This document shows, piece after piece, positions 1 to 64,000 of a stretch of 64,000 nucleotides of DNA (position 1 is the stretch's first letter; the number at the start of each line of letters is the position of its first letter). A model generated the notes under the pieces. That model was not told the origin of the DNA, searched no databases, and saw only the letters and a list, made by a program, of their open reading frames with translations. The stretch is from Candidatus Schekmanbacteria bacterium (GTDB lineage: Bacteria; CSSED10-310; JACPHN01). Location: NCBI GenBank assembly GCA_016188575.1, contig JACPHN010000269.1, positions 65,098 through 129,097 of the forward strand, in the 5' to 3' direction. The position numbers and the translations under genes were made by a program.

Positions 1-1
1 C

Positions 2-235
2 CGCGCGGCCTTCGCCTCCGACCGCGCGCACATGCGCGCCGCCGACGGGACCTACACGGCGGCACCGCCGCCATGGCCGGCGATTTCGCCATGCCCGGAC
101 GCTCCCTCCAACCTCTCGCAGTTCCTTGACATGGACCACGCGTTCCTGGGGGACGTCCTGAATCTCCAGCAATTTCTGTCGTATGTCTTGAGCGCGCCTG
201 GGGCGGATTCCGGTGCAGCTTCCCCGGCCCACTAA
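2..235 (+). CDS. C-terminal end of an unidentified protein (5' partial)
   Basis: The frame is open from the first bases of the window and ends at a stop at 233-235, so this is the tail of a gene that begins outside. About 77 residues are visible. A stretch reading DMDHAFLGDVLNLQQFL could be the catalytic-His region of an alpha/beta hydrolase, but that is only a guess; no full domain can be recognised. The rest is Pro/Ala-rich. Product unknown. Confidence 0.4.
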   Translation, partial: RAAFASDRAHMRAADGTYTAAPPPWPAISPCPDAPSNLSQFLDMDHAFLGDVLNLQQFLSYVLSAPGADSGAASPAH

Positions 236-369
236 CTCGGTTTGGCGCCCGCACGCGTTTGACTCTCGTCCACTGGCGCCGTATGCTCTTGCCCTCCGTG
301 CACACGAGCCGTGTCGCCTGGGCGCCGCCCGACGCGAATGAAATACTGCCTGCCCGGCCACACACTTAG

Positions 370-1050
370 ATGGGAAATACCGTGAGACCTGCGGCACTCT
401 TCGACTTGGACGGAACGCTCCTTACGGTCAATAGCGCCAAGCTGTGGGCCCGGCGTGAGCGATCCCAGGGTCGCGCCGGGATATCGTACATGCTCAAGGC
501 GGGCTTTTACCTGGCGGCCTACAAGCTGGGTGCGATCAACTACGAAAAGGCCCTCGCCGAAGCGCTTGCGACCATCAAGGGAATCCGCGAGGAAACGATT
601 CGTGAATGGACACAAGCGTGGTTTGCGGCAGACGTCGTGCCGTGCGCGGCGCCCGGTGCCTTTCCGGTGATCGCCTGGCACCGCGCTCAAGGGCATGTTC
701 TTGCGCTCATCACCTCCAGCTCCCCCTACTTGGCGGAATGTGCGGTGGCGCTCTTTGGACTGGATGCCTATCGGGCGACCACTTACTCGGTAAGCGACGG
801 ATGCTTGACCGGCGAGTTCGTTTCCCCTCCATGTTTCGGGGAGGGGAAAGTGCACTACGCCAAAGAGCTTGCGGCGGAGCAGAGGTTCGACCTCGACGCC
901 AGCTACTTCTACACGGATAGCTCGACCGATCTCCCGTTGCTGCAGCGGGTTGCCAATCCGCGGGTCGTGCATCCCGACCCCAGGCTCCGGCTCGCGGCCA
1001 GAAGAAACGGCTGGCAAGTCCTCGATTGGCGGCAGGGGTCGTCAGTCTGA
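370..1050 (+). CDS. HAD-superfamily phosphatase, subfamily IB (SerB-like)
   Basis: A 226-residue HAD hydrolase. Motif I is DLDGT with nucleophile and acid/base D12 and D14, motif II is TSSS at 115-118, motif III is K160, and motif IV is YTDSSTDLPLL around 181-191. The T before DS, where SerB has G, is usual in the HAD-IB branch related to phosphoserine phosphatase. These enzymes hydrolyse small phosphomonoesters in the cytoplasm; the substrate cannot be read from sequence. A helical cap lies between motifs I and II. The ATG at 370 gives the family's normal N-terminus just before motif I, but the ribosome site is weak. A second, divergent HAD-IB gene lies at 2798-3502, with the cytochrome genes between. 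Confidence 0.85.
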   Translation: MGNTVRPAALFDLDGTLLTVNSAKLWARRERSQGRAGISYMLKAGFYLAAYKLGAINYEKALAEALATIKGIREETIREWTQAWFAADVVPCAAPGAFPVIAWHRAQGHVLALITSSSPYLAECAVALFGLDAYRATTYSVSDGCLTGEFVSPPCFGEGKVHYAKELAAEQRFDLDASYFYTDSSTDLPLLQRVANPRVVHPDPRLRLAARRNGWQVLDWRQGSSV

Positions 1051-1111
1051 TTCGATCCGGCGTGCCACACCAGCTTGCGCCGCCAGTTCCTGCGTCTCGC
1101 CGGTGCGCCGT

Positions 1112-2317
1112 CTAGAGCCAGAAGTGCGTCTGAAAAAGGAACGTATCGTTGTCCACCTCCCGACCCGGCCCTTCGCGGTCGAATCGGTATCGCACCTCCC
1201 ACTCGAAGCTCTCCAGCAGGTGCAGCGATGTTCCCACGGAATAGCGGTGCCGGTGATCGTCCTTGACAATAACGTCAGGGTCCCAGAAGTCATACTGCAC
1301 AAAGAAGTCGACGCCGCTATGCACCTGTACGTTGATGAGGCCAAAGAGCGCCTTCGAATCGAAATCGAGGCCCGAAAGATCATCCGACACCGTTTTCTTG
1401 TTCCATTCCACAAGGCCCGCTAGCCGCCAGATGCCCAGGGCTCCATGGACACCCCACATGCGGGTGTCCTTGTCGTCGGCGTCGACCGCCAGTAACGACA
1501 CCCCGGCGCCATAGGACAGCTCCAGCCGTCGATGGAGCAGCTTGCTCCCCAGGTTGATGCTGTATCCCTTCGGGTTTCGACCGAAAGCTTCGTTGCCCAT
1601 GTCCGTGAAGTAGGCCGCGTCTAGGAACGGAATGACGGGGTTTGTTCCAATCTCTACCCCTTCCACGTAGTCCCATGCGCCAAGCCCCTGGCCATCGCCT
1701 TTCCAGCCTCTGACGAAGGCTGTGTGGTCCTGATATCGCAGCCCAAAAGGAGGCAGAAAGCGCCCCACCTTGACATGGCTCATGTAGGGGAGCTCATCGA
1801 GTTGAACAAAGAGCTCCTTTCGCGAGGGAATGTCGACCGGAGTCCTGCCATCCTGGTAGTAGATCGTGAGGTGTCGAATGGGCATGACCGCCAGGTAGAG
1901 ATCGGCCTGCATGGGGAAGAATCGGTATGAGCGCCCCTGCTGTTTCACATACGCCGTGCGCAGGTCGAGGCCAAACTGAAAGTATTTGCCGAGCGCTTGC
2001 CTCCTTGGCTCCAGCCTCGTGAAGATGGGTAGCACGAAGGAGCTACCGCGCGCGGTGGCGTAGTAGCGGGCGGCGCTGTTGCGCAATCCCCCGCCGCTCT
2101 GGTTGAGATGGCACGAGTTACAGTGAAGAGAGCATTTTCGTTTGGACCAGGCAACCTGCCCCTCCAGTTTCAGTGGGGCCTCATCGTGACATGCTACGCA
2201 GTCCGCGCCGTGCTTGGCGGCGAAGAGAGGATAGGGCTGCGCGGGAGATGCAGCGAGAGCCAGGAAAACCACGACGACGGCACCGGCGGAGAGGTGTACA
2301 AGACGCATGCTGCTCAT
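1112..2317 (-). CDS. Diheme c-type cytochrome fused to an outer-membrane beta-barrel
   Basis: 401 residues. A signal peptide (about 1-24) is followed by two heme-binding motifs, CVACH at 40-44 and CNSCH at 66-70. The remaining 300 or so residues alternate polar and hydrophobic, aromatic-rich strands and end in HFWL, as expected of an outer-membrane barrel with a terminal aromatic. The layout suggests a heme module at the periplasmic face of a porin-like barrel, a single-chain version of a porin-cytochrome conduit; electron transfer is inferred. The start at 2317 is chosen because GGAGG lies just upstream, whereas an earlier in-frame ATG has none. The upstream neighbour on the same strand is a cytochrome lipoprotein 17 bp away, so the two are probably one operon. 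Confidence 0.75.
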   Translation of the reverse strand: MSSMRLVHLSAGAVVVVFLALAASPAQPYPLFAAKHGADCVACHDEAPLKLEGQVAWSKRKCSLHCNSCHLNQSGGGLRNSAARYYATARGSSFVLPIFTRLEPRRQALGKYFQFGLDLRTAYVKQQGRSYRFFPMQADLYLAVMPIRHLTIYYQDGRTPVDIPSRKELFVQLDELPYMSHVKVGRFLPPFGLRYQDHTAFVRGWKGDGQGLGAWDYVEGVEIGTNPVIPFLDAAYFTDMGNEAFGRNPKGYSINLGSKLLHRRLELSYGAGVSLLAVDADDKDTRMWGVHGALGIWRLAGLVEWNKKTVSDDLSGLDFDSKALFGLINVQVHSGVDFFVQYDFWDPDVIVKDDHRHRYSVGTSLHLLESFEWEVRYRFDREGPGREVDNDTFLFQTHFWL

Positions 2318-2334
2318 GTTTGTTTCCTCCGATC

Positions 2335-2760
2335 CTAGCGTTCGGCGCCGTTGTCGATCCACGCTTCGATGGCGGCAATATCCGCCTCGGACAGCGGAGT
2401 CCCGTCAAGCGGCATCTGGCTTGCCTCTCCACCGACGGATCCGGCCGTGCCGCGCAGCTTGTGAATCAGATAGCTAGAGGCCGCATCTCCCGGTGCAACC
2501 CGGAACAACGCGGGGACTTGCGAGCTCCTTTGGTTGACGAGATTGTCGTATGCGTTCCCCGAGGCAAGGCTCAACCCGGCGGACGGATTTTGCCCATGGC
2601 ACCCAGAAAGGGCGCATCGCGCCTGGAATATCGAGCTATTTATGGTGTCGAACGCGGAATCGGCTCGCGTAGCTTCCGAGCCCTCGCCGCTGCAAGAAAG
2701 CACAGAGATGATAAGCGCCAAAAGAAGAATCGAGGGGATCTCTTTCGAGATCTTGTTCAT
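2335..2760 (-). CDS. Lipoprotein with a CX4CH heme-type motif
   Basis: 141 residues. A lipobox-type signal peptide ends LSC with lipidated C23. The mature part carries C49-A-L-S-G-C54-H55, a CX4CH motif instead of the usual CXXCH, then the sequence pattern seen in small deltaproteobacterial cytochrome-like lipoproteins: a GL.L..G..Y..L block, PGD, SYL..KL, MP.DG.PLS and a final AIEAWIDNGA helix, which supplies a Met as possible axial ligand. AAGGAGG sits a few bases before the ATG at 2760, deciding the start. It is encoded just upstream of the cytochrome-barrel gene and probably supplies or accepts electrons there (inference). Whether heme is attached to this longer motif needs testing. Confidence 0.75.
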   Translation of the reverse strand: MNKISKEIPSILLLALIISVLSCSGEGSEATRADSAFDTINSSIFQARCALSGCHGQNPSAGLSLASGNAYDNLVNQRSSQVPALFRVAPGDAASSYLIHKLRGTAGSVGGEASQMPLDGTPLSEADIAAIEAWIDNGAER

Positions 2761-2797
2761 CGTAACCTCCTTGTGCTCGATCATGACAACAGACGCG

Positions 2798-3502
2798 CTA
2801 CGGAGAAACACCGCTGCGCCGAGGTGTTAGCACGGCGTTCGCAACGTCGCGGAGATCCCCACGAACGACTTTCCCCGCGGCTTTGACCACGGCATCGTGC
2901 TTGGGTTCGAAAGCCACCGCGAGGCCGGCCTCTCGCATGGCGTGTACGTCGTTGATGTTGTCGCCTACAAAGACTGTCTGCGCGAGCGAGACGCCGCATC
3001 GGGCGGCGACGGCGTGGAGAGCGCGCGTCTTTCCCTCCATGTCGTACTCGGTAGCCTGCCAGCCGCAGATCCGGCCCTCCGCATCAAACGAAATGCAGTT
3101 GGTGTAAACGTGGCTGAATGGGTGCTCCGGAAGCAACAGGTCCAGGGTGATGTCGAGTGTGCCGCTGATGACCGCAAGCGCACAACCCGCCGTGCGCAGC
3201 TCGCCCAGCGCTTCCAGGGTGCCGGGAACGAGAAAGAGGTTGTCGCGAATGACGCGGGCGATCTCCGGCCGTCTCGCGCCGGCGGCGATCCAGGACTGAA
3301 TGTCGAGGCTGACCCACTCTGCGTAGCTCAGATTTCCCGCGAGCACCGACTCGAACCGCTCCTGGGCGAGCTCTTCCGGCACCCCGTAGCGGCGATTCAG
3401 CAGTTGCCAGACGACCTCTCCCGTGTGGCTCTTCACGATGGTCCCATCGACGTCAAATGCAACCAGGCGATACGGGCTAGTCTTCAATGTTCCCCTCGGC
3501 AT
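2798..3502 (-). CDS. HAD-superfamily phosphatase, SerB-like
   Basis: 234 residues with a full set of HAD motifs: DVDGT (D17, D19), VISGT at 111-115, K158 in GKTRAL, and GDNINDV at 180-186 with D181 and D185. The fold and cap are those of phosphoserine phosphatase and related HAD-IB enzymes. It differs enough from the HAD at 370-1050 that recent duplication is unlikely. An in-frame TTG five codons in has a better ribosome site (GAGGGGAAC), so the true start may be slightly later than 3502. It precedes the cytochrome pair on the same strand with a 37-bp gap and follows the PspF-like gene, so transcription with either is possible. Substrate unknown. Confidence 0.85.
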   Translation of the reverse strand: MPRGTLKTSPYRLVAFDVDGTIVKSHTGEVVWQLLNRRYGVPEELAQERFESVLAGNLSYAEWVSLDIQSWIAAGARRPEIARVIRDNLFLVPGTLEALGELRTAGCALAVISGTLDITLDLLLPEHPFSHVYTNCISFDAEGRICGWQATEYDMEGKTRALHAVAARCGVSLAQTVFVGDNINDVHAMREAGLAVAFEPKHDAVVKAAGKVVRGDLRDVANAVLTPRRSGVSP

Positions 3503-3517
3503 TTCCGTGGTGCAGGT

Positions 3518-4936
3518 CTAGCCGCCGCCGGTGTCGCGCGGCGATGACGGCCCGAGCAGCTTGGCATGATAGTAGCGAAACTGGTGATAAGAAAGGCCGA
3601 GTCGCCGCGCTGCCGCCGCCTGGTTGTCACCGGACGCCCCGAGCGCTTCTCTCAGCATTCTCCTGGCATGCGTATCGAGCCGATCCTGGAAGGAACCGGC
3701 ACCGCCGCCGGCGTCCTCTTCCTCCGCCAAAAGACCCAGATCTTGAGGCGTGATCTCTTGCGTCGTGTCGCGAAACGCAGCGCGCTCGATCAGGTTCTTT
3801 AGCTCGCGCACATTGCCTGGAAAGCTGTATCGCTCGAGAGTCTGCAGCGCGCTGGCGGACAGTCGCTTGCCGCTGAACGCTGGAATGTCCCGGGCAAAGG
3901 CATCGAGAAAGTGATGCGCAAGCACGCCGATATCGCCGCTGCGCTGGCGAAGCGGGGGAACTTCGATGACCTCGAACGCCAGGCGATCAAGGAGATCCGG
4001 CAGAAACTTGCCCTCGCGAATCCTCACCTTCAAGTCCGCATTCGTGGCGGAGATAATCCGGGCGCGCGTGCACAGCTCGCGGGAGCCTCCGACTCGGCTG
4101 AATGTGCCATATTCGACGACGCGCAGGATCTGCTGCTGAAACGCCAGGGACATGTGGGCGATCTCGTCCAGAAAGAGCGTACCGCCGTCAGCAAGCTCGA
4201 ACTTTCCCGCGGCAGCCGCTTCGGCCCCGGTGAAGGCGCCTTTTTCGTGCCCGAATAGCTCGTTTTCGAGCAACGTGTCGGAAAATGCCGCGCAGTTCAC
4301 CGTCACCATGTTGCCGGTGTCCGCACCGTTCAGCGCCGCGGTGTGGATCGCGCGCGCGACGAGCTCCTTTCCAGTGCCGCGTTCCCCAGTGATCAGAACG
4401 GGACGGGGAATCTTGGCGACGCGGTCAATCTTGCCCACGAGCGCGGCGATTTCCGGCGACTCGCCAACAATGCGGAAGCGCGCCTGAAGCTTTCTACGTA
4501 GCAGCTCATTTTGTTGATCGAGCCGGCGATTGGTGTCTATCGCCGCGAACAGGGAGCTCAGTTTGCCTACGAGCGTCGCGGTGCGGGCTTCAAGTTGCTC
4601 GCCGAGCACCAAGAAATCCGTTGCGCCGGCCGCGATGCTGGCGGCGACGAGCTCGACGGTTCCCTCTTCGGCGGCGACCACGATGGGAGCAATCGCCAGC
4701 GCCTCGCGCATCCGGCGCACGAAATCCAGGCCGGCGTGGCTGTCAGCCGGTCCCGCGGCGGGTTCCAGGTATGCCACCACCAAGTGCACCGGGTGCCGCG
4801 CCGCGGCGTCAAGAACGTGCTGCACCTGCGTGGCCGGTCGGAAGTCCGTGTCTCTCGGCATGATCGCGCACAGGCACTGCGTGAGCGCCGTCAACCGCGG
4901 GGTCACGGAGTCCAAGACAAAGACACAACGAGGCAT
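3518..4936 (-). CDS. PspF-like sigma-54 activator with a degenerate receiver
   Basis: 472 residues. Residues 1-125 look like a receiver but lack the phosphoacceptor: where Asp is expected after the third strand the protein reads VVAYLEP. Residues 155-400 are an AAA+ sigma-54-interacting domain with Walker A GERGTGKE (184-191), GAFTGA (233-238) and Walker B GGTLFLDE (251-258). The C-terminal HTH (about 438-460) contains GLSYHQFRYYHAKL, which is characteristic of PspF. The start at 4936 (MPRCVFVL) is preferred over longer frames because it begins the first receiver strand. The divergent SPFH gene has a sigma-54 promoter and is the likely target. With no phosphorylation site, activity is probably set by protein contacts, as for PspF (inference). 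Confidence 0.88.
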   Translation of the reverse strand: MPRCVFVLDSVTPRLTALTQCLCAIMPRDTDFRPATQVQHVLDAAARHPVHLVVAYLEPAAGPADSHAGLDFVRRMREALAIAPIVVAAEEGTVELVAASIAAGATDFLVLGEQLEARTATLVGKLSSLFAAIDTNRRLDQQNELLRRKLQARFRIVGESPEIAALVGKIDRVAKIPRPVLITGERGTGKELVARAIHTAALNGADTGNMVTVNCAAFSDTLLENELFGHEKGAFTGAEAAAAGKFELADGGTLFLDEIAHMSLAFQQQILRVVEYGTFSRVGGSRELCTRARIISATNADLKVRIREGKFLPDLLDRLAFEVIEVPPLRQRSGDIGVLAHHFLDAFARDIPAFSGKRLSASALQTLERYSFPGNVRELKNLIERAAFRDTTQEITPQDLGLLAEEEDAGGGAGSFQDRLDTHARRMLREALGASGDNQAAAARRLGLSYHQFRYYHAKLLGPSSPRDTGGG

Positions 4937-4999
4937 GGTCACAGCGTAGCAGCACCTGACGAATTTCACCAGGTATGATGATTTTCGCCAGTCCGGCCG

Positions 5000-5025
5000 G
5001 TCGCAGTGTGCGTCGATAGTGCGAC
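5000..5025. promoter_or_regulatory. Inverted repeat, candidate upstream activator site
   Basis: GTCGCA (5000-5005) and TGCGAC (5020-5025) form a perfect inverted repeat with a 14-bp spacer. It lies about 60-80 bp upstream of the sigma-54 promoter at 5066-5081, a usual distance for enhancer sites, and between the PspF-like gene and its probable target. Binding by that protein is inference. Confidence 0.4.
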
Positions 5026-5065
5026 AGGTGAGCAACCGTGCGCGTTTGAAGTTGGCGCGCAGAAG

Positions 5066-5081
5066 TGGCCGGGTCGTTGCA
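5066..5081 (+). promoter_or_regulatory. Sigma-54 promoter of the SPFH gene
   Basis: TGGCCGGGTCGTTGCA matches the consensus TGGCACG-N4-TTGCA at 14 of the 16 positions (counting the N4 as matched), with invariant GG and GC at exact -24/-12 spacing. Transcription would begin near 5093, leaving a leader of about 77 nt before the ATG at 5170. The divergent gene encodes a sigma-54 activator, which supports the call. Confidence 0.65.
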
Positions 5082-5169
5082 TGAGTTCGCATTGTCGTTC
5101 TGCGGCCGTCCGCAGATGGGCGCCAGCTCGCAGGGCGCCGCGAATAGCTACCAACAAGAGGAGAGCATC

Positions 5170-7281
5170 ATGGAATCAGCGAGACAAGGTATCGGCGCGG
5201 CAGCGGATTTGTCTGTTTGGAGCGGCTCGCTTTGGACCGTATTCTTGGTCATCGTGCTGAGTCTCTTGGCGATCACGGCGCTGGCCGTTCTGCTGGGCAC
5301 GCGCTACGTAGCCAACAACCGGATCGGTATCGTCGAGAAACTCTGGTCGCTTCGGGGCTCGCTGGCAGAAGGGCGGATGGTCGCGCTCAACGGCGAGGCA
5401 GGCTTTCAAGCTGAGCTGCTCCGCGGCGGCTTGCATCTTTTCTACTGGCCGTGGCAGTACCGCGTCCACCGGCACCCCCTCACCACAGTACCCCAGGGCA
5501 AAATCGGCTACGTCTTTGCTCGCGATGGCGAAGCGCTGCGTCCGGAGCAAACGCTCGGACAGAGTGTCGAATGCAACAGCTTTCAGGACGCGAGAGGCTT
5601 CTTGATGGGCGCCGGAAATCCCGACGGCCTGGTGGGGCAGCGAGGCCGCCAGCGAGCCATCTTGAGGGAAGGTGTCTATGCGATCAACCTGGCGCTGTTT
5701 GTCGTCCTGACGGAGGACGAGGTTTGCCACTTGTCGGTCCAGCATCATGACGATGACGTGGTCCTCGCCTGGCGCAAGCAGCTCGCCGAGATCAAGGGCT
5801 TCGACCCGGTGGTGATCGGACAATCGCTGAAGGCCGACACTGCCGCGGCCGCGGATACCGATGCCGATGCCAATGATCGGGATACGATCGGAGTCGTTAC
5901 CGTTCATGACGGACCGACCCCGGAGGCTGGCCAGATCATTGCACCGGCCGTCGGCAATGCGGCGATCGGGCCGCTCAACCACAACAACTTCCAGGCGCCG
6001 GAAGCGTTCCTGCGCGCCGGCGGGCGGCGGGGCCGCCAGTACGCCACGCTGACCGATGGCACGTATTTTATCAATCGCTGGTTCGCAACCGTGGAAATCA
6101 TGCCGAAAACCGTTGTCCCCATCGGCTTTGTCGGCGTCGTCGTCAGTTACTACGGCAAACAAGGTCAGGACTTGTCCGGCGCCGCCTTCCGGCACGGCGA
6201 GCGCGTTGCCGATGACGAGCGCGGTGTGCGCGCCAACACGCTCGGCCCTGGGAAATATCCGTTCAACACGTACGCCGGGCACGTTCACCTGGTGCCAACG
6301 ACCAACTTCGTGCTCCACTGGATCACCGGCCGCACCGAAAATCACCGCTACGATGAAACCCTGAGGTCGATCGACCTGGTCACCGCGGATGCCTACGAGC
6401 CGTTGTTTCCACTGTCGGTTGTCGTGCACATCGACTACCAGAAAGCCCCGAATGTCGTGCAGCGCTTTGGTGACGTCAAGAAACTGATCACGCAAACACT
6501 TGATCCGATGCTGAGTGCTTACTTCCGCGACATTGCCCACAAGAAGGCGATGCTCGAGCTCCTTCATGAGCGCGATCTCATTCAGCGCGAGGCAAAAAAA
6601 ACGCTGCGCGACCGGTTTGCCGAGTTCGACATAGAGCTCGTCGACGTCCTCATCGGCAAGCCTGCCACATCCGAGGCAAACGACCAGATTGAGACGCTGC
6701 TCGAGCAACTGCGGCAGCGTCAGCTTTCTCGCGAACAGGTCGCGACGTACGACTCGCAACGGATCGCGGCGGAAAAACTCCAGGAGCTCCGCCTGGCCCA
6801 GGCGGGAGCCGAGATGCAAACCGAGCTCACGAAGTCGCAGGTGCAAATCGAAATCGTGAGGAACCGTGCCGAAGCGAGCCTGGCCGAAGCGAGGAAGCGC
6901 GCCGAGCAGACGGTTGTGACTGCCGACGCCGAGGGTAAGGCCAAGGCTCTGATTGGCGAGGGTGAAGCCGCGCGTGTGCGTCTGGAGGGTGAGGCGGAGG
7001 CGGCGGTTCTACGCCAGAAGATCGAAAGCCTGGGCGAGCCGCGCCTGTACTCGTTGATCCAGATCGCGGCGGCGCTGTCCAACAGCAAGCAGCCGCTGGT
7101 TCCGGAACGTCTGTTCGTGTCCGGGGCGAGTGGCAACGGTGATGCCGGAAAGATTGACCACGGCATGCTCGGCACGCTCATTGACCTGCTCGTAGCCGAA
7201 AAGGTCGGAGCGCCGATGCGCGGTGACGAGGCGGGGGTTTCTACCTCCAGCGCCGACGTCGCAAGGGCGCCGGCGGTGTAG
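5170..7281 (+). CDS. SPFH/flotillin-like membrane protein
   Basis: 703 residues. A single membrane segment at about 17-43 is followed by a long SPFH (band 7) region and, from about 480 to 640, a charged Glu/Arg/Ala-rich coiled coil with EAR/AEA repeats typical of flotillins. Two blocks resembling each other (RGRQRAILREGVYAINLALF and GRRGRQYATLTDGTYFINRWF) suggest an internal duplication. An Asp/Ala-rich insert (TDADANDRD) lies near residue 235. GAGGAG before the ATG at 5170 sets the start; longer frames add no conserved sequence. SPFH proteins form membrane scaffolds and often accompany stress responses. The sigma-54 promoter and PspF-like regulator suggest an envelope-stress role, though no pspA is present here. 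Confidence 0.82.
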   Translation: MESARQGIGAAADLSVWSGSLWTVFLVIVLSLLAITALAVLLGTRYVANNRIGIVEKLWSLRGSLAEGRMVALNGEAGFQAELLRGGLHLFYWPWQYRVHRHPLTTVPQGKIGYVFARDGEALRPEQTLGQSVECNSFQDARGFLMGAGNPDGLVGQRGRQRAILREGVYAINLALFVVLTEDEVCHLSVQHHDDDVVLAWRKQLAEIKGFDPVVIGQSLKADTAAAADTDADANDRDTIGVVTVHDGPTPEAGQIIAPAVGNAAIGPLNHNNFQAPEAFLRAGGRRGRQYATLTDGTYFINRWFATVEIMPKTVVPIGFVGVVVSYYGKQGQDLSGAAFRHGERVADDERGVRANTLGPGKYPFNTYAGHVHLVPTTNFVLHWITGRTENHRYDETLRSIDLVTADAYEPLFPLSVVVHIDYQKAPNVVQRFGDVKKLITQTLDPMLSAYFRDIAHKKAMLELLHERDLIQREAKKTLRDRFAEFDIELVDVLIGKPATSEANDQIETLLEQLRQRQLSREQVATYDSQRIAAEKLQELRLAQAGAEMQTELTKSQVQIEIVRNRAEASLAEARKRAEQTVVTADAEGKAKALIGEGEAARVRLEGEAEAAVLRQKIESLGEPRLYSLIQIAAALSNSKQPLVPERLFVSGASGNGDAGKIDHGMLGTLIDLLVAEKVGAPMRGDEAGVSTSSADVARAPAV

Positions 7282-7342
7282 CCCGAACGTCGGTGAGATG
7301 CGCTGCCGGCGGTGATCGAAGCGCCGCCTGGGCAGCGCCCCC

Positions 7343-7420
7343 CTGAATCCGCCGCCGGTTCGGCGTCGAGGCGACAGCGCCCCTCTCCGTGCCTCCCCCC
7401 GCGTGCGGGGGGAGATGCGT
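7343..7420 (-). repeat. Palindromic repeat family, partial copy A
   Basis: Begins CTGAATCCGCCGCCGG and runs to the central hairpin CCTCCCCCCGCGTGCGGGG. On the minus strand it matches the right half of the complete copies, including CGACGCCGAA. The other arm is missing. The remaining bases between the SPFH and lipoprotein genes (about 200 in total) hold no gene that I can see. Confidence 0.75.
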
Positions 7421-7478
7421 GTTGCGCTCTACCGCCATTATGCGGCGGAGTGCTTCCGCCTGTGGGCGGCTCGCGGGG

Positions 7479-8159
7479 TCAGTCTCTGGTTACGGTGCAG
7501 CTCGTCACGGCAACGGTAAAGGTGTCTGAGTAGCTGCCATAGGAGACCGTTGCCTGTATCGTGCTGCCTCCGTTGAACGTGAGAGATACTTTCAGACCGG
7601 CCGCCGTTCGTGCGACTGCCCTTCCGCTTGTTGGCATGGCGCAAAGTTGCTTGGGCACGACGACATCATATAGAGTTGTCTGCAATGATACGCCATCCCA
7701 TGTTCCATTGCTGTCTCCATTGACCGTAACAGAGCGAGATGATGCTTGCGTTCCTGTTATTGTGTACTGGAAAGATAACGTTACATCCGTTCCTGTACCA
7801 GATCCTGTCGCCACAATCTTAACTGTCGTATTCGGATTATATATCGCTTGCTCATTGTTTGCATTGTCAAAATATCGTAGTGATACATTGACCGATACAT
7901 TGTAAGACACTTTGAATGACGCGGAGTCCGCTTTTTCGCCCGATGCCGGCCGCGACACTGCCGCTGCTGCCAGGATCCCGTGGACAGTTTCAATGGTGTT
8001 CTGGGTCAGTTTCGTGGTCGCTCTCATCTCACCGGAGGTGATGCCATCTGGATCGGAGGTGCCCGAGCCGCTGAATGGGCAACCGAGCACGAATAGGCCC
8101 AGAAGCCCGACGACAACTTTGGCGGACGTGATGGAACGGAGGATGATCGTGCGCGACAT
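7479..8159 (-). CDS. Hypothetical lipoprotein, Ser/Thr-rich
   Basis: 226 residues. The signal peptide ends VLGC with lipidated C27. The mature part is rich in Ser, Thr, Val, Asn and Gly with strand-like alternation, suggesting a beta-sandwich secreted domain; two Cys (about residues 177 and 221) could pair. No family is recognised. GGGAG precedes the ATG at 8159. The base composition is visibly lower in G+C than neighbouring genes, with codons such as TAT, AAT and ATA that are rare elsewhere in the window, a possible sign of transfer. A lipoprotein at 42866-43585 has a loosely similar start of the mature region, but I could not convince myself that they are related. Confidence 0.65.
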   Translation of the reverse strand: MSRTIILRSITSAKVVVGLLGLFVLGCPFSGSGTSDPDGITSGEMRATTKLTQNTIETVHGILAAAAVSRPASGEKADSASFKVSYNVSVNVSLRYFDNANNEQAIYNPNTTVKIVATGSGTGTDVTLSFQYTITGTQASSRSVTVNGDSNGTWDGVSLQTTLYDVVVPKQLCAMPTSGRAVARTAAGLKVSLTFNGGSTIQATVSYGSYSDTFTVAVTSCTVTRD

Positions 8160-8328
8160 GACTGCTCCCTTTTCCCGATTGGCGAACGGCGATCGACTGC
8201 TGCAGGCACCCCCTTCTACTTCGTAGGGATGTCGAATTCAAGGCAGGACTACGGCGTTGGCCAACGGGGCAGGGGGCATCGGCCGTTGGGGGCGGGTGTC
8301 AGGTTGTCGGCAGGGAGCCGAGGCGCGG

Positions 8329-11300
8329 CTAACCGAGGTCGTAGCGCGCCAGCTTGCGCCGGACGGTGGTGCTGTGATACCCCAGGTACTCGGCGATGGC
8401 GGGCTGATTGGCGGGCATGCGCTCAAGCAGCACCTTGAACATGAGGCATTCGCATAGCTCGATGGGGCTCAATACTCCGGGGTCGGCGTTTTCCGTGTCC
8501 AGGGATAGCAACTGCTCGAGGTGGCAAGCGAGCGGATGTCCGACGACGGCATCGCCGAGGCTCAGGTAGGCGCTGTCCGCGAGTCGCTTGCGGAGGGTCG
8601 GTCGGCTGAGGCCGAGGAGAGCGGCCGCGCGCGACAGGTTTCCCTCGCAAACCGCGAGCGCTTTACTGGTGAGATAGGCGGCGAGACAATCGACAGGTGA
8701 TTCTGCTCCGGCGACGCCGCGCTCCCAGACGGCGTCAAGCCAGGCCGCGACCAGGTTGGAGGCTTGGGGTTCCGGCTCGCTCGCGCCGAATATCCGCGCC
8801 GGGTCGGGGTGTGCTTGCGGCGCCGCGGCGACAGCGACTGCTTCACCCGTGTTGCTGGCGGTCCGCCCGCCTGGCGGCGTTCGCCACGCGGTCGTGGGCG
8901 GCAGACCCGGCGCACCCGAAGAAGCCACGCCCATGCCGTTTGCCGCAGGCTCGAAAGTAGCGGCAGGCGGCGGGGCGGCGGGGCGCACCGTGATCTTCGC
9001 AAGATCCAGCTCGAGATCCGCGGCCCGTAGCTCAGGCCCTTCACCGAGGAGGACAGCGCGCTGGATTCGGTTCTGGAGCTCCCGGATATTTCCGGGCCAG
9101 GGGTACAACGTCATCGCGCGTACTAGCCCGGCGTCGAAGGTGGGAACCTCTCTCCGCGCTTCGGAGGCAAACCGCTGGGCGAAGTGGCGCGCGAGCAGGA
9201 GAACATCGTCTCCGCGTTCTCGCAGTGGCGGCACCTGGATGGGGATTACCGAGAGTCGGTAATAGAGATCCTCGCGGTAGGTGCCCGACTTTGCCATGGC
9301 AGCGAGATCGCGATGCGTGGCACCGACGAGCCGGAAGTCCACGGTGATGTCCTCGCGGCCGCCGACGCGGCGGATTGTCTTCACTTGCAGAACGCGCAGC
9401 AGCTTGACCTGCAAGGGCAGCGGCAATTCACCGACCTCGTCAAGCATGAGTGTCCCGCCCTCGGCTGCTTCGAACCGGCCGATGTGGCGCCGGCTTGCGC
9501 CGGTAAACGCCCCGGATTCATGTCCGAATAGCTCGCTTTCCAGGAGCGTTTCGGGAATTGCACCGCAGTCGACCACGACGAAAGGTCCACTGCGCCGGTC
9601 CGAGGTGTGGTGCAGGAGCCGGCAGATCTCCTCCTTGCCGGTGCCGCTTTCGCCCAGGACGAGCACGGTTGCGTCGGAATGCGCCACGCGCCGGACCATG
9701 TCGAAGACGCTGATCATCGAGGGGTGCGTGGCAATCAGTTTCAGCTCGCTGCCGATGAGCCGCTTCAGAGAAACGTTCTCCTCACGGAGGCGGCGCTCCT
9801 CTCTGACCCGGGCGACAACAGTCGATTCGATGATCTGGGCATGATCTATCGCGCGCCCGATTTGCGAGGCGACGATTTCCAGAAGCTCGAGCCCCTGTTC
9901 GCCGAGATCCAGCGCGCGCCGTCCCCCTTGCGTCGCCAGGTAGAAGACGCCGAGTAGCGAACGCTCATGGAGAATCGGCAACGCCAGCTCGCGGCAGGTT
10001 CCGAGGTCTGGACCTTGCTCGCGGCTCTGCGTGACTGTTCCATCCCAGAAGGCGGCCTGCTTGCTGGCCGCCGCTGCGAGCGCGAGGTCCGGGACGGTGC
10101 GGTCGTCATTGGGCTGCGGGCAATCGGGCCTTGAGTCCACCCACGCTACCAGCTTCAACGGCTGCTCCGCCACAAGGCGATACAGCGCCGCCCGGTCGCC
10201 GCGAGAGAAGTTCAGGAGGTCTTCGATGGCGCGCACGAGCGTCTCTTTGAGATCATCGAGCGACGAGACGTGTGCGAGCGCACCCCACATCTTGATAGCC
10301 GTTCGCAGCCCTCGCCCCTCCATCCACCCGAGGTGCGAAGACGCCATCGTGTCGCCATCGGTGGGTGAGCACAAGATTTCTGGCCGGCACCGCTCGACCC
10401 GATTCCCGCCGGCGCGTTTCGCTGACTCCAGTGTCCGCAGCGCCGCGGCAAGCAGGGACTCGGGGCGAACGTCCTCGACGTCCGTGACGTCAACCACCGC
10501 GGCGCTAGCTGTCGTGAGTAGCACCGTGCCCGGATTGGTCGCGGCGAGGGCTTGCACGACCTCAGTGGCCTTGACCTCCACCTCGCTTCCGCTCACGCCG
10601 GCGGCCAGCACGGCGATAGTTGCGCCACCAAAGTGGCCGACGATCTCACCGGCGTTGAAGCGAGCGCGAATTACCCGAATGAATTCTGAAAGTATCGCAT
10701 CACCTTTTTCAAATCCGCGCTCACGGTTGAGCTCGCGCAGCCGGTCTACGGCAAACAGTGCCAGCGACACGGGGAAGGGATGCTTGCGGGCCGCGGCAAG
10801 ATAACGAGCAAGCAGGCGGAGAAGCCCATGGCGCGTAATGCCGCCGGTCAGCGAGTGGCCATCGGGCTTCGGCATCAGGTCGCGAAGGAACAGGAGGCAT
10901 CCAAGCCTCCTTGCTACCCCACACAAGTCCCCGAGATCGGCTTCCGTAAGCGCCTTCCGTGGCACCCGGGTCTCGACGAGAATCCCACCGAGTGTGATCT
11001 CCGGCACGTGGGGGTTCGTGATTCCGGACGATCCGAGGGCGAGCCCAGACGGAGCCTGGATGGGGACCCACGCGAGGGATGAGATGTCGCTCGGCCAGGC
11101 CGCAGTGTCCGCTCGTAGCGCGGCGCCGAGCTCGGAGAGCTCGCGTGACGCCCACACGCGTGGTGCGTCGCAGAGGCCGAGATCATCGAACCTGCGCAGC
11201 ACCGCTGTTGCGAGAGCGTTGCCGAGCGGAGCGGCACCGGCAATTTGCCAGGGTTCGCCATGATTGCCGCCGGCGTCTTCAAAAGCGACTGCGAATACCC

Positions 11301-13902
11301 CTTCGGAGGCCACGAGCTTGCGCGCTGCGTGGGAAACGCTGGCGAGGAAGCTATCGGAGGGCAGGGCGGCGGCGGAGAGGACCCGATCGAGCAGGCGGTG
11401 CCTCAACAGCGAGCGAACGCGCGCGGACAGCTCGCGTGGATCAAATGGCTTCGGGAGGTAATCGTCGGCGCCGCAGGAGAGCCCAAGCACGGCCCCCTCC
11501 GCGCCGGCTCGTGCCGTGAGCACAAGAACTGGAACGTGGCTTGTGGCCGCATCTGACTTGAGCTCGCGCACCAGCTCAAAGCCGGACTTCTTGGGCATCA
11601 TCACGTCGGTGACAATCAGGTCCGGATCCCCGGCTCTCGCCTTGGCGATTCCTTCGTCGCCGTCCTCGGCCAAAATAACCACATGATCCGGGCGGAGGAT
11701 CTCCACGAGATAGGCGCGCATGTCCGGGCTGTCCTCGACTACGAGGATCGTAGCCGCCGTCTGCGACCCGCTTCCCGCGTCCAGGCGCCGGGTGTCGTCG
11801 GCGGCGCAAGAGGATTTCGCCGGCTCGGCGGCGACCATGGCGAGCTGCGGTGTGCCCAGCGTGCCCAGACAACCGGGGACCTCCACCCAGGCGCGACGAA
11901 TCGGAATCGACACGCGGAAGGTCGTACCTGCACCGACAGTGCTCGCGACTTCGATCGCACCACCATGCAAGGCCACGATCTCTTTGGCCAGCGGCAGCCC
12001 CAGGCCCGTCCCGGATTGTGGCGTCCGAAAGCTCTCCGCTGCCAACCTGCGGGCGTAGCTGGCGGTCGATACTTGACGAAACGGTTGAAATAGGTGTGGA
12101 ATTTCGTCTCCGGCGATGCCGCATCCGGTGTCCGTAACGGAAAAAACGAGATCGTCGCCATCCACGTGCACCGACAGCGTGATCTTGCCGCCGTCAGGAG
12201 TGAACTTTATCGCATTACCGAGCAGATTCAGCAGCACCTGCCCGATCTTGTCGCCGTCAAAAACCATGGACGGCAGCGTGCTCGGCCCTTCATACTCCAT
12301 GCGGATGTGGCAGGACTTTGCTGCCGGAGCGCCTTCTTCGACGACTTGTCGGGCGACGACGGCGGCGTCCCAGGCGGCGAGCTCGAGCGACATCTGGCGG
12401 GCTTCGACCTTGGCGAAATCAAGCAGGAGATTGACCTGACGAAGCAGTCTTCGCCCGTTTCTGATGGCCATCTCCAGCGCCTGGCGCCAGCCTGGCGGCG
12501 GCCCATCTTGCTCGAGAACCGAGGTGAGCGGCCCCAGCAGCAGCGTGAGTGGAGTACGAAGCTCGTGCGAAACGCGCGCGAAGAACGCGCTCTTTTCGCG
12601 GTCGACCCGCTGCAGCTCGGTGTTGGCGATCTCGAGCTCCCGCGTGCGATCGGCAACGCGGCGCTCGAGGTTGCGGCGCAGCGCATCGAGCTCTCCGAAA
12701 ACGCGCGAGTAGCGATCGGCCAGGGTGACCGCCATGGCGACGAGGAGAACGCCGAAACCGACCGAGAGCAGGCGCGGCGTATCGAGCACATCGTGGTCCC
12801 GGAGAATATCGTTGGCGACCGCGATGGCGACGCCGCCGATGCCAATGGCAATCGTCGAGGCATCTGCATTGCCGCGCCAGGCCTCGCGGATGACCAGTGC
12901 CGGCACGAACACAATCTGGGGTAGAACGGCGAGCTCGAAGGCGGCCATGGCGGCGACACTGAGATGTAACCCGGGCCAGGCAGGGACAATGACCGCCAAG
13001 AGGACGAAGGACATCTGGTAGGCGCGCAGCCCGCGGCTAATGCGCAAGCCCAGCATCGGAATGAGGAATTGCAGGACTATCGCCGGCATGGAGAACAGAA
13101 ATACGTAGTCTAGCTCCTTCATCAGTATGAAGTCGTCTGTTATACGATATTTCCACTGCGTCTGAACGAAGCTATACGCTGCCAGATTCATGGCGAATAG
13201 CCCGAACCAGAAGTAATCTTCTACCTGTCGCCTCCTTCTGTAGAGCTGGATCTGATAAAGGCCGGTGCAGAAGAATAGAGACGTCAGCAGGAGCTCGGTA
13301 ATTTCCGAAAGAAGCTCGCGCCAGATCAAGGCGTCGATTGGCCCAATCGAGAATGGGCCTTCGAAGGGACCGGACTTGGCGGCGCGCTGCCCGGCCCACC
13401 GCCACATGCGGATGGCGACAAGGACGCGGCCATCGTCCGGGATCGCCGCCCGGGGGAGCCGAAAAATCGCCCGGCGATCCCACTGCGGTTCGGCGTTCGG
13501 CGGCAGGCGACCGACTCCACCGAGCTTCAGTCCGCCGGCAAAGACCTCATAAGCGTCGCCGATTTTGCCCATGGCGAGACCGAGGTGGTCACCGCGGTCC
13601 GCGCGGTCACCGAGCGCCTCCGGAGCTAGCTGGACCTCACGTCGGTACCAGGCGATACCGGAATAGGCCCGCAGCTCATTCCACTCCCACGGCGCGGGAA
13701 GCTCTCTGAGGCGCCAGCCGCGATCATCGAAATCAGGTCGCGCCCAAGCCGCATCATCGCCGAGCTGGAAGTGCCAGGCTCCGGAAATGTCCGCGATTCG
13801 TTCCGCGGATGCTTCCGATTCCTGCCGTTCGCCTCCACAGCCTGCCAACAGCAGGAACGCCACTGCGGCGGCCGCCCGTGCTGCCCAGCCACACCCTCGC
13901 AT
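8329..13902 (-). CDS. Single-chain membrane sensor: 7TM-hybrid histidine kinase fused to a sigma-54 activator
   Basis: About 1857 residues from 13902 (an upstream ATG at 13944 gives 1871; numbers below use that form). Signal/lipobox LLLAGC ends at C36; 50-205 is a beta-jelly-roll-like periplasmic domain; 210-410 holds about seven membrane helices; 412-450 is a coiled coil. HisKA has H460 in SHELRTP; HATPase has N577, DTGCGI (605-610) and GTGLGL (645-650). The receiver has D780 and K832. About 860-1025 is GAF-like, and 1030-1185 is GGDEF-like but reads FGGAT instead of GGDEF, so it is probably inactive. A GAF lies at 1210-1370. The AAA+ domain has GESGTGKE (1431-1438), GAFTGA (1478-1483) and GGTLMLDE (1496-1503). 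A Pro/Ala linker leads to two HTH segments (1765-1788 and 1846-1869). Kinase, receiver and DNA-binding output are thus on one membrane-anchored chain. The start is uncertain: neither ATG has a strong ribosome site. Confidence 0.85.
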   Translation of the reverse strand: MRGCGWAARAAAAVAFLLLAGCGGERQESEASAERIADISGAWHFQLGDDAAWARPDFDDRGWRLRELPAPWEWNELRAYSGIAWYRREVQLAPEALGDRADRGDHLGLAMGKIGDAYEVFAGGLKLGGVGRLPPNAEPQWDRRAIFRLPRAAIPDDGRVLVAIRMWRWAGQRAAKSGPFEGPFSIGPIDALIWRELLSEITELLLTSLFFCTGLYQIQLYRRRRQVEDYFWFGLFAMNLAAYSFVQTQWKYRITDDFILMKELDYVFLFSMPAIVLQFLIPMLGLRISRGLRAYQMSFVLLAVIVPAWPGLHLSVAAMAAFELAVLPQIVFVPALVIREAWRGNADASTIAIGIGGVAIAVANDILRDHDVLDTPRLLSVGFGVLLVAMAVTLADRYSRVFGELDALRRNLERRVADRTRELEIANTELQRVDREKSAFFARVSHELRTPLTLLLGPLTSVLEQDGPPPGWRQALEMAIRNGRRLLRQVNLLLDFAKVEARQMSLELAAWDAAVVARQVVEEGAPAAKSCHIRMEYEGPSTLPSMVFDGDKIGQVLLNLLGNAIKFTPDGGKITLSVHVDGDDLVFSVTDTGCGIAGDEIPHLFQPFRQVSTASYARRLAAESFRTPQSGTGLGLPLAKEIVALHGGAIEVASTVGAGTTFRVSIPIRRAWVEVPGCLGTLGTPQLAMVAAEPAKSSCAADDTRRLDAGSGSQTAATILVVEDSPDMRAYLVEILRPDHVVILAEDGDEGIAKARAGDPDLIVTDVMMPKKSGFELVRELKSDAATSHVPVLVLTARAGAEGAVLGLSCGADDYLPKPFDPRELSARVRSLLRHRLLDRVLSAAALPSDSFLASVSHAARKLVASEGVFAVAFEDAGGNHGEPWQIAGAAPLGNALATAVLRRFDDLGLCDAPRVWASRELSELGAALRADTAAWPSDISSLAWVPIQAPSGLALGSSGITNPHVPEITLGGILVETRVPRKALTEADLGDLCGVARRLGCLLFLRDLMPKPDGHSLTGGITRHGLLRLLARYLAAARKHPFPVSLALFAVDRLRELNRERGFEKGDAILSEFIRVIRARFNAGEIVGHFGGATIAVLAAGVSGSEVEVKATEVVQALAATNPGTVLLTTASAAVVDVTDVEDVRPESLLAAALRTLESAKRAGGNRVERCRPEILCSPTDGDTMASSHLGWMEGRGLRTAIKMWGALAHVSSLDDLKETLVRAIEDLLNFSRGDRAALYRLVAEQPLKLVAWVDSRPDCPQPNDDRTVPDLALAAAASKQAAFWDGTVTQSREQGPDLGTCRELALPILHERSLLGVFYLATQGGRRALDLGEQGLELLEIVASQIGRAIDHAQIIESTVVARVREERRLREENVSLKRLIGSELKLIATHPSMISVFDMVRRVAHSDATVLVLGESGTGKEEICRLLHHTSDRRSGPFVVVDCGAIPETLLESELFGHESGAFTGASRRHIGRFEAAEGGTLMLDEVGELPLPLQVKLLRVLQVKTIRRVGGREDITVDFRLVGATHRDLAAMAKSGTYREDLYYRLSVIPIQVPPLRERGDDVLLLARHFAQRFASEARREVPTFDAGLVRAMTLYPWPGNIRELQNRIQRAVLLGEGPELRAADLELDLAKITVRPAAPPPAATFEPAANGMGVASSGAPGLPPTTAWRTPPGGRTASNTGEAVAVAAAPQAHPDPARIFGASEPEPQASNLVAAWLDAVWERGVAGAESPVDCLAAYLTSKALAVCEGNLSRAAALLGLSRPTLRKRLADSAYLSLGDAVVGHPLACHLEQLLSLDTENADPGVLSPIELCECLMFKVLLERMPANQPAIAEYLGYHSTTVRRKLARYDLG

Positions 13903-14344
13903 GCGCGCCGCTGAAATCGATTTCGCTTCATGACTGCCGACCATGTAACAGCGTTACGCTCTGCGCGGCGGTCGCCGAGGCGGCGACGCGCACCGCGCGA
14001 TCGCCTTTCCACCCGTTTGACGAACTGGCTGCGGCCCAGCGGACGAGTACCTCGCCAGGGGAGTATACCCGGAAGCCTGTCGCGAATCGAGCCCAAGCAG
14101 CTCGGGTTTGCAGGTGCTGGCGCCAGGCACGCGCGGATCGAGCGCTCGAAGAAGGGCTGCTCGAGTCGCGCGAACAGACGCGACGCTGCACCAGTACGGC
14201 AAGGGTGCTCATCTCCTCGCGCGCCGCTTTCGCAAGCAGGCCGAAAGTAGCGGGGGCGAGTGCGAGATGCGCGGCATCGCTCAGGTCGCGGCGAGAGGCA
14301 CACGGGGAAAGTGCCCTCGACCCAGAGCGCGGAGGAGGATAGGG
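13903..14344. other. Gap of about 440 bp without a convincing gene
   Basis: Several frames are open on both strands, as usual at this G+C, but none has a good start, ribosome site or recognisable product. A short dyad GTAAC-AGC-GTTAC (13945-13957) abuts the upstream start of the giant sensor gene. The gap would be the leader if that gene were transcribed with the small ORF at 14345-14452. Confidence 0.4.
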
Positions 14345-14452
14345 CTACTTGGCCTGAAAACGGCCGAGAATGCGGAAGCCGACGTTGATCAACGCACCGG
14401 CGGCAAGAATCCCGAGACCCACACCCACAGATCCCACAAGTAGCGATGACAT
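14345..14452 (-). CDS. 35-residue Gly-rich membrane peptide
   Basis: ATG at 14452, preceded by a strong GGAGGTAAGGAAC ribosome site, starts a 35-codon frame ending TAG at 14345. The peptide is one hydrophobic helix with repeated Gly (VGSVGVGLGILAAGALINVG) and a basic tail (FRILGRFQAK), as in small inner-membrane regulators or stress peptides. A sigma-54-type promoter lies about 110 bp upstream and paired dyads further up. The next gene on this strand, 440 bp away, is the giant sigma-54 activator, so this peptide is a good candidate for its target and possibly for a sensor partner (inference). Too short to assign to a family; the excellent ribosome site is the main support. Confidence 0.65.
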   Translation of the reverse strand: MSSLLVGSVGVGLGILAAGALINVGFRILGRFQAK

Positions 14453-14465
14453 GTTCCTTACCTCC

Positions 14466-14481
14466 GTGCTGTTCGCAGCAC
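14466..14481 (-). promoter_or_regulatory. Perfect hairpin touching the ribosome site of the 35-residue ORF
   Basis: On the minus strand GTGCTG-CGAA-CAGCAC folds into a 6-bp stem with a 4-nt loop and is followed directly by GGAGG. It could stabilise the leader or modulate ribosome access. The structure is seen; the function is inferred. Confidence 0.4.
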
Positions 14482-14560
14482 AGCCACTACCACACCAATC
14501 TCTGTCCCAAGTCCGGGCGGTTTTTCGACCGCTCCACCATAGACGGACAACCATGAAGAA

Positions 14561-14576
14561 TGCAAGCCCCATACCA
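14561..14576 (-). promoter_or_regulatory. Sigma-54 promoter candidate for the 35-residue ORF
   Basis: On the minus strand TGGTATGGGGCTTGCA fits TGGYAYG-N4-TTGCA with both invariant dinucleotides at correct spacing. The predicted start is near 14549, leaving a leader of about 97 nt. Confidence 0.6.
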
Positions 14577-14650
14577 ACGCCGGCAAGGCGAGGAAATGGC
14601 GCGCTCTCTGAATTGCCGAGTGCGTCGCCAAGACTGCGACGTGGGGAATT

Positions 14651-14721
14651 TGACACAACTGTCAGAAAACCGGCAGGGTAACAATGCCGTGAGGCTGTCT
14701 ACAAGCAGACACAGATGTGTC
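14651..14721. promoter_or_regulatory. Cluster of GACA/TGTC dyads, candidate enhancer sites
   Basis: TGACA-CAAC-TGTCA (14651-14664) and GACACA-GA-TGTGTC (14708-14721) share GACACA-N2-TGT. A third arrangement, TGTCT-N6-AGACA (14696-14711), overlaps the second. They lie about 100-170 bp upstream of the predicted sigma-54 start, the usual place for activator sites. A further short hairpin, CCGGC-ACA-GCCGG, follows at 14725-14737. Confidence 0.45.
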
Positions 14722-14767
14722 CATCCGGCACAGCCGGGGGCGCGCGCAACCGCGCCACCGTGACGCC

Positions 14768-14905
14768 CAGAATCCACCGCCAGTGCGACTGCGAGCTGAG
14801 CGAAAAGCGCATCACGAAAACCCCTCACCACGCCTGCCCCCGCTTGCGGGAGGAGGGCCGGAGGGGGGCACAGTCACGTCGACGAAGAACAGGCGGTGGC
14901 TTCAG
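14768..14905 (+). repeat. Palindromic repeat family, complete copy B
   Basis: About 138 bp. It starts CAGAATCCACCGCC, has a central GC-rich hairpin (CCCCCGCTTGCGGG) and ends GGCGGTGGCTTCAG. It matches copy E at 34899-35036 along its length, including the internal blocks CGAAAAC and GGAGGGGGGC. Flanking GACGCC and GGTGCC match at only four of six positions, so any target duplication is worn. Confidence 0.8.
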
Positions 14906-15034
14906 GGTGCCGCCGCCATGATTGCGTGGCCGGCAATCACGGTATATGCTGCGGCACTCCGGCGGCGGTGGCGATTTTGCCGCGTGCCCCGGCTGCGTCG
15001 CTGTGATTCCCGTACCGAGCTCGGAGGAAGGTTC

Positions 15035-15919
15035 ATGATCAGCTCCCCGCGCGCCGCGGCAACCGTTGTCGTCATGCGCGATAGCCTCGCCGGCCCACCT
15101 GAGGTGTTCTTGCTCAAACGGCACGGTCAAGCCTCCTTCATGGGCGGTGCACACGTGTTCCCGGGCGGCGCGGTCGACCCCTCCGACAGCTCGCCGGACC
15201 TCGCGGGTGCCTGCGGGGAGAACGCTCTAGAAAACTTGGGTCACCTGTGCTCCGAGGTCGGCGCCAGCGCCGCCACCGCCATTCTCGTCTGCGCAGCTCG
15301 CGAGGTGTTCGAGGAATCCGGCCTGCTATTGGCGTATGGGTCCAGGAGCGACGCGTCCCGCGACGCGCTGGTGGACCTGAACGGAGACTTTGCGGTGAGC
15401 GCCGCGGCTGCGCGGCAGAAGCTGATCGCCGGGCAGGGGAGCTTTGCCGCGCTGGTCTCGAGCCACGGACTTGTGCTTGCCATCGATCGTCTGGCCTACT
15501 TCGCTCACTGGATTACCCCGGAAATTGAACCCAAGCGGTTCGATGCTCGCTTTTTCATGGCCGTGGCGCCGCGAGACCAGCACGCCGGCCACGACCGGGC
15601 CGAGACAACCGCATCGGTGTGGCTCAGCCCGGCCGCGGCAATCGACTGCTACGAGGCGGGGGAAATTGTGCTCGCGCCTCCGACTCTTGTCGTCCTCGAT
15701 CGTCTCGCCCACTTCGACTCGGCCGCGGCTGCTTTTGCCGCGCTACGCGCCACCGCGGCGGTGCCGCCCGTGATGCCGAAGCTCTTGGCGGCAGCTTCAT
15801 CCATCGTCTTGTTGCTGCCCGGCGATCCCGAGTACGGGGACGGGCATGTCGCTGCGGTGGCCGGCGAGCCAGTGCGCATCGAGCTGTGCGACCGCAAATG
15901 GCGACTCCTGCGCGCCTGA
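15035..15919 (+). CDS. NUDIX hydrolase (NUDT19-like)
   Basis: 294 residues. The early block RAAATVVVMRD...EVFLLKRH, the FPGGAVDPSD motif and the core AAREVFEESGLLL identify a NUDIX hydrolase; REVFEESG supplies the metal-binding Glu residues. A long insert between FPGG and the REVFEE helix, and a C-terminal part with WITPE..PKRFDARFF, are as in NUDT19-type CoA/acyl-CoA diphosphatases. GGAGGAAGG just before the ATG at 15035 sets the start. It would act in the cytoplasm on a nucleoside-diphosphate-linked compound; the exact substrate is unknown. thyX follows 11 bp downstream, so the two are likely co-transcribed. Confidence 0.85.
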   Translation: MISSPRAAATVVVMRDSLAGPPEVFLLKRHGQASFMGGAHVFPGGAVDPSDSSPDLAGACGENALENLGHLCSEVGASAATAILVCAAREVFEESGLLLAYGSRSDASRDALVDLNGDFAVSAAAARQKLIAGQGSFAALVSSHGLVLAIDRLAYFAHWITPEIEPKRFDARFFMAVAPRDQHAGHDRAETTASVWLSPAAAIDCYEAGEIVLAPPTLVVLDRLAHFDSAAAAFAALRATAAVPPVMPKLLAAASSIVLLLPGDPEYGDGHVAAVAGEPVRIELCDRKWRLLRA

Positions 15920-15930
15920 GGTGATGCAGC

Positions 15931-16707
15931 ATGCAAATCGATATCATCCGGCAACCGCGCGTGACCCTGGTGGCAGCGCCGCAATTTCACTACCCCCCGC
16001 ACCTTGCGTGGCGCTCGGACAACGACGCGGATGGCGAGGTACTCGCGGAATTCGCCGGTCGCCTGTGCTACCTGTCGTTCGGGAAGGAAGCGGGTATCGA
16101 CGCGGGCCACAAGACTGTGGCGGGAAGAACCACCGCTGCCTCCTATCTGCAAAACATTCTGGAGGTCAAACACGGAAGCGTTCTCGAGCATGCCGTGTGG
16201 AGCCTTCTCATTGAGGGCGTCAGCCGCAGCCTGACACACGAGCTCGTTCGCCATCGCGCCGGTTTCGCGTTCAGCCAGCTCAGTCAGCGCTACGTCGAGG
16301 AGTCCGCCGTCGCCTTCGTGCTCCCTCCCGAGATTCATGAACCGGGCCGCGCGTTTGAGACTTGGTGCACGGCGTGCCAGGCCGCGCTCGCGGCGTACCG
16401 GGAGTTGCTTTCGGAGCTCCGCGTGGAGCTCGGAGGCGACGCGGGCGTCAAGCGGCTAAGGCAAACGGCGCGGGCGGTGCTTCCAAACTGCGTCGAAACC
16501 AAGATTGTGGTCAGCGGCAACGGCAGATCCTGGCGCCACTTTGTGGAGATGCGCGGGTCGCCGGCGGCCGAAACCGAGATCCGCCGCCTGGCGGTTACGG
16601 TAGCACGAGCGCTGCGCGTGTGCGCTCCAAACATTTTCGGGGACATCGAGGAAGCGGACGCCGAGGCGGGAGTTCCGTGCCTGGTCGTGCGTCACTCAAA
16701 AGTGTAA
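15931..16707 (+). CDS. thyX: Flavin-dependent thymidylate synthase
   Basis: 258 residues. The signature RHRAGFAFSQLSQRY, with RHR at 107-109 and S118, is the ThyX dUMP/FAD motif. The substrate-binding LPNCVETKIVVSGNGRSWRHFVEMR segment and H81 (VKHGSVLEH) agree. ThyX makes dTMP from dUMP using methylene-tetrahydrofolate and reduced flavin, replacing ThyA. GAGGTGATG lies before the start. It is the downstream gene of a two-gene unit with the NUDIX hydrolase. Length and motifs look intact. Confidence 0.95.
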   Translation: MQIDIIRQPRVTLVAAPQFHYPPHLAWRSDNDADGEVLAEFAGRLCYLSFGKEAGIDAGHKTVAGRTTAASYLQNILEVKHGSVLEHAVWSLLIEGVSRSLTHELVRHRAGFAFSQLSQRYVEESAVAFVLPPEIHEPGRAFETWCTACQAALAAYRELLSELRVELGGDAGVKRLRQTARAVLPNCVETKIVVSGNGRSWRHFVEMRGSPAAETEIRRLAVTVARALRVCAPNIFGDIEEADAEAGVPCLVVRHSKV

Positions 16708-16715
16708 GATATACA

Positions 16716-16961
16716 TCACGTTTCCACCGCGGGCGTGAGCACGCCGCTGCGGCGATCGAGATAGACCCGGGCCACTGTGTCGCCGGGGCAGATCCGCAGA
16801 GTGTGATCGAAGCTCGCGCGCGCCCCCATGCGATCCCCGCGGTGGAAACACTCGCCGCCCCTGCCAAAGACCTCGATCGCCGCGATCTTGGCCTCTCGGA
16901 GAGGCGGCGGATCGCCGTCGACGGCTTCGTAAACGTCGACCACACCCGCGCTCCCGCGCAC
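16716..16961 (-). pseudogene. C-terminal remnant of an adenylate/guanylate-cyclase-type protein
   Basis: 81 residues reading VRGSAGVVDVYEAVDGDPPPLREAK, then a TPR-like helix pair and PGDTVARVYLDR. This is the standard end of bacterial class III cyclases that carry a C-terminal TPR-like tail (VRGK..PV.VYEV.DGDPP..R..K, PGD..A..YL.R). No cyclase catalytic motif is found upstream in any frame, and the frame loses similarity above about 16961. I read it as the leftover of a truncated gene next to thyX. The stop lies 8 bp from the thyX stop. Confidence 0.5.
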
Positions 16962-17201
16962 GTGAGCGCGGTGGCAATCCACAGTCGTCCTGCGTCGGCT
17001 TCGGCGATATCGGCAACGACGGGGTTCTGACTGCTCACCGCGGCCGCGGCGAGCGCATTGCATCCACTCTCCGCGCTGCTCGCGCGGCGCGAGGCTTGAC
17101 AGAGCTGGCAGCATCGCCGTAACAACAACACACTTTGGATGGCGTTGCGCGCTCCGGGCGGCAGATCATGGCGTCGGGTCGCGCGCAGCACAACCGCCGA
17201 A

Positions 17202-18365
17202 ATGGACCGAGGGCGCGTCGTGCGAAGACTGCGAATAGCGATAAACACGATGGCGGCGAACCCGTACCGCCGTCACGCGTGGCTCGAAGACTACCTCACG
17301 CTGATGCGTGCGCTTGCACCGCTAGCGGTAAAAGAGCATTTTCTCTTGCTTACGGGTGAAGGCCAGGACGAGCAGGCCGGCGCGCTCCCACCCAATGTGG
17401 AGCTTCTCGCCGTGCCGCGCCTACACCGTCGGGGAGGGTGCCCCTTGCTGTTCGACGCCATGACGCTGCCCTCGATTATACGCGACCAGCGCATCGACGT
17501 CCTGCATACGAGCCACGTCGCGCCGTTGGCGGTGCGCTGCCGCCTGGTCGCGACCATGAGAACTCTGCACGCGTACACTGTCCCCGCGTTGCTCCCTCGG
17601 GGCGTCCGTGTCGCGCGGCGCCTGGCCACGCGCTGCGCGGTCCGGCGGGCCGACCTCGTGATCGCGCCGACCAGGGCGGCTCGCCGGGACATCGCGGAGC
17701 TGTTCGGCGTCGAGACAAGTCGCCTCCGGGTGGTTCCGGGAGCGGTCGACTGCGAGGTGTATCATCCGGCGGGCGATCGGGTTCAGCTTGTCAAGGTGCT
17801 CGATCGCCTGGGTGTGAAGTCACCGTACGTTCTGTGCGTGTCTTCGCTATGGCGGTACAAGAATGTAGAGGACCTGATCCAAGCATTCTCTGTCGTGCGG
17901 CGCTATTACCCGGATTTCAAGCTGCTTGTAATCGGCTATGGGGCGGACGCCGCGTATCGCGCCGCGCTGGGTGATCGGGCGGCTGATCTCGGCCTGACGG
18001 GATCCATCTCGTTTCGCGAGGCCGTGGACCGCGACGCCATGCCGTGGATCTATCGCGGCGCGCAGATGCTTGTCTATCCCTCTGAGGATGAGACGTTCGC
18101 GGCTCCGATCATCGAAGCCATGGCCTCGGGTTGTCCGGTAATCGCCACGGGCGTTCCGAGCCTGGTTGAAATCGCCGACGGGTGCGCCGTCCACTATCCC
18201 GCCCGGGACCTGGACGCGCTTACCAAGTGTATGCTGGATCTCATCCGTGAAGATGATCGCGCGCGCTTCATCGCGCGCTCCGGAGTCGCTCGTGCCAAGG
18301 ACTTTTCCTGGCGGAACGCGGCCGAGCTCACGCTCGCCGCTTACCGTTTCGCGGCCGCCGGCTGA
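17202..18365 (+). CDS. Glycosyltransferase family 4
   Basis: About 387 residues with the GT-B two-lobe plan. The N-lobe begins RRLRIAINT and contains DVLHTSHVAPL. The C-lobe has VPGAVDCEVYHP, YVLCVSSLWRYKNVEDLI and the EX7E motif in SEDETFAAPIIEAMASGCPV, which holds the nucleotide-sugar donor. Such enzymes add sugars to surface glycans or lipids at the membrane face; the acceptor cannot be read. An earlier ATG at 17139 is possible, but the extra 21 residues look non-coding. yjbQ follows 30 bp later. No other glycan genes are close, so it may act alone. Confidence 0.85.
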   Translation: MDRGRVVRRLRIAINTMAANPYRRHAWLEDYLTLMRALAPLAVKEHFLLLTGEGQDEQAGALPPNVELLAVPRLHRRGGCPLLFDAMTLPSIIRDQRIDVLHTSHVAPLAVRCRLVATMRTLHAYTVPALLPRGVRVARRLATRCAVRRADLVIAPTRAARRDIAELFGVETSRLRVVPGAVDCEVYHPAGDRVQLVKVLDRLGVKSPYVLCVSSLWRYKNVEDLIQAFSVVRRYYPDFKLLVIGYGADAAYRAALGDRAADLGLTGSISFREAVDRDAMPWIYRGAQMLVYPSEDETFAAPIIEAMASGCPVIATGVPSLVEIADGCAVHYPARDLDALTKCMLDLIREDDRARFIARSGVARAKDFSWRNAAELTLAAYRFAAAG

Positions 18366-18395
18366 CGGCGAGCACCCCTGCCGGTGGACCTCCCA

Positions 18396-18836
18396 ATGAC
18401 TTCCCCGACGGTCTTTTTTGGAGGCACCTTCTCGGTGCGCACCGGAGGGCGCGGTCTGCACGAGATCACGAGCCGCGTTCAGGACGTGGTGAGCGGCAGC
18501 CGTGTGCAGCGGGGGCTGTGCACGGTGTTCCTCCACCATACGTCAGCATCCCTGATTATTACCGAAAACGCGGACCAGGACGTCGCCTCCGACTTGGAGG
18601 CTTTCCTGTCGCGCCTGGTTGTGGACGGCGACAGACTGTTCAAGCACAGGTCGGAGGGGCCGGATGACATGTCCGCCCACGTTCGCACCGCCCTGACGCA
18701 AACCACCCTCGGCATTCCCGTCGCCGGTGGCCGCTGCGACTTGGGCACGTGGCAGGGGATCTTCCTGTGGGAGCACCGCCATCGGCACCACGATCGTCGC
18801 GTGTCAGTGGCGATCGTGGGCGAGCTGGCGGGCTGA
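18396..18836 (+). CDS. YjbQ family protein (UPF0047)
   Basis: 146 residues with the complete family signature: FLHHTSASLIITENAD, EGPDDMSAHVRTALT and GTWQGIFLWEHR. The conserved His, Glu and Asp form a metal site. E. coli YjbQ has been reported to have thiamin-phosphate synthase activity when overproduced, but the physiological role is unclear. The ATG at 18396 is preferred; an in-frame GTG four codons earlier is possible. Confidence 0.92.
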   Translation: MTSPTVFFGGTFSVRTGGRGLHEITSRVQDVVSGSRVQRGLCTVFLHHTSASLIITENADQDVASDLEAFLSRLVVDGDRLFKHRSEGPDDMSAHVRTALTQTTLGIPVAGGRCDLGTWQGIFLWEHRHRHHDRRVSVAIVGELAG

Positions 18837-18845
18837 GCCGCGCTC

Positions 18846-18873
18846 TTGACGGATTGGATGGCGCGCCTATATG
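18846..18873 (+). promoter_or_regulatory. Sigma-70-type promoter for the small lipoprotein gene
   Basis: TTGACG (18846-18851), a 16-bp spacer and TATATG (18868-18873). A transcript from about 18880 would have a leader of some 59 nt to the ATG at 18939. It resembles the TetR promoter at 28839-28867 (TTGACG-N17-TATATG). Confidence 0.45.
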
Positions 18874-18938
18874 GCTGAGTAGCGGATAGGCGCTACCGTG
18901 TTCAGCGCTATTGTTCTCCGTGACGGAGGGTAGAAGTC

Positions 18939-19274
18939 ATGCGACACCGCCGAATCGCCATGGGGTTGGCGCTTGCGTTTGGGCTGGCTCTCGCGGGCTG
19001 CCTTGTAGTCGGAGACAGTATTATCTGGTGGGGCGATGGCAGAGCGGATTTGATCGTCTACAACAGCAGCGATTGCGATCTGCTCGTATACGTAGACGGT
19101 CGCTATGAAGTGAGGTTAGACGAAAACGAGATGGAGGTAATTGAAGATATTGACGAAGGAGATCACATCATCGAAGCCTACTACGAGCGCAATAGCGATC
19201 TTGTGCTCGTAAAGCGGCGGCACATCCATATTGACGATAATGAAGACAGATATGTCAACATAGATGAATGTTGA
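18939..19274 (+). CDS. Small acidic lipoprotein, hypothetical
   Basis: 111 residues. The signal peptide ends LAGC with lipidated C21. The mature chain has W/Y-rich strands (SIIWWGDG, LIVYNSSDCDLLVYVDG) and many Asp/Glu, ending in a Cys. It looks like a single small beta domain of the kind that displays a surface-exposed sheet. GGAGGG precedes the ATG. Codon use is more A+T-rich than its neighbours. Convergent with malic enzyme, 13 bp apart. No function is recognised. Confidence 0.75.
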   Translation: MRHRRIAMGLALAFGLALAGCLVVGDSIIWWGDGRADLIVYNSSDCDLLVYVDGRYEVRLDENEMEVIEDIDEGDHIIEAYYERNSDLVLVKRRHIHIDDNEDRYVNIDEC

Positions 19275-19287
19275 GGTCGTCCAAAGA

Positions 19288-21012
19288 TCACTCGAGACTC
19301 GAAGGTTCCGGCGCATACCGAAACGGGAAGTAGCGAGGCGACCACATCGCGGCTTCTGCAATGGCGCGCCAATTGGTATCGCGAGGAGCAGCCGAGTATC
19401 CTTCCGTCACGGCCTGCTCGGCCACGGCAGTGGCTACTGCGAGAGAAACGGTACGGATATCGTTGATCGGAGGCAAAATCGCGCCGGCCACGAGGCGGTC
19501 CCAACTGACGCAGTCGGCCAGAGCGCGGGCGGCGGCACTAAACATGCTGTCACTGGCGTAGCGGGCGCGGCTGATGATGATCCCGAGTCCGACGCCGGGG
19601 AATATGAACACATTGTTGCACTGGCCGACTGGACGTTCCGCTCCATTCCAGCGCACGGCGGGGAAGGGGCTGCCCGTACCGACTATGGCGCGTCCTTCCG
19701 TCCACTCGGCCAGGCTCTGCGGGCTCGCCTCACACAGCGAGGTCGGGTTGGACAATGGCATGATGATTGGGGCCTCCGTATTTGCAGCCATCGCGCGGAT
19801 GGCGCCCTCGGTAAAGTACCCGGCCTGGCCCGTGGCGCCCACCAGGACTGTGGGGCGCACCGCTGCAACGATCTCTTCGAGCGGTGCGGCGGGGTTGGAG
19901 AGGCCGAGCGCGGCCATGCGCTCTGGATCGGCACCAAACTCCGCCTTGAACGATTGAAGGCGTTCCTGCCCCTTCAGAACGAGGCCGCGGCTATCGCAGA
20001 GCACGATGTTCTCGGGACTGGTTCCTTCCTCGCCGAGCGCGGTGCGAAAAGCACGCGCGATGCCCACTCCGGCGCCGCCGGCGCCGGCAATCAGGATGCG
20101 CTGCTCGGCAAGCTGGTTTCCCGACAGGCGCAAGGCGGCAAGCACCGCCCCCAAGGCTACGGCACCCGTGCCCTGAATATCGTCGTTAAAGCAGCGAATA
20201 CGGTCTCGGTAGCGTTCGAGCAGCACGAAGGCGTTGTCCTTGCCAAAGTCCTCGAACTGCAAAATGGCGTTCGGGCACGCTTCGACGAATCCTTTCGCGA
20301 AGGCGCCGACGACGTTGTCGTACGCTTCGCCTCGGAGCCGCGGCCGGCAGGTTCCGAGGTAAAGCGGATCATGAAGAAGCTCCTGGTTGTTGGTACCCAC
20401 ATCCAGGAGAATCGGCAGCGTGTTGGCGGGGTGGATGCCGGCTGCAGCCACATAGAGAGACAGCTTGCCGATGGGAATCCCCATGCCGCTCGCGCCCAGG
20501 TCGCCGAGCCCGAGGATCCTTTCGCCGTCCGAAACGACGCCGATCGCGATGTTGGCCCCTTGCGTCGCAGCGCGAATAATGCTCGCCGTTTTCTCGACGT
20601 ACGCGGCCGCGATATAGAGGCCCCGCGGGCGTTGGTAGATGCGATGAAACGCCTTGCACGCCGCCCCCACCGTCGGCGTGTAGATGATTGGCATCATCTC
20701 CTCGAGGTGCTCCATGAGAAGGCGGTAGTACAACGTCTCATTGCGGTCATGAAGCGACGCCAGAAACATGTACTTGTCGAGGTCGGACAGTTGCCTGGAG
20801 AAATTTCCGTAGGCCCGCGCGCGTTGCTCGTCCTCGGAGGAAACATGCGGTGGCAAGAGCCCGCGGAGCTGTAGAGCATCGCGCTCGTCATCCGTCCAGA
20901 CGGTCCCCTTGTTGTACAGAGGCTCATCGATCAGGCGGCGGCCACGCAGAGGAACCGGCACGAATTCTTCGTTGGTTATGGGGTCACGCCGAGGAGTGTA
21001 CAGGTCGATCAT
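19288..21012 (-). CDS. maeA: NAD-dependent malic enzyme
   Basis: About 574 residues, full length for the large malic enzyme family. Motifs include YTPTVGAACKAF with the catalytic Tyr, RPRGLYI, the metal/substrate block FEDFGKDNAF..L, CFNDDIQGTGAV, and a nucleotide fold GAGGAGVGIAR. It oxidatively decarboxylates malate to pyruvate, linking the TCA cycle with pyruvate. The NAD preference is assumed from the family. The start at 21012 (MIDLYTPRR) follows CGGAAAG; an ATG nine codons upstream is the alternative. No regulatory domain is added. Confidence 0.92.
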   Translation of the reverse strand: MIDLYTPRRDPITNEEFVPVPLRGRRLIDEPLYNKGTVWTDDERDALQLRGLLPPHVSSEDEQRARAYGNFSRQLSDLDKYMFLASLHDRNETLYYRLLMEHLEEMMPIIYTPTVGAACKAFHRIYQRPRGLYIAAAYVEKTASIIRAATQGANIAIGVVSDGERILGLGDLGASGMGIPIGKLSLYVAAAGIHPANTLPILLDVGTNNQELLHDPLYLGTCRPRLRGEAYDNVVGAFAKGFVEACPNAILQFEDFGKDNAFVLLERYRDRIRCFNDDIQGTGAVALGAVLAALRLSGNQLAEQRILIAGAGGAGVGIARAFRTALGEEGTSPENIVLCDSRGLVLKGQERLQSFKAEFGADPERMAALGLSNPAAPLEEIVAAVRPTVLVGATGQAGYFTEGAIRAMAANTEAPIIMPLSNPTSLCEASPQSLAEWTEGRAIVGTGSPFPAVRWNGAERPVGQCNNVFIFPGVGLGIIISRARYASDSMFSAAARALADCVSWDRLVAGAILPPINDIRTVSLAVATAVAEQAVTEGYSAAPRDTNWRAIAEAAMWSPRYFPFRYAPEPSSLE

Positions 21013-21174
21013 GGCAGGCGTCTTTCCGAGTTGGTGCAAGGCCCGGCAGTATGACCGTAGCCGGCCACTGCGCCCTGTCTACTCCGCCGGATTGACGCTT
21101 GTCAAGAAGAGTTGCTAGGCTGAGGCGCACAGCATCAATAGCCAACGCGAACGACCGTAGCGGGAGGCTCAAAC

Positions 21175-22764
21175 GTGTCCGCTCAAAGAAACCCTGTGAC
21201 CTCCGATCTTTCTGGCTGGAGCCCCGGCGCCGATGGCCCCTCCAGTCGCTCCCACGAATCCACAAGTGAAGGCATTTCCGCACTTGGCCGGCCGGAGCCT
21301 GGTGTCGTCTGGACCGGCACGGGCGCTCTGGGGCAAGGGCGCGGACTGCTTTCGAGCCTCCTGGCGGCGGGCGCCGGCCTGTGCTGGCTTGCACTGGGGC
21401 AGCGAGAAGGCATTGTCTGGGCAATTCTGAGCGCAATTCCCGGTGGTCTACTGCTGGCTGCCGGCATGGCCAGCGCGCTTTGGAGTGGGGATCTGAGAAT
21501 CCGCCAGTATGGTGTGCTGGGAGCGGTACTCGGGACGACGCTCGCGCTCATGTTCGCGGGCGCCGCCAGTGTGCCTGCCGGCCTCGTGCTGTTTGCCTTG
21601 TCTCTGGGGGCGGGGATGGCGTTGGCGGCGGCGGCCTTGCGCGGCGAGCCGCGTCACGCCGGCGTCCCGGTGCCCGAACCGTCGGCGGCGCTCGCGGCTC
21701 AGGTGGCACTCGATGAGCTCGTCCTGTCGACGATGCACCTGACCATACCGGTGTCCCTGCGCGAGACGGATTGGTGCCGCATTCGCCGGGAGGTTGAACA
21801 GGCGGTGGACTTGTTTGCCCGCGAGGGGTGGCTCGACTCCCCGGAGTCGTACCACCGGGTGCCGGCCGCGCCGAGCCAGTTTGAAGTGCGCGTGAAGCGC
21901 GCCGGCGGAATGGCGTTTGAGCACGTGCGGTTCGCTAGCGACTACAGGCCGTGGCCCGACGAGCCAGGAGCCTCCCGCTGGCTCTCCTATGCGCCCAACC
22001 GTACGGCGCACGCCTGGCTCTTGCGGCATCACGGCGGCGCGCGCCCGTGGCTCATCTGCCTGCATGGGTACCAGATGGGGACCGCAGCGATCGACCTGCG
22101 GCTATTCCGCGCGGAGTGGCTGAAGCACCGGGCCGGATTCAATGTGGCCTTTCCCGTGCTGCCGCTGCATGGGCCGCGCAAGATCGGTCGTCGCAGCGGC
22201 GACGGCTACCTCTCCGGGGATTTCCTGGACACGCTGCACGCGCAAACGCAGGCGCTGTGGGACATCCGCCGCTTGCTATGCTGGATCCGCGAGCTCGAGC
22301 CACACGCGCCGTTGGCTCCGGCGGTATTCGGCCTGTCGCTTGGGGGGTATAACGCGGCGTTGCTGGCCGCGCACGTTGCGGACCTTTCCGCCGTGATCGC
22401 CGGGATTCCCGCCACCGACTTTGTACGCTTGTTCTGGAGGCACGGGACACCTCACGGCTCCCGCCTGCTCGAGCACGTTGGCCTGTCCCGGGAGCCGGTT
22501 TCGCGGGCGCTGTCACTGGTTTCGCCGCTGGCGCTGCCGGCCAAGGTCGAGAGAGAGAACCTGTTTGTCTTCGGCGGTGTTGCGGACCGACTTGTTCCAC
22601 CGGACCAGATCCGGGATCTTTGGGAACATTGGAATCGCCCCCAGATTGCCTGGTATCAGGGGGGGCACCTCACGTTCCCGGCGGACACAGGCGTGCGGCG
22701 AATGATTCGCATGGCCCTGTCGGGAGCGGGGGCAACGGTCCAGCCGTCGCCTACCCACGGCTAG
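21175..22764 (+). CDS. Membrane-anchored alpha/beta hydrolase
   Basis: 529 residues. After about 50 polar residues come four or five hydrophobic helices (about 55-160), then a hydrolase domain. It has the oxyanion loop [12 protein letters not shown], nucleophile elbow [10 protein letters not shown], acid VADRLVPP and histidine GGHLTF, in the right order. A GTG at 21175 with GGGAGG upstream is the start. The enzyme probably faces the cytoplasm or is tethered to a membrane complex; the substrate is unknown. It stands alone between malic enzyme (divergent) and rimK, which begins 140 bp downstream. Confidence 0.75.
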
Positions 22765-22903
22765 CGGCGCACGATGGCGGCGCCGAGCCGATCGGGCGGG
22801 CGGGCGTGGCGCCAACAATCAGGACGAGCTATTTGGATTTCCGCACGTTTTCAGCATTGGCGCAGCGCTCCGCACGGCCTGCGGGAGTTGCCCGGAGAGC
22901 ACC

Positions 22904-23806
22904 ATGAGAATCGCCGTATTGTCACAAAACCCCACTTTGTATTCGACGCAGAGGTTAGTCGAAGTGGGCACGGCACGGGGGCATGACGTTCAGGCTGTGG
23001 ACTATCTGCGATGCTACATGACCATTTCGCCAGACAAGCCTTCCGTCATCTATCAGGGGAACCCGCTTGAAGTCGATGCGGTAATTCCGCGAATTGCAGC
23101 GTTGAGCACCTTTTATGGAGCGGCAGTGGTCCGGCAGCTCGAGATGATGGGCGTATTCACCGTCAACAAGTCGATAGCGATCACGCGATCTCGGGACAAG
23201 TTGCGGTGTCACCAACTGCTGGCGGGTGAAGGGATCGGGCAACCGATCACGAGCTTCGCCCACTCGACCAAAGACATCGATGGCGTGATCGATGCCGTGG
23301 GTGGACCGCCGCTAGTTGTCAAGTTGCTCGAGGGGACCCAGGGGGTTGGGGTCGTATTGGCGGAAACGCGTTCGGCGGCGGAATCCGTGATCTCGGTGCT
23401 ACGCCTATTGGATGCGAATATCCTCGTTCAGGAGTACATTAAGGAAGCTGGTGGCCAGGACGTGCGGGCGTTCGTAGTGGGGGAGCGGGTGATTGCCGCG
23501 ATGCGCCGCATCGCTCCGCCGGGGGAGTTTCGCGCCAACGTGCACCGGGGGGCGCGGTGTCAGCTCGAGCGTCTGACACCGGAGGAGAGAAACATCGCCC
23601 GGCGCGCCGTGCGCATTTTGGGATTGAAGGTCGCTGGCGTCGATATCATCCGCTCCAATCGGGGGCCGGTGGTCTTGGAGGTCAATTCGTCACCGGGGCT
23701 TGAAGGGATCGAGAACATCACCGGGGTCGACATTGCGGCGGCGATCTACGAGCTAATCGAACAGGCCTTGGCGAGTGGGGCCCCAGCAGGAAAGATCGTT
23801 GGATAG
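22904..23806 (+). CDS. rimK: RimK-type ATP-grasp glutamate ligase
   Basis: 300 residues, matching RimK end to end: [18 protein letters not shown] at the start, the ATP-grasp lysine in [21 protein letters not shown] and the magnesium-binding [17 protein letters not shown]. RimK adds glutamates to the C-terminus of ribosomal protein S6 in E. coli; relatives ligate other amino acids. The ATG follows GGAGAGCACC. The next gene, overlapping by about 30 bp, encodes a desuccinylase-type zinc hydrolase, a pairing seen in other proteobacteria; the two probably act on the same substrate. Confidence 0.92.
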
Positions 23807-24764
23807 ATCAGAGCGCGGATATCTTGAAATCGGTGACGTCAGAATCACTCCTGGCAAGAAAAAATTCGGGAGCATCGACGTTACCCGCCTGATTCCGACG
23901 GACGCGTGGCTGTCGATGCCGGTGGCGGTCTGCTATGGGGTGGAGCCTGGGCCGCGGCTATGGTTGAGCGCGGCGGTCCACGGGGATGAGCTCAACGGGG
24001 TGGAGATCGTGCGCCGGGTGTTGGACGCACTGGATCCCGGGAGGCTTCGAGGCGCGGTCGTGGCGCTGCCGGTAGTAAACGTTTTTGGCTTCATGTATGG
24101 TTCTCGGTATCTTCCGGATCGGCGCGACTTGAACCGCTCGTTCCCGGGATCGGCGCGGGGCACACTGGGTGCGCGGCTGGCGCGCTTGGTGCTGGTGGAA
24201 GTGGTGGATCGATGCTCGCACGGGATCGACCTGCACACGGCGTCCGACCAGCGCACGAACCTGCCGCACGTGCGCGCTGACCTGGAGGATGCGGAAACGC
24301 GCCGTCTGGCGCTGTCATTTGGAGCGCCCGCGGTGGTGCATGCGCGGACACGGGACGGTTCGTTGCGCGAAGCGGCGGTGGAACGGGGGCACCGGGTGCT
24401 GGTATTCGAGGGCGGAGAGCCGTTGCGGTTCAACGAAGACGTCGTGGAGATCGGGGTAGCGGGGGTGTTGCGGGTGATGGCGGCACTGGAGATGTTGGAG
24501 GCGGGGCCGGCGGCGCCTGGCAGGCCTTCGGTGGTGTTGAAGAAGCCGCGCTGGATCCGCGCGAGTCGGAGTGGCATTGTGCACCTGGCGGTGGATCGCG
24601 GGCAGCGGGTAGAGCGTGGGGATCTGATCGCGCGGATATCGGACGTGTTTGGGAGGCCGCGGGCGACGTTGCGGACGCCGGTATCGGGTGTGGTGTTGGC
24701 AGTGAGCAAGAAGCCGCACGCGAATCAGGGGGACGCGATCGCGAACGTTGGGCGGGTGAGCTAG
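23775..24764 (+). CDS. Succinylglutamate desuccinylase/aspartoacylase family zinc hydrolase
   Basis: About 329 residues if started at the GTG at 23775; a TTG at 23799 with AGGAAAG upstream is equally likely. The M14-type zinc site is visible: [10 protein letters not shown] (HxxE) and [20 protein letters not shown] and the late Glu in VFEGGEP also match the AstE/AspA family. The C-terminal 90 residues resemble a biotinyl/lipoyl-like barrel ([23 protein letters not shown]), as found in the family's longer members. The reading frame overlaps the end of rimK. It may remove amide-linked groups from glutamate-rich tails made by RimK (inference). Confidence 0.85.
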
Positions 24765-24858
24765 GCGGGCTCGTGGGCGTAGGTGGCGGGTTTTTGGTGG
24801 CGCCGTCAATGTCCGATAATGGATATTATGTAAAGTCACGGCCGCGCTGCCTCCCCGC

Positions 24859-25012
24859 TCATTCCAGCCGCCGAATCACCCCATACACCCCCGCCTCCAG
24901 AAATACCGCCTGCCCCAACCGCCGCCACCGTGGACACGAGCGCGATGGGGCCAGGGATCAGCGACGGCCGCCACTGGCGCTTGTCGATGGGGTAGTCAAC
25001 CATCGCGGTCAC
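24859..25012 (-). pseudogene. Deleted flavin-reductase-like gene remnant
   Basis: GTG at 25012, after GGGAGGG, starts MVDYPIDKRQWRPSLIPGP and IALVSTV, which resembles the N-terminus of flavin reductase (FMN-binding split barrel) proteins. It then shifts abruptly to another frame ending AVFLEAGVYGVIRRLE and a stop at 24859. A beginning and an end joined in different frames with the middle missing indicates an internal deletion. It lies between AstE-like and ALDH genes, in a gap of about 310 bp that holds nothing else apart from an ATAAT-GGAT-ATTAT dyad at 24816-24829. Confidence 0.4.
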
Positions 25013-25074
25013 GATGTCACCCTCCCGCCGCGTACCGCCTCCCGGCCGCGGCTCATGCCGGCGGACGGCAGCGC

Positions 25075-26637
25075 CTACAGTCTGCCAAGCGTATCCAGGC
25101 CGTGGGCAAGCCGTTCGAGGACCCCGAGCATCCTGTCGCCGAAGGCCCGAGAATACGGATGCCACCAAAGCTCGCGCTTGAGGCTGACCGGAAAGCGGTC
25201 CGACGTGACGACGCGTTTCTCACACATCGCCAGCAGCCCCTCTTCACCGTGTACGCGTCCGATGCCGCTCGCCTTCACCCCACCAAACGGGAGCTCCGGA
25301 AAGGCGTACGTTACCAGCACGTCATTGACCACGACGGTGCCCGCGCGCAAGCGCTCGGCGACCCGCCGCGCGCGTGCCTTGTTGCCGCCGAACACGTACG
25401 CGTTGAGGCCAAGGTGCGAATCGTTGGCAAGGCGCACGGCTTCTTCCTCATCCTTTACTTTCATTACCGGGAGCGCCGGGCCAAAAATCTCCTCGTGCAT
25501 GATCGGCATGTCCTGTGCGCACTCGGCGACGATCGTGGGCGGGTAAAACTGGCCGATGCCCTCCCGCCGCCATCCTCCCGTGAGAGCTCGCGCACCGCGA
25601 GCCACTGCGTCCCGCACCAAGTCGTCGACGACGTCGATCTGGCGCGGCATGGTCATGGCGCCCATGTCCACCTCGCCGGCCGCCGGATCGCCCTGGCGCA
25701 GCAAGCTCACGAGCTCCGTCATGCGGGACAGCAAGCGATCATGGATTGCCTCGACGGCGTAGACGCGTTCCACGGCCACGCAGGTCTGGCCGCAGTTGGC
25801 GAACTTTCCCCAGACGATCGCGCGCGCCGCCCGCTCGACATCGGCGTCTTCGAGCACGACCGCTGGCGCTTTCCCACCAAGCTCGAGCGTGCACGGAAGC
25901 AGCCGCTCGGCGCACGCCGCCGCGACGCGCCGCCCCACAGCAACGCTGCCCGTGAAGGTGATCTTGTCCACCCCTCCTTCGATCAATGCCCCGCCCGTCG
26001 GCCCGTATCCCGTTACCACCTGAAAAAGATCGACGGGCATACCGCTGTCGTCGAAAATCTCCTTGAGCTTCAGAGCAACGAGGGGCGTCCACTCACTGGG
26101 TTTCAGTGCCACGCCATTGCCGCCAACGATGGCGGTCACGATGTCGCTCATCGGGATCGAGCACGGGTAGTTCCATGGGCTGATGACGCCGACTACGCCG
26201 AGGGGGACGTGGTGAATCGTTGAGCTCTTGTAGATAGAAAGGCCCCAGGAGCTGCGCTTGCGCGGGCGCAGGAACTTGGGCGCCTTGGCCGCATAATAGG
26301 TCATCAGCATGACCGGCGGGGACACCTCCGCCAGTATTGCTTCCTCGCGCGTCTTGCCGTTTTCACGGACGAGCAGATCGATGATCTCTTCTGCTCGCTG
26401 CAGAAAATGGTCCCGCCATTTCCTCACGAGCCGTGCGCGCTCGGTCACGGCGACCTTTGCCCACGACGCCTGTGCCTTGCGAGCGACACCGATGGCATCG
26501 CGCACCTGATCCGCTGTGAAGACGGGGACTGATCCGAGCTCTTCGCCAGTTGCAGGTCCGCGCACCGCGATTTGATCGGTCACCGCCGTAGGGGTGACGC
26601 GCGGCGCCACCGGTCGTTCTTGTACAGTTGTCGTCAT
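25075..26637 (-). CDS. Aldehyde dehydrogenase
   Basis: 520 residues with a full ALDH fold: SPWNYP at the NAD site, LKPSEWTP, FTGSVAVGRR, the catalytic Glu in LELGGKAP, catalytic Cys in NCGQTCVAVERV, and EEIFGPALPV. It oxidises an aldehyde to an acid with NAD(P). A hydrophobic-basic C-terminal tail of about 40 residues (LKRELWWHPYSRAF...) resembles that of membrane-associated fatty-aldehyde types. GAGGATTGGC before the ATG at 26637 sets the start. It is last in the TetR-SDR-hypothetical-ALDH unit, which suggests alcohol/aldehyde turnover of a lipid-like substrate (inference). Confidence 0.9.
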   Translation of the reverse strand: MTTTVQERPVAPRVTPTAVTDQIAVRGPATGEELGSVPVFTADQVRDAIGVARKAQASWAKVAVTERARLVRKWRDHFLQRAEEIIDLLVRENGKTREEAILAEVSPPVMLMTYYAAKAPKFLRPRKRSSWGLSIYKSSTIHHVPLGVVGVISPWNYPCSIPMSDIVTAIVGGNGVALKPSEWTPLVALKLKEIFDDSGMPVDLFQVVTGYGPTGGALIEGGVDKITFTGSVAVGRRVAAACAERLLPCTLELGGKAPAVVLEDADVERAARAIVWGKFANCGQTCVAVERVYAVEAIHDRLLSRMTELVSLLRQGDPAAGEVDMGAMTMPRQIDVVDDLVRDAVARGARALTGGWRREGIGQFYPPTIVAECAQDMPIMHEEIFGPALPVMKVKDEEEAVRLANDSHLGLNAYVFGGNKARARRVAERLRAGTVVVNDVLVTYAFPELPFGGVKASGIGRVHGEEGLLAMCEKRVVTSDRFPVSLKRELWWHPYSRAFGDRMLGVLERLAHGLDTLGRL

Positions 26638-26735
26638 GCCAATCCTCTGCTCAGGTGGGAGCCCCTTCCCCACGCCCGCGCCCGTGGGCGCGAGGAAAGG
26701 GACGCAAGAATGCTCAGACGGCGCGGCGCGGATCT

Positions 26736-27239
26736 CTACGCCAAGCGCAAGCTGGCGATGAACGCGGGAGCAGTCCGGAAGCGGAAAAACGTGATCGACC
26801 GCGAGACCAGCTCTCCCGAGGTCTCGTCCACGAGCTCACCATAGCACGTCGTGTGGGAAACGTGGAGATTCCAGGGCCAGATGTTGACTTTTTCGCCGAC
26901 GAACCGGAAACTCCTCCCTGCGTTGCTGAAGCGAAAATCGTAGCGGATCTTGCGCTCGGTGAAATATCGCAGCGCAAGCGTTCCCGAACACGGCGCGTCG
27001 ACACAGAGGCCATCCACCGTGACCGTGCCGTCCAACGGCTGCGTGAGGAACTCGTCGCCCCAGGGGTTGAGCCACTTGAAGAGGTTGGTGGGTCCCCAGG
27101 TTACGCGAAAAGACATCGGCCGGCGCTCACCCGGCCCATGCCCCGGCTGGAACTCGTGCTCGCCGCTCATCACCTCGTCCATCTTGAAGCCGATACGCCG
27201 CTCGGACGCCAATCTCGCAATCGTGCTCATCGTCGCCAT
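26736..27239 (-). CDS. Hypothetical protein in the SDR/ALDH unit
   Basis: 167 residues, no signal peptide. It has conserved-looking blocks FKMDEVMSGEHEFQPG, FRVTWGPTNLFKWLNP, GTVTVDGLC, LRYFTERKIRYDFRF, and VGEKVNIWPWNLHVSHTTCYGEL, with a strand-rich pattern suggesting a lipocalin-like or small barrel fold. I do not recognise the family with confidence. It is encoded between an SDR and an ALDH on the same strand (19 bp after the SDR stop), so it probably takes part in the same pathway, perhaps binding the substrate. GGAAGGAAGAG precedes the ATG. Confidence 0.65.
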   Translation of the reverse strand: MATMSTIARLASERRIGFKMDEVMSGEHEFQPGHGPGERRPMSFRVTWGPTNLFKWLNPWGDEFLTQPLDGTVTVDGLCVDAPCSGTLALRYFTERKIRYDFRFSNAGRSFRFVGEKVNIWPWNLHVSHTTCYGELVDETSGELVSRSITFFRFRTAPAFIASLRLA

Positions 27240-27257
27240 GTCATCTCTTCCTTCCCA

Positions 27258-28127
27258 CTAGCTCGCCATCGCCTGCGCCGCCGGACTCGGCTTGGCCGAC
27301 TCCTGCCGCGTCTTTTCTTGAGCTCCACCCGCCAGGAACCAGTTCGCCATCAAGGCCATGCCGTCGCCAACGAGCGGCAACGCCTTGGCGATGCTTCCAA
27401 CGGAGTTGATAATGCTCACCATCTCCACTTTCTTCTTTCGCGACACGGCCTTGAACACGATCCGGCCGACAGTCTCGGGCTTCATCGAATAGTAGGGCAC
27501 TAGCCGCATCGAGAGCTTCTGGCCAAACGTCTTGGACTCGACGTCCTTGTAGAAACCGGTATTCACCATGAACGGATAAATCGTCGTAACGCGAACTCCG
27601 TACTTCCGCACCTCAACCTGCAGAATCTCAGATACCGCGCCCAGAGCCGCCTTCACGGTCGCGTACGCACCCCACGTCGGCAACCGGAAAAAGGCCTGGC
27701 CAGAAGAGACGTTTGCGATCTGCCCCGAGCGGCGCTCGATCATGTGCGGCAGGAACGCATACATGTGGTATAGAGGTCCCCAGAAGTTTACCGCCACCAG
27801 GCGCTCCCACGTCTCGATCGGGGTCTGCGATAGCTCTCCGGCGTAGCCGATACCGGCATTGTTCACGAGCACGTCCAGTCCGCCGAGGTCATCAATTACC
27901 CAACGGGCGAGCTCCTCCACCTGAGCACGGCTGGACACGTCGAGCGCCCGCGTGTGCACCTGCGCACCCAGCGCGCGAAGCTCCCCCGCCACGTCCTCAA
28001 GTGCGTCGGCGTTGATGTCCGTCAACACGAGATCGTACCCCGCCTGGGCAAACTCCCGCGCCGTGCAACGGCCGATGCCCGTGCCCGCCCCCGTAATCAA
28101 GGCTCTTTTTCCCGCTCCTGTCTTCAT
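27258..28127 (-). CDS. Short-chain dehydrogenase/reductase
   Basis: 289 residues. The classical SDR motifs are TGAGTGIG near the start, D/N adenine-site residues, LVNNAGIG, catalytic Ser in NVSSGQAF and YATVK. The C-terminal region (YSMKPETVGRIVFKAVSRKKKVE) with a hydrophobic tail matches SDRs acting on lipids or sterol-like ketones. The ATG overlaps the stop of the TetR gene by 4 bp (ATGA), so translation is probably coupled. It converts an alcohol and ketone/aldehyde using NAD(P). With ALDH downstream it could start a two-step oxidation. Confidence 0.92.
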   Translation of the reverse strand: MKTGAGKRALITGAGTGIGRCTAREFAQAGYDLVLTDINADALEDVAGELRALGAQVHTRALDVSSRAQVEELARWVIDDLGGLDVLVNNAGIGYAGELSQTPIETWERLVAVNFWGPLYHMYAFLPHMIERRSGQIANVSSGQAFFRLPTWGAYATVKAALGAVSEILQVEVRKYGVRVTTIYPFMVNTGFYKDVESKTFGQKLSMRLVPYYSMKPETVGRIVFKAVSRKKKVEMVSIINSVGSIAKALPLVGDGMALMANWFLAGGAQEKTRQESAKPSPAAQAMAS

Positions 28128-28795
28128 CTGTTCTCTCCTTCACCGCTCGGGACCATTGTCAGGCGCATGCGAGGATCGCCGAAGCCAAAGAACGCCAAGT
28201 CGACGATCTCTTCGATGACGCGATCCAATGCGGACGTGGCGAAGCGCCCTTTCGCCCACGTCTCGACCAACCGCAAGGCGATTCCGATCAACGCCTGTCC
28301 GACAACCTCAGTGTTGCAGTGCCGCGCGAACCCCATCAGGATCGCATGCTGCAGATAAAAGCCGGCCAGCGCCGCGAAGCGGTTCAACATCGCGTCCAGC
28401 TTCGCTGCCATCGCCGGGCTGATCGTCGGGGCTTCGCGTAGAAAAAAGAGCACCAGCTCCCGGTTTTCCTCGAAGATCGCAGCCAGTTTCTTGGTGGCGG
28501 CCAGCGACGCGGCGCGATACTCCTCGGCGTTTTTCGGAAGGTTGGCGCTCATATCGGCAAACTGCGCGAGCATCCGCTCGATGAATCCGTCAACGAGCGT
28601 CGAAAAGACGTCTTCCTTGTCTCTGAAGAATCGGTAGAAGGTTCCCTGACCCACGCCGGCCTCGGCGACAATGTCGGAGATGACGGTCTTGTGGTAGCCG
28701 GTTCCCAGGAAGACGCGCGCGGCTGCCGCCAGCAGCGACTGGCGGGTCCGTTCCTTGCGCTCCTGATCACTGGTTTTGCGGGTCTTGGTGACCAT
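28124..28795 (-). CDS. TetR-family regulator
   Basis: 223 residues from the ATG at 28795. The N-terminal HTH reads ARVFLGTGYHKTVISDIVAEAGVGQGTFYRFFRDKEDVF, a standard TetR DNA-binding domain. The C-terminal ligand domain is helical and resembles regulators of fatty acid and aldehyde metabolism. First gene of the operon; its stop overlaps the SDR start. It presumably represses the unit from the promoter just upstream. Longer starts (to 28867) run into the promoter and are rejected. Confidence 0.9.
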   Translation of the reverse strand: MVTKTRKTSDQERKERTRQSLLAAAARVFLGTGYHKTVISDIVAEAGVGQGTFYRFFRDKEDVFSTLVDGFIERMLAQFADMSANLPKNAEEYRAASLAATKKLAAIFEENRELVLFFLREAPTISPAMAAKLDAMLNRFAALAGFYLQHAILMGFARHCNTEVVGQALIGIALRLVETWAKGRFATSALDRVIEEIVDLAFFGFGDPRMRLTMVPSGEGENR

Positions 28796-28838
28796 CTGCG
28801 GGATGCCTCGCGGGGTGACGGCCTGATCTTGAGTACAC

Positions 28839-28867
28839 CATATAAGCCAAACGGACGGACTCGTCAA
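28839..28867 (-). promoter_or_regulatory. Promoter of the TetR-SDR-ALDH operon
   Basis: Minus-strand TTGACG (28862-28867), a 17-bp spacer and TATATG (28839-28844), giving a start near 28832 and a 37-nt leader. The spacer contains the near-repeat GTCCGTCCG, which might be part of an operator; no clean TetR palindrome is seen. Confidence 0.5.
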
Positions 28868-29045
28868 TCTCGTTTTGCGGCCTGGCGTCGCCCACCTGGC
28901 GGTTATACATACTTAACAAGATCCCTTTTCTCGGCGTCGGCCGAATATCGGGTGATGCTCCCCTACAAGTGTCCACGCGCACTGCGCTCGCCATGGTCCA
29001 AGCCACATTCCGCCGGCGCCCGTTCCTTTTTCCCGGGAGGGCTTC

Positions 29046-29969
29046 ATGTCGATCCGCCCTGTTCATCACACCGCTACCGCGCGCCCCGCCGTGGAAGGCG
29101 CCGGCGTGCGACTTCGCCGCGCATTTGGGTTCGGCGAAACCGCCGGCTGCGATCCGTTCCTGCTCCTGGACGACTTCCGCAGCGATCTCCCTCAGGACTA
29201 CATCGCCGGTTTTCCCTGGCACCCCCACCGCGGCATCGAGACCATCACCTACGTGCTCGCGGGTTCGGTCGAGCACGGCGACAGTCTGGGCAACAGCGGC
29301 GCCATTTCCCCGGGTGGCGTCCAGTGGATGACCGCGGGTAGTGGCATCATCCACCAGGAAATGCCTCGCGGCGACGGTCATGGCCGGATGCATGGATTCC
29401 AGCTCTGGGCGAATCTGCCCGCCGCACTGAAGATGACTGCCCCCAGGTATCAGGACATCACCGCGGCGGACATTCCGGAAGTCGTCGAAGACGACGGTGC
29501 GCGCATTCGCGTTATCTGCGGCGCTGCCTACGGAATCCGCGGGCCGGTGGACGGCGTCGCCGCCGACCCATGCTACCTGGACGTTTGCCTCCCCCCCCTG
29601 TGCCGCAAGCGCCTGCGGGTCGAGATCGATCGCAATGCCTTCGCCTACGTGTTCTCGGGTTCGGCGCTGTTTCGCGACGCGAGTGAACCGCGCCCCGTGC
29701 AGACGGACTATGTCCTGCCACAGCCCGTGCCGGGCGAGCTGATGGGCAATCGCACGCTCGTCGTCTTCGCCCGCGGCGACGAAGCTTTCGTGCAGTCGGG
29801 TGACGAAGGAGCGAGATTCCTGCTGGTTTCAGGACAGCCGATACGCGAGCCCGTTGCCTGGTACGGCCCCATTGTGATGAACACCGAGCAAGAGCTGCGC
29901 CAGGCGTTTGCCGAGTATCGCAACGGAACGTTTCTCAAACACCCGCTCCCGGCGGCGAATCCGAAATAA
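29046..29969 (+). CDS. Pirin family protein
   Basis: 307 residues, a double cupin. The N-terminal cupin has the metal ligands in PFLLLDDFR, FPWHPHRGIETITYVL, EHGDS and GIIHQEM, which match pirins; a second cupin follows. Bacterial pirins are iron proteins with roles as quercetinase-like dioxygenases or metabolic regulators, with function not predictable here. GGGAGGG precedes the start. It is divergent from the TetR operon and convergent with the oxidase at 29990. Confidence 0.9.
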   Translation: MSIRPVHHTATARPAVEGAGVRLRRAFGFGETAGCDPFLLLDDFRSDLPQDYIAGFPWHPHRGIETITYVLAGSVEHGDSLGNSGAISPGGVQWMTAGSGIIHQEMPRGDGHGRMHGFQLWANLPAALKMTAPRYQDITAADIPEVVEDDGARIRVICGAAYGIRGPVDGVAADPCYLDVCLPPLCRKRLRVEIDRNAFAYVFSGSALFRDASEPRPVQTDYVLPQPVPGELMGNRTLVVFARGDEAFVQSGDEGARFLLVSGQPIREPVAWYGPIVMNTEQELRQAFAEYRNGTFLKHPLPAANPK

Positions 29970-29989
29970 AGCGACCGGGCGCAAGCACG

Positions 29990-31420
29990 CTATCCGTCCT
30001 TTGCCTTCGTCCGGTTGGCGCGCCATTCATACCAGAGATTCACCAGGCGCCAGGCGGGAATTTTCCCCTGCTTGCCGGTTTTCGGCATGAACTTGATCTT
30101 GCGCTCGATGGGCACAAACGCGTCAGCGGCGTGATACGCCGCCTTTACGCGCTCATAGGCCGCCAGGTCGTAAATCTCGGCAAGCTCCTCGCGCGTCAAG
30201 TAACAGACGCCCCACATGGCGGGGAGGTCGACAAACGTCTGCAGAGCGCGCATGGCATCGATATTTCGATAGGGCTTGACCCGGGGCTCGCCGTAGATGC
30301 CGATATCGACTGCCAGGACCGCGCGCCGGTCGCGCCGCTTGTTCTGTGCGAACACCATGTCGACGTCGCCAATCCGCGCCGGGCAGTTCCAGAGCGGATA
30401 AACCTTCAAGTTTTTCTCCACGTATTCAATCCCCTCACCGAGACGCTCGACGGCGACAACCATGTCCTGGTTGATCATGCAGCGTTCGCCGAGCTCCACG
30501 GGGAGGCTTGAGCGAAAGCCCGTCTCCCGCACCTTGCGCTCGGCTTCACGGTCGAGGTAAGCACGGCCGGCGGGTTTTTCGATGAATCCTCTCAGGTTGG
30601 CGATGATGCCGGTCAGCCACATCAGGCTGCGCTGATGCCGGAACATGTACTGGTAGCTGGGGACGAGGTCTTCCCCACCGGTCTGGGCACGCTCCCGGAC
30701 GTGCTGATAGTACCACGGGTTGCCGTGGCGCATCGCCTCGTAGCGATCCAGACCATTCGCCGCGTCGCTGAAATCGCTCGTAATGAGCGCGTAACAGCGC
30801 GGCGCCAGCACCAGTCCCTCGACGAAACTGTGCTCGTCCAGAGCCGTGCGAAACTCGCGGCAGTAGGCCGGCAGCTCCGTGAATAACCGGTATCGGGAGC
30901 GCACGAACGGCAAGGCGTCGACCAGTCGAACCGTGGCCCGCGTGACCACTCCGAGCGTGCCATACGACCCCGGCAATGTCGAGAAAAGGTCGCGATGACT
31001 GTCTCGGCTCGCCGTCACGACGTCACCACTGCCGAGCACAACCTCAATGTCCTCGATCGTGTTCGGAAAGACCCCGTAGCGGTGCGACGAGCTCTCGATG
31101 CCGAGCCCGTTGATGAGGCCGGAAATCGTGAAGGTTTCAAACTCGGGCACCACGGGCGGCAGCATGCCCGCAGCAAACGTCGCCTTACAGAGCTGTCCGA
31201 GCGTAACCTGTCCTTCGACCACCGCTACCTTCCGGGCCGTGTCGATGCCGAGAATTTCCCCGAGCGCCTCGACGCTGACGGGGTGGCAATCGCTCTTGTA
31301 GCCAAGGTCGTGGGGACTGTGCCCTGGGTGTCGTTTGGAAATGGTCAGCCTGCGACCCGCGGGTCGCGCGCGCACCTGCTGCTGCACGGCAGCCAGTTTT
31401 TCTTCGTGAGATGGGGTCAT
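29990..31420 (-). CDS. FAD-binding oxidoreductase, DHCR24/DWARF1-like
   Basis: 476 residues. The FAD domain (PCMH type) is visible in VEGQVTLGQLCKATFAAGMLPPVVPEFETFTISGLINGLGIESSSHRYGVF and GSYGTLGVVTRAT. The rest, with conserved blocks such as MYRHQRSLMWL-like YMFRHQRSLMWL and MINQDMVVAV, follows delta-24 sterol reductase (DHCR24) of eukaryotes and its bacterial relatives. These enzymes reduce or oxidise side-chain double bonds of sterols or similar lipids. Some bacteria carry them without other sterol genes, so the true substrate is open. The gene stands alone. Confidence 0.85.
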   Translation of the reverse strand: MTPSHEEKLAAVQQQVRARPAGRRLTISKRHPGHSPHDLGYKSDCHPVSVEALGEILGIDTARKVAVVEGQVTLGQLCKATFAAGMLPPVVPEFETFTISGLINGLGIESSSHRYGVFPNTIEDIEVVLGSGDVVTASRDSHRDLFSTLPGSYGTLGVVTRATVRLVDALPFVRSRYRLFTELPAYCREFRTALDEHSFVEGLVLAPRCYALITSDFSDAANGLDRYEAMRHGNPWYYQHVRERAQTGGEDLVPSYQYMFRHQRSLMWLTGIIANLRGFIEKPAGRAYLDREAERKVRETGFRSSLPVELGERCMINQDMVVAVERLGEGIEYVEKNLKVYPLWNCPARIGDVDMVFAQNKRRDRRAVLAVDIGIYGEPRVKPYRNIDAMRALQTFVDLPAMWGVCYLTREELAEIYDLAAYERVKAAYHAADAFVPIERKIKFMPKTGKQGKIPAWRLVNLWYEWRANRTKAKDG

Positions 31421-31618
31421 GGCGAGCTCTCGGAGTCGATCGGTGTGCTCGGGGATTGCCGGGACATCTTATGGCGCAGGCCCGCGGCGCACAATCACAG
31501 CCGGGGAAGAACCGAAGCTCTGTGCAGGCAACTCCAGCCGCTCTATACTGCTTGCGCGCCAACGGGTCGCTGCGATCGGGCTGAGGACCCGCCTAGTGGA
31601 GCTTCCGGAGACAGACAA

Positions 31619-32572
31619 ATGAACGGCTCTGCGCTTTTTTCTCGGCTGCTGGTGCGCCTGCTCCCGCTTCTACCCAAGCGACTCGTCCGGCTCGCCGCCG
31701 ATCGCTACATTGCCGGAGAGACACTCGACGATGCCCTGTCGATGGTGCGCACACTCGGGCTTGAGGGCATCGCTGCGACGCTCGATATTCTGGGCGAGGA
31801 TGTCGCCGCGCCGGCCGCGGCCGAAGCGGCGGCGACCGCATACAGCCTGGCACTCGAGCGAATCGCCGCCAATGAGCTGGACTGCAACGTCTCCGTGAAG
31901 CCCTCGCAGCTCGGCCTGAAAATCGACAGGGAGCTGTGCTGCCGCAACTTCCGCGCGATCGTTTCGCGCGCTCGTGAGCTTGGCAACTTCGTTCGCATCG
32001 ACATGGAGGATCATACGCTGACCTCCCCAACCATTGCGCTCTACCGGGAGCTGAGGCGGGATTTTGACAATGTCGGGTTGGTGCTGCAGGCGTACATGCG
32101 GCGCTCAATCGCGGACGTGGACGCGCTCGCGCCCTTGGTGCCCAATTTCCGGCTCTGCAAGGGAATCTATGACGAGCCGCGCGCACTGGCCTACAAGATG
32201 CCGGCCGTCATCAACGACAACTTCACGTGGCTGCTGCAAAAAATGTTCGATGGCGGCTCGTACGTGGGCATCGCCACGCATGATGAGGCGCTGGTGTGGA
32301 GCGCGCTGCGAGAGATCGAGCGAAGGAAGCTCACCCCTGATCGCTATGAGTTTCAGATGCTGCTCGGCGTCGATCCGGAGTTGCGCAGCATCATCGTGGG
32401 GGCGGGGCATCGCCTGCGCGTGTATGTCCCGTTTGGCGCTCACTGGCACGCCTATTCGCTGCGCAGGCTGCGGGAAAACCCGAGAATGGCCTCGTACGTG
32501 GCGCGCGATGTGACGGGCAGGTTCGTGCAGCGGCTGCGCGCCAGACCGGAGCTGCAGCAGCATGGCCAGTGA
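31619..32572 (+). CDS. Proline dehydrogenase
   Basis: 317 residues, a monofunctional PRODH. The barrel motifs are CNVSVKPSQLGLK, FVRIDMEDHTL, VLQAYMRRSIAD, FRLCKGIYDEPRALAYK, GIATHDEALV and YEFQMLLGVD. The arginine-containing C-terminal VYVPFGAHWHAYSLRRLREN binds the substrate carboxylate. It oxidises proline to pyrroline-5-carboxylate with FAD. GGAG precedes the ATG at 31619. No P5C dehydrogenase is adjacent; the ALDH at 25075 is of another type. The phosphatase gene overlaps its last 11 bp. Confidence 0.92.
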   Translation: MNGSALFSRLLVRLLPLLPKRLVRLAADRYIAGETLDDALSMVRTLGLEGIAATLDILGEDVAAPAAAEAAATAYSLALERIAANELDCNVSVKPSQLGLKIDRELCCRNFRAIVSRARELGNFVRIDMEDHTLTSPTIALYRELRRDFDNVGLVLQAYMRRSIADVDALAPLVPNFRLCKGIYDEPRALAYKMPAVINDNFTWLLQKMFDGGSYVGIATHDEALVWSALREIERRKLTPDRYEFQMLLGVDPELRSIIVGAGHRLRVYVPFGAHWHAYSLRRLRENPRMASYVARDVTGRFVQRLRARPELQQHGQ

Positions 32573-33059
32573 AGCGGTCCGCGAGGGCGCGGTGACGGCG
32601 AATGTCCTGGTCATCTGCACGGCAAATCGGTGTCGCAGCCCGCTGGCACACGGCATTCTCCGCGCCAGTTGCGGAGCCGGCATCGCTCTGCGGTCTGCCG
32701 GCGTGATGGCGATTCCGGGGCTGCCGCCGCTGCTGGAAGTACAGGAGCTGGCGTCTGCGAACGGCATCGACGTATCTGACCTGCGCTCGACGCCGCTTAC
32801 CAGCGCCCTGGTGACGTGGGCGGACCATCTTCTGGTCATGGAAGGATATCACGTGGCGATCGTCCGCGACCGGTTTGGGGCGCACGCTGCGGCCAGGACG
32901 CGGCTGCTCGGGAGCTTTCACCCAGACGCGGCGCTGCGAGGCGAGATCGATGACCCGGTAGGTATCGGTCCGTCTGCCCTTGAGCGCTGCTTTGCGCAGG
33001 TCGAGGCTTGCTGCCGCGGCTTCTTGCGTGAGCTGTCCGCCACCGAGCCTGACAGCTAG
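32562..33059 (+). CDS. Low-molecular-weight phosphatase-like protein
   Basis: 165 residues. The P-loop reads CTANRCRSP (CX5RS), the signature of low-molecular-weight protein tyrosine phosphatases and arsenate reductases. The acid loop is expected near the end; here it reads IDDPVG instead of DP.YG/F, so catalysis is likely but not fully canonical. It overlaps the proline dehydrogenase gene by 11 bp, suggesting coupled translation. Substrate unknown. Confidence 0.82.
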   Translation: MASEAVREGAVTANVLVICTANRCRSPLAHGILRASCGAGIALRSAGVMAIPGLPPLLEVQELASANGIDVSDLRSTPLTSALVTWADHLLVMEGYHVAIVRDRFGAHAAARTRLLGSFHPDAALRGEIDDPVGIGPSALERCFAQVEACCRGFLRELSATEPDS

Positions 33060-33171
33060 CCAGCTCACGAGCGGGGAGTCTATTGCGTCGCTCGGTTCAC
33101 GTGCCCATAGTGAGTGGGACATCACGGTCACCTTGATCGAAGTGAGGCGGATCTCACCTCCGGGGGGATGA

Positions 33172-34881
33172 ATGATAAGCTCTCGGCATGCGCGTAGAAA
33201 TCTCACCATCGCAGCGATTGGTGCGGCGGTTGTGGCGGCCGGGCTGGCTGGATGGATCTTGCTGGGACACTGGCAGGCGGGAGATCTGACGTTTTTCGGC
33301 GACGATTCCTTTTCTCCGGCGGACGATGAGGTCGCGGGCCGTGACAAGCTTTTTCAACCGGACGCGGTGATCCTGACGACGAGTCTGTCCTCGCTTCCAC
33401 GCGACATCATTTCGGTTCCGGTCCTGAACGACCTGCTGTCCGAGGATTTCGTCTTTTACTATGAGGAAAACGAGGGGCGACTGGGCTTGGAGGGAACGTT
33501 TCGGCGCATCGCATACGAGCGAAATCTCGGTGTCGGCGACGAAATTTTGGCCTATGTGCTGAATACGTCGGCTCAGATCGCTTTCTGGAAGGGAAAGGAC
33601 GGAAAGCTCAAGGAGTATCTTCTCGTTGTTCCGCGATCCGGTCTCTTGAAGTATGCGGGACGGCTGGCCGGGCTGCTTGGAGCGCCGCCCGCGCCTACGG
33701 TCGCGGACAGCACGCCGCCGGCGGCCGAGCGCGATCCGCTGGCCGAGTACGAGGATGAGCAGCTCGCGCGTGAGACCGTGCTGCCAGGCGATCCGGCAAG
33801 CCCGGTATATCGGCTCGAGTATACTGCTGACAAGAGCCTGTACTTTGCGGCTCGAAAGGACCACTTGCTGGTTTTTTCGGAGCTCGAGCTGTTGGTTCCC
33901 GAGGATGCTAGCCGGACAGAGCGGGTGAGCGAGTTCCTTGGATCGCTCGATCACCAGAACCTCGGCCGGAGATTCCGCTTGCCCCGCCCGGCCGGACGCC
34001 ACTCCGTAGTCGTCGGGGCCGAGTATCTCTCGTTTGGGTACCAGCGTTTCTTCCCCGCGGTTCGCGCGTTGCGCTTTGATTTTTCTGGGAACCGGTGGCG
34101 CACGCACCTGCTTTCAAGTGCGGCGTTTCCCTCACCGCAGGCGCTCTGGCAGTACGTGCCAACAGGTGCGGCGCTCTGCGCGGCCCTCCCGGTTGCGCTC
34201 GCGAGCGTGGCCGAGGTGGCGGCGGATGTGGATGCGGACCCTGCTCTCGCTGATTTCCTGACGACGCTTTCGGCTCCGGTGGCCGTGTGCTGGTACGGAA
34301 CGTCAGAGCTGCAGACGCCGCTCTTTGTCGCTCTGGCGCCCGCCAAGGAGAATACCGCAGCCACGGCGGCGCTCGGGCGCCTGTTCGCGGCCACGGTTGG
34401 CACGTGGGAGTCGGAAGACGGCGCGAAAGGGCCGGTCACCGAAGCGACGTGCACCGGAGGCAGGGTCTGGTCGCGCGAGGTGAGCTCACCGTATGGGCCG
34501 CTGGAGGGCGAGGGCATGCGGTATCGTCACCACTTCCGCGTGACGCTCGCGTCCTGCGGCGGAGCTCTGCTGTTTTCCCCGGACCCACGCCTGGTCGATC
34601 TCGGTGTGGGCGTGCTGCAAAAGAAGTACCCGGCTCTGGCGGATTCCCTGAGTGAAGAACCGGACGCCGTTGTGGTCCTGGCGCCGGCCGGCCTCGCGCA
34701 ACTGCTCGAGAGCGCCCTGATGAGCTCGCTGCCTTCCGCGCAAGAGCCGGTATTCCGCACTAGCGTGGTGCGAAGCCTCTTGCCGTTGCTCAAGCGGGCA
34801 GCCGAGTACCCAGGGTACGTGCTGCCCGCGCCGCAGCGGTTCGGGGAATGGGAGGTGTTGGCTTGGAAGGAGTGGGAGTGA
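33172..34881 (+). CDS. DUF2138 (YfaA-like) membrane-anchored protein of an alpha-2-macroglobulin operon
   Basis: 569 residues. An N-terminal membrane anchor (about 9-30) is followed by a large periplasmic domain with the DUF2138 pattern: DAVILTTSLSSLPRDIISVPVLNDLLSEDFVFYYEENEGRLGLEGTFRRIAYE. GGGGGGATGA supports the ATG at 33172. This is the first of five genes corresponding to E. coli yfaA-yfaT-yfaS-yfaQ-yfaP. The next gene begins in a GTGA overlap with its stop, so translation is coupled. In this type of operon the small partners hold the macroglobulin at the inner membrane (known for the Pseudomonas mag operon); the specific job is not known. Confidence 0.82.
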   Translation: MISSRHARRNLTIAAIGAAVVAAGLAGWILLGHWQAGDLTFFGDDSFSPADDEVAGRDKLFQPDAVILTTSLSSLPRDIISVPVLNDLLSEDFVFYYEENEGRLGLEGTFRRIAYERNLGVGDEILAYVLNTSAQIAFWKGKDGKLKEYLLVVPRSGLLKYAGRLAGLLGAPPAPTVADSTPPAAERDPLAEYEDEQLARETVLPGDPASPVYRLEYTADKSLYFAARKDHLLVFSELELLVPEDASRTERVSEFLGSLDHQNLGRRFRLPRPAGRHSVVVGAEYLSFGYQRFFPAVRALRFDFSGNRWRTHLLSSAAFPSPQALWQYVPTGAALCAALPVALASVAEVAADVDADPALADFLTTLSAPVAVCWYGTSELQTPLFVALAPAKENTAATAALGRLFAATVGTWESEDGAKGPVTEATCTGGRVWSREVSSPYGPLEGEGMRYRHHFRVTLASCGGALLFSPDPRLVDLGVGVLQKKYPALADSLSEEPDAVVVLAPAGLAQLLESALMSSLPSAQEPVFRTSVVRSLLPLLKRAAEYPGYVLPAPQRFGEWEVLAWKEWE

Positions 34882-35654
34882 GACCACTCGTTGCGCTCCT
34901 GAACCCACCGCCGGCTCGACTCGTAGCGGCGCAGAAAGCGCACCTCGAAAACACCCCACCTCACCTCCCCCCGCAAGCGAGGGGAGGGACGGAGGGGGGC
35001 GCTGTCGGGTCGAAGTCGAACAGGTGGTGGATTCAGGCGCTCTTGACCGCCGCCGTCTTGCTGGCGACCGGTGCTGACCTCGATGCGGCAGAAAGGCTAG
35101 ATCCATCGCAGGCGCCGTTGTTTCGCGCCTGGTTTGTGCGCATCGTGGCAGAGCAGGTCCGCCAGGGGCCTTCACCTCGCTGGGTCCACCGAGATTGCGC
35201 CGGCCTGGTGCGGTTCGCTGTAGCCGAGGCCCTACGGCCACATGGCCCGGCCTGGCAGCAGGCCTCCGGAGTCTCCGGGCATCTGCCGCAGGAGCTGACG
35301 CTAGCTCCAGATCAGCGGTCGCTGCGGAACAGTTGGCGCCAGGTGGACAAGAGCGTCGGGCCCTTTGTCTCGGCGCTCGCGCTTGTCCAGGAGAACACCG
35401 AGTTCGTATCGAAAGAGATTCAGCATGCGTTGCCCGGAGACCTCTTGTTCTTTGATCAGGGAGACGATCAACACGTGATGATCTGGATGGGAGATCACGT
35501 CGCCTATCACCGCGGCGAGGTAGCTCCGCGAGATAACGGCATGAGAACAGTTCGCATCGCCGCTTTGCTTGACTGGAAGGACACGCGATGGCAGCCCAGA
35601 GTAGAAAATCCCAACTTTGTGGGTATTTTTCGTTTCTTTTTCTTGTCGCGCTGA
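34878..35654 (+). CDS. DUF1175 (YfaT-like) protein with an in-frame repeat inserted in its signal peptide
   Basis: 258 residues from a GTG at 34878 that overlaps the DUF2138 stop (GTGA) behind AAGGAG. The frame reads MRPLVAL, then 46 codons made by repeat copy E, then a duplicated AL codon pair (GCGCTC) and LTAAVLLATGADLDAA. Removing the 138-bp repeat and one copy of the flanking GCGCTC restores MRPLVALLTAAVLLATG, a normal signal peptide. The mature domain is DUF1175: WVHRDCAGLVRFAVAEAL, SVGPFVSALALVQENTEFVSKEI and LPGDLLFFDQ with Cys/His residues recalling an NlpC/P60-like fold. An upstream ATG at 34848 is less likely. Whether the enlarged N-terminus still exports is unknown. Confidence 0.8.
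   Translation: MRPLVALLNPPPARLVAAQKAHLENTPPHLPPQARGGTEGGAVGSKSNRWWIQALLTAAVLLATGADLDAAERLDPSQAPLFRAWFVRIVAEQVRQGPSPRWVHRDCAGLVRFAVAEALRPHGPAWQQASGVSGHLPQELTLAPDQRSLRNSWRQVDKSVGPFVSALALVQENTEFVSKEIQHALPGDLLFFDQGDDQHVMIWMGDHVAYHRGEVAPRDNGMRTVRIAALLDWKDTRWQPRVENPNFVGIFRFFFLSR
34899..35036 (+). repeat. Palindromic repeat family, complete copy E
   Basis: 138 bp from CTGAACCCACC to GGTGGTGGATTCAG, with imperfect terminal inverted repeats of about 14 bp and a central hairpin CCTCCCCCCGC-AA-GCGAGGGGAGG. It is flanked by GCGCTC on both sides (34893-34898 and 35037-35042), a 6-bp target duplication. It lies inside the DUF1175 coding sequence and keeps the frame. Confidence 0.88.
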
Positions 35655-38600
35655 CCGCGGCAGGGCGCGCGGCTGATATCGAGCCCAGTGGCTATTCGCC
35701 GGACCCGGGGGCGAAATTCTACTTGCTGGCGGATTCGGGGTTTTCGCCCGGAGAGATGGTAACGGTTCGCCTGGATGGGCCGCGCAGCGGGCCGGGCGCG
35801 TATTCCGGTGTGGATATCATTATCTACCGTGTTCCTGAGCCCATGGCGTTTCTGAAGAAACAGCCCAACCTTCATCGGGTGAGAGTCGAGGGCCGGTTCA
35901 CAGGCGAAGGGCTCGCGAATGCGTTGGAATATGTATGGGACTCCTGGTACAAGAAATCGCGCCTCTCCTGGCAGCGGTTGTTCACTGCGGACGCGCGAGC
36001 CAAAGTGGTGCGCCACGCACCCGAGCTCAAACAGACGCCGCCCTACACGTATCACACGCGGTTTGAGGACAATCCGCAGTTCGCACCCTTGCCTGGATTC
36101 GAGATGGTGGCCCGCTTCCGCTACCCGTTCATGAACGCGGCGCCCCTCGATCCTGGCGATGGCACGGCGCTCGAGGGGAGCAGCAGCGAATTCACCGCGG
36201 CCCGCGCGGGCAATATCCGCCTGCCGCTCGGACTGCTGCCCGCCGGCCTCTACCTCGTGGAGGGCTACGTCGGCCCCTATCGGGCGACGACCTTGGTGTT
36301 CGTCTCGGATACCGTGGCGGTGACCAAGGTGTCGGGTAACCAGCTCATGGTGTGGACGGTGCACAAGAAGGATGGGCGGATCTTCGGCGGGGCCGAAGTG
36401 GCGCTCACGGACGCCACCGGCACGCTCGAGAGCGGTTCCACGGACAGCCATGGCGTGCTCGTCATCGAGCGCGAAAGCCCGGAGCGCACCTACGTCATCG
36501 GCGAGGATGAGGATGGCGGCATTTTCGTCTCAGAGAATTTCTATTACGACAGCGAAATCCACAAGACCAAACTCTACGTCTTCACCGACCGGCCTCTCTA
36601 CCGCCCCGGGGATACGGTTCGGTTCAAGGTATTTGGACGCTATTTCCAGGATTCTCAGCATTCCACGCCAGCTTCATCCGAGATCGCTCGGGTGACCGCT
36701 CTCGATCCCAATGGCAATCCCGTCAGCGCGCTGGAAGTTTCGTTCGCCTCACAAGTCGGCGGAGACGGTGCCTTTGAGCTCCCGGACCAGTCCATCGCCG
36801 GCGGGTACACGCTACTGCTCGTGCACGCCGCCGAAGTCTATACCGCGTCCTTTCGCGTCGCGCACTTCGCCAAGCCTCATCACGACCTCGACATTGTCAT
36901 GGACAACGCCGCGTTCACGACGGAGCAGCCGGCTACGGGCCACGTGCGCCTGTCGTATCCCGATGGACAACCGGTCCAGCACGCCAGCATCGAGCTTGAG
37001 CTGCGCGCCCAGAAGCTCTCCATGGTCGAGCAGGAAGTGCGCTACATGGGGCGTTTCCCCGTCGCACTCCTGACGGCAGAGCTCGCCACCGGCGAGGACG
37101 GGCAGGTGGCGTTCACCTTGCCCCCGGCTCACGAGCCATCGCGTTACATTCTGAGAGTGATCGCATCGGACGGCGGGCCGCAACGAGTCACGGCGAATCA
37201 TGAGATCGTAATCTCAGCCGGCCACCCGCTGTATGTGGTCACGGCGGCGCAGCACCTGACCCGTCCGGGTGAGGAGGCCGCATTCACGGTGCGACCGCTG
37301 GCGGGTCCGGCCGCGCGGCCGGCCCGCTGGGCGGCGACCCGGCTCGAAGATCGCAGCCGCGTGGACGGGCCGCTCGCCGGCGGAGACTCGTTTGCGGTGC
37401 GGTTCGCTCAGCCAGGCGCTTACACGGTAGTGGTCATCGATGAAAATGGTCTGGAAGTCGGATCCACACCGCACTTCGTGGAGGGGCCGGGCCTCGCGGC
37501 GCCGGCGGGCAGTGTCACCATCTTGCTCGATCAGGACGAGTATCGGCGCGGCGACGCCGTCAAGGCTCTCATCGCCTTCCCGGAACCAGTCGACGAAGCT
37601 CTCATCACTCTGGAGCGCGATCGGGTTCACGACTACGCGACGCTGTCCCGGGGAGCGAGCTGGCTTCGCCTGGCGCGGCTGAATCCGCTCCAATGGCGCG
37701 CCGAGATTCCGGTGACGGAGGCGTTCTCGCCAAATCTGACCTTGTCGGTGCTGTTCGTCAGGAATGGCGTCTGCTCTTTTCAGAACAAGGGCATCAGGGT
37801 GCGGGTACCCCGGATAGGCATCGCCATGACGCCGGACAAGGAACGGTATGCGCCGGGTGACGTGGTGACCGTCGCGGTGCTCACTACCGTGGACGGCGAG
37901 CCCACCTCCACCGATTTCGCCGTGAGCGTCGTCGACGAAATGGTCTACGTTCTGCAACCGGAGCTCGCGCCGAACATCTCCGACTTTTTTCATCACCCGC
38001 GACGCAATCAGGTGCGAACGACCTCGACTCTCGACTTCTTTACGTTTGACGGAGCGTCGCCCCAGGGCACCGGCGAACCCCCCGCCAGCACGGGTGCGGG
38101 GCGCTCCTACAAGGTGCTGGAGCGGCCCAGGCGGGACAACATCGACACCGCCGCGTGGTTTCCTCGCCTGAAGACTGACGCGACGGGCCGCGGCCAGTTT
38201 CACTTCACCATGCCGGATGCCATCGCGCGGTGGCGGATGACGGCGCGGGCCATCACGACCGCTGGCCAGGTAGGGCAGGACGAAGCCTACATCATGTCCG
38301 TGAAGGAGGCGTACCTCAAGTGGACGGGACCCACGGCGTTTCGCCAAGGAGACGTCATTCGGGGCATGATGCTCGGTTTCAACCTGGGAGCGGAGCCGCG
38401 CGCGCTGACGCTCGAGCTTTCAGGCATGGGCATCAGCACTTCCAGAGAAATCACCCTGCAACCGGGTGCGAATTATCTGGAGGTTCCACTGGAGCTTCAT
38501 GAGAGCGGGCTTCTGCGCAGCCGCTTGCTGGGCGCCGGCAGCGAGCTGGACCAGTTGGAGACGCCGATTGCCGTCGCGCCCGTGGGCTGGCAAACCCGCC

Positions 38601-40228
38601 GCAGCCGCAATCTCGAGCTGACGGCTGCGCACACGGCGCTGGACCTACCGCGCGATGCCCGAAACGTGCGACTGGCGACCATGGCCCCAGGAGCCGGTGC
38701 CTTCCTCCGTGTCGCCGACGAGTTATTGGACTACCCATACGGCTGCGTGGAGCAAGTGGCCAGTCGGCTCCTCCCCCTGAGTCTGGTTTTTCGCCACGTT
38801 GAGGACCTGAACCTGTCGGCGGATACCACCGCAAAGCTGCGCGGTGTCCTGAGCAACCAACGCCTGCGGCTGGCGCGCATGGCCGGACCAGGTGCCGATT
38901 TCGGCTGGTGGGGTGACTTGACCGGGGGTGATCCGTTCTTCACGGCCTATGCCTATCTCGCCGACAGATTCGCGCTGGCGGCGCTCGGCATCCAGGCCGC
39001 GCCTGCCCACTGGGAGCATCTGCTCGAGGTGTATCGCCAGGCGAGCACCGCCGATAGCGTCACGCAGCGGGCCGCGACCGTGTGGCTCGCCAGCGAGCTG
39101 AAGCTGCCGACGCGCACGCTGGTTGAAGGCGTGGCTGCGGACCTGGCTCGCCTGGAGGGTGGTGCGAATGCCGCGAGCTCCTTCCCTGCGGGGCACAGTC
39201 GGCTGCTTGACCAGGATACGGAGGATCCGGCGCTGGCCTGGGCGTTCCTGGGCCTGGCTTCCGCCGGCGATGACGTGAGCAGGGAGATGGCTGAGCGGGC
39301 GTTGAACGCGGCGCAAGAGCTCGCCCAGGCCGCCGATCCGCTGCCGCGCGCGCTCGCCCTGGTGATCCGGCTGAGACTCGGCGACCGGGCGGCCGGTTCC
39401 GGGGCGGCGGCACACGAAGATGCGGCTGCCTTGTTGGAGAGCGTCGCCGGCGAGGTCCCGACAATCGACCGGGCGCTGACCTTGGTGCTCCTGAATGAAG
39501 CTGTGACCCCCGCCGCCGAGTCGCCCAAGCCGCTGGACCTCGCGCCTGCCGGCCCGTGGGAGCGGCGAGAGGACCGCTTTGGACGCGCGACCTGGCACCA
39601 TGAGGGAGACGCCCACGCGTCGTTGGCCATCGACCTGCAGCGCGCTCCCGCAGCGCCGATCCCCGTGGTCGTCACCTTCGATGCGTTCACGGATACCGGC
39701 GAAGAGGCTGCCGGTCAGGGAGTACGCCTGCGGCGGCGGCTGTATCGACTGGAAGCAGAGCCGACGCAAGTCGACCCGGACTACCTGGCGGAGCAGCCTG
39801 TCGAATGGCTGTATCAGGCAACCCCGGTGCGCCCGGGTGAAGTCATCAGCAGCACGGTCACGTACGTGGACGAGGTGAGACTGTTGCCCACCACGGAGAG
39901 CTCGCAGCGCTTCTCGCTTCTCGAAGTTCCCTTGCCGCCTGGCGCCGATCTCGAACCCGTGCCCTGGGGATCGGCATTTAGCGGCATCGATGGGGTCTCG
40001 GAGAGCGCGCCGCCCGAGCAGCTCAATCAGGGCGCGAGCGTTGCCGGCGGCTACGCGGTGCCGGTCCGTGTTCTCGAGTCAGGGACAGAGCTCACAGCGC
40101 TACAGCTTGTCCGTTTTTCCCAGGAGGGGACCTTTCAATTGCCCGCCATGCGGTTCTTCCCGATGTACCGGCCAGGAGCAATTGTCTGGAGCAAAGACAC
40201 TTCCTGGCGGAGCATGGTGGTGCGGTGA
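35588..40228 (+). CDS. Bacterial alpha-2-macroglobulin (YfaS-like)
   Basis: 1546 residues with an N-terminal signal peptide (about 1-28), a string of MG beta-sandwich domains (for example RPLYRPGDTVRFKVFGR, the MG2 signature, near 335), the ANG-type block DAIARWRMTARAITTAGQVGQ near 880, and the thioester sequence YPYGCVEQVASRLLPL with C1053 and Q1056, followed by helical TED repeats and a receptor-binding-like end. These periplasmic proteins trap proteases by cleavage-triggered closure. The cluster type (yfaA/T/Q/P) is usually described as lacking the thioester, so its presence here is notable. AAGGA precedes the ATG; the gene overlaps DUF1175 by 67 bp and the next gene by a GTGA. Confidence 0.92.
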   Translation: MAAQSRKSQLCGYFSFLFLVALTAAGRAADIEPSGYSPDPGAKFYLLADSGFSPGEMVTVRLDGPRSGPGAYSGVDIIIYRVPEPMAFLKKQPNLHRVRVEGRFTGEGLANALEYVWDSWYKKSRLSWQRLFTADARAKVVRHAPELKQTPPYTYHTRFEDNPQFAPLPGFEMVARFRYPFMNAAPLDPGDGTALEGSSSEFTAARAGNIRLPLGLLPAGLYLVEGYVGPYRATTLVFVSDTVAVTKVSGNQLMVWTVHKKDGRIFGGAEVALTDATGTLESGSTDSHGVLVIERESPERTYVIGEDEDGGIFVSENFYYDSEIHKTKLYVFTDRPLYRPGDTVRFKVFGRYFQDSQHSTPASSEIARVTALDPNGNPVSALEVSFASQVGGDGAFELPDQSIAGGYTLLLVHAAEVYTASFRVAHFAKPHHDLDIVMDNAAFTTEQPATGHVRLSYPDGQPVQHASIELELRAQKLSMVEQEVRYMGRFPVALLTAELATGEDGQVAFTLPPAHEPSRYILRVIASDGGPQRVTANHEIVISAGHPLYVVTAAQHLTRPGEEAAFTVRPLAGPAARPARWAATRLEDRSRVDGPLAGGDSFAVRFAQPGAYTVVVIDENGLEVGSTPHFVEGPGLAAPAGSVTILLDQDEYRRGDAVKALIAFPEPVDEALITLERDRVHDYATLSRGASWLRLARLNPLQWRAEIPVTEAFSPNLTLSVLFVRNGVCSFQNKGIRVRVPRIGIAMTPDKERYAPGDVVTVAVLTTVDGEPTSTDFAVSVVDEMVYVLQPELAPNISDFFHHPRRNQVRTTSTLDFFTFDGASPQGTGEPPASTGAGRSYKVLERPRRDNIDTAAWFPRLKTDATGRGQFHFTMPDAIARWRMTARAITTAGQVGQDEAYIMSVKEAYLKWTGPTAFRQGDVIRGMMLGFNLGAEPRALTLELSGMGISTSREITLQPGANYLEVPLELHESGLLRSRLLGAGSELDQLETPIAVAPVGWQTRRSRNLELTAAHTALDLPRDARNVRLATMAPGAGAFLRVADELLDYPYGCVEQVASRLLPLSLVFRHVEDLNLSADTTAKLRGVLSNQRLRLARMAGPGADFGWWGDLTGGDPFFTAYAYLADRFALAALGIQAAPAHWEHLLEVYRQASTADSVTQRAATVWLASELKLPTRTLVEGVAADLARLEGGANAASSFPAGHSRLLDQDTEDPALAWAFLGLASAGDDVSREMAERALNAAQELAQAADPLPRALALVIRLRLGDRAAGSGAAAHEDAAALLESVAGEVPTIDRALTLVLLNEAVTPAAESPKPLDLAPAGPWERREDRFGRATWHHEGDAHASLAIDLQRAPAAPIPVVVTFDAFTDTGEEAAGQGVRLRRRLYRLEAEPTQVDPDYLAEQPVEWLYQATPVRPGEVISSTVTYVDEVRLLPTTESSQRFSLLEVPLPPGADLEPVPWGSAFSGIDGVSESAPPEQLNQGASVAGGYAVPVRVLESGTELTALQLVRFSQEGTFQLPAMRFFPMYRPGAIVWSKDTSWRSMVVR

Positions 40229-40626
40229 CGGGCATGATGGCGCGACCTCGCGGCTTGCTGGCAGGCGCGATTCTTGGCGGCGGCCTCCTTTGCCTGGGGC
40301 TACAGTCAGCGCGTGCCGAATGCCGGAGAGATCCCGCGTGGGAGGCCTGGCTTCAGCGGCGGCTTCCCGCGTGGGAGGAGCGCTTGTCGCCGCTTCCGGG
40401 ATTTGTCAGGCCGGAGGGCGTTGTCGTCTGCCGGAGCGCTGGTGGGATGCCGTTTGCCGAGCTCGAAGCGAATCGCATCCACTTGCCGCCCATGCCGCAA
40501 GACGAACAGGAAATCAGTGTCGCTCACGAGTATCTGCACCTGGCCTTTGCCCATCACCCCGCGGGAAAACGCGAGCGCTTCGTTGAGCGATTGGCAAGGA
40601 CGCTGGTGGTGCAGGAGGAGGATTAG
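40225..40626 (+). CDS. Short DUF2300-like (YfaQ) protein with HEXXH
   Basis: 133 residues starting at a GTG that overlaps the macroglobulin stop. A signal peptide (to about 31, ARA) precedes a domain ending in SVAHEYLHLAFAHHP, which contains HEYLH (HEXXH) and a following His pair. This matches the C-terminal section of DUF2300/YfaQ, while E. coli YfaQ is several times longer. It may be a zinc peptidase or a degenerate relative, serving the macroglobulin in the periplasm (inference). The next ATG follows its stop with no gap. Confidence 0.7.
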   Translation: MTGMMARPRGLLAGAILGGGLLCLGLQSARAECRRDPAWEAWLQRRLPAWEERLSPLPGFVRPEGVVVCRSAGGMPFAELEANRIHLPPMPQDEQEISVAHEYLHLAFAHHPAGKRERFVERLARTLVVQEED

Positions 40627-41682
40627 ATGGTGCGCCGGATGGTTGTCCCGGTAGTGGTTTCCGTGGCAGTGGCGGCGTTGAGCGGACACGCATGGGGTAT
40701 CGATTGCGAGAAAGCCGGCACGACCAGTGAGCGGATGATCTGCGCTGATGCCGAGCTCAAGCGCCTGGATGACGCGCTCACCGAAACCTACCGGCGCGCC
40801 GTGGCGGCGCTCGCGGGAGACGATGCCGCGGTTGACGCGTTGCGGGAGGAAGAGCGGCGGTGGTTGCGCGTTTCGCGAGACCCGTGCCGCGAGCGCTCGT
40901 GCCTCGTAGCCGCCTATCGCTTACGAGAGCAGGAGCTGGGAGCGCGCATTCAACCGGGGATCACGATCGACACGCCGCTCAACGGCTGGCGCAACTCCTG
41001 GGGGGAGACCGTGCTCTACACGCAGGAAGTTCACTATCCGGCCAGCAGCGTGAATGCGCAGGAGGATCAGGCGGAGTCCGCCATGATACGGGGCCGGATC
41101 GCGGCGCGCGTGAAGGCGCGCGGCGGCATGGAAAAGCCGCTGACACTGGTCGTAAACGGTGTGCCCATGCCGCTCGAGGTCGATGAATCGGGCGCGTTCT
41201 CCAGACCGTACGCGTTTGGGTCCGGCGCCAACGGGGTCGAAGTGCGCACCGAAGATGGCTCGGAACGGGCACGCGTGCAGTTTTTCGAGGCGTACGCCGA
41301 GAAGCCGCGGCCGCGGATGCGCATCCTCCTGTCTTGGGACACTGACAATACCGATCTGGATCTGCACGTGATCACCCCGGACGGCCAACACTGCTACTAC
41401 GGGGAACGGGTCCTCGAGAACGGCGCCGCTCTGGACGTCGACGTAACTACCGGATACGGTCCGGAGATCTTCTCCACGCCGGCGCCACAGCCCGGAGCGT
41501 ACCTGGTCTACGTCAACCTGTATGGCGAGAGCTGGGACGGGGCGGAAGGCGGAGATGTTACTGTGAGTCACGTCAGCATCGTGACCGAGGAGAACACGCT
41601 CGACGAGAAGATGCGCTCGTACTCGGTGCCGATGAGATTTGCGGGGGATCTGGCGCTCGTGGCGAAGTTCATCTACCCGTAG
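40627..41682 (+). CDS. LprI domain fused to DUF2135 (YfaP-like)
   Basis: 351 residues. Signal peptide to about 21; residues 24-100 are an LprI/DUF1311 domain (IDCEKAGTTSERMICADAEL, with conserved Cys and the R..Y..A helix pattern known in lysozyme-inhibitor-like proteins). The rest is DUF2135, with ITIDTPLNGWRNSWGETV and MRILLSWDTDNTDLDLHVITPDGQHCYYG, as in YfaP. A fusion of the two is unusual to my knowledge. As the last gene of the five-gene macroglobulin operon, it probably belongs to the same periplasmic complex; LprI-type domains elsewhere inhibit lysozyme, so a defence role against host or competitor enzymes is plausible. Confidence 0.85.
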   Translation: MVRRMVVPVVVSVAVAALSGHAWGIDCEKAGTTSERMICADAELKRLDDALTETYRRAVAALAGDDAAVDALREEERRWLRVSRDPCRERSCLVAAYRLREQELGARIQPGITIDTPLNGWRNSWGETVLYTQEVHYPASSVNAQEDQAESAMIRGRIAARVKARGGMEKPLTLVVNGVPMPLEVDESGAFSRPYAFGSGANGVEVRTEDGSERARVQFFEAYAEKPRPRMRILLSWDTDNTDLDLHVITPDGQHCYYGERVLENGAALDVDVTTGYGPEIFSTPAPQPGAYLVYVNLYGESWDGAEGGDVTVSHVSIVTEENTLDEKMRSYSVPMRFAGDLALVAKFIYP

Positions 41683-41746
41683 GCGGAGGCGGACGCGGAG
41701 GCGCGATGGGGCGATCGCGGATGTGCGCGTCGGCGGAATGTGGGTG

Positions 41747-42724
41747 TCAGTTCTTCTTGCCGCTGAAGAAGAAGTACCCCGGATCCGCGGCGTACACGCC
41801 TTTGGAGCGCTTCGCCGCCTTTCCGATCGCCGTGATTTGCTCCACGCGCAACGATGCGCGGACGGCTTCGGGTTCGAACGGCGCGATGAGCTGCAGAGCC
41901 TCGCGCTTCGACTCCGCAGCCACGACGTAGGAAGCGAGGAAGCGGGGCGGGCGCTTGGCGTTTAGAATGGGCGCGTGCCACCGCCCTCTCACGAGCACAT
42001 CGAAGATGCGTGTCTTGGTGCCGACCAGATTGGCGGCTTCGCGCACGACCCACATGGCCGCCGAGCTTCCCTTGTCCAACTGGATCGCTTTCCAGGCGTA
42101 ATCGAGGGCGCGAGTCGAATCGTGCGCACCTTTCCAGGCGGCGGTGGCGAGCTCTTCCAGGACACTGGCCTCGAGGACAGCAAGACCCTTCCCGAAGCGC
42201 GTCTTTGCCATGGCGTCTTCGCCATAGGCGAGCGCATCGGTATGCCTGCCAGCACTGTTGAGAAGGTGCATGCGCAAGGGGATGACGCGAGTCAGCAGAT
42301 GGTTTCCAGCGATGCGATCGAGCTCCAGCACGGCTTCGGTGTACTGTTTCGCTCGCCCCAGCGCCGTGGCGGCGTTCAGGTGGACGAGATCGGCGTCAAC
42401 GCCGGGGCACGTCTGGGCGCGGCGAAAGCACTCCGAGCTCCGCTCGTGGCGCTCCCGATCGGAATACAGATTGCCGAGCATCAGCCAGAGAGCCCATGAG
42501 TCAGGGGCATCGCGCAGGCCGGCTTTAAGAATGCGAATGGCCTTGCGGGGCTTCTCCTCGAGCTCGGCCGCGCGCGCGAGTAGCTCGAAGCCCCCGGAGT
42601 ACCCGAGCCCAAGGAGCCTGTTGCCGATCCTTTTGGCGCGCGCAAGTCGACGGTCGGCAAGCGCGGCGCGGCCGCTCTCGACCAGATCAGACGCCTTTTT
42701 CTCAGGGAAGGAGCTCCGAGCCAT
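41747..42724 (-). CDS. TPR-repeat protein, hypothetical
   Basis: 325 residues, no signal peptide. Helical repeats from about 20 to 250 show the TPR pattern (ALWLMLGNLYSDRERHERSSECFRRAQ, DLVHLNAATALGRAKQYTEAVLELDRI). The C-terminal 80 residues form a different, conserved-looking domain (RGRWHAPILNAKRPPRFLASYVVAAESKREALQLIAPFEPEAVRASLRVEQ) ending in FFFSGKKN. Probably a scaffold or regulator in the cytoplasm. GGGAG before the ATG at 42724 sets the start. Confidence 0.75.
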   Translation of the reverse strand: MARSSFPEKKASDLVESGRAALADRRLARAKRIGNRLLGLGYSGGFELLARAAELEEKPRKAIRILKAGLRDAPDSWALWLMLGNLYSDRERHERSSECFRRAQTCPGVDADLVHLNAATALGRAKQYTEAVLELDRIAGNHLLTRVIPLRMHLLNSAGRHTDALAYGEDAMAKTRFGKGLAVLEASVLEELATAAWKGAHDSTRALDYAWKAIQLDKGSSAAMWVVREAANLVGTKTRIFDVLVRGRWHAPILNAKRPPRFLASYVVAAESKREALQLIAPFEPEAVRASLRVEQITAIGKAAKRSKGVYAADPGYFFFSGKKN

Positions 42725-42865
42725 CGTGATTTCTCCCAATAGCGGAGAGGTCTCGGGTAGAGCGCGCGGGGGTTCTTTCGTGCAACCGGCCGGCAGCCAC
42801 TGCTGGCGGAGACAAGACGACCGCCCGCCTGGCGCCGGGCGTCGCCGCTGACGGGTAAGGGGAGA

Positions 42866-43585
42866 CTATCCTTCGAGGCAGCCGCACTTGAGATTGAGGT
42901 GCATTACCATGGCGGCCTCATTGGCGGTGGCCCTGATTTCCACGAGGTATGTGCCGTCAAACGTGACCGCGGCATTCCAGAGCCCGAGATCGAGATCGTC
43001 GAGGGTCGCGGTCATGGCGCCGGTGGGATATTCCTGATCCGGGGACATGCGGAAATCCGCGATATCGTAGGCGATGGTGCCGTAGCCGAACGTTCCTGAG
43101 CCGCTTCCCGTGATCCCGAGATCTTTCGGGAAGGCGTCAGCGCCGAGGTTGGTCAGGGTCGTGTCACCGGTGAGCCGGGCAGCGGTGTCGAACAACTGCG
43201 CGTTCAGGTCATGGTGCTCGACCATCTTGGAGATCCCCGACAATGGAAATTGCACGACTTTTCCGGACTTGTCGAGCCACTGGAGGTCCAGAGCCAGCGT
43301 GCCTTTGGCGCCCATCTTCAGGTCGAACGACAGCGTAACGTGCCACCAGCCGTTGGAGTAGCCGGCCCCCGAGATCCCCAGACTGCTCAGCACGCTCACG
43401 TCCTTGGCCACCATCTCGTACGTGAGCTGGGTGACCGCCATGAGCCCGTTGGCTGACTGCTGCGGCGGGTCGTGCTTGATGCCGGACGGTGAGGGCGATG
43501 AGGAACAGGCGCAGATTGCCAGGGCCGCAGACAGGGCGCAAACGACGCCAAGGCGGGATCTCACTGCTCGCAACGTCCGTTTCAT
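42866..43585 (-). CDS. Lipoprotein, hypothetical
   Basis: 239 residues. The signal peptide ends ICACSS, with the lipobox Cys at about 27. The mature region is a strand-rich domain (WWHVTLSFDLKMGAKGTLALDLQWLD, TATLDDLDLGLWNAAVTFDGTYLVEI) and finishes with a Cys-Gly-Cys. It probably binds a ligand or stays in the outer membrane inner leaflet. GGGAG precedes the start. No family is recognised; it shares layout with the lipoprotein at 7479 but no convincing sequence. Confidence 0.72.
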   Translation of the reverse strand: MKRTLRAVRSRLGVVCALSAALAICACSSSPSPSGIKHDPPQQSANGLMAVTQLTYEMVAKDVSVLSSLGISGAGYSNGWWHVTLSFDLKMGAKGTLALDLQWLDKSGKVVQFPLSGISKMVEHHDLNAQLFDTAARLTGDTTLTNLGADAFPKDLGITGSGSGTFGYGTIAYDIADFRMSPDQEYPTGAMTATLDDLDLGLWNAAVTFDGTYLVEIRATANEAAMVMHLNLKCGCLEG

Positions 43586-43693
43586 GACAGCTCCCTTTCT
43601 GATGAGTTGGGAATGGGCGCGTGCCCGAAGCTTCCGGCACCGCGATCAAGCTCCGCATTTCCTTAGCAGGTTTGCGGGGAGAATTCAAGAGCG

Positions 43694-44134
43694 ATGCCCC
43701 GCCCATGCGCCTGGCCCAATAGGCCCGTCGACCGCCAAGTGATGATCGCCAGGGCCAGATGCAGTTGCAAAGTAGTTTCGCGGTTTCCTTGCCCCGCGCA
43801 CCAAGACTCCGCGACGTTGCCGACCCAGGTCGACGGCGGAGCTGCCGGGGCCCTCCGATTTGGCGTTGGCGCCGTTGCCTGTAATGCCGAAGGCAGCCCG
43901 TTCGGAGACCGCACCTATGACCTGATGATTGCCGCTTCGAGCCGGGAGACGGTCCCAGGGATCACGGGGATGATGGCGCTGCTCGCGCTGGCTTTGCTGC
44001 TGCGCATGCGGTGGCGAAGGCCCCCCACCTCACCTCCCCCGCACGCGGAGGGAGGGACGGAAGGGGACGCTGCGGCGTCGACGCCGAATCGGCGGTGGGT
44101 TTGGGTTTTGGGACCACGTCTGCTTGACAGGTAG
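43694..44134 (+). pseudogene. Possible CTERM-tail remnant reading into repeat copy F
   Basis: The frame contains a stretch that ends TVPGITGMMALLALALLLRMRWRR, which looks like a PEP-CTERM/IPTL-CTERM sorting tail (short motif, one membrane segment, Arg cluster). The preceding part shows no domain. After the Arg cluster the frame runs straight into repeat copy F, suggesting that the repeat replaced the natural stop or that this is a truncated gene. Low confidence; no ribosome site or start is convincing. Confidence 0.25.
44021..44104 (+). repeat. Palindromic repeat family, partial copy F
   Basis: CCCACCTCACCTCCCCCGC hairpin core, then GGGACGGAAGGGGACGCTG and the end CGACGCCGAATCGGCGGTGGG. The left arm is missing. 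It matches copy A on the opposite strand and the right half of copy E. Confidence 0.75.
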
Positions 44135-44152
44135 CGGTCCACGCCATATAGT
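44124..44152 (+). promoter_or_regulatory. Near-consensus sigma-70 promoter, apparently leaderless
   Basis: TTGACA (44124-44129), a 17-bp spacer and TATAGT (44147-44152): -35 perfect, -10 five of six. The expected start, about 44158-44162, falls on or just before the ATG at 44162, so the first transcript would have little or no leader. Confidence 0.6.
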
Positions 44153-44161
44153 CTCACGCCT

Positions 44162-44458
44162 ATGGCCAATCCCAAGCTCCCCTCCAAGTCGGCGTTCGCG
44201 CTGGCGTTTTTTCTTACACTGGCGGTGCTCTTTGCGCCGATGCACCGCCATCCGGGCAGCGGCCTCTCGACGGCTCATGCACACTGCCCCGCGTGCTCCT
44301 GTCAGCTTGACCCGCGGGTGAGCCCGCCGGCAGTCGCTGACTCCATTCCCGGAATCGCCGCAAAGTGGGACGAGTCCTTCGTCTCGGACGCGATTCCGAA
44401 GTCGGCCACCTTCTCCTTCTCGCCTCCCGGCCGCGCCCCTCCCGCATCCTCGGTCTAG
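44162..44458 (+). CDS. Small His/Cys-rich secreted or membrane peptide upstream of the metal-uptake genes
   Basis: 98 residues. A hydrophobic N-terminus (SAFALAFFLTLAVLFAP) acts as signal or anchor and is followed by HRHPGS, AHAHCPACSC and then a Pro/Ser-rich tail. The His and Cys pairs suggest metal binding (inference). No family is recognised, though small DUF2946-like proteins have comparable features. It starts directly at the promoter. The ATG of the barrel gene lies 90 bp after its stop, so one transcript may cover this gene, the barrel and the ZnuA/ZnuB-like genes. Confidence 0.6.
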   Translation: MANPKLPSKSAFALAFFLTLAVLFAPMHRHPGSGLSTAHAHCPACSCQLDPRVSPPAVADSIPGIAAKWDESFVSDAIPKSATFSFSPPGRAPPASSV

Positions 44459-44547
44459 CCGATCCGCCATGCTGGCCGGTCCGCTCTTCGTCAGAAGCGC
44501 GAACCATAGGCTCAGCTTCCGAATTTCCTTGCAGGGAGGGTCTCTGG

Positions 44548-45858
44548 ATGAGGACACATCCTCGTTTTCTCGTTGTCGCCATGATGTTCTTGGCGGCGCC
44601 GGCGGCTCACGCCGCGGCGCCCGTCCAACCCGAGTCGCCGCGCGCCGTTGAAGAAAGCTACGCGGAGGCCTTGATCGCCCCGGTGTCGGCGGTGACCTCG
44701 CCGCCTGCACCGGCGGCGTCGCCGACGAGCACCATCTCGGTAGGTCGCATCGGCTCGGCCTACATGAACGTGAGCTTTGACACCCTGCTGGACCTGGGTT
44801 GGTCGACCTCACGGGGGGGGCTAAACCTGGGTGGTCACGATCCAGCCTCCCGAGGATTTACCATGCCGAATTCCGAGCTCGTGCTCGATGGCGCTGTCGA
44901 TCCGTACTTCAAGGGGGTCGCGGATATCGTGCTCAGTCTCGATGCGGACGGCGAAACCGCGGTGGAGCTCGAAGAAAGCTATCTCCTCACTACTGCTCTG
45001 CCGTGGAACCTGCAGATCAAGGCCGGGCAGTTCTTCACCGAGCTTGGCCGGCACAATCCACAGCACCCCCACCAATGGGCGTTCGTGGATCAGCCGCTGG
45101 TTATCGGCCGGATGTTTGGCCCGGATGGCCTGCGCAGCCCCGGCATGCGCCTTTCGTGGCTCGTGCCGACGAGCTGGTACGCCGAGGTGATGGTCGCGAT
45201 CCTCAACGGACAAGGCGAGACGGCCTGGAGCTTCCGCAGCGGGGAGTCCGTGGAGATTCACGGCGGCGAGCCCGTCGAGCGGCCGTTGCGCGGTGCCGGC
45301 GATCTGGTCTACGTGCCGCGCGCGACGGTTTCCTTCGATCTGAGCGATACGCAGACCGTGGTCGCCGGGGCTTCGGCCGCTCTCGGTCCAAACAACTCCG
45401 GGCCACGTGCGGCAACGCGGGTATACGGGGTCGATGCCTACTGGAAATGGCGAGCCGTTTCTGCCCAGGCGGGGTTCCCGTTCCTTTCCTGGCAAACCGA
45501 AGCACTATACCGCTCCTACGAGGCGGATTCCCGCGCCGCGGCGGAGGATGAGGATGCCGCGCTGCCGGCCGAAACCCTGCACGATTGGGGGGGCTACTCA
45601 CAGGTGCTCTGGGGCTTCACGCGGGGCTGGGTCGTCGGGCTGCGAGGCGAGCTCGTAGCGGCGGACGACGGCGCGTTCGCATCCGAGCTCAGGCGCGACC
45701 GCACGCGAGTAGCGGCCAACGTGACCTGGTATCCGACCGAGTTTTCGAAAACTCGCCTGCAGTACAACCACGACCGCGGAGATCAGTCGGAAAGCGATCA
45801 CTCGCTGTGGCTGCAAGTTGATTTTCTGCTTGGCGCTCACGCCGCCCACAAGTTCTGA
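44548..45858 (+). CDS. Outer-membrane beta-barrel protein
   Basis: 436 residues. Signal peptide to about 23, a Pro/Ala-rich stretch, then a barrel with short strands such as SELVLDGAVDPYFKGVADIVL, LQIKAGQFFTELGRHNPQHPHQWAFVDQPLVIGRMFG and a last strand that ends SLWLQVDFLLGAHAAHKF. Many His near NPQHPHQW and at the C-terminus fit a metal-related porin, encoded just before a ZnuA-like binding protein. GGGAGGG precedes the ATG at 44548. It probably passes metal ions across the outer membrane (inference). Confidence 0.8.
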   Translation: MRTHPRFLVVAMMFLAAPAAHAAAPVQPESPRAVEESYAEALIAPVSAVTSPPAPAASPTSTISVGRIGSAYMNVSFDTLLDLGWSTSRGGLNLGGHDPASRGFTMPNSELVLDGAVDPYFKGVADIVLSLDADGETAVELEESYLLTTALPWNLQIKAGQFFTELGRHNPQHPHQWAFVDQPLVIGRMFGPDGLRSPGMRLSWLVPTSWYAEVMVAILNGQGETAWSFRSGESVEIHGGEPVERPLRGAGDLVYVPRATVSFDLSDTQTVVAGASAALGPNNSGPRAATRVYGVDAYWKWRAVSAQAGFPFLSWQTEALYRSYEADSRAAAEDEDAALPAETLHDWGGYSQVLWGFTRGWVVGLRGELVAADDGAFASELRRDRTRVAANVTWYPTEFSKTRLQYNHDRGDQSESDHSLWLQVDFLLGAHAAHKF

Positions 45859-45874
45859 ACGAGGAGACCCGAAG

Positions 45875-46807
45875 ATGAAGACATCCGTGCGACCGTTCCT
45901 TCTGGTTCTGCTCGCCATTCTCGCCAGTCCTGCGGCGGCCGGCGCCGGCCTCAATGTCGTGGCAACGACACCGGATCTCGGTGCGCTTGCCCGCGAGGTA
46001 GGAGGAGACCGCGTCGAGGTTTCGGTACTGACCAAGCCGACCGAGGACCCGCACTTCGTGGACGCCAAGCCGAGCTTCATCGTCAAGCTCAACCGCGCCG
46101 ATGCGCTCATCGAGGGGGGCGCGGATCTGGAGGTCGGCTGGCTCCCGGCATTGCTCGAAGGCGCGCGAAATGACGCGCTCGCCGCCGGATCGCCCGGGCG
46201 CGTTGTCTGCTCCCGGGGAGTGCAGATGCTCGAGGTGCCGGCAAACCTCGACCGCTCCAAGGGAGACGTGCACGCAGCGGGGAACCCTCACTTCATGACC
46301 GACCCCGAGAATGGCAAGGTCGCCGCGCATGAGATTGCGGAGGGATTCTGCACACTGGACGCCGCGTCGTGCGACACCTTCCGGGCCAATCTCGACAGGT
46401 TTACGCGGCGACTCGACGAGAAGCTCACGGAGTGGAAGGCGGTGCTGTCCTCGCACCATGGCGCCGAAATCGTGGCGTACCACAACACGTGGCCCTATTT
46501 CGCGACGCGGTTCGGCCTGACGATCAATCTTTTTCTGGAACCCAAGCCGGGAATCCCGCCGACGCCCGCTCACCTGGCGAGCGTGATCGGAAGGATCAAG
46601 AGCAACGGCGTGCGCGTCATCATCGTCGAACCGTACCAGAATCGGAAGACCGCCGAAAGTGTCGCGGAACAGACCGGCGCCACCGTGGTCGACGTCGCTC
46701 AGTACCCTGGCGGCGTGGAAGGCACAGACGGCGGCTACGTGGAGCTCATCGACTATCTGGTCCGCGCGATCGCCCAGGCGCTCGAAGCGGGGGCGGCTCG
46801 CCCGTGA
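45875..46807 (+). CDS. Zinc/manganese ABC transporter substrate-binding protein (ZnuA-like)
   Basis: 310 residues. Signal peptide to about 24 followed by LNVVATTPDLGALAREVGGDRVEV. Metal ligands of the cluster-9 (ZnuA/TroA) family are visible in TEDPHFVDAKPS (H60), GNPHFMTDP, and HHGAEIVAYHNTWPYFATRFGL; the late Glu/Asp ligand is in IIVEPYQNRKTAESVAEQTG. It binds metal in the periplasm and hands it to the permease, encoded 25 bp downstream. GGAG before the ATG at 45875. Confidence 0.9.
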   Translation: MKTSVRPFLLVLLAILASPAAAGAGLNVVATTPDLGALAREVGGDRVEVSVLTKPTEDPHFVDAKPSFIVKLNRADALIEGGADLEVGWLPALLEGARNDALAAGSPGRVVCSRGVQMLEVPANLDRSKGDVHAAGNPHFMTDPENGKVAAHEIAEGFCTLDAASCDTFRANLDRFTRRLDEKLTEWKAVLSSHHGAEIVAYHNTWPYFATRFGLTINLFLEPKPGIPPTPAHLASVIGRIKSNGVRVIIVEPYQNRKTAESVAEQTGATVVDVAQYPGGVEGTDGGYVELIDYLVRAIAQALEAGAARP

Positions 46808-46832
46808 CGCGGGCGGCGGCGGAGGTGGAATC

Positions 46833-47705
46833 ATGATCGAGGCGCTCACTGTTCTGCAATGGCCGCTGGCGGCCTGCCTGCTACTGCCTGGGTTGCTGGT
46901 CTATCTGGGATTGCACATCGTGCGGCGGGAGATCATCTTTGTAGACCTGGCGCTGGCGCAGGTCGCGGCGCTCGGCAACTGCATGGCGATCTTGCTGGGC
47001 CATGACGCCCACGACTGGCAAACCTTCGCGTGGGCGGTGAGTTTCACGCTGGTGGGAGCGGCGCTCTTCACAATGACGCGCACGCGGGATCACCGGGTGC
47101 CGCAGGAAGCGCTCATCGGGATCGTTTACGTGGTGGCCGCGGCGCTGGGGATCGCGCTGCTGAGCCAGACGGCCGAGGGGAACGAGGAGCTGAAAAGGAC
47201 GCTGGTGGGAGACGTCCTGCTGGTCCGACCTGGCGAGATCGCCAAGACGTTCGCCCTTTATGTCGGCGTGGCACTCGTCCATTTCGTGTTCCGGCGCCAG
47301 TTTTTCGCGATTTCGTTTGACCCCGAGGGGGCGGCGACGGATGGACTGTCGGTTCGGGCGTGGGATTTCCTGTTCTACGCGCTCTTCGGCCTGGTCGTCA
47401 CGTCGTTCGTGCGGATCGGCGGGGTGCTGCTCGTCTTTTCCTACCTGATCGTCCCGGCGGTCGGTGCGACGCTTCTGGTCGATTCCCTGGTGATCCGGTT
47501 GGCCGTCGGCTGGGCGATAGCGACGGGCGCAAGTATCCTGGGTCTTTACGGTTCGTACGCGCTCGACCTTCCCACTGGCGCGGCGCTCATCTGCGCGCTC
47601 GGGATCGCATTACTGCTGGCCGGGGCAGCGGCAAGTCTGCGCGGACCCAGGTCCCAGGCTCAGTCCTCCGTGTCGCTCCATTCTTCGGGCGCGCCGGCGT
47701 CGTGA
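46833..47705 (+). CDS. Zinc/manganese ABC transporter permease (ZnuB-like)
   Basis: 290 residues with about eight membrane helices. PGLLVYLGLHIVRREIIFVDLALAQVAALG matches the first two helices of the ZnuB/TroC family, and IGGVLLVFSYLIVPAVGATLL the conserved motif near the ATPase contact. GGAGGTGGAATC precedes the ATG. No ATP-binding subunit gene is adjacent: after this gene comes the convergent pdxJ, whose end overlaps it by 46 bp. The ATPase must be encoded elsewhere if the transporter works. Confidence 0.9.
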   Translation: MIEALTVLQWPLAACLLLPGLLVYLGLHIVRREIIFVDLALAQVAALGNCMAILLGHDAHDWQTFAWAVSFTLVGAALFTMTRTRDHRVPQEALIGIVYVVAAALGIALLSQTAEGNEELKRTLVGDVLLVRPGEIAKTFALYVGVALVHFVFRRQFFAISFDPEGAATDGLSVRAWDFLFYALFGLVVTSFVRIGGVLLVFSYLIVPAVGATLLVDSLVIRLAVGWAIATGASILGLYGSYALDLPTGAALICALGIALLLAGAAASLRGPRSQAQSSVSLHSSGAPAS

Positions 47706-48412
47706 ACAACCGCCGACATCTCGCGCACGGCTTCCTCGATCCCGACGAAGATGGCGCGCGCGATAATCGCGTGCCCGATGTTCACCTCCTCCAGGAAACT
47801 GGTGCTGAGCACGGCTTGGACGTTGCGGTAGTCCAGGCCGTGTCCGGCGTGCACGGCGAGACCTCGGCGGTTGGCCTGGACCGCGGCGGCGTTGAGCTTG
47901 CCGAGCTCCCGCAAGATGTCGTCGGGTTGCCGGCAGCGCGCGTACGCACCGGTATGGAGCTCGATGTGGGTAGCGCCGAGCTCCGCCGCGGCGCGAACCT
48001 GGGCGACGTCGGGATCGATGAAAAGCCCTGGCCTCACGCCGGCCTTGCGCAGCCGTTCGATGGCGCGCTCCACTGCGCGTCGGTTCGCCTTGAGATCGAG
48101 ACCTCCTTCCGTGGTGAGCTCCTCACGGCGCTCGGGAACGAGGCAGGCCGTGTCGGGCCGCACGTCACAGGCGCACGCCAGCACGTCCTCGCTGGAGGCG
48201 AGCTCGAGATTGAGCGAGGACTTGACGAGCTCGCGCAAGAGTCGCACGTCGCGCTCTTGGATGTGGCGGCGATCCTCGCGGAGGTGCGCCGTAATGTTGT
48301 CAGCGCCAGCGAGCTCGGCGATCATCGCCGCGGTCACCGGGTCGGGGTCCCGGGCCTTGCGCGCTTGCCTGAGAGTCGCAACATGATCGACATTGACGCC
48401 CAATCGCACCAT
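47660..48412 (-). CDS. pdxJ: Pyridoxine 5'-phosphate synthase
   Basis: 250 residues from the ATG at 48412. MVRLGVNVDHVATLRQARKARDPDPV, DNITAHLREDRRHIQERDV, LNLELASSEDV, VERLRKAGVRPGLFIDPD-like IERLRKAGVRPGLFIDPD and the end VNIGHAIIARAIFVGIEEAV match PdxJ. It condenses 1-deoxyxylulose-5-phosphate with 3-amino-2-oxopropyl phosphate in the DXP-dependent route to vitamin B6. It is the last gene of the long minus-strand run; the 3' end overlaps the convergent znuB-like gene by 46 bp. Longer starts run into a GC-rich hairpin and are rejected. Confidence 0.95.
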   Translation of the reverse strand: MVRLGVNVDHVATLRQARKARDPDPVTAAMIAELAGADNITAHLREDRRHIQERDVRLLRELVKSSLNLELASSEDVLACACDVRPDTACLVPERREELTTEGGLDLKANRRAVERAIERLRKAGVRPGLFIDPDVAQVRAAAELGATHIELHTGAYARCRQPDDILRELGKLNAAAVQANRRGLAVHAGHGLDYRNVQAVLSTSFLEEVNIGHAIIARAIFVGIEEAVREMSAVVHDAGAPEEWSDTED

Positions 48413-48466
48413 CGTAGCCCCACTTCCTGGCCTTCCCCGCGTAGGGGAGGTGAACAGATGCTCCAC

Positions 48467-49429
48467 CTAGTCCGGCGGCATGAGTGAAACGGTAATTGTA
48501 GCCGGCGCCGGCACGACACCCACGAGGTCGGCCGGCAGGCCGGACACGACGGGAGCGATCTGGATGCGGCTACCAATCTCCGCCGTTGCCTTCGAGGCGT
48601 CGGCGACCACGTGCACCGCGTCAGCGCGCAACTGCTGGACGGCACTATACAGCCCCGTCACGCGGACATCTACACGGGACGGTTCGCACGCCGCATTGAC
48701 CACATTGCCCGCCTTGATGGGGCCCATACACGCCACTGCGACTCCGGTGAAAATCCGTTCCGCCGTCTCCTCCTCGATGCCGATCTCCACATTGACCACG
48801 GAGGGATCAATGCTCGTGATGTTGCTTACATGCAGAAGGAGCGGCAGGCGCTGCTGAAAACCTGACTCCGCATTCGCGATGTCGATCGACTCGGTATTGA
48901 TCGTGTCGACTGTCGTCAGGACGCTTGCCGCGCCGCGCACCGTCACGGTGTTGGGAGTGGCGGTGACAGGACCGAGGCGGTAGCCGACTGCGGGACGTCC
49001 GACGACCCGGGGATGGACGGGAATCTGTCGTTCAACAATTTCTTCAAGTTTCACGTTCAGTCGAGAGGGGCTGACGCCGATTACGCGAACGCCGTTGGGG
49101 ACACGCACGCGGTCGGGCGGGATCTCGAAGATGGTCTCGCCGGGCGTCGCGCTGCTGTCGAGATGAAGGTTAACGTCGAAATCTTGGGGGCTGAGGAGGC
49201 GGACGACGCGCGGCTGGCCCAGGACGCTGATGGTCAGCGCTGCCACGGACTGATCCACCACCGCAAGGTGCTCCGGGACCCCGTGAATGATGACAGGCAC
49301 GCGATACTTGACCTCGTAGACCTCCTGGCCGATGACGAATGCCCAGAGCAGCAGGGACAACAGTACCGAGCCGCTTTTCAGGCCGAGGTTGTGGAAGATG
49401 GCCTCACGGACTTTCTTTCTTGGCGGCAT
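48467..49429 (-). CDS. cdaR: YbbR-domain protein (CdaR-type regulator)
   Basis: 320 residues. One N-terminal membrane segment (SGSVLLSLLLWAFVIGQ) and three or four YbbR repeats, such as VPVIIHGVPEHL..., GVSPSRLNVKLEEIVERQIPVHPRVVGRP and EPSRVDVRVTGLYSAVQQLRAD. In Gram-positive and many other bacteria this protein controls the diadenylate cyclase CdaA, which is encoded just upstream with a 12-bp gap. It sits at the membrane with its domains outside. glmM, often found next to it, is absent here and pdxJ follows. Confidence 0.9.
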   Translation of the reverse strand: MPPRKKVREAIFHNLGLKSGSVLLSLLLWAFVIGQEVYEVKYRVPVIIHGVPEHLAVVDQSVAALTISVLGQPRVVRLLSPQDFDVNLHLDSSATPGETIFEIPPDRVRVPNGVRVIGVSPSRLNVKLEEIVERQIPVHPRVVGRPAVGYRLGPVTATPNTVTVRGAASVLTTVDTINTESIDIANAESGFQQRLPLLLHVSNITSIDPSVVNVEIGIEEETAERIFTGVAVACMGPIKAGNVVNAACEPSRVDVRVTGLYSAVQQLRADAVHVVADASKATAEIGSRIQIAPVVSGLPADLVGVVPAPATITVSLMPPD

Positions 49430-49441
49430 GGCGATCTCCGG

Positions 49442-50239
49442 CTACTTCTGAACGCGGCCGAGCCCTTCCAGGTAGACCTTGTTCAGGATGCGCCGCAAGG
49501 TCTCCGGAGTCAGATCCCGCACGAGCTGGCCGTTGAGAGCGACGGTGATTCTTCCGGTCTCCTCCGAGACGACGACCACCACCGCATCGGTTTCTTCGGT
49601 GACGCCGAGCGCGGCGCGGTGTCGGGTGCCGATCGAGGCGCTGAGGTAGGGCCTCTTGGTCAGCGGCAGGAAGCAACCTGCCGCCGCCAGTCGGAGCTCG
49701 GAAATGATCACGGCGCCGTCATGGAGCGGGCTATCGGTGTGAAAGATGGAGCGTAGGAGACCTGAGGAAACGCGGGCGTCCAGAGGTACGCCCATCTCGC
49801 GGAACATGCGCAATCCGGTGCGACGCTCGAAGACAATGAGCGCCCCCGTGTAGGTGGCCGCCATCTCCCGAACCGCCTGCACGACTTCCGCGATGAGCTC
49901 GGCGCCACCGGCCGCGGAGGCCCTTTTCCCGAGAAAACCGCCGCGGCCGAACTGCGCGAAGGCGCGGCGGAGCTCCGGCTGGAAAAGGACAATCAGGGCG
50001 AGCACCCAGATGCTCCAGAAGTTGCGCAGCATCCAGTTCAGGGTGTAGAGCTGGAAGAGATTTGAGATGTGGGAGACGATGAAGAGCATGCCGATGCCGA
50101 GGAGCATCTGCACTGCAAGGGTCCCCTCGATCAACAAGAAGAAGCGATAGAGCAGGAACGCGGTGAGGCCGATATCCACGGTGTCGGCCAGGCGGAAGTT
50201 GAAATCTCGGAGGCTCCTGAGAAATAGCGACCAGTCCAC
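49442..50239 (-). CDS. cdaA: Diadenylate cyclase CdaA
   Basis: 265 residues from a GTG at 50239, which lies 8 bp after the folP stop. Three membrane helices (about 22-85) are followed by a DisA_N domain with DGA at 174-176 (SPLHDGAVI) and RHR at 206-208 (GTRHRAALG), the two ATP motifs. It makes cyclic di-AMP from two ATP. The companion CdaR regulator gene follows directly. The start at GTG is chosen because residues from VDWSLFLRSLRDF form the normal N-terminus. Confidence 0.93.
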   Translation of the reverse strand: MDWSLFLRSLRDFNFRLADTVDIGLTAFLLYRFFLLIEGTLAVQMLLGIGMLFIVSHISNLFQLYTLNWMLRNFWSIWVLALIVLFQPELRRAFAQFGRGGFLGKRASAAGGAELIAEVVQAVREMAATYTGALIVFERRTGLRMFREMGVPLDARVSSGLLRSIFHTDSPLHDGAVIISELRLAAAGCFLPLTKRPYLSASIGTRHRAALGVTEETDAVVVVVSEETGRITVALNGQLVRDLTPETLRRILNKVYLEGLGRVQK

Positions 50240-50246
50240 GTCTCGT

Positions 50247-51548
50247 TCACTCGCCGGGCATGCCGACTGCCATCTGCCACGCCGTACGGGCCGCCCGGCT
50301 CGCCGCGCGGACGTCGTGGACCCTGAGAACATGCGCGCCCGCGAAGACCGCCGCGACGACGGCGGCGAGCGTTCCTTCGAGGCGCTCCTCTGCGGGCAGG
50401 TTGAGCATACGGCCGATGAACGATTTGCGCGACGGGCCAATGATCACGGGGGCGCCGAGCGCCGCCAGCGCTCCGCAGCCGTGAATCAGCGCCACGTTGT
50501 CCTGAGCACGCTTGCCAAATCCGATGCCAGGATCGACAGCCAGGCACTCGCGGGCGACGCCCGCGGCTTCCGCTGCCAGCAGGTACCGCGCCAGAAGCTC
50601 GGTAACCTCGAGCACGACGTCATCGTAGCGGGGCGCCAGTTGCATCGTCCGTGGGGTGCCGGCCATGTGCATGAGCACGGCGCCGGCGCCTTCCCGCGCG
50701 ACCACCGCCGCCATTCGCGGGTCGAGCTGCCAGGCACTGACGTCATTGATGACCTCGGCTCCGAGCTCCAGTGCGAGCGTCGCCACCTCGGCGTCGGAGG
50801 TGTCGATGCTGATCGGGATCGGCAGCGACGGCGCCAGACGCCGCAGCACGGGTGCGAGCCGCGCGCACTGTTCTCGGGCGCTTACGGGTGCGGCGCCCGG
50901 TCGCGTCGATTCCGCTCCGAGGTCCAGGAGATGGGCGCCTTCTTCGCAGAGCTGGGCGGCCCGTTCCGCCGCGGCGCCGGGGTCCAGGTAGCGGCCGCCG
51001 TCATAGAACGAGTCCGGTGTGACGTTCAGGATGCCCATGATGAGCGGTCCCACGGCGGTGGAGAGCGAGCGCGTTCTGAGCTTCCAGACGAGCGCGGGCT
51101 GGCGGCGGAGCGACGCGTCGGCACGCGCCAGACAGTCGGCCAGCGCGGCAGTTGGTTCGGAGTGTCTGCGCCAGGCCTCGAGCAAGTGGGGGAGCCGCTC
51201 CGGTGGCCAGAATACAGCGACGCCGGGCCTTCCCAGGTGGTCGCACGCAGCCAGCACGCGGTGCCGCGGATCGCGCTCCGGAGGAAGTGCGTTCAAAGCG
51301 CTCGCCAAGAGCTCGGAGGCGCGAGACGACGCCGCCGGCAAGACTGCCAGAAACCAGCCAATGGGCGGAGATTCGACTGCGCCGCTCCACCGGGCGCCGC
51401 TTGCGGCCAGCCCGCCCGACGTCGCCACGCAGGCACCCACAACGCTATCTATCGGCGCCCCCTCGGACCGCGCCCGGGCAGCGATCGATGCCAGCAACCG
51501 CGAAGGCGCCGTGAGCGGGTGAGGGACGAGCTGCGGGCGAGCGTCCAC
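50247..51548 (-). CDS. folP: Dihydropteroate synthase with an N-terminal extension
   Basis: 433 residues. The last 265 residues hold the synthase: GPLIMGILNVTPDSFYDGG, EGAHLLDLGAESTRPGA, PISIDTS, VINDVSAW, MHMAGTPRTMQ and IIGPSRKSFIGR. It joins 7,8-dihydropterin diphosphate with p-aminobenzoate. The first 165 residues are an Ala/Arg-rich extension not found in the common 270-residue enzyme, with no domain recognised. It is translated just before cdaA, 5 bp after ftsH. Confidence 0.92.
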   Translation of the reverse strand: MDARPQLVPHPLTAPSRLLASIAARARSEGAPIDSVVGACVATSGGLAASGARWSGAVESPPIGWFLAVLPAASSRASELLASALNALPPERDPRHRVLAACDHLGRPGVAVFWPPERLPHLLEAWRRHSEPTAALADCLARADASLRRQPALVWKLRTRSLSTAVGPLIMGILNVTPDSFYDGGRYLDPGAAAERAAQLCEEGAHLLDLGAESTRPGAAPVSAREQCARLAPVLRRLAPSLPIPISIDTSDAEVATLALELGAEVINDVSAWQLDPRMAAVVAREGAGAVLMHMAGTPRTMQLAPRYDDVVLEVTELLARYLLAAEAAGVARECLAVDPGIGFGKRAQDNVALIHGCGALAALGAPVIIGPSRKSFIGRMLNLPAEERLEGTLAAVVAAVFAGAHVLRVHDVRAASRAARTAWQMAVGMPGE

Positions 51549-51553
51549 AAGCG

Positions 51554-53407
51554 TCAGTGGGATCCGAGTGGGGATTCGAGGGCGAGCCGCGCCGATTGCG
51601 GTTCGGGCAAGGCCACCACCGACATGCCGATCAGAGTCCGAATGGCCTCGGCGTCCAGGGCTTCGCGCTCCAGCAATGCCGCCGCCATGGCGTGCAACCG
51701 TTCGAGATTCTCCAGGAGCACCGCCTTGGCGCGCTCGTAGCTGTCAACCACGATGCCGCGGACCTCCTTGTCGATGTGGATGGCCGTTTCCTCGCTGTAG
51801 TCCTGGTGTTGCGCAATCTCGCGACCCAGGAAGATTTGCTCCTCACGCCTGCCGAAAGCGAGCGGACCCATGGCTTCGCTCATCCCCCACTTGCAGACCA
51901 TGCGTCGCGCCAGCTCCGTAGCCTTGTCGATGTCGTCCTCAGGGCCCGTGGTATGCTCCTTGAAGACGATTTTTTCGGCCGCAATGCCACCCATCAGCAT
52001 GGAAATGCGGTCCAGCAGGTATTCTCGTGAATAGCTGTGGCGCTCGTCGATGGGCAGAGTCTGCGTCAGGCCGAGGGCGCGGCCGCGGGGAATGATCGTA
52101 ACTTTGTGAATGGGGTCACATTCAGGCAGGAGAACGGCGAGCAGCGCGTGCCCGGCCTCGTGGTACGCGGTCATGCGCCGTTCCTTTTCGGACAGGATCA
52201 CGCTGCGGCGCTCCGCCCCCATGAGCACCTTGTCCTTGGCCGAGTCGAAATGCTCCATGTAGACCTTGTCACAGTTCTCGCGGGCGGCGAGCAGCGCCGC
52301 TTCGTTGACCATATTGGCGAGGTCGGCGCCGGTAAAGCCGGGAGTCGCGCGCGCCAGAATGGAAAGATCGACATCGTCGCTCAGCGGCACCTTGCGCGTG
52401 TGCACTGCGAGTATTCCTTCGCGGCCTTTGACGTTGGGGCGGTCCACGACTACCTGCCGATCGAAGCGACCGGGGCGGAGCAAGGCGGGGTCAAGTACGT
52501 CCGGGCGATTGGTCGCCGAGATCAGGATGACCCCCTCGTTTCCCTCGAAGCCGTCCATCTCCACGAGCAACTGGTTGAGCGTCTGCTCGCGTTCGTCGTG
52601 GCCACCGCCAAGGCCGGCCCCGCGATGGCGGCCGACCGCGTCGATTTCATCCATGAAAATGAGGCAGGGTGCGTTCTTCTTACCCTGCTCGAAGAGGTCG
52701 CGAACTCGGGAGGCGCCGACGCCGACAAACATCTCCACAAAATCCGATCCGGATATGCTGAAGAACGGCACGTCGGCCTCACCGGCGATCGCGCGTGCCA
52801 GGAGCGTCTTGCCGGTGCCCGGAGGGCCGACCAACAGCACGCCCTTGGGAATTCGCCCTCCAAGTCGACCGAACTTTTCGGGGTCACGCAGAAACTCAAC
52901 AATCTCCTGAAGCTCCGCCAGCGCCTCGTCGACGCCAGCGACATCATCGAAGGTGACCTTTTTCTGGTCGCCCGTCGTGAGCTTGGCGCGAGCCTTGCCG
53001 AAGGAAATAGCCTTGCTGCCGCCGGACTGCATCTGGCGCATGAAGAAAATCCAAACGCCGATAAACAGCAGGATGGGAAACCAGCCGATCAAGATCGACA
53101 GCCAGATGCTCTCGCGCTCTTCCTTGACCTCGATGTCCAGCCCTTCTTTCTCGCGCAGGACTTTCAGGAGCTCGGAGTCTTCGGGTGCGATGGTGGTACG
53201 AAAATGGTTGCCGTCGATCGTCTCGCCCTCGACTGTTTGCCCGATGATGCTGATGCTCTTGAGCTGATTGTCCGTCGCGTGGCGAAAGAACTCGCTATAT
53301 TTCCATTCCTCCCGTTCGACGGCGCCGCGCTGGTGCGCCGTGTAGAAAAGCACCAGCAGCAGCACCATGGCTCCCCAAACGAGTGGAGACTTAAACCTTT
53401 GGCTCAA
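51554..53407 (-). CDS. ftsH: ATP-dependent membrane zinc protease FtsH
   Basis: 617 residues. Two membrane segments (about 9-23 and 101-122) bracket a periplasmic domain, then an AAA+ module with Walker A GPPGTGKT (194-201), Walker [12 protein letters not shown] and [23 protein letters not shown]. The peptidase has HEAGH with the later Asp ligand in [15 protein letters not shown]. It degrades membrane and short-lived cytoplasmic proteins. It lies in the tilS-ftsH-folP order common in proteobacteria; 127 bp separate it from tilS. Full length and intact. Confidence 0.97.
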
Positions 53408-53534
53408 CTTTTCATCCTCGAATTTGCGTTGTCGAAGTCATGCCAGAAGCGTACCAGTGGCACTATTCCAAATGATACGCGAAAAAACGGCGCGATGCAA
53501 CCTGTGCACCACCGCCCGAGGCGGGACGAGCGGT

Positions 53535-55091
53535 TCACACGCGAGGGGTGATCGACGCAACGGCAATCGCTTTCGTGTGCGGCTTGACGCGTGCAGCTTC
53601 CGCCAGAACCAGGCCCGGAACCCAGAGGACCGTCTGTCCAATCGCCATGACCGCGACGCGCGTACGCAAGTTTTCCGGCACCCTTGTCTCGATAAACAAC
53701 CGCGAGAGCCGCCGAGCTCCCGGTGCGCCGAAGGGATGGATACGGTCACCCGGTTGTTTGCGCCGCAAGGCAACGGCGGCGCCAGCGAAGACATCGACAT
53801 CGAGATAGACTTGCCACGGCGCCTGGCGTCTTGCGAGCTCCGGAGAGAAATCCGCTGCCGGCCTGACCTCGATCACGACGTCCCAGGGCGCGGTGTCGCG
53901 GGCCGCGCCGGTGACGGCTGGCGGCGGCGTTGCCGCCAGCACCGCGCCCGCGGGGAGCGCCAGGCGGCAAGGGGGGAGAACGGTGATCACGGCCGCTCCT
54001 GCTCCCCCTCCTTCTGCGCCGGGCGGAGCCGCCTCCGAGGCCGCGCGGCGGGCGACGGTGAAAAGCTTTCCGGAGCGGTGCGCCGACCCTCCACCGGAAA
54101 GGTCGAAGCGGCGGGTGCGGCACGATTGACGCGACACCGCCTCATCCAGTGCGAGCACATCGCGGGATGCCGGCGATACTTCAAGTTCTTCCTCAACTAT
54201 TCGGGCCACAACGCGCCGCCGAATTGCCGGAGGTAGGGCTCGGAGCGCGGCGCACTCGAAGGTGATTCCGCCGGCTCCGTGCCGTTCGCCGCAAAGGGCG
54301 TCTCGCGCCTGTCGCGCCTGCTCGTCAAGCACCGTATCCTCATCGCGCAGCAGCGTCCCCAGCCGGCACAAGTGCTCCACGACGCGCGGATTCCTACCCG
54401 TCAACACGGGCATTACGACCGTTCTGAGCCAACCGCGGGCGTAGCGCGGGTCGCCGTTGCTCTCGTCGCGCTGAAAGGACTGGCCGAGCCGTTGCAGCGC
54501 ACAGAGGATTTCGCGTTTGCGGACCGGCAACATGGGCCGCAATACCGTGCCGGCCACGGGGTGCATCCCACCCAGGCCGCGTGTCCCACCGCGCAGCAAA
54601 ACGCGCATCAGAATCGTCTCGGCCTGGTCGTCGGCGGTATGGGCGAGCACCAGCCAGCCGGCGCCGACCTCGGCCACGACGCGCGCCAGCGCGCGCTGCC
54701 GCGCCCGGCGCCAGCGATCCTCGCTGCCGCCTTCGCGCCCGGCCGCGGCGATCTCCGCGCTGACGTCCACGACGCGCAGCTCCAAACCCAGGCGCGCGGC
54801 GAGGTCCCGGCAGAACCGCTCGTCCGCAGCCGACCCCACGGGGCGCACACCGTGAACGACGTGAGCGGCGGTGAGCTGTAGTCCCGGCCACGGGTCGGCG
54901 AAACCCTCGCCACGTGCCAGGCGCACTGCCGCACAAGCCAGCAGCACCGAGTCCGGACCTCCGGACAGTCCGACCACAGCATGGAAATCGCCGCCAGCGG
55001 CCGCAGCGCGAAACTGCGCTGCAACCAGGCGTTCGATGCGAACCAGGCACCCGCAACGCCGGTCATGAGGGGCGCTCGGCGCCATCGCCAT
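53535..55091 (-). CDS. tilS: tRNA(Ile)-lysidine synthase
   Basis: 518 residues. The PP-loop reads VGLSGGPDSVLLA (SGGPDS at 43-48); HTADDQAETILMRVLRGG-like HTADDQAETILMRVLLRGG and RPMLPVRKREI follow. The C-terminal TilS domain has QPGDRIHPFGAPGARRLSRLFIETRVPENLR. It converts cytidine 34 to lysidine in tRNA-Ile with ATP, essential for AUA decoding. Rich in Ala/Arg/Gly insertions compared with shorter homologues. It starts 17 bp after the STAS gene, so it is likely co-transcribed with it. Confidence 0.94.
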   Translation of the reverse strand: MAMAPSAPHDRRCGCLVRIERLVAAQFRAAAAGGDFHAVVGLSGGPDSVLLACAAVRLARGEGFADPWPGLQLTAAHVVHGVRPVGSAADERFCRDLAARLGLELRVVDVSAEIAAAGREGGSEDRWRRARQRALARVVAEVGAGWLVLAHTADDQAETILMRVLLRGGTRGLGGMHPVAGTVLRPMLPVRKREILCALQRLGQSFQRDESNGDPRYARGWLRTVVMPVLTGRNPRVVEHLCRLGTLLRDEDTVLDEQARQARDALCGERHGAGGITFECAALRALPPAIRRRVVARIVEEELEVSPASRDVLALDEAVSRQSCRTRRFDLSGGGSAHRSGKLFTVARRAASEAAPPGAEGGGAGAAVITVLPPCRLALPAGAVLAATPPPAVTGAARDTAPWDVVIEVRPAADFSPELARRQAPWQVYLDVDVFAGAAVALRRKQPGDRIHPFGAPGARRLSRLFIETRVPENLRTRVAVMAIGQTVLWVPGLVLAEAARVKPHTKAIAVASITPRV

Positions 55092-55108
55092 CGCCTCCGG
55101 CGAGGCGG

Positions 55109-55456
55109 TTACCGAAACTCTTTCAGGGCTTCGTCCTCTGATTCGTGGACGGTCCCGTACTCGGTCAGGCCGATCATCTTGAAGAGCTTCTCGTTCATCC
55201 GCGACAGATTCGAGTACTTGACCACGGCGCTACTCTTGGTGGCCTGTTCGATAAGCTCGAGGATCCCCGCGATTCCCATTGAGTTGATCTTCTTGACACC
55301 GGAGAAATTCAGCAGAATCTTCCTTCCTCCCTTGGCCAGGATATCGTGGAATGTCGGCACCATGGACTGGCGTGCTTCGAAATCAATATATCCGTTCGGG
55401 TACAGCACGGATACATCGTCCTTCTGTTGGATCTCAATCGAAAAATCGGCAGCCAT
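55109..55456 (-). CDS. STAS-domain anti-sigma-factor antagonist
   Basis: 115 residues, a single STAS domain: VSVLYPNGYIDFEARQSMVPTFHD, GGRKILLNFSGVKKINSMGIAGILELIEQA. The Ser in INSMG is at the usual phosphorylation site. It is co-oriented with the RsbW-like kinase gene upstream (17-bp gap), so the pair makes a partner-switch of RsbV/RsbW type. No sigma factor gene is present here. Confidence 0.9.
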   Translation of the reverse strand: MAADFSIEIQQKDDVSVLYPNGYIDFEARQSMVPTFHDILAKGGRKILLNFSGVKKINSMGIAGILELIEQATKSSAVVKYSNLSRMNEKLFKMIGLTEYGTVHESEDEALKEFR

Positions 55457-55472
55457 TTCTCTTGCAGCCCCC

Positions 55473-55895
55473 CTATTGTTGATCGGCGGTGGACTTGTAT
55501 TTTTTCATCTCCACCTTTGTCCCAGATGGTTCTGCCTGAGAAATCTGGATCTCGTCCATGAGCTGCTCGATCAGCATCAGCCCCCAGCCTCTCTTGTATT
55601 CGCTATTGAGCTTGCTGCTTATTGTCGGATTGTGATCCACTTCCTCAGGACTAAATCCCTCGCCCTTATCTTCCACGGAGATCTGCAAGAAATTCTCCGT
55701 TGCCGTGAAGGTCACCGTGAAATAGTCATTGAAGCACTTGCTATACTCGATAGCGTTTATGCACGCCTCGCCGAGAGCGGTTTCTATTTCTTCGATTTCC
55801 TCTTCGCTGAAACCCGATAGCTCGGCGACCTGTCGTGCGACGGCCTCCGCAACAAGCTCATTCTTGAAGACGGTCGGCAGCTCGACGCGAATCGA
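55473..55895 (-). CDS. RsbW-type serine kinase/anti-sigma factor
   Basis: 140 residues with a GHKL ATPase fold: ELSGFSEEEIEEIETALGEACINAIEYSKC has the N-box, VEDKGEGFSPEE the G1 box and KRGWGLMLIEQLMDEIQI the G2 box. In the known system it phosphorylates the STAS partner and sequesters a sigma factor. The start at 55895 (MSIRVELP) has GAAAGAGATATG. Lower G+C than its neighbours. It is the first gene of a minus-strand run that leads through tilS, ftsH, folP, cdaA and cdaR. Confidence 0.9.
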   Translation of the reverse strand, partial: SIRVELPTVFKNELVAEAVARQVAELSGFSEEEIEEIETALGEACINAIEYSKCFNDYFTVTFTATENFLQISVEDKGEGFSPEEVDHNPTISSKLNSEYKRGWGLMLIEQLMDEIQISQAEPSGTKVEMKKYKSTADQQ

Positions 55896-56030
55896 CATAT
55901 CTCTTTCGGTCCAGGTGTCACCCATCGGTACGTGAATCCTCGGGGAAAATGTGCCGAATCTGGCAATGCGATGGCTGTTGACCTTCGATACTAGGTCCGC
56001 AGGGTGATGTCGTCAACCCTTCGCGTGGTC

Positions 56031-56082
56031 CTGAATCCACCGCGCATTCACCCTCGGCACGACCGTGCCCCTCCGCCCCTCC
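56031..56082 (-). repeat. Palindromic repeat family, partial copy H at a pseudogene break
   Basis: On the plus strand it begins CTGAATCCACCGCG and includes CCTCGGCACGACCGTGCCCC. It ends at the point where the ABC ATPase fragment loses similarity. Confidence 0.65.
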
Positions 56083-56268
56083 TTGCAGCGCCTCGGACGC
56101 CGAGTCGAGGTTGCCGGTCGGCTCGTCCAGCAGCAGGATGCGGGGCTCGTTGGCGAGCGCGCGCGCCACCGCGACCCGCTGCTGCTGCCCACCGGAGAGC
56201 GCCGCGGGCAGCAAGGTCGCCCGGTCCGCCAAGCCGACCGAAGCGAGCAGCGCCAGGGCGCGGGCGTG
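56083..56268 (-). pseudogene. Truncated ABC-transporter ATPase (LolD/MacB-like)
   Basis: About 60 residues remain: [55 protein letters not shown], that is, the signature motif (LSGGQQQR) and Walker B (LLLDEP) of a LolD/MacB-like ATPase. The Walker A half is absent, and after NLDSAS the frame reads into repeat copy H. The fragment starts right after the FtsX-like fragment at 56269. It cannot make a working ATPase. Confidence 0.75.
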
Positions 56269-56770
56269 TTACCGGTCGTGCCCGTTGCCACCCAACCAGA
56301 GCGCCAGACCGATGGACAGACCGAGTGTCCACAGCAGACTGCGACCGTCGACGGCAGGCATCGGCGACTGCCGCAGCGCCGCGGTGAGGGGGTTGTCGGT
56401 CAGATAGGGACCAAGCACTGCCGCGCCAGCCACGCCGATCAGAGCCCCAAGAGCTCCGCCACGCGCGCCATACGATCCCGACTCCAACAGGAACGCCGCG
56501 AACAGGGTGCGCCGCGTGCTCCCCACGGCCTGCAGGATGCCGATCTCTCGGCGTCGCTCGTGGACGGCAGCAAGCAACGTGTTGACGATACCGAACGCCG
56601 CCGCGACTACCCCCACGGCCGCCACCGCCTGCATGGCGGCGCTCACCGTGCCGACGATGGCCAGGATTGAGGCGAGGAGTTGCTTGGCCGATCGCCACAC
56701 GGCCACGGGTGAAGACGAACCGCCCCTTGCGGCGCAGCAGGTTCCGCCAGACCCGTTTCCCGAGGTTCAT
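56269..56770 (-). pseudogene. Internally deleted and frameshifted FtsX-type permease
   Basis: An ATG at 56770 begins MNLGKRVWRNLLRRKGRF, the typical start of an FtsX/MacB permease. After about 22 codons the similarity jumps to another frame with the C-terminal permease half (SAAMQAVAAVGVVAAAFGIVNTLLAAVHERRREIGILQAVGSTRRTLFAAFLLES). The long periplasmic region in between is missing. It begins 10 bp after the stop of the OB-fold-like gene, so an exporter operon has decayed here. Confidence 0.75.
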
Positions 56771-56780
56771 CCACGCCTCG

Positions 56781-57284
56781 CTATTTGATGGAGCCGAGGT
56801 TCTCGATGCTGTCCGCTTCCAGGTACACGAGGCTCTCCCCCGCCACGATCTTGCCGCGGACGTGCAGCTCATCCCACGGCTCGGGCAACGGCGCGGTGGT
56901 CTTGACCGACAGCGTCTTTTTGGCACAGTGAAGCTCCCGGCACATCCGCGCTTCGCGGGTGTCGATCATGGCGAACGTGCCGGGATACTTCTGCGGTACA
57001 AATGCCATGACGCCTCGCACGTGGATGGTGCCCTGGAAGCCTTTCGGGTCGGTGGCGACGTCGTCGACGTGCAGCGCGTCATCGGGCTGCGAAGGGGAAC
57101 CACCGCCGAGAAATGCAGGCAGGTCTGGAAGGTGCCCATCTCCGATTGCCAGGAGCACACCTAGGACGAGCGCCGCACGAGCGGCGGCAACGATTGCGAT
57201 GGCCGGCGCCCACCGCCGGCGCCTGCGGGTCGCCCCTCCGGAGACACTTTGCTGGGGATCATTGTCCCGACTCGTCACGGTCAT
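56781..57284 (-). CDS. Single-pass membrane protein with a small periplasmic domain, hypothetical
   Basis: 167 residues from an ATG at 57284 after AAAGGAG. A basic cytoplasmic start (TRRRRRW), one membrane helix (IAIVAAARAALVLGVLLAIG) and an outer domain with DPKGFQGTIHVRGVMAFVPQKYPGTFAMIDTREARMCRELHCAKKTLSVK. The tail, PWDELHVRGKIV, resembles an OB-fold of the kind used in metal or cytochrome assembly. Cys in MCRELHC could bind a metal. It sits between an ArsR regulator and an exporter that is now broken, so it was probably part of a metal-related system. Confidence 0.65.
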   Translation of the reverse strand: MTVTSRDNDPQQSVSGGATRRRRRWAPAIAIVAAARAALVLGVLLAIGDGHLPDLPAFLGGGSPSQPDDALHVDDVATDPKGFQGTIHVRGVMAFVPQKYPGTFAMIDTREARMCRELHCAKKTLSVKTTAPLPEPWDELHVRGKIVAGESLVYLEADSIENLGSIK

Positions 57285-57335
57285 GAACCACAGCTCCTTT
57301 GCACATTGGAGACGCAAAAAACGCCGTTGCCGCAC

Positions 57336-57749
57336 TCACGCACTGGCACCCGGTGCGCGCTCGGCCTCGCGCATCGCGATTGTTGGTTCATCCTCGTGCG
57401 GGCGCGCGGCACCTGTGTCTTCAAGCAGGCACACGCCCGCCTCGAGGAGCAGGGGGACGCAGGGGTCGACAATGCGATAGTAAATCGACTGGCCCTGGCG
57501 GCGGGTGGACAGGATCCGGCGGTCGGCCAGGCTGCGCAACTGATTCGACGCGGCCTGCACACTGATCTCGGCCTCATCGGCAAGCTCCATGACGCATCGC
57601 TCGGGAGCTTGCAACAGCGCGTGGAGCAGGCGAAGGCGGGCAGGGTTGGCAAAGACGCGAAATATCTCGACGAGCCGTGCGGCACGGGCTGGATCCAGGG
57701 GCGCGGCGGGTGGTTTTCTTGCGGGACACCAGGAACGCTTGGCAGGCAT
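57336..57749 (-). CDS. ArsR/SmtB-family metal sensor
   Basis: 137 residues. The winged HTH reads FRVFANPARLRLLHALLQAPERCVMELADEAEISVQAASNQLRSLADRRILSTRRQGQSIYYRIVD. Cys in ERCVMEL lies at the usual alpha-3 metal site, and a later Cys in EAGVCLLED may add a second ligand, as in CmtR/ArsR-like sensors. AGGAGG precedes the ATG at 57749. A 20-bp perfect palindrome sits 27 bp upstream, so it likely represses itself and the OB-fold/exporter genes until a metal binds. Confidence 0.88.
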   Translation of the reverse strand: MPAKRSWCPARKPPAAPLDPARAARLVEIFRVFANPARLRLLHALLQAPERCVMELADEAEISVQAASNQLRSLADRRILSTRRQGQSIYYRIVDPCVPLLLEAGVCLLEDTGAARPHEDEPTIAMREAERAPGASA

Positions 57750-57775
57750 GGTAGAGCACCTCCTGAAGGTTCATC

Positions 57776-57795
57776 CATGATTACATGTAATCATG
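57776..57795. promoter_or_regulatory. Perfect 20-bp palindrome, ArsR operator
   Basis: CATGATTACATGTAATCATG reads the same on both strands. It lies upstream of the arsR-like start; on the minus strand TTGCAT and TAATCA with a 16-bp spacer give a weak promoter whose spacer and -10 are covered by the palindrome. A/T-rich dyads of this form are typical ArsR/SmtB operators. Confidence 0.7.
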
Positions 57796-57895
57796 TAGAA
57801 TGCAAGGCGCTCGCGTCTCCTGCCTTCACCGAGGGAGGTGGCGGCGAACGCGCCGGCGGGGTACGATCGGGTGGCGTCCATGAAGGAGATCGACA

Positions 57896-58924
57896 ATGCG
57901 CATTGTGTTCATGGGGACTCCGGAATTCGCGGTACCGACACTGAATCGTATCGCCGGCAGTGTCGACCACGCCGTGGTGGCGGTGTACACGCGGCCGGAT
58001 CGGCCCGCCGGTCGAGCGCTGCGGCTGCGCCCGTCACCGGTGAAGGAGGCCGCGCTCCGACTGGGTTTGCGCATCGAGCAGCCCGAACGGCTGCGGGGGC
58101 CGGCCGCTGAGGACATGGTCCTGGACCTTACCAGCCACGGCGCCGAGGCGATTGTGGTGGTCGCCTACGGCCTGATCATCCCGCAGCGGATATTCGACGC
58201 GCCGCCATACGGGACGGTGAATCTGCACCCCTCGCTCCTGCCACGCCACCGGGGGGCGGCCCCCATCGAGCGGGCGATCCTGGCGGGCGATGCCCGGACC
58301 GGCGTCACCACGATGCGCATCGATGCGGGGATCGATACCGGCGCGATCCTCGAGCAGCAGGACGTGCCCATCTTGCCGCACGAGACCAGCGGCGAGCTGC
58401 GCACGCGCCTTGCGGAGCTCGGCGCGGAGCTGGTTATGAGCACGCTGGCTGCGCTCGGAGCCGGCCACCTCGTGGCTCGTCCCCAGACGAGCGGCGAGGA
58501 AACGTATGCGGAGAAGGTAGGCAAGGCGGATTGCGCGCTCGACTTCAGTGGTAGCGCCGAGCAGGTGGCACGCATCGTGCGAGCCCTGTCGCCCGAGCCT
58601 GGCGCGTGCTGCCTCCTGGTGCGGGGTGCCGGCGCGGGGACGGCGCCGGCGGCGAGCGCCCGGCCGCTCCGCGTCAAGCTCCTGCGGGCGACCGCCGGGG
58701 CGCCGGTACCGCCTGCGGGGGCTGCTTTGCCCGGAACGATCGTGCGTGCGGATTCCAAGGGCAGCGACCTCGTCGTCGCCTGCGGTGACGGCAGGACAGT
58801 GGTCGTTACCGCGCTGCAACCCGAAGGGAAGCGACCGCAAGACGGCGGCTCGTTTGTCCGCGGCTATCGAGTGGGGCGCGGCGACCAATTCGTTTCGTTA
58901 GCGAGCGAGGCCAGCCATGCATGA
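57896..58924 (+). CDS. fmt: Methionyl-tRNA formyltransferase
   Basis: 342 residues. MRIVFMGTPEFAVPTL, YTRPDRPAGRALRLRPSPVKEAAL, VVVAYGLIIPQRIFD, NLHPSLLPRHRGAAPIERAILAGD (SLLP and formyl-folate site), and DTGAILEQ match Fmt. The C-terminal OB domain starts near 220. It adds a formyl group to initiator Met-tRNA. AAGGAGATCGACA precedes the start. It overlaps rsmB by 8 bp. The usual upstream partner def is not present. Confidence 0.95.
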   Translation: MRIVFMGTPEFAVPTLNRIAGSVDHAVVAVYTRPDRPAGRALRLRPSPVKEAALRLGLRIEQPERLRGPAAEDMVLDLTSHGAEAIVVVAYGLIIPQRIFDAPPYGTVNLHPSLLPRHRGAAPIERAILAGDARTGVTTMRIDAGIDTGAILEQQDVPILPHETSGELRTRLAELGAELVMSTLAALGAGHLVARPQTSGEETYAEKVGKADCALDFSGSAEQVARIVRALSPEPGACCLLVRGAGAGTAPAASARPLRVKLLRATAGAPVPPAGAALPGTIVRADSKGSDLVVACGDGRTVVVTALQPEGKRPQDGGSFVRGYRVGRGDQFVSLASEASHA

Positions 58925-60368
58925 ACCTGCAGGTGCTCCGCACCCCAACGACGTCGCCAGCGACCCGGAAAGGCAGCGCCGCCTCCGCGACGCCGCGCAT
59001 CGCAAGCGCCGGCGCGTGGACCCGCGAATCGTGGCAGCGAACATGCTGGTTCTGGCCGAGAAGCTCGGCAGCCTGGACGATTCGGCCATGGAGGCCGAGC
59101 TCGACAGAGCGCGGTTCCCGGAGAAGGACCGGCGCTTCGTCATTCAGCTCGTGCGCGGAGCGCTTCGCCATCAGGCTCGACTCGACGCGGCCTGGACGCG
59201 GTACTCGCATCGCCCCGTCTACGCCGTTCATCCGCTGGTCCGCGCGGCGATGCGCATCGGCTCGTTTCAACTGCTGCACCTCTCGCGGGTGCCCGCCTAC
59301 GCGGCCGTCGACGCTTCCGTGCGCCTGGTCAAGAGCAAGCTCGGCAGCGGCGTCGGCGGCTTCGTCAACGGGGTGCTCCGCAAAGTCGCCGAGAAAGGCT
59401 TCACCGCCACGCTTCCTGAGCGCGTTGACGGGCCGCTGGCGTACTGCGTACAAACGCTGTCCTTCCCCGCCTGGCTCGTTGAACGGTGGCGCCAGCGCTA
59501 TGGAGACGAGTGCTGCATGAACCTGTGCGAAACGCTCAATGAGCGCGCGGCTCCAACCCTTCGCGTGAACGTCACCAAATCGCCGCCCGCTGCAGTAATT
59601 GCGGAGCTTGCCGCCGAGAATATCGCGGCGGCTCCCGGCCGCTACAGCCCGGTGGCGCTGACCACCGCGCGGCTCGGGCCGGTGCTGGGTTCGGCGGCCC
59701 ACGCCTCGGGATTGGTGACGATTCAGGGCGAAGCATCGCAGTTGGTCGGGCTGCTGGCGCGCCAGGGCCGCGGCGACAGCGTGCTGGAGATGTGCGCCGG
59801 CGTCGGCGGCAAGTCTTTTCATGCGCTCGAACGCGCGCACGGAGAGCTCAGACTCACGACCGCGGACATGTCGCCCGGGAGGCTGACGCGGATGCTGGGG
59901 GAGGCCGCGCGGCTCGGGTTGCCGCTCCCGGCACGGGTCGCCATGGACATGCGCGAGATCCCGCCAAGCTGGGCGCGACGCTTCAATTGTGTGCTGCTGG
60001 ACGCGCCATGCTCGACCTTCGGGGCGATCCGCAAGCACCCGGACGTGAAATGGCGTCCCGAGGAGCGGCTCGCCGATGTGCGCCGTGATCAGCAAAGCCT
60101 GGTCGCGGCCGCGCTGGAGGCCGTAAAGCCCGGTGGCGAGGTCGTGTACAGCGTGTGCAGTTGCGAGTCCGAGGAGGTTGAGGAGATCCTCGACTTCGCC
60201 GTCTCGGGGCGAGCAGGATCACGCCGGTGCCGCGCCGTGGATCTGCGCGAGCGGCTACCGGAATCCTGCCACGCCGCGCTGCTGCCGCGCCCCTCTCTGC
60301 TGCAAACCTGGCCAGGGGCGCTGGAGCTCGACGGTATGAGCGCCTTTGTCTTGGAGGTCACGGCGTAG
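58917..60368 (+). CDS. rsmB: 16S rRNA m5C967 methyltransferase
   Basis: 483 residues. An N-terminal NusB-like domain (about 35-170: AANMLVLAEKLGSLDD...RRFVIQLVRGALRHQ) is followed by the methyltransferase with SAM loop VLEMCAGVGGKSFHALE, the two catalytic Cys regions LLDAPCSTFGAIRKHPDVKW and VVYSVCSCESEEVEE. It methylates C967 of 16S rRNA. The fmt-rsmB order is common. It overlaps fmt, so translation is coupled. The extra basic N-terminus (RKRRRVDPR) is ordinary. Confidence 0.94.
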   Translation: MHEPAGAPHPNDVASDPERQRRLRDAAHRKRRRVDPRIVAANMLVLAEKLGSLDDSAMEAELDRARFPEKDRRFVIQLVRGALRHQARLDAAWTRYSHRPVYAVHPLVRAAMRIGSFQLLHLSRVPAYAAVDASVRLVKSKLGSGVGGFVNGVLRKVAEKGFTATLPERVDGPLAYCVQTLSFPAWLVERWRQRYGDECCMNLCETLNERAAPTLRVNVTKSPPAAVIAELAAENIAAAPGRYSPVALTTARLGPVLGSAAHASGLVTIQGEASQLVGLLARQGRGDSVLEMCAGVGGKSFHALERAHGELRLTTADMSPGRLTRMLGEAARLGLPLPARVAMDMREIPPSWARRFNCVLLDAPCSTFGAIRKHPDVKWRPEERLADVRRDQQSLVAAALEAVKPGGEVVYSVCSCESEEVEEILDFAVSGRAGSRRCRAVDLRERLPESCHAALLPRPSLLQTWPGALELDGMSAFVLEVTA

Positions 60369-60372
60369 CTAC

Positions 60373-60428
60373 CCTGAATGCACCGCCCCTTCGGCCCTCC
60401 CCCCGTGTGCGGGGGAAGGTGAGGTCGG
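60373..60428 (+). repeat. Palindromic repeat family, partial copy G
   Basis: CTGAATGCACCGCC end, then directly the hairpin CCTCCCCCCGTGTGCGGGGG followed by AGGTGAGGT. Most of both arms is missing. It fills the 116-bp gap between rsmB and the convergent response-regulator gene. Confidence 0.6.
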
Positions 60429-60484
60429 AGGTCTTCGTGATGCGGTTTCTGCGCAACTTGCAGCCAGACTGGCGGAGGTTCAGG

Positions 60485-61855
60485 TTACGCTCCGAGCTTG
60501 TAGCCGACAATCTTGAGCTGGAGATTCAGCGCCTTGTCGTCGGGGTTCAGACTGTGGGCCTTCTGCCAGATGTCGCGCGCGGCGCCGAGGTCACCGGCGC
60601 GGTAGGCGTCGTATCCCCGTTCAAACAGCTCGAAGAATTCCTTTCGGGTCGTGTCGTCACGCTGCGTATGGCGGCTCTTGAGAATCGCTACCTTTTCGTT
60701 CACCTCGTCCGTAACCGCGGCGTGCTGGTCATCGATGAGAGCGTCCAGGTAGTAGCGATCGAGATTGTCAGGGGCCGTCGTTTTTTTCATGAGAACGCTG
60801 CCATCGAGAAGCACGACGGTGCGAATCTGCACCTCGGGGCGCGACGCGAACTCCGTTTGAATCTGAAAAACGCGATGGTCGAGCCGCACGGCGGAAAGCT
60901 TCCCCATGGGCTTCTCAAAAGCTGGGTGCAGCACACCGAAGGGTTGCGGTCCCGCAGTCGGCGGCGACGCCGGCAGCGCGCTCTCCGGCTCCGGCCTGAC
61001 TGCCGCTACCGCAACTTCCGCCGCCGCGGGGCTTGCTGCCGGGGCGACGGGAGCGGTCTCCTCCACCGCAGCGCCGGCACCCGGCTCGACATCCTCCCGC
61101 TCTTCGAGGTGAGGCTCCGGAGCCGCTGCTGCCGTTGCTTTGGACATCGAGAGCTCGCCGGGCGCAATAAACAGCTCCGCGCCGCGCGGCTCGGGACGGA
61201 TCGCACGCCCGCCGGCGGCGCCAGAGGCGACGTCCTCGAGCGCGCCGAAGTCGAGAGTGACGCTGCGAATGACAAACGTGCCCTCGTGCAGATCGTTCAG
61301 CATCGCAAGCTGCGCCGTCGGGTTGGCGAGCTTCTTGAGCACCACGTCGCCGCCCTTGAACTCCAGCGAGACGGCGGTGCTCGGCGCCTGAAACTCCACC
61401 TCCCCCGTGAGCCCATGGCGATCGCAGAATTGCAGCACCTTGGGAAACGGAAAGCGGCTGAGATCTCCACGAAAGAGCGCCGCGGAATACCGCTTGCGAC
61501 GTTCCAGGATGTTGCGCACCTTGGCTTCCAGCAGGGACGGCGAAAAAGGCTTGACCAGGTAATCGTCAACGCCCATGTCGAGGCCGCGCACGATGTCGTC
61601 GACCGCCGACAGCGCGGTTAGAAAGACGAACGGAATCAGGCGGTGACCATAGCGCGCGGAGACCGCATCCTTGAGCGCGAAGCCGCTCATGTCCGGCATC
61701 ATGATGTCGGAAATGATGAGCTCCGGTAGATCCGTTGCCAGCGAAGCGAGCGCTTCCGCGCCGCGCGAAAAGGCCTTGACCTCGTAGCCCGCGCATTCGA
61801 GCAGATCCTGCAGCATGACGAGAATGTTGCGCTCGTCGTCGATGACGTAGATCAC
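60485..61855 (-). CDS. Response regulator with a DUF4388-type domain and helical tail
   Basis: 456 residues. Residues 1-125 are a receiver: VIDDERN, phosphoacceptor D50 (IISDIMMP), T80 and K102 (VKPF). Residues 130-215 look like a DUF4388/PATAN domain (FPFPKVLQFCDRHGLTGEVEFQAPSTAVSLEFKGGDVV), followed by an Ala/Pro/Glu linker (about 235-310) and a C-terminal domain with a TPR-like end (GYDAYRAGDLGAARDIWQKAHSLNPDDKALNLQL). There is no DNA-binding domain, so output must be through protein contact. No cognate kinase is adjacent; the hybrid kinase at 8329 lies far away. Confidence 0.82.
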   Translation of the reverse strand: MIYVIDDERNILVMLQDLLECAGYEVKAFSRGAEALASLATDLPELIISDIMMPDMSGFALKDAVSARYGHRLIPFVFLTALSAVDDIVRGLDMGVDDYLVKPFSPSLLEAKVRNILERRKRYSAALFRGDLSRFPFPKVLQFCDRHGLTGEVEFQAPSTAVSLEFKGGDVVLKKLANPTAQLAMLNDLHEGTFVIRSVTLDFGALEDVASGAAGGRAIRPEPRGAELFIAPGELSMSKATAAAAPEPHLEEREDVEPGAGAAVEETAPVAPAASPAAAEVAVAAVRPEPESALPASPPTAGPQPFGVLHPAFEKPMGKLSAVRLDHRVFQIQTEFASRPEVQIRTVVLLDGSVLMKKTTAPDNLDRYYLDALIDDQHAAVTDEVNEKVAILKSRHTQRDDTTRKEFFELFERGYDAYRAGDLGAARDIWQKAHSLNPDDKALNLQLKIVGYKLGA

Positions 61856-62140
61856 GGTGGACCTCCGGCGTGGTGATCGGGAGATGGTGGGGCCTCGTAC
61901 GGCGCAGTCATGTCGTAGCGGTCCTTCAGTATCGGGTCACGGAGCCACGGATGCAAGCGGCCGCGCGCACGGACTCAACCGATGAGCTGACCGGGTCCCA
62001 TAGTGGGCCATGGCAGATTGGCAAGCGGCTCTGGAGGGTGCGGTCGGCCGTCGGCGCTCCAACCTGCGAAGCCGGGATGGTGCCCGTGGCCGGTCGGCAG
62101 GGTCGACGCGTGGCGGGGCGCCTGGTCGGTACGGTTTGGG
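61856..62140. other. Non-coding gap downstream of the protease
   Basis: About 285 bp between the response-regulator start and the terminator hairpin. Open frames on both strands lack ribosome sites and recognisable products. I looked here for a template repeat rich in AAC triplets and did not find one. Confidence 0.5.
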
Positions 62141-62178
62141 AAAAATTTTCGGCTCGCCACCGCTCGCGGCGGCGAGCC
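62141..62178 (-). terminator. Hairpin with U-tract after the subtilase gene
   Basis: GGCTCGCC (62151-62158) pairs with GGCGAGCC (62171-62178); on the minus strand the stem is followed by AAAATTTTT (rc of 62141-62149). It is a good intrinsic terminator. It also lies about 50-90 bp after the candidate DGR variable region, where retrohoming hairpins occur, so a second role is possible. Confidence 0.55.
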
Positions 62179-62230
62179 CAGGATCAGGATCAGGAAAGGT
62201 CAAAGGATCCAAGAGGAAAAGCGCAAAGAA

Positions 62231-64000
62231 TTACGGAATCCTCGCGCAGCGGAACCCAAGGCCGCTGCCCCCGTTCGTCGGGTAGTACCTGGTGCGGTTG
62301 GCGGAGCGGATAGTCGTGGCGTTGTTGTTCCACGACCCACCCCGTAGGACGCGGGTGGACCCGGAGGATGGGCCCGACGGATTCTGGTACGGGCTTTGCG
62401 CGTAATACCCGCTGTCATACCAGTCGCTCACCCACTCCCACACGTTACCCGCCATGTCAAACGCTCCGTATGGCGACACACCCAGAGGATAACTACCCAC
62501 CGGCGTCGTCTCACCCACGCACTGGCCTCCGTTGTCGAAGTTCGCATACGTGCAGTCCGGGCTCGTATCTCCCCACGGGAAGATCCGCTGGTCCGCCCCC
62601 CGCGCCGCTTTCTCCCACTCCGCCTCCGTGGGCAGGCGCTTCCCGACAGCGGCACAGAATGCCCTCGCCTGCTCCCAATACACGCAGTTGATCGGGTGCG
62701 TCTCTTTCCCGCCCACGTTGTACGTGCAGGGGCCACCCGTATTGGCCGCCGTGCAAGCCCCTCTATCCACGCACGCCTTGTACTGACTCGCCGTCACTTC
62801 ATACGTGTCGATGTAATACGCGTCCAGATTCACCGCGTGCACCGGCCCTTCGTCCAAGTACAGACAGGAGTCCGCCGGCGTCGTCCCGTCGCACCCCATG
62901 ACAAATTCCCCCGCGGGCACCAGCACCATGTTCGAGCTGTCCACCGGCGCTTCGATGACAATCGGCGCCTCCTCCGTCCCGCTCGCCACCAGCCCGCCCT
63001 GCACCTCCAGTGACCACGCGATCCCCGGCGAATGCCTTGGAAACCGCAGCGTCACCCCAGACTCGATCGTTAGCGTCGCGCCCGACATCACCAGCGTGTT
63101 GCCCACCACCTCGTAGGTCCGGCCCGACTCCAGCGTCCGATCCGTCGCGATCACCGCCGGCAGCGCTTCTCCGCCTCCCAGCACCAGGTCAAAACCCCGC
63201 GAGTCGCTCCAACTGCCTTCCCCCGAAAGCGCCAGGGTGAAGCTCGCCGTCACCCCACCCGTTCCCGACACCGCGATCGCGAAGGGGTCGCTGCCGTTGG
63301 TCACCTCCACCGTCGCCGCCAGCGTGCCGAAGATCCCCGCTCCGTCCGTCACCGTCGCGTCCGCGCTCGATTTCGCAAGCGTTCCCGTCACCCCGGACAC
63401 GTCGCCGTAGCCGTTCCGCAACGTCACCTCGAGGGTCACCGTCTCCCCGGGATCCGCTTCACCGTCCCCGTCTCCCCCCGACGAATCGTCCACCGTCACC
63501 GACACCACGCTCACCTCCGGCACCGGTGTCACCGACAACGTCCGCGCCGCGTTCAGCCGCCCTGTTCCCAGACTCGTGTCACCAAGGGCGTCCGTGGTTC
63601 GCCGCAAGTGCTCTCGCACCAGGCCCTCCGACCAACTCGGGTTCCTCGACAGCAGCAGCCCCGCCACGCCGCTCGCGAACGGCGCCGCCATGCTCGTACC
63701 GTTCCACGACGCGTAGGTGTTGTCGAAGAGCGTCGACCAGATCGCCTTCCCGGGAGCTGCCAGGTCCACCCAATCGCCGTAATTGGACCACGTCCACCGC
63801 CCGTCCGCCTCGTCGGTCGCCGCCACCGCCAATACCCCCTCATACCCCGCGGGATAGAAGGTCGTCGTCGCGCCGTTGTTACCCGCCGCTCCGATCAACA
63901 CCGCTCCGCTCTCGCGCGCATAGCCCACCGCGGTGGCCACCGCCTGTGACGAAGACGTGCTCCCCAGGCTCAGGTTGATCACCCTGGCTCCACTGTCCGC
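62231..64000 (-). CDS. Subtilase fused to an FGE-sulfatase-like domain (5' partial)
   Basis: The gene begins beyond the window edge. The visible part, about 590 residues, opens with subtilase sequence GARVINLSLGS; then come the oxyanion Asn in GAAGNNGAT and catalytic Ser in NGTSMAAPFASGVAGLLL. The Asp and His of the triad lie outside. A beta-rich spacer (VTVDDSSGGDGDGEADPGETVTLEVTLRN and a TLESGRTYEVVGNTL segment) leads to an FGE-sulfatase fold: MVLVPAGEFVMGC, YYIDTYEVTASQYKACV, RLPTEAEWEKAARG, GAFDMAGNVWEWVSDWY and RVLRGGSWNNN...GFRCAR. The catalytic Cys of true FGE, expected after RGGSW, is replaced by Asn/Thr, so the domain is likely a binding module. Probably secreted or surface-bound. 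Confidence 0.88.
   Translation of the reverse strand, partial: ADSGARVINLSLGSTSSSQAVATAVGYARESGAVLIGAAGNNGATTTFYPAGYEGVLAVAATDEADGRWTWSNYGDWVDLAAPGKAIWSTLFDNTYASWNGTSMAAPFASGVAGLLLSRNPSWSEGLVREHLRRTTDALGDTSLGTGRLNAARTLSVTPVPEVSVVSVTVDDSSGGDGDGEADPGETVTLEVTLRNGYGDVSGVTGTLAKSSADATVTDGAGIFGTLAATVEVTNGSDPFAIAVSGTGGVTASFTLALSGEGSWSDSRGFDLVLGGGEALPAVIATDRTLESGRTYEVVGNTLVMSGATLTIESGVTLRFPRHSPGIAWSLEVQGGLVASGTEEAPIVIEAPVDSSNMVLVPAGEFVMGCDGTTPADSCLYLDEGPVHAVNLDAYYIDTYEVTASQYKACVDRGACTAANTGGPCTYNVGGKETHPINCVYWEQARAFCAAVGKRLPTEAEWEKAARGADQRIFPWGDTSPDCTYANFDNGGQCVGETTPVGSYPLGVSPYGAFDMAGNVWEWVSDWYDSGYYAQSPYQNPSGPSSGSTRVLRGGSWNNNATTIRSANRTRYYPTNGGSGLGFRCARIP
62244..62341 (-). other. Candidate diversity-generating retroelement variable region
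   Basis: The last coding stretch reads RGGSWNNNATTIRSANRT followed by RYYPTNGGSGLGFRC. In DGR targets with this fold the same segment is varied by adenine mutagenesis. Here ACG, ACT, ACC, TAC, TAC, GGG, GGC, AGC, GGC and CTT can each derive from an A-containing codon (AAG, AAT, AAC, AAC, AAC, AGG, AAC, AAC, AAC, ATT) by changes at A only. The flanks are GC-rich (GGGTTCCGCTGCGCGAGG), and a hairpin follows. The template and reverse transcriptase are not in the window. Confidence 0.5.

Follow-up and report, generated by a model that had tools for sequence, protein, structure and literature searches.

A subtilase with a C-terminal FGE/C-type-lectin-fold tip as a probable remote DGR target

Diversity-generating retroelements (DGRs) are reverse-transcriptase systems that repeatedly rewrite a binding surface. 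Binding tips diversified by DGRs have already been published on kinases, caspases and NTPases. In cyanobacteria, C-type-lectin-fold (CLec) tips are borne by kinases and orthocaspases, with dispersed remote copies (PMC7517822); those targets resemble the one described here in carrying a C-terminal CLec variable region (VR) on N-terminal enzymes, orthocaspase-like peptidases included, and in the dispersal of their remote paralogs, but the enzyme in the present case is an S8 subtilase. Thiohalocapsa PB-PSB1 likewise has FGE/CLec tips on multi-domain proteins at several loci, with broken loci and targets diversified in trans; its targets differ in bearing vWA, NACHT/STAND, CHAT or TIR domains, and the S8 peptidase there is a neighbour, unfused to a VR (PMC10907252). 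Treponema denticola TvpA (2y3c) shares the FGE-like CLec fold and the C-terminal DGR VR with the protein reported here (E 4.6e-22 by sequence, 7e-13 by fold), whilst differing in that the solved protein has no protease domain. The Bordetella phage BPP-1 DGR (AY029185) has a homologous reverse transcriptase (RT; 41% identity) and an adenine-specific mutation system, although its target is a phage tail protein and its template lies between target and RT, whereas in the relatives of the RT fragments considered below the template follows the RT. A subtilase–VR fusion was not found in the open-licence papers searched. Since DGR machinery is encoded elsewhere in the same genome, the locus is best regarded as a further example of a known mechanism and not as a new one; it would add a subtilase to the enzymes on which tips diversified by DGRs have been described.

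The subtilase–FGE gene

The window analysed here, 64,000 nucleotides long, covers bases 65098-129097 of contig C136 and reaches the end of that 129097-base contig, in a 9.2-Mb draft genome of 275 contigs with 3.7% contamination. The gene of interest lacks its 5′ end, since window and contig stop at the same base. The features discussed are as follows.

62231..64000, minus strand: subtilase–FGE fusion gene (ORF of 583 aa, 5′ end cut; Pfam S8 and FGE)
63575..64000, minus strand: C-terminal portion of the S8 domain, including the serine of GTSMAAP (Pfam; motif)
62240..62932, minus strand: FGE-sulfatase / CLec domain (Pfam, sequence, AlphaFold model, fold match)
62258..62356 (about), minus strand: VR (codon alignment of six paralogs)
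62240..62257, minus strand: constant GGGTTCCGCTGCGCGAGG block bordering the VR on its 3′ side, a candidate site for the initiation of mutagenic homing (IMH; identity to paralogs)
62151..62178, minus strand: GC-rich hairpin, either a target hairpin or a terminator (12-bp stem, 4-nt loop, z -3.25)

The fusion proposed in a preliminary description of this DNA is real: PF00082 (subtilase; residues 2-136, E 5.4e-27) and PF03781 (FGE-sulfatase; residues 351-581, E 1.9e-57) lie in one ORF, and the region between them has no Pfam match. The serine of the S8 triad is present in the window gene and the Asp and His positions fall past the contig end; motifs for all three residues are present in a second subtilase–FGE protein, on contig C91, the body of which is 97% identical to that of the window protein and the FGE tip much more diverged. 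By sequence, the FGE domain of the window protein is similar to human FGE, PvdO and the DGR variable protein TvpA, and an AlphaFold model (pLDDT 74, pTM 0.80) matches the folds of the same three proteins. Pfam, model and fold place the VR in the 3′-terminal stretch of a gene for a CLec-fold target, as in DGRs.

Diversity of the variable region and its paralogs

A search of the genome with the last 190 bases of the gene returned five further VR-like loci, on contigs C111, C70, C119, C221 and C91, with 72-81% identity over 180-190 bp. In a codon alignment of the segment running from RV to GFR, nearly all AAC-type codons differ among the copies, and the RGG, RS, P and GFRC frame is for the most part unchanged in its codons. 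For the five closest VRs, in a comparison of paralogs of one genome (not of strains) with the template sequence not in hand, the fraction of variable sites is 0.61 at codon positions 1 and 2 and 0.21 at position 3, whereas in the rest of the domain upstream the corresponding values are 0.25 and 0.47 (VR versus upstream, Fisher p 2.3e-5); variable columns include an A in 37 of 47 cases in the VR versus 71 of 172 upstream (p 5.6e-6), both p values being a guide only because sites within one gene are not fully independent. Columns at positions 1 and 2 with three or four different bases number 27/66 in the VR and 14/350 upstream, and a single third base, C or G, is kept in 20 of the 25 variable VR codons of the five closest copies. 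When the C136–C91 pair is taken alone the codon-position effect is absent (p 0.17), C91 being the more diverged copy.

In these alignments the mutation signature of DGRs is evident in the window VR and in those related to it. The C-terminal segment RVLRGGSWNNNATTIRSANRTRYYPTNGGSGLGFRCARIP, in which a VR pattern had been noticed at the outset, shows diversity relative to its same-genome paralogs that is biased to codon positions 1 and 2, fixed at the third base and beyond chance, and the A-linked variation that had been predicted is seen in the paralog comparison; the VR is indeed located there, although the range first given was slightly short. At the 3′ end of the VR, the GGGTTCCGCTGCGCGAGG block is 89-100% identical between the window and its paralogs, compared with 69-71% for the VR itself, and by the role such blocks have in DGR models it is a putative IMH site.

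Third-position divergence between the window and its four closest copies is 0.06-0.18 in the VR and 0.23-0.32 in the flanks, which points to VRs that were copied, once the flanks had diverged, from one template or from similar ones. Nonetheless, the window and C70 VRs have third-position differences at codon columns 189, 190, 194 and 198; these are not readily explained by adenine mutagenesis, so the C70 template may not be the exact template of the window VR, which may belong to another cassette, or the window gene may be a retired target.

Between 64000 and about 63041 the window and C91 genes share about 97% of their bases. Across the FGE domain, identity per 60 bases then falls to roughly 50-88%; it rises again to 52/60 at the hairpin (62207-62148), beyond which the similarity ends. 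Upstream of its VR, the window FGE domain is 82-85% identical to those on C111, C70, C119 and C221, and 73% identical to that on C91. This pattern of similarity in body and tip fits an exchange of the FGE–VR–hairpin unit between host genes, which we infer from the sequences and which has been suggested for DGR targets in general (PMC8144416); alternatively, the tip may have diverged faster in place. In either case, the two genes present a natural case of near-identical enzyme bodies with different tips.

The hairpin that had been reported after the gene is present and is common to the window gene and the paralogous targets, with loops of CGAG (in the window) or CGTG, but it departs from the published rule. 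Hairpins of phage-related DGRs lie 4-34 bp after the VR and have a stem of 7-10 bp and a GRNA loop, a rule that is not a universal criterion (PMC3240598); here the stem is 12 bp and the distance from the constant block about 65 nt. Given the loop and the distance, the hairpin may instead be a terminator.

The six VR-bearing domains compared are among 22 FGE-sulfatase domain matches in the genome. In the C91 gene (L022), before the S8 domain, an in-frame stretch (PETRNPKLATRNS) inside the protease gene resembles a GAGTTTCGGGTTTC-like repeat.

Reverse transcriptase, Avd and template

The preliminary description had called for an RT and avd nearby. A DGR-type RT and Avd were found in the genome, beside a paralogous target; on the window's own contig, genome-wide searches with RT queries and the Avd profile gave no match, and action on the window gene would accordingly have to be in trans. 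The BPP-1 RT query matches C70:11-403 at 41% identity and, in weak pieces, the end of C111. On C70 the order is target, hairpin, bAvd, RT start and contig end; the bAvd (PF22296, E 5.7e-19 and 4.7e-18 in two profile searches), which itself weakly matches the 23S_rRNA_IVP family, is the sole one in the genome and is intact, as is the N-terminus of the RT. C111 carries, in this order, a target, a hairpin, a truncated avd, an inserted gene and the middle part of an RT (with the motif IGNQTSQ), at which the contig ends. The insert (L018:3400-3970) is a four-helix gene of the 23S_rRNA_IVP type, flanked by GAGTTTCGGGTTTC-like repeats, which takes the place of the last part of avd and the first part of the RT; it may be a misassembly at the repeats.

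The RT of a relative with a complete DGR is 52-56% identical to the two fragments (52% for C70), which on sequence can be placed in the DGR clade. As this complete RT finds only the C70 and C111 pieces, the assembly lacks the 3′ part of the RT; both genes run off contig ends, and no complete RT gene is present. A first RT match, on C164 (PF00078), has by eye the look of a group II intron-type RT and is not counted as DGR evidence. Another match to the BPP-1 query, on C185, was dropped as DruA in Pfam; close to this DruA-like ORF (L073:4298-4828) there is a further FGE gene belonging to the same group. Among viral contigs only RT relatives were found, at up to 49% identity, and a plasmid search gave weak FGE matches only.

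The near-identical template repeat (TR) that had been anticipated is not in the assembly, where both RT genes are cut by contig ends: searches with the VR, with a hand-made consensus in which the variable sites were set to A, and with a pattern of 15 bases from the constant block returned nothing beyond the paralogous VRs and background. Where other genomes carry a related RT, comparing each with itself yields TR/VR pairs with mismatches nearly all at A (for example 18/18, 26/27, 21/22 and 16/17). The order target–(Avd)–RT–TR recurs in these relatives, the TR lying directly 3′ of the RT in the closest ones, and the asparagine codons of their TRs fall in 11/11 cases on columns that are variable in the present genome (p 0.012). 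By analogy, the template here likely lies just 3′ of the RT, off the contig end.

Alternatives, mechanism and likely function

We consider it very probable that the product of this gene is a subtilase with a DGR variable protein as its C-terminal FGE/CLec domain. The initial proposal of a DGR target is supported by the VR signature together with the Avd and RT of the genome, from which we infer that the window gene is a remote target. That an ordinary FGE-fold domain has surface loops diverging under positive selection, with no retroelement involved, might be argued from the RGGS...GFR frame, which is common to FGE domains and through which the human enzyme aligns; however, such selection is not expected to fix third bases whilst both other positions change, nor to leave columns with three or four different bases in the VR segment only, and a DGR Avd and RT adjoin related targets. 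This explanation is very unlikely. The strength of the Pfam FGE-sulfatase match and the FGE fold would agree with an active FGE (a sulfatase-modifying enzyme) fused to a protease, but the positions of the catalytic cysteines fall inside the VR and are non-cysteine in the window protein and in all five paralogs, and we regard an active enzyme as very unlikely. The absence of the catalytic cysteine, noted previously, is thus confirmed by alignment, but is a weak argument for a DGR target, as many FGE-fold proteins lack these cysteines.

A further reading concerns present activity and is not an alternative to a DGR origin: the gene was diversified in the past, has no matching template or intact RT now, and its tip is fixed. 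Absence of the template from the assembly, the breaking of one of the two cassettes by the four-helix-bundle gene and the third-position mismatches to the C70 VR all favour such a retired target; against it stand the intact Avd and RT N-terminus on C70 and the fact that third positions have diverged less in the VR than in its flanks. We consider a retired target possible, if distinctly less than evenly likely.

For an active DGR target, RNA of the template repeat, encoded just 3′ of the RT, would be copied with errors at adenines, and the cDNA would replace the VR of the window gene in trans, with priming at the constant 3′ block. The protease would thereby gain a tip whose binding specificity keeps changing, probably located on the cell surface or beyond it, and proteolysis would be steered to ligands that change with it. 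If the system is active, directed mutation would here diversify the targeting of a protease.

Most likely, the hypervariable tip would guide a protease that is secreted or sits at the surface, a reading by analogy which follows from the extracellular appearance of the domains fused to the C70 and C221 tips. The C70 target has a Big_7/fn3 body and the C221 protein a cohesin/dockerin body with two FGE domains, and both have N-termini that by eye resemble signal peptides. In the relatives, FGE targets are fused to caspase (L081, L095), NACHT (L084) and TIR (L086) domains, resembling published conflict systems (PMC10907252, PMC7159879); an intracellular conflict-system role, as with the caspase and NACHT fusions, may be the less likely alternative for the subtilase. 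A broader proposal, which we put at a little under even, is that the subtilase is a DGR target whose tip is a swappable module (FGE, VR and hairpin) common to other apparently secreted proteins, such that one retroelement would retarget proteolysis and adhesion together. On C111, an ORF that by eye is HELFH metallopeptidase-like lies upstream of the FGE domain, with a run of N between them. The FGE domains of the C221 gene (L021:60-3587) are in tandem, and the first of its VRs is internal, not C-terminal.
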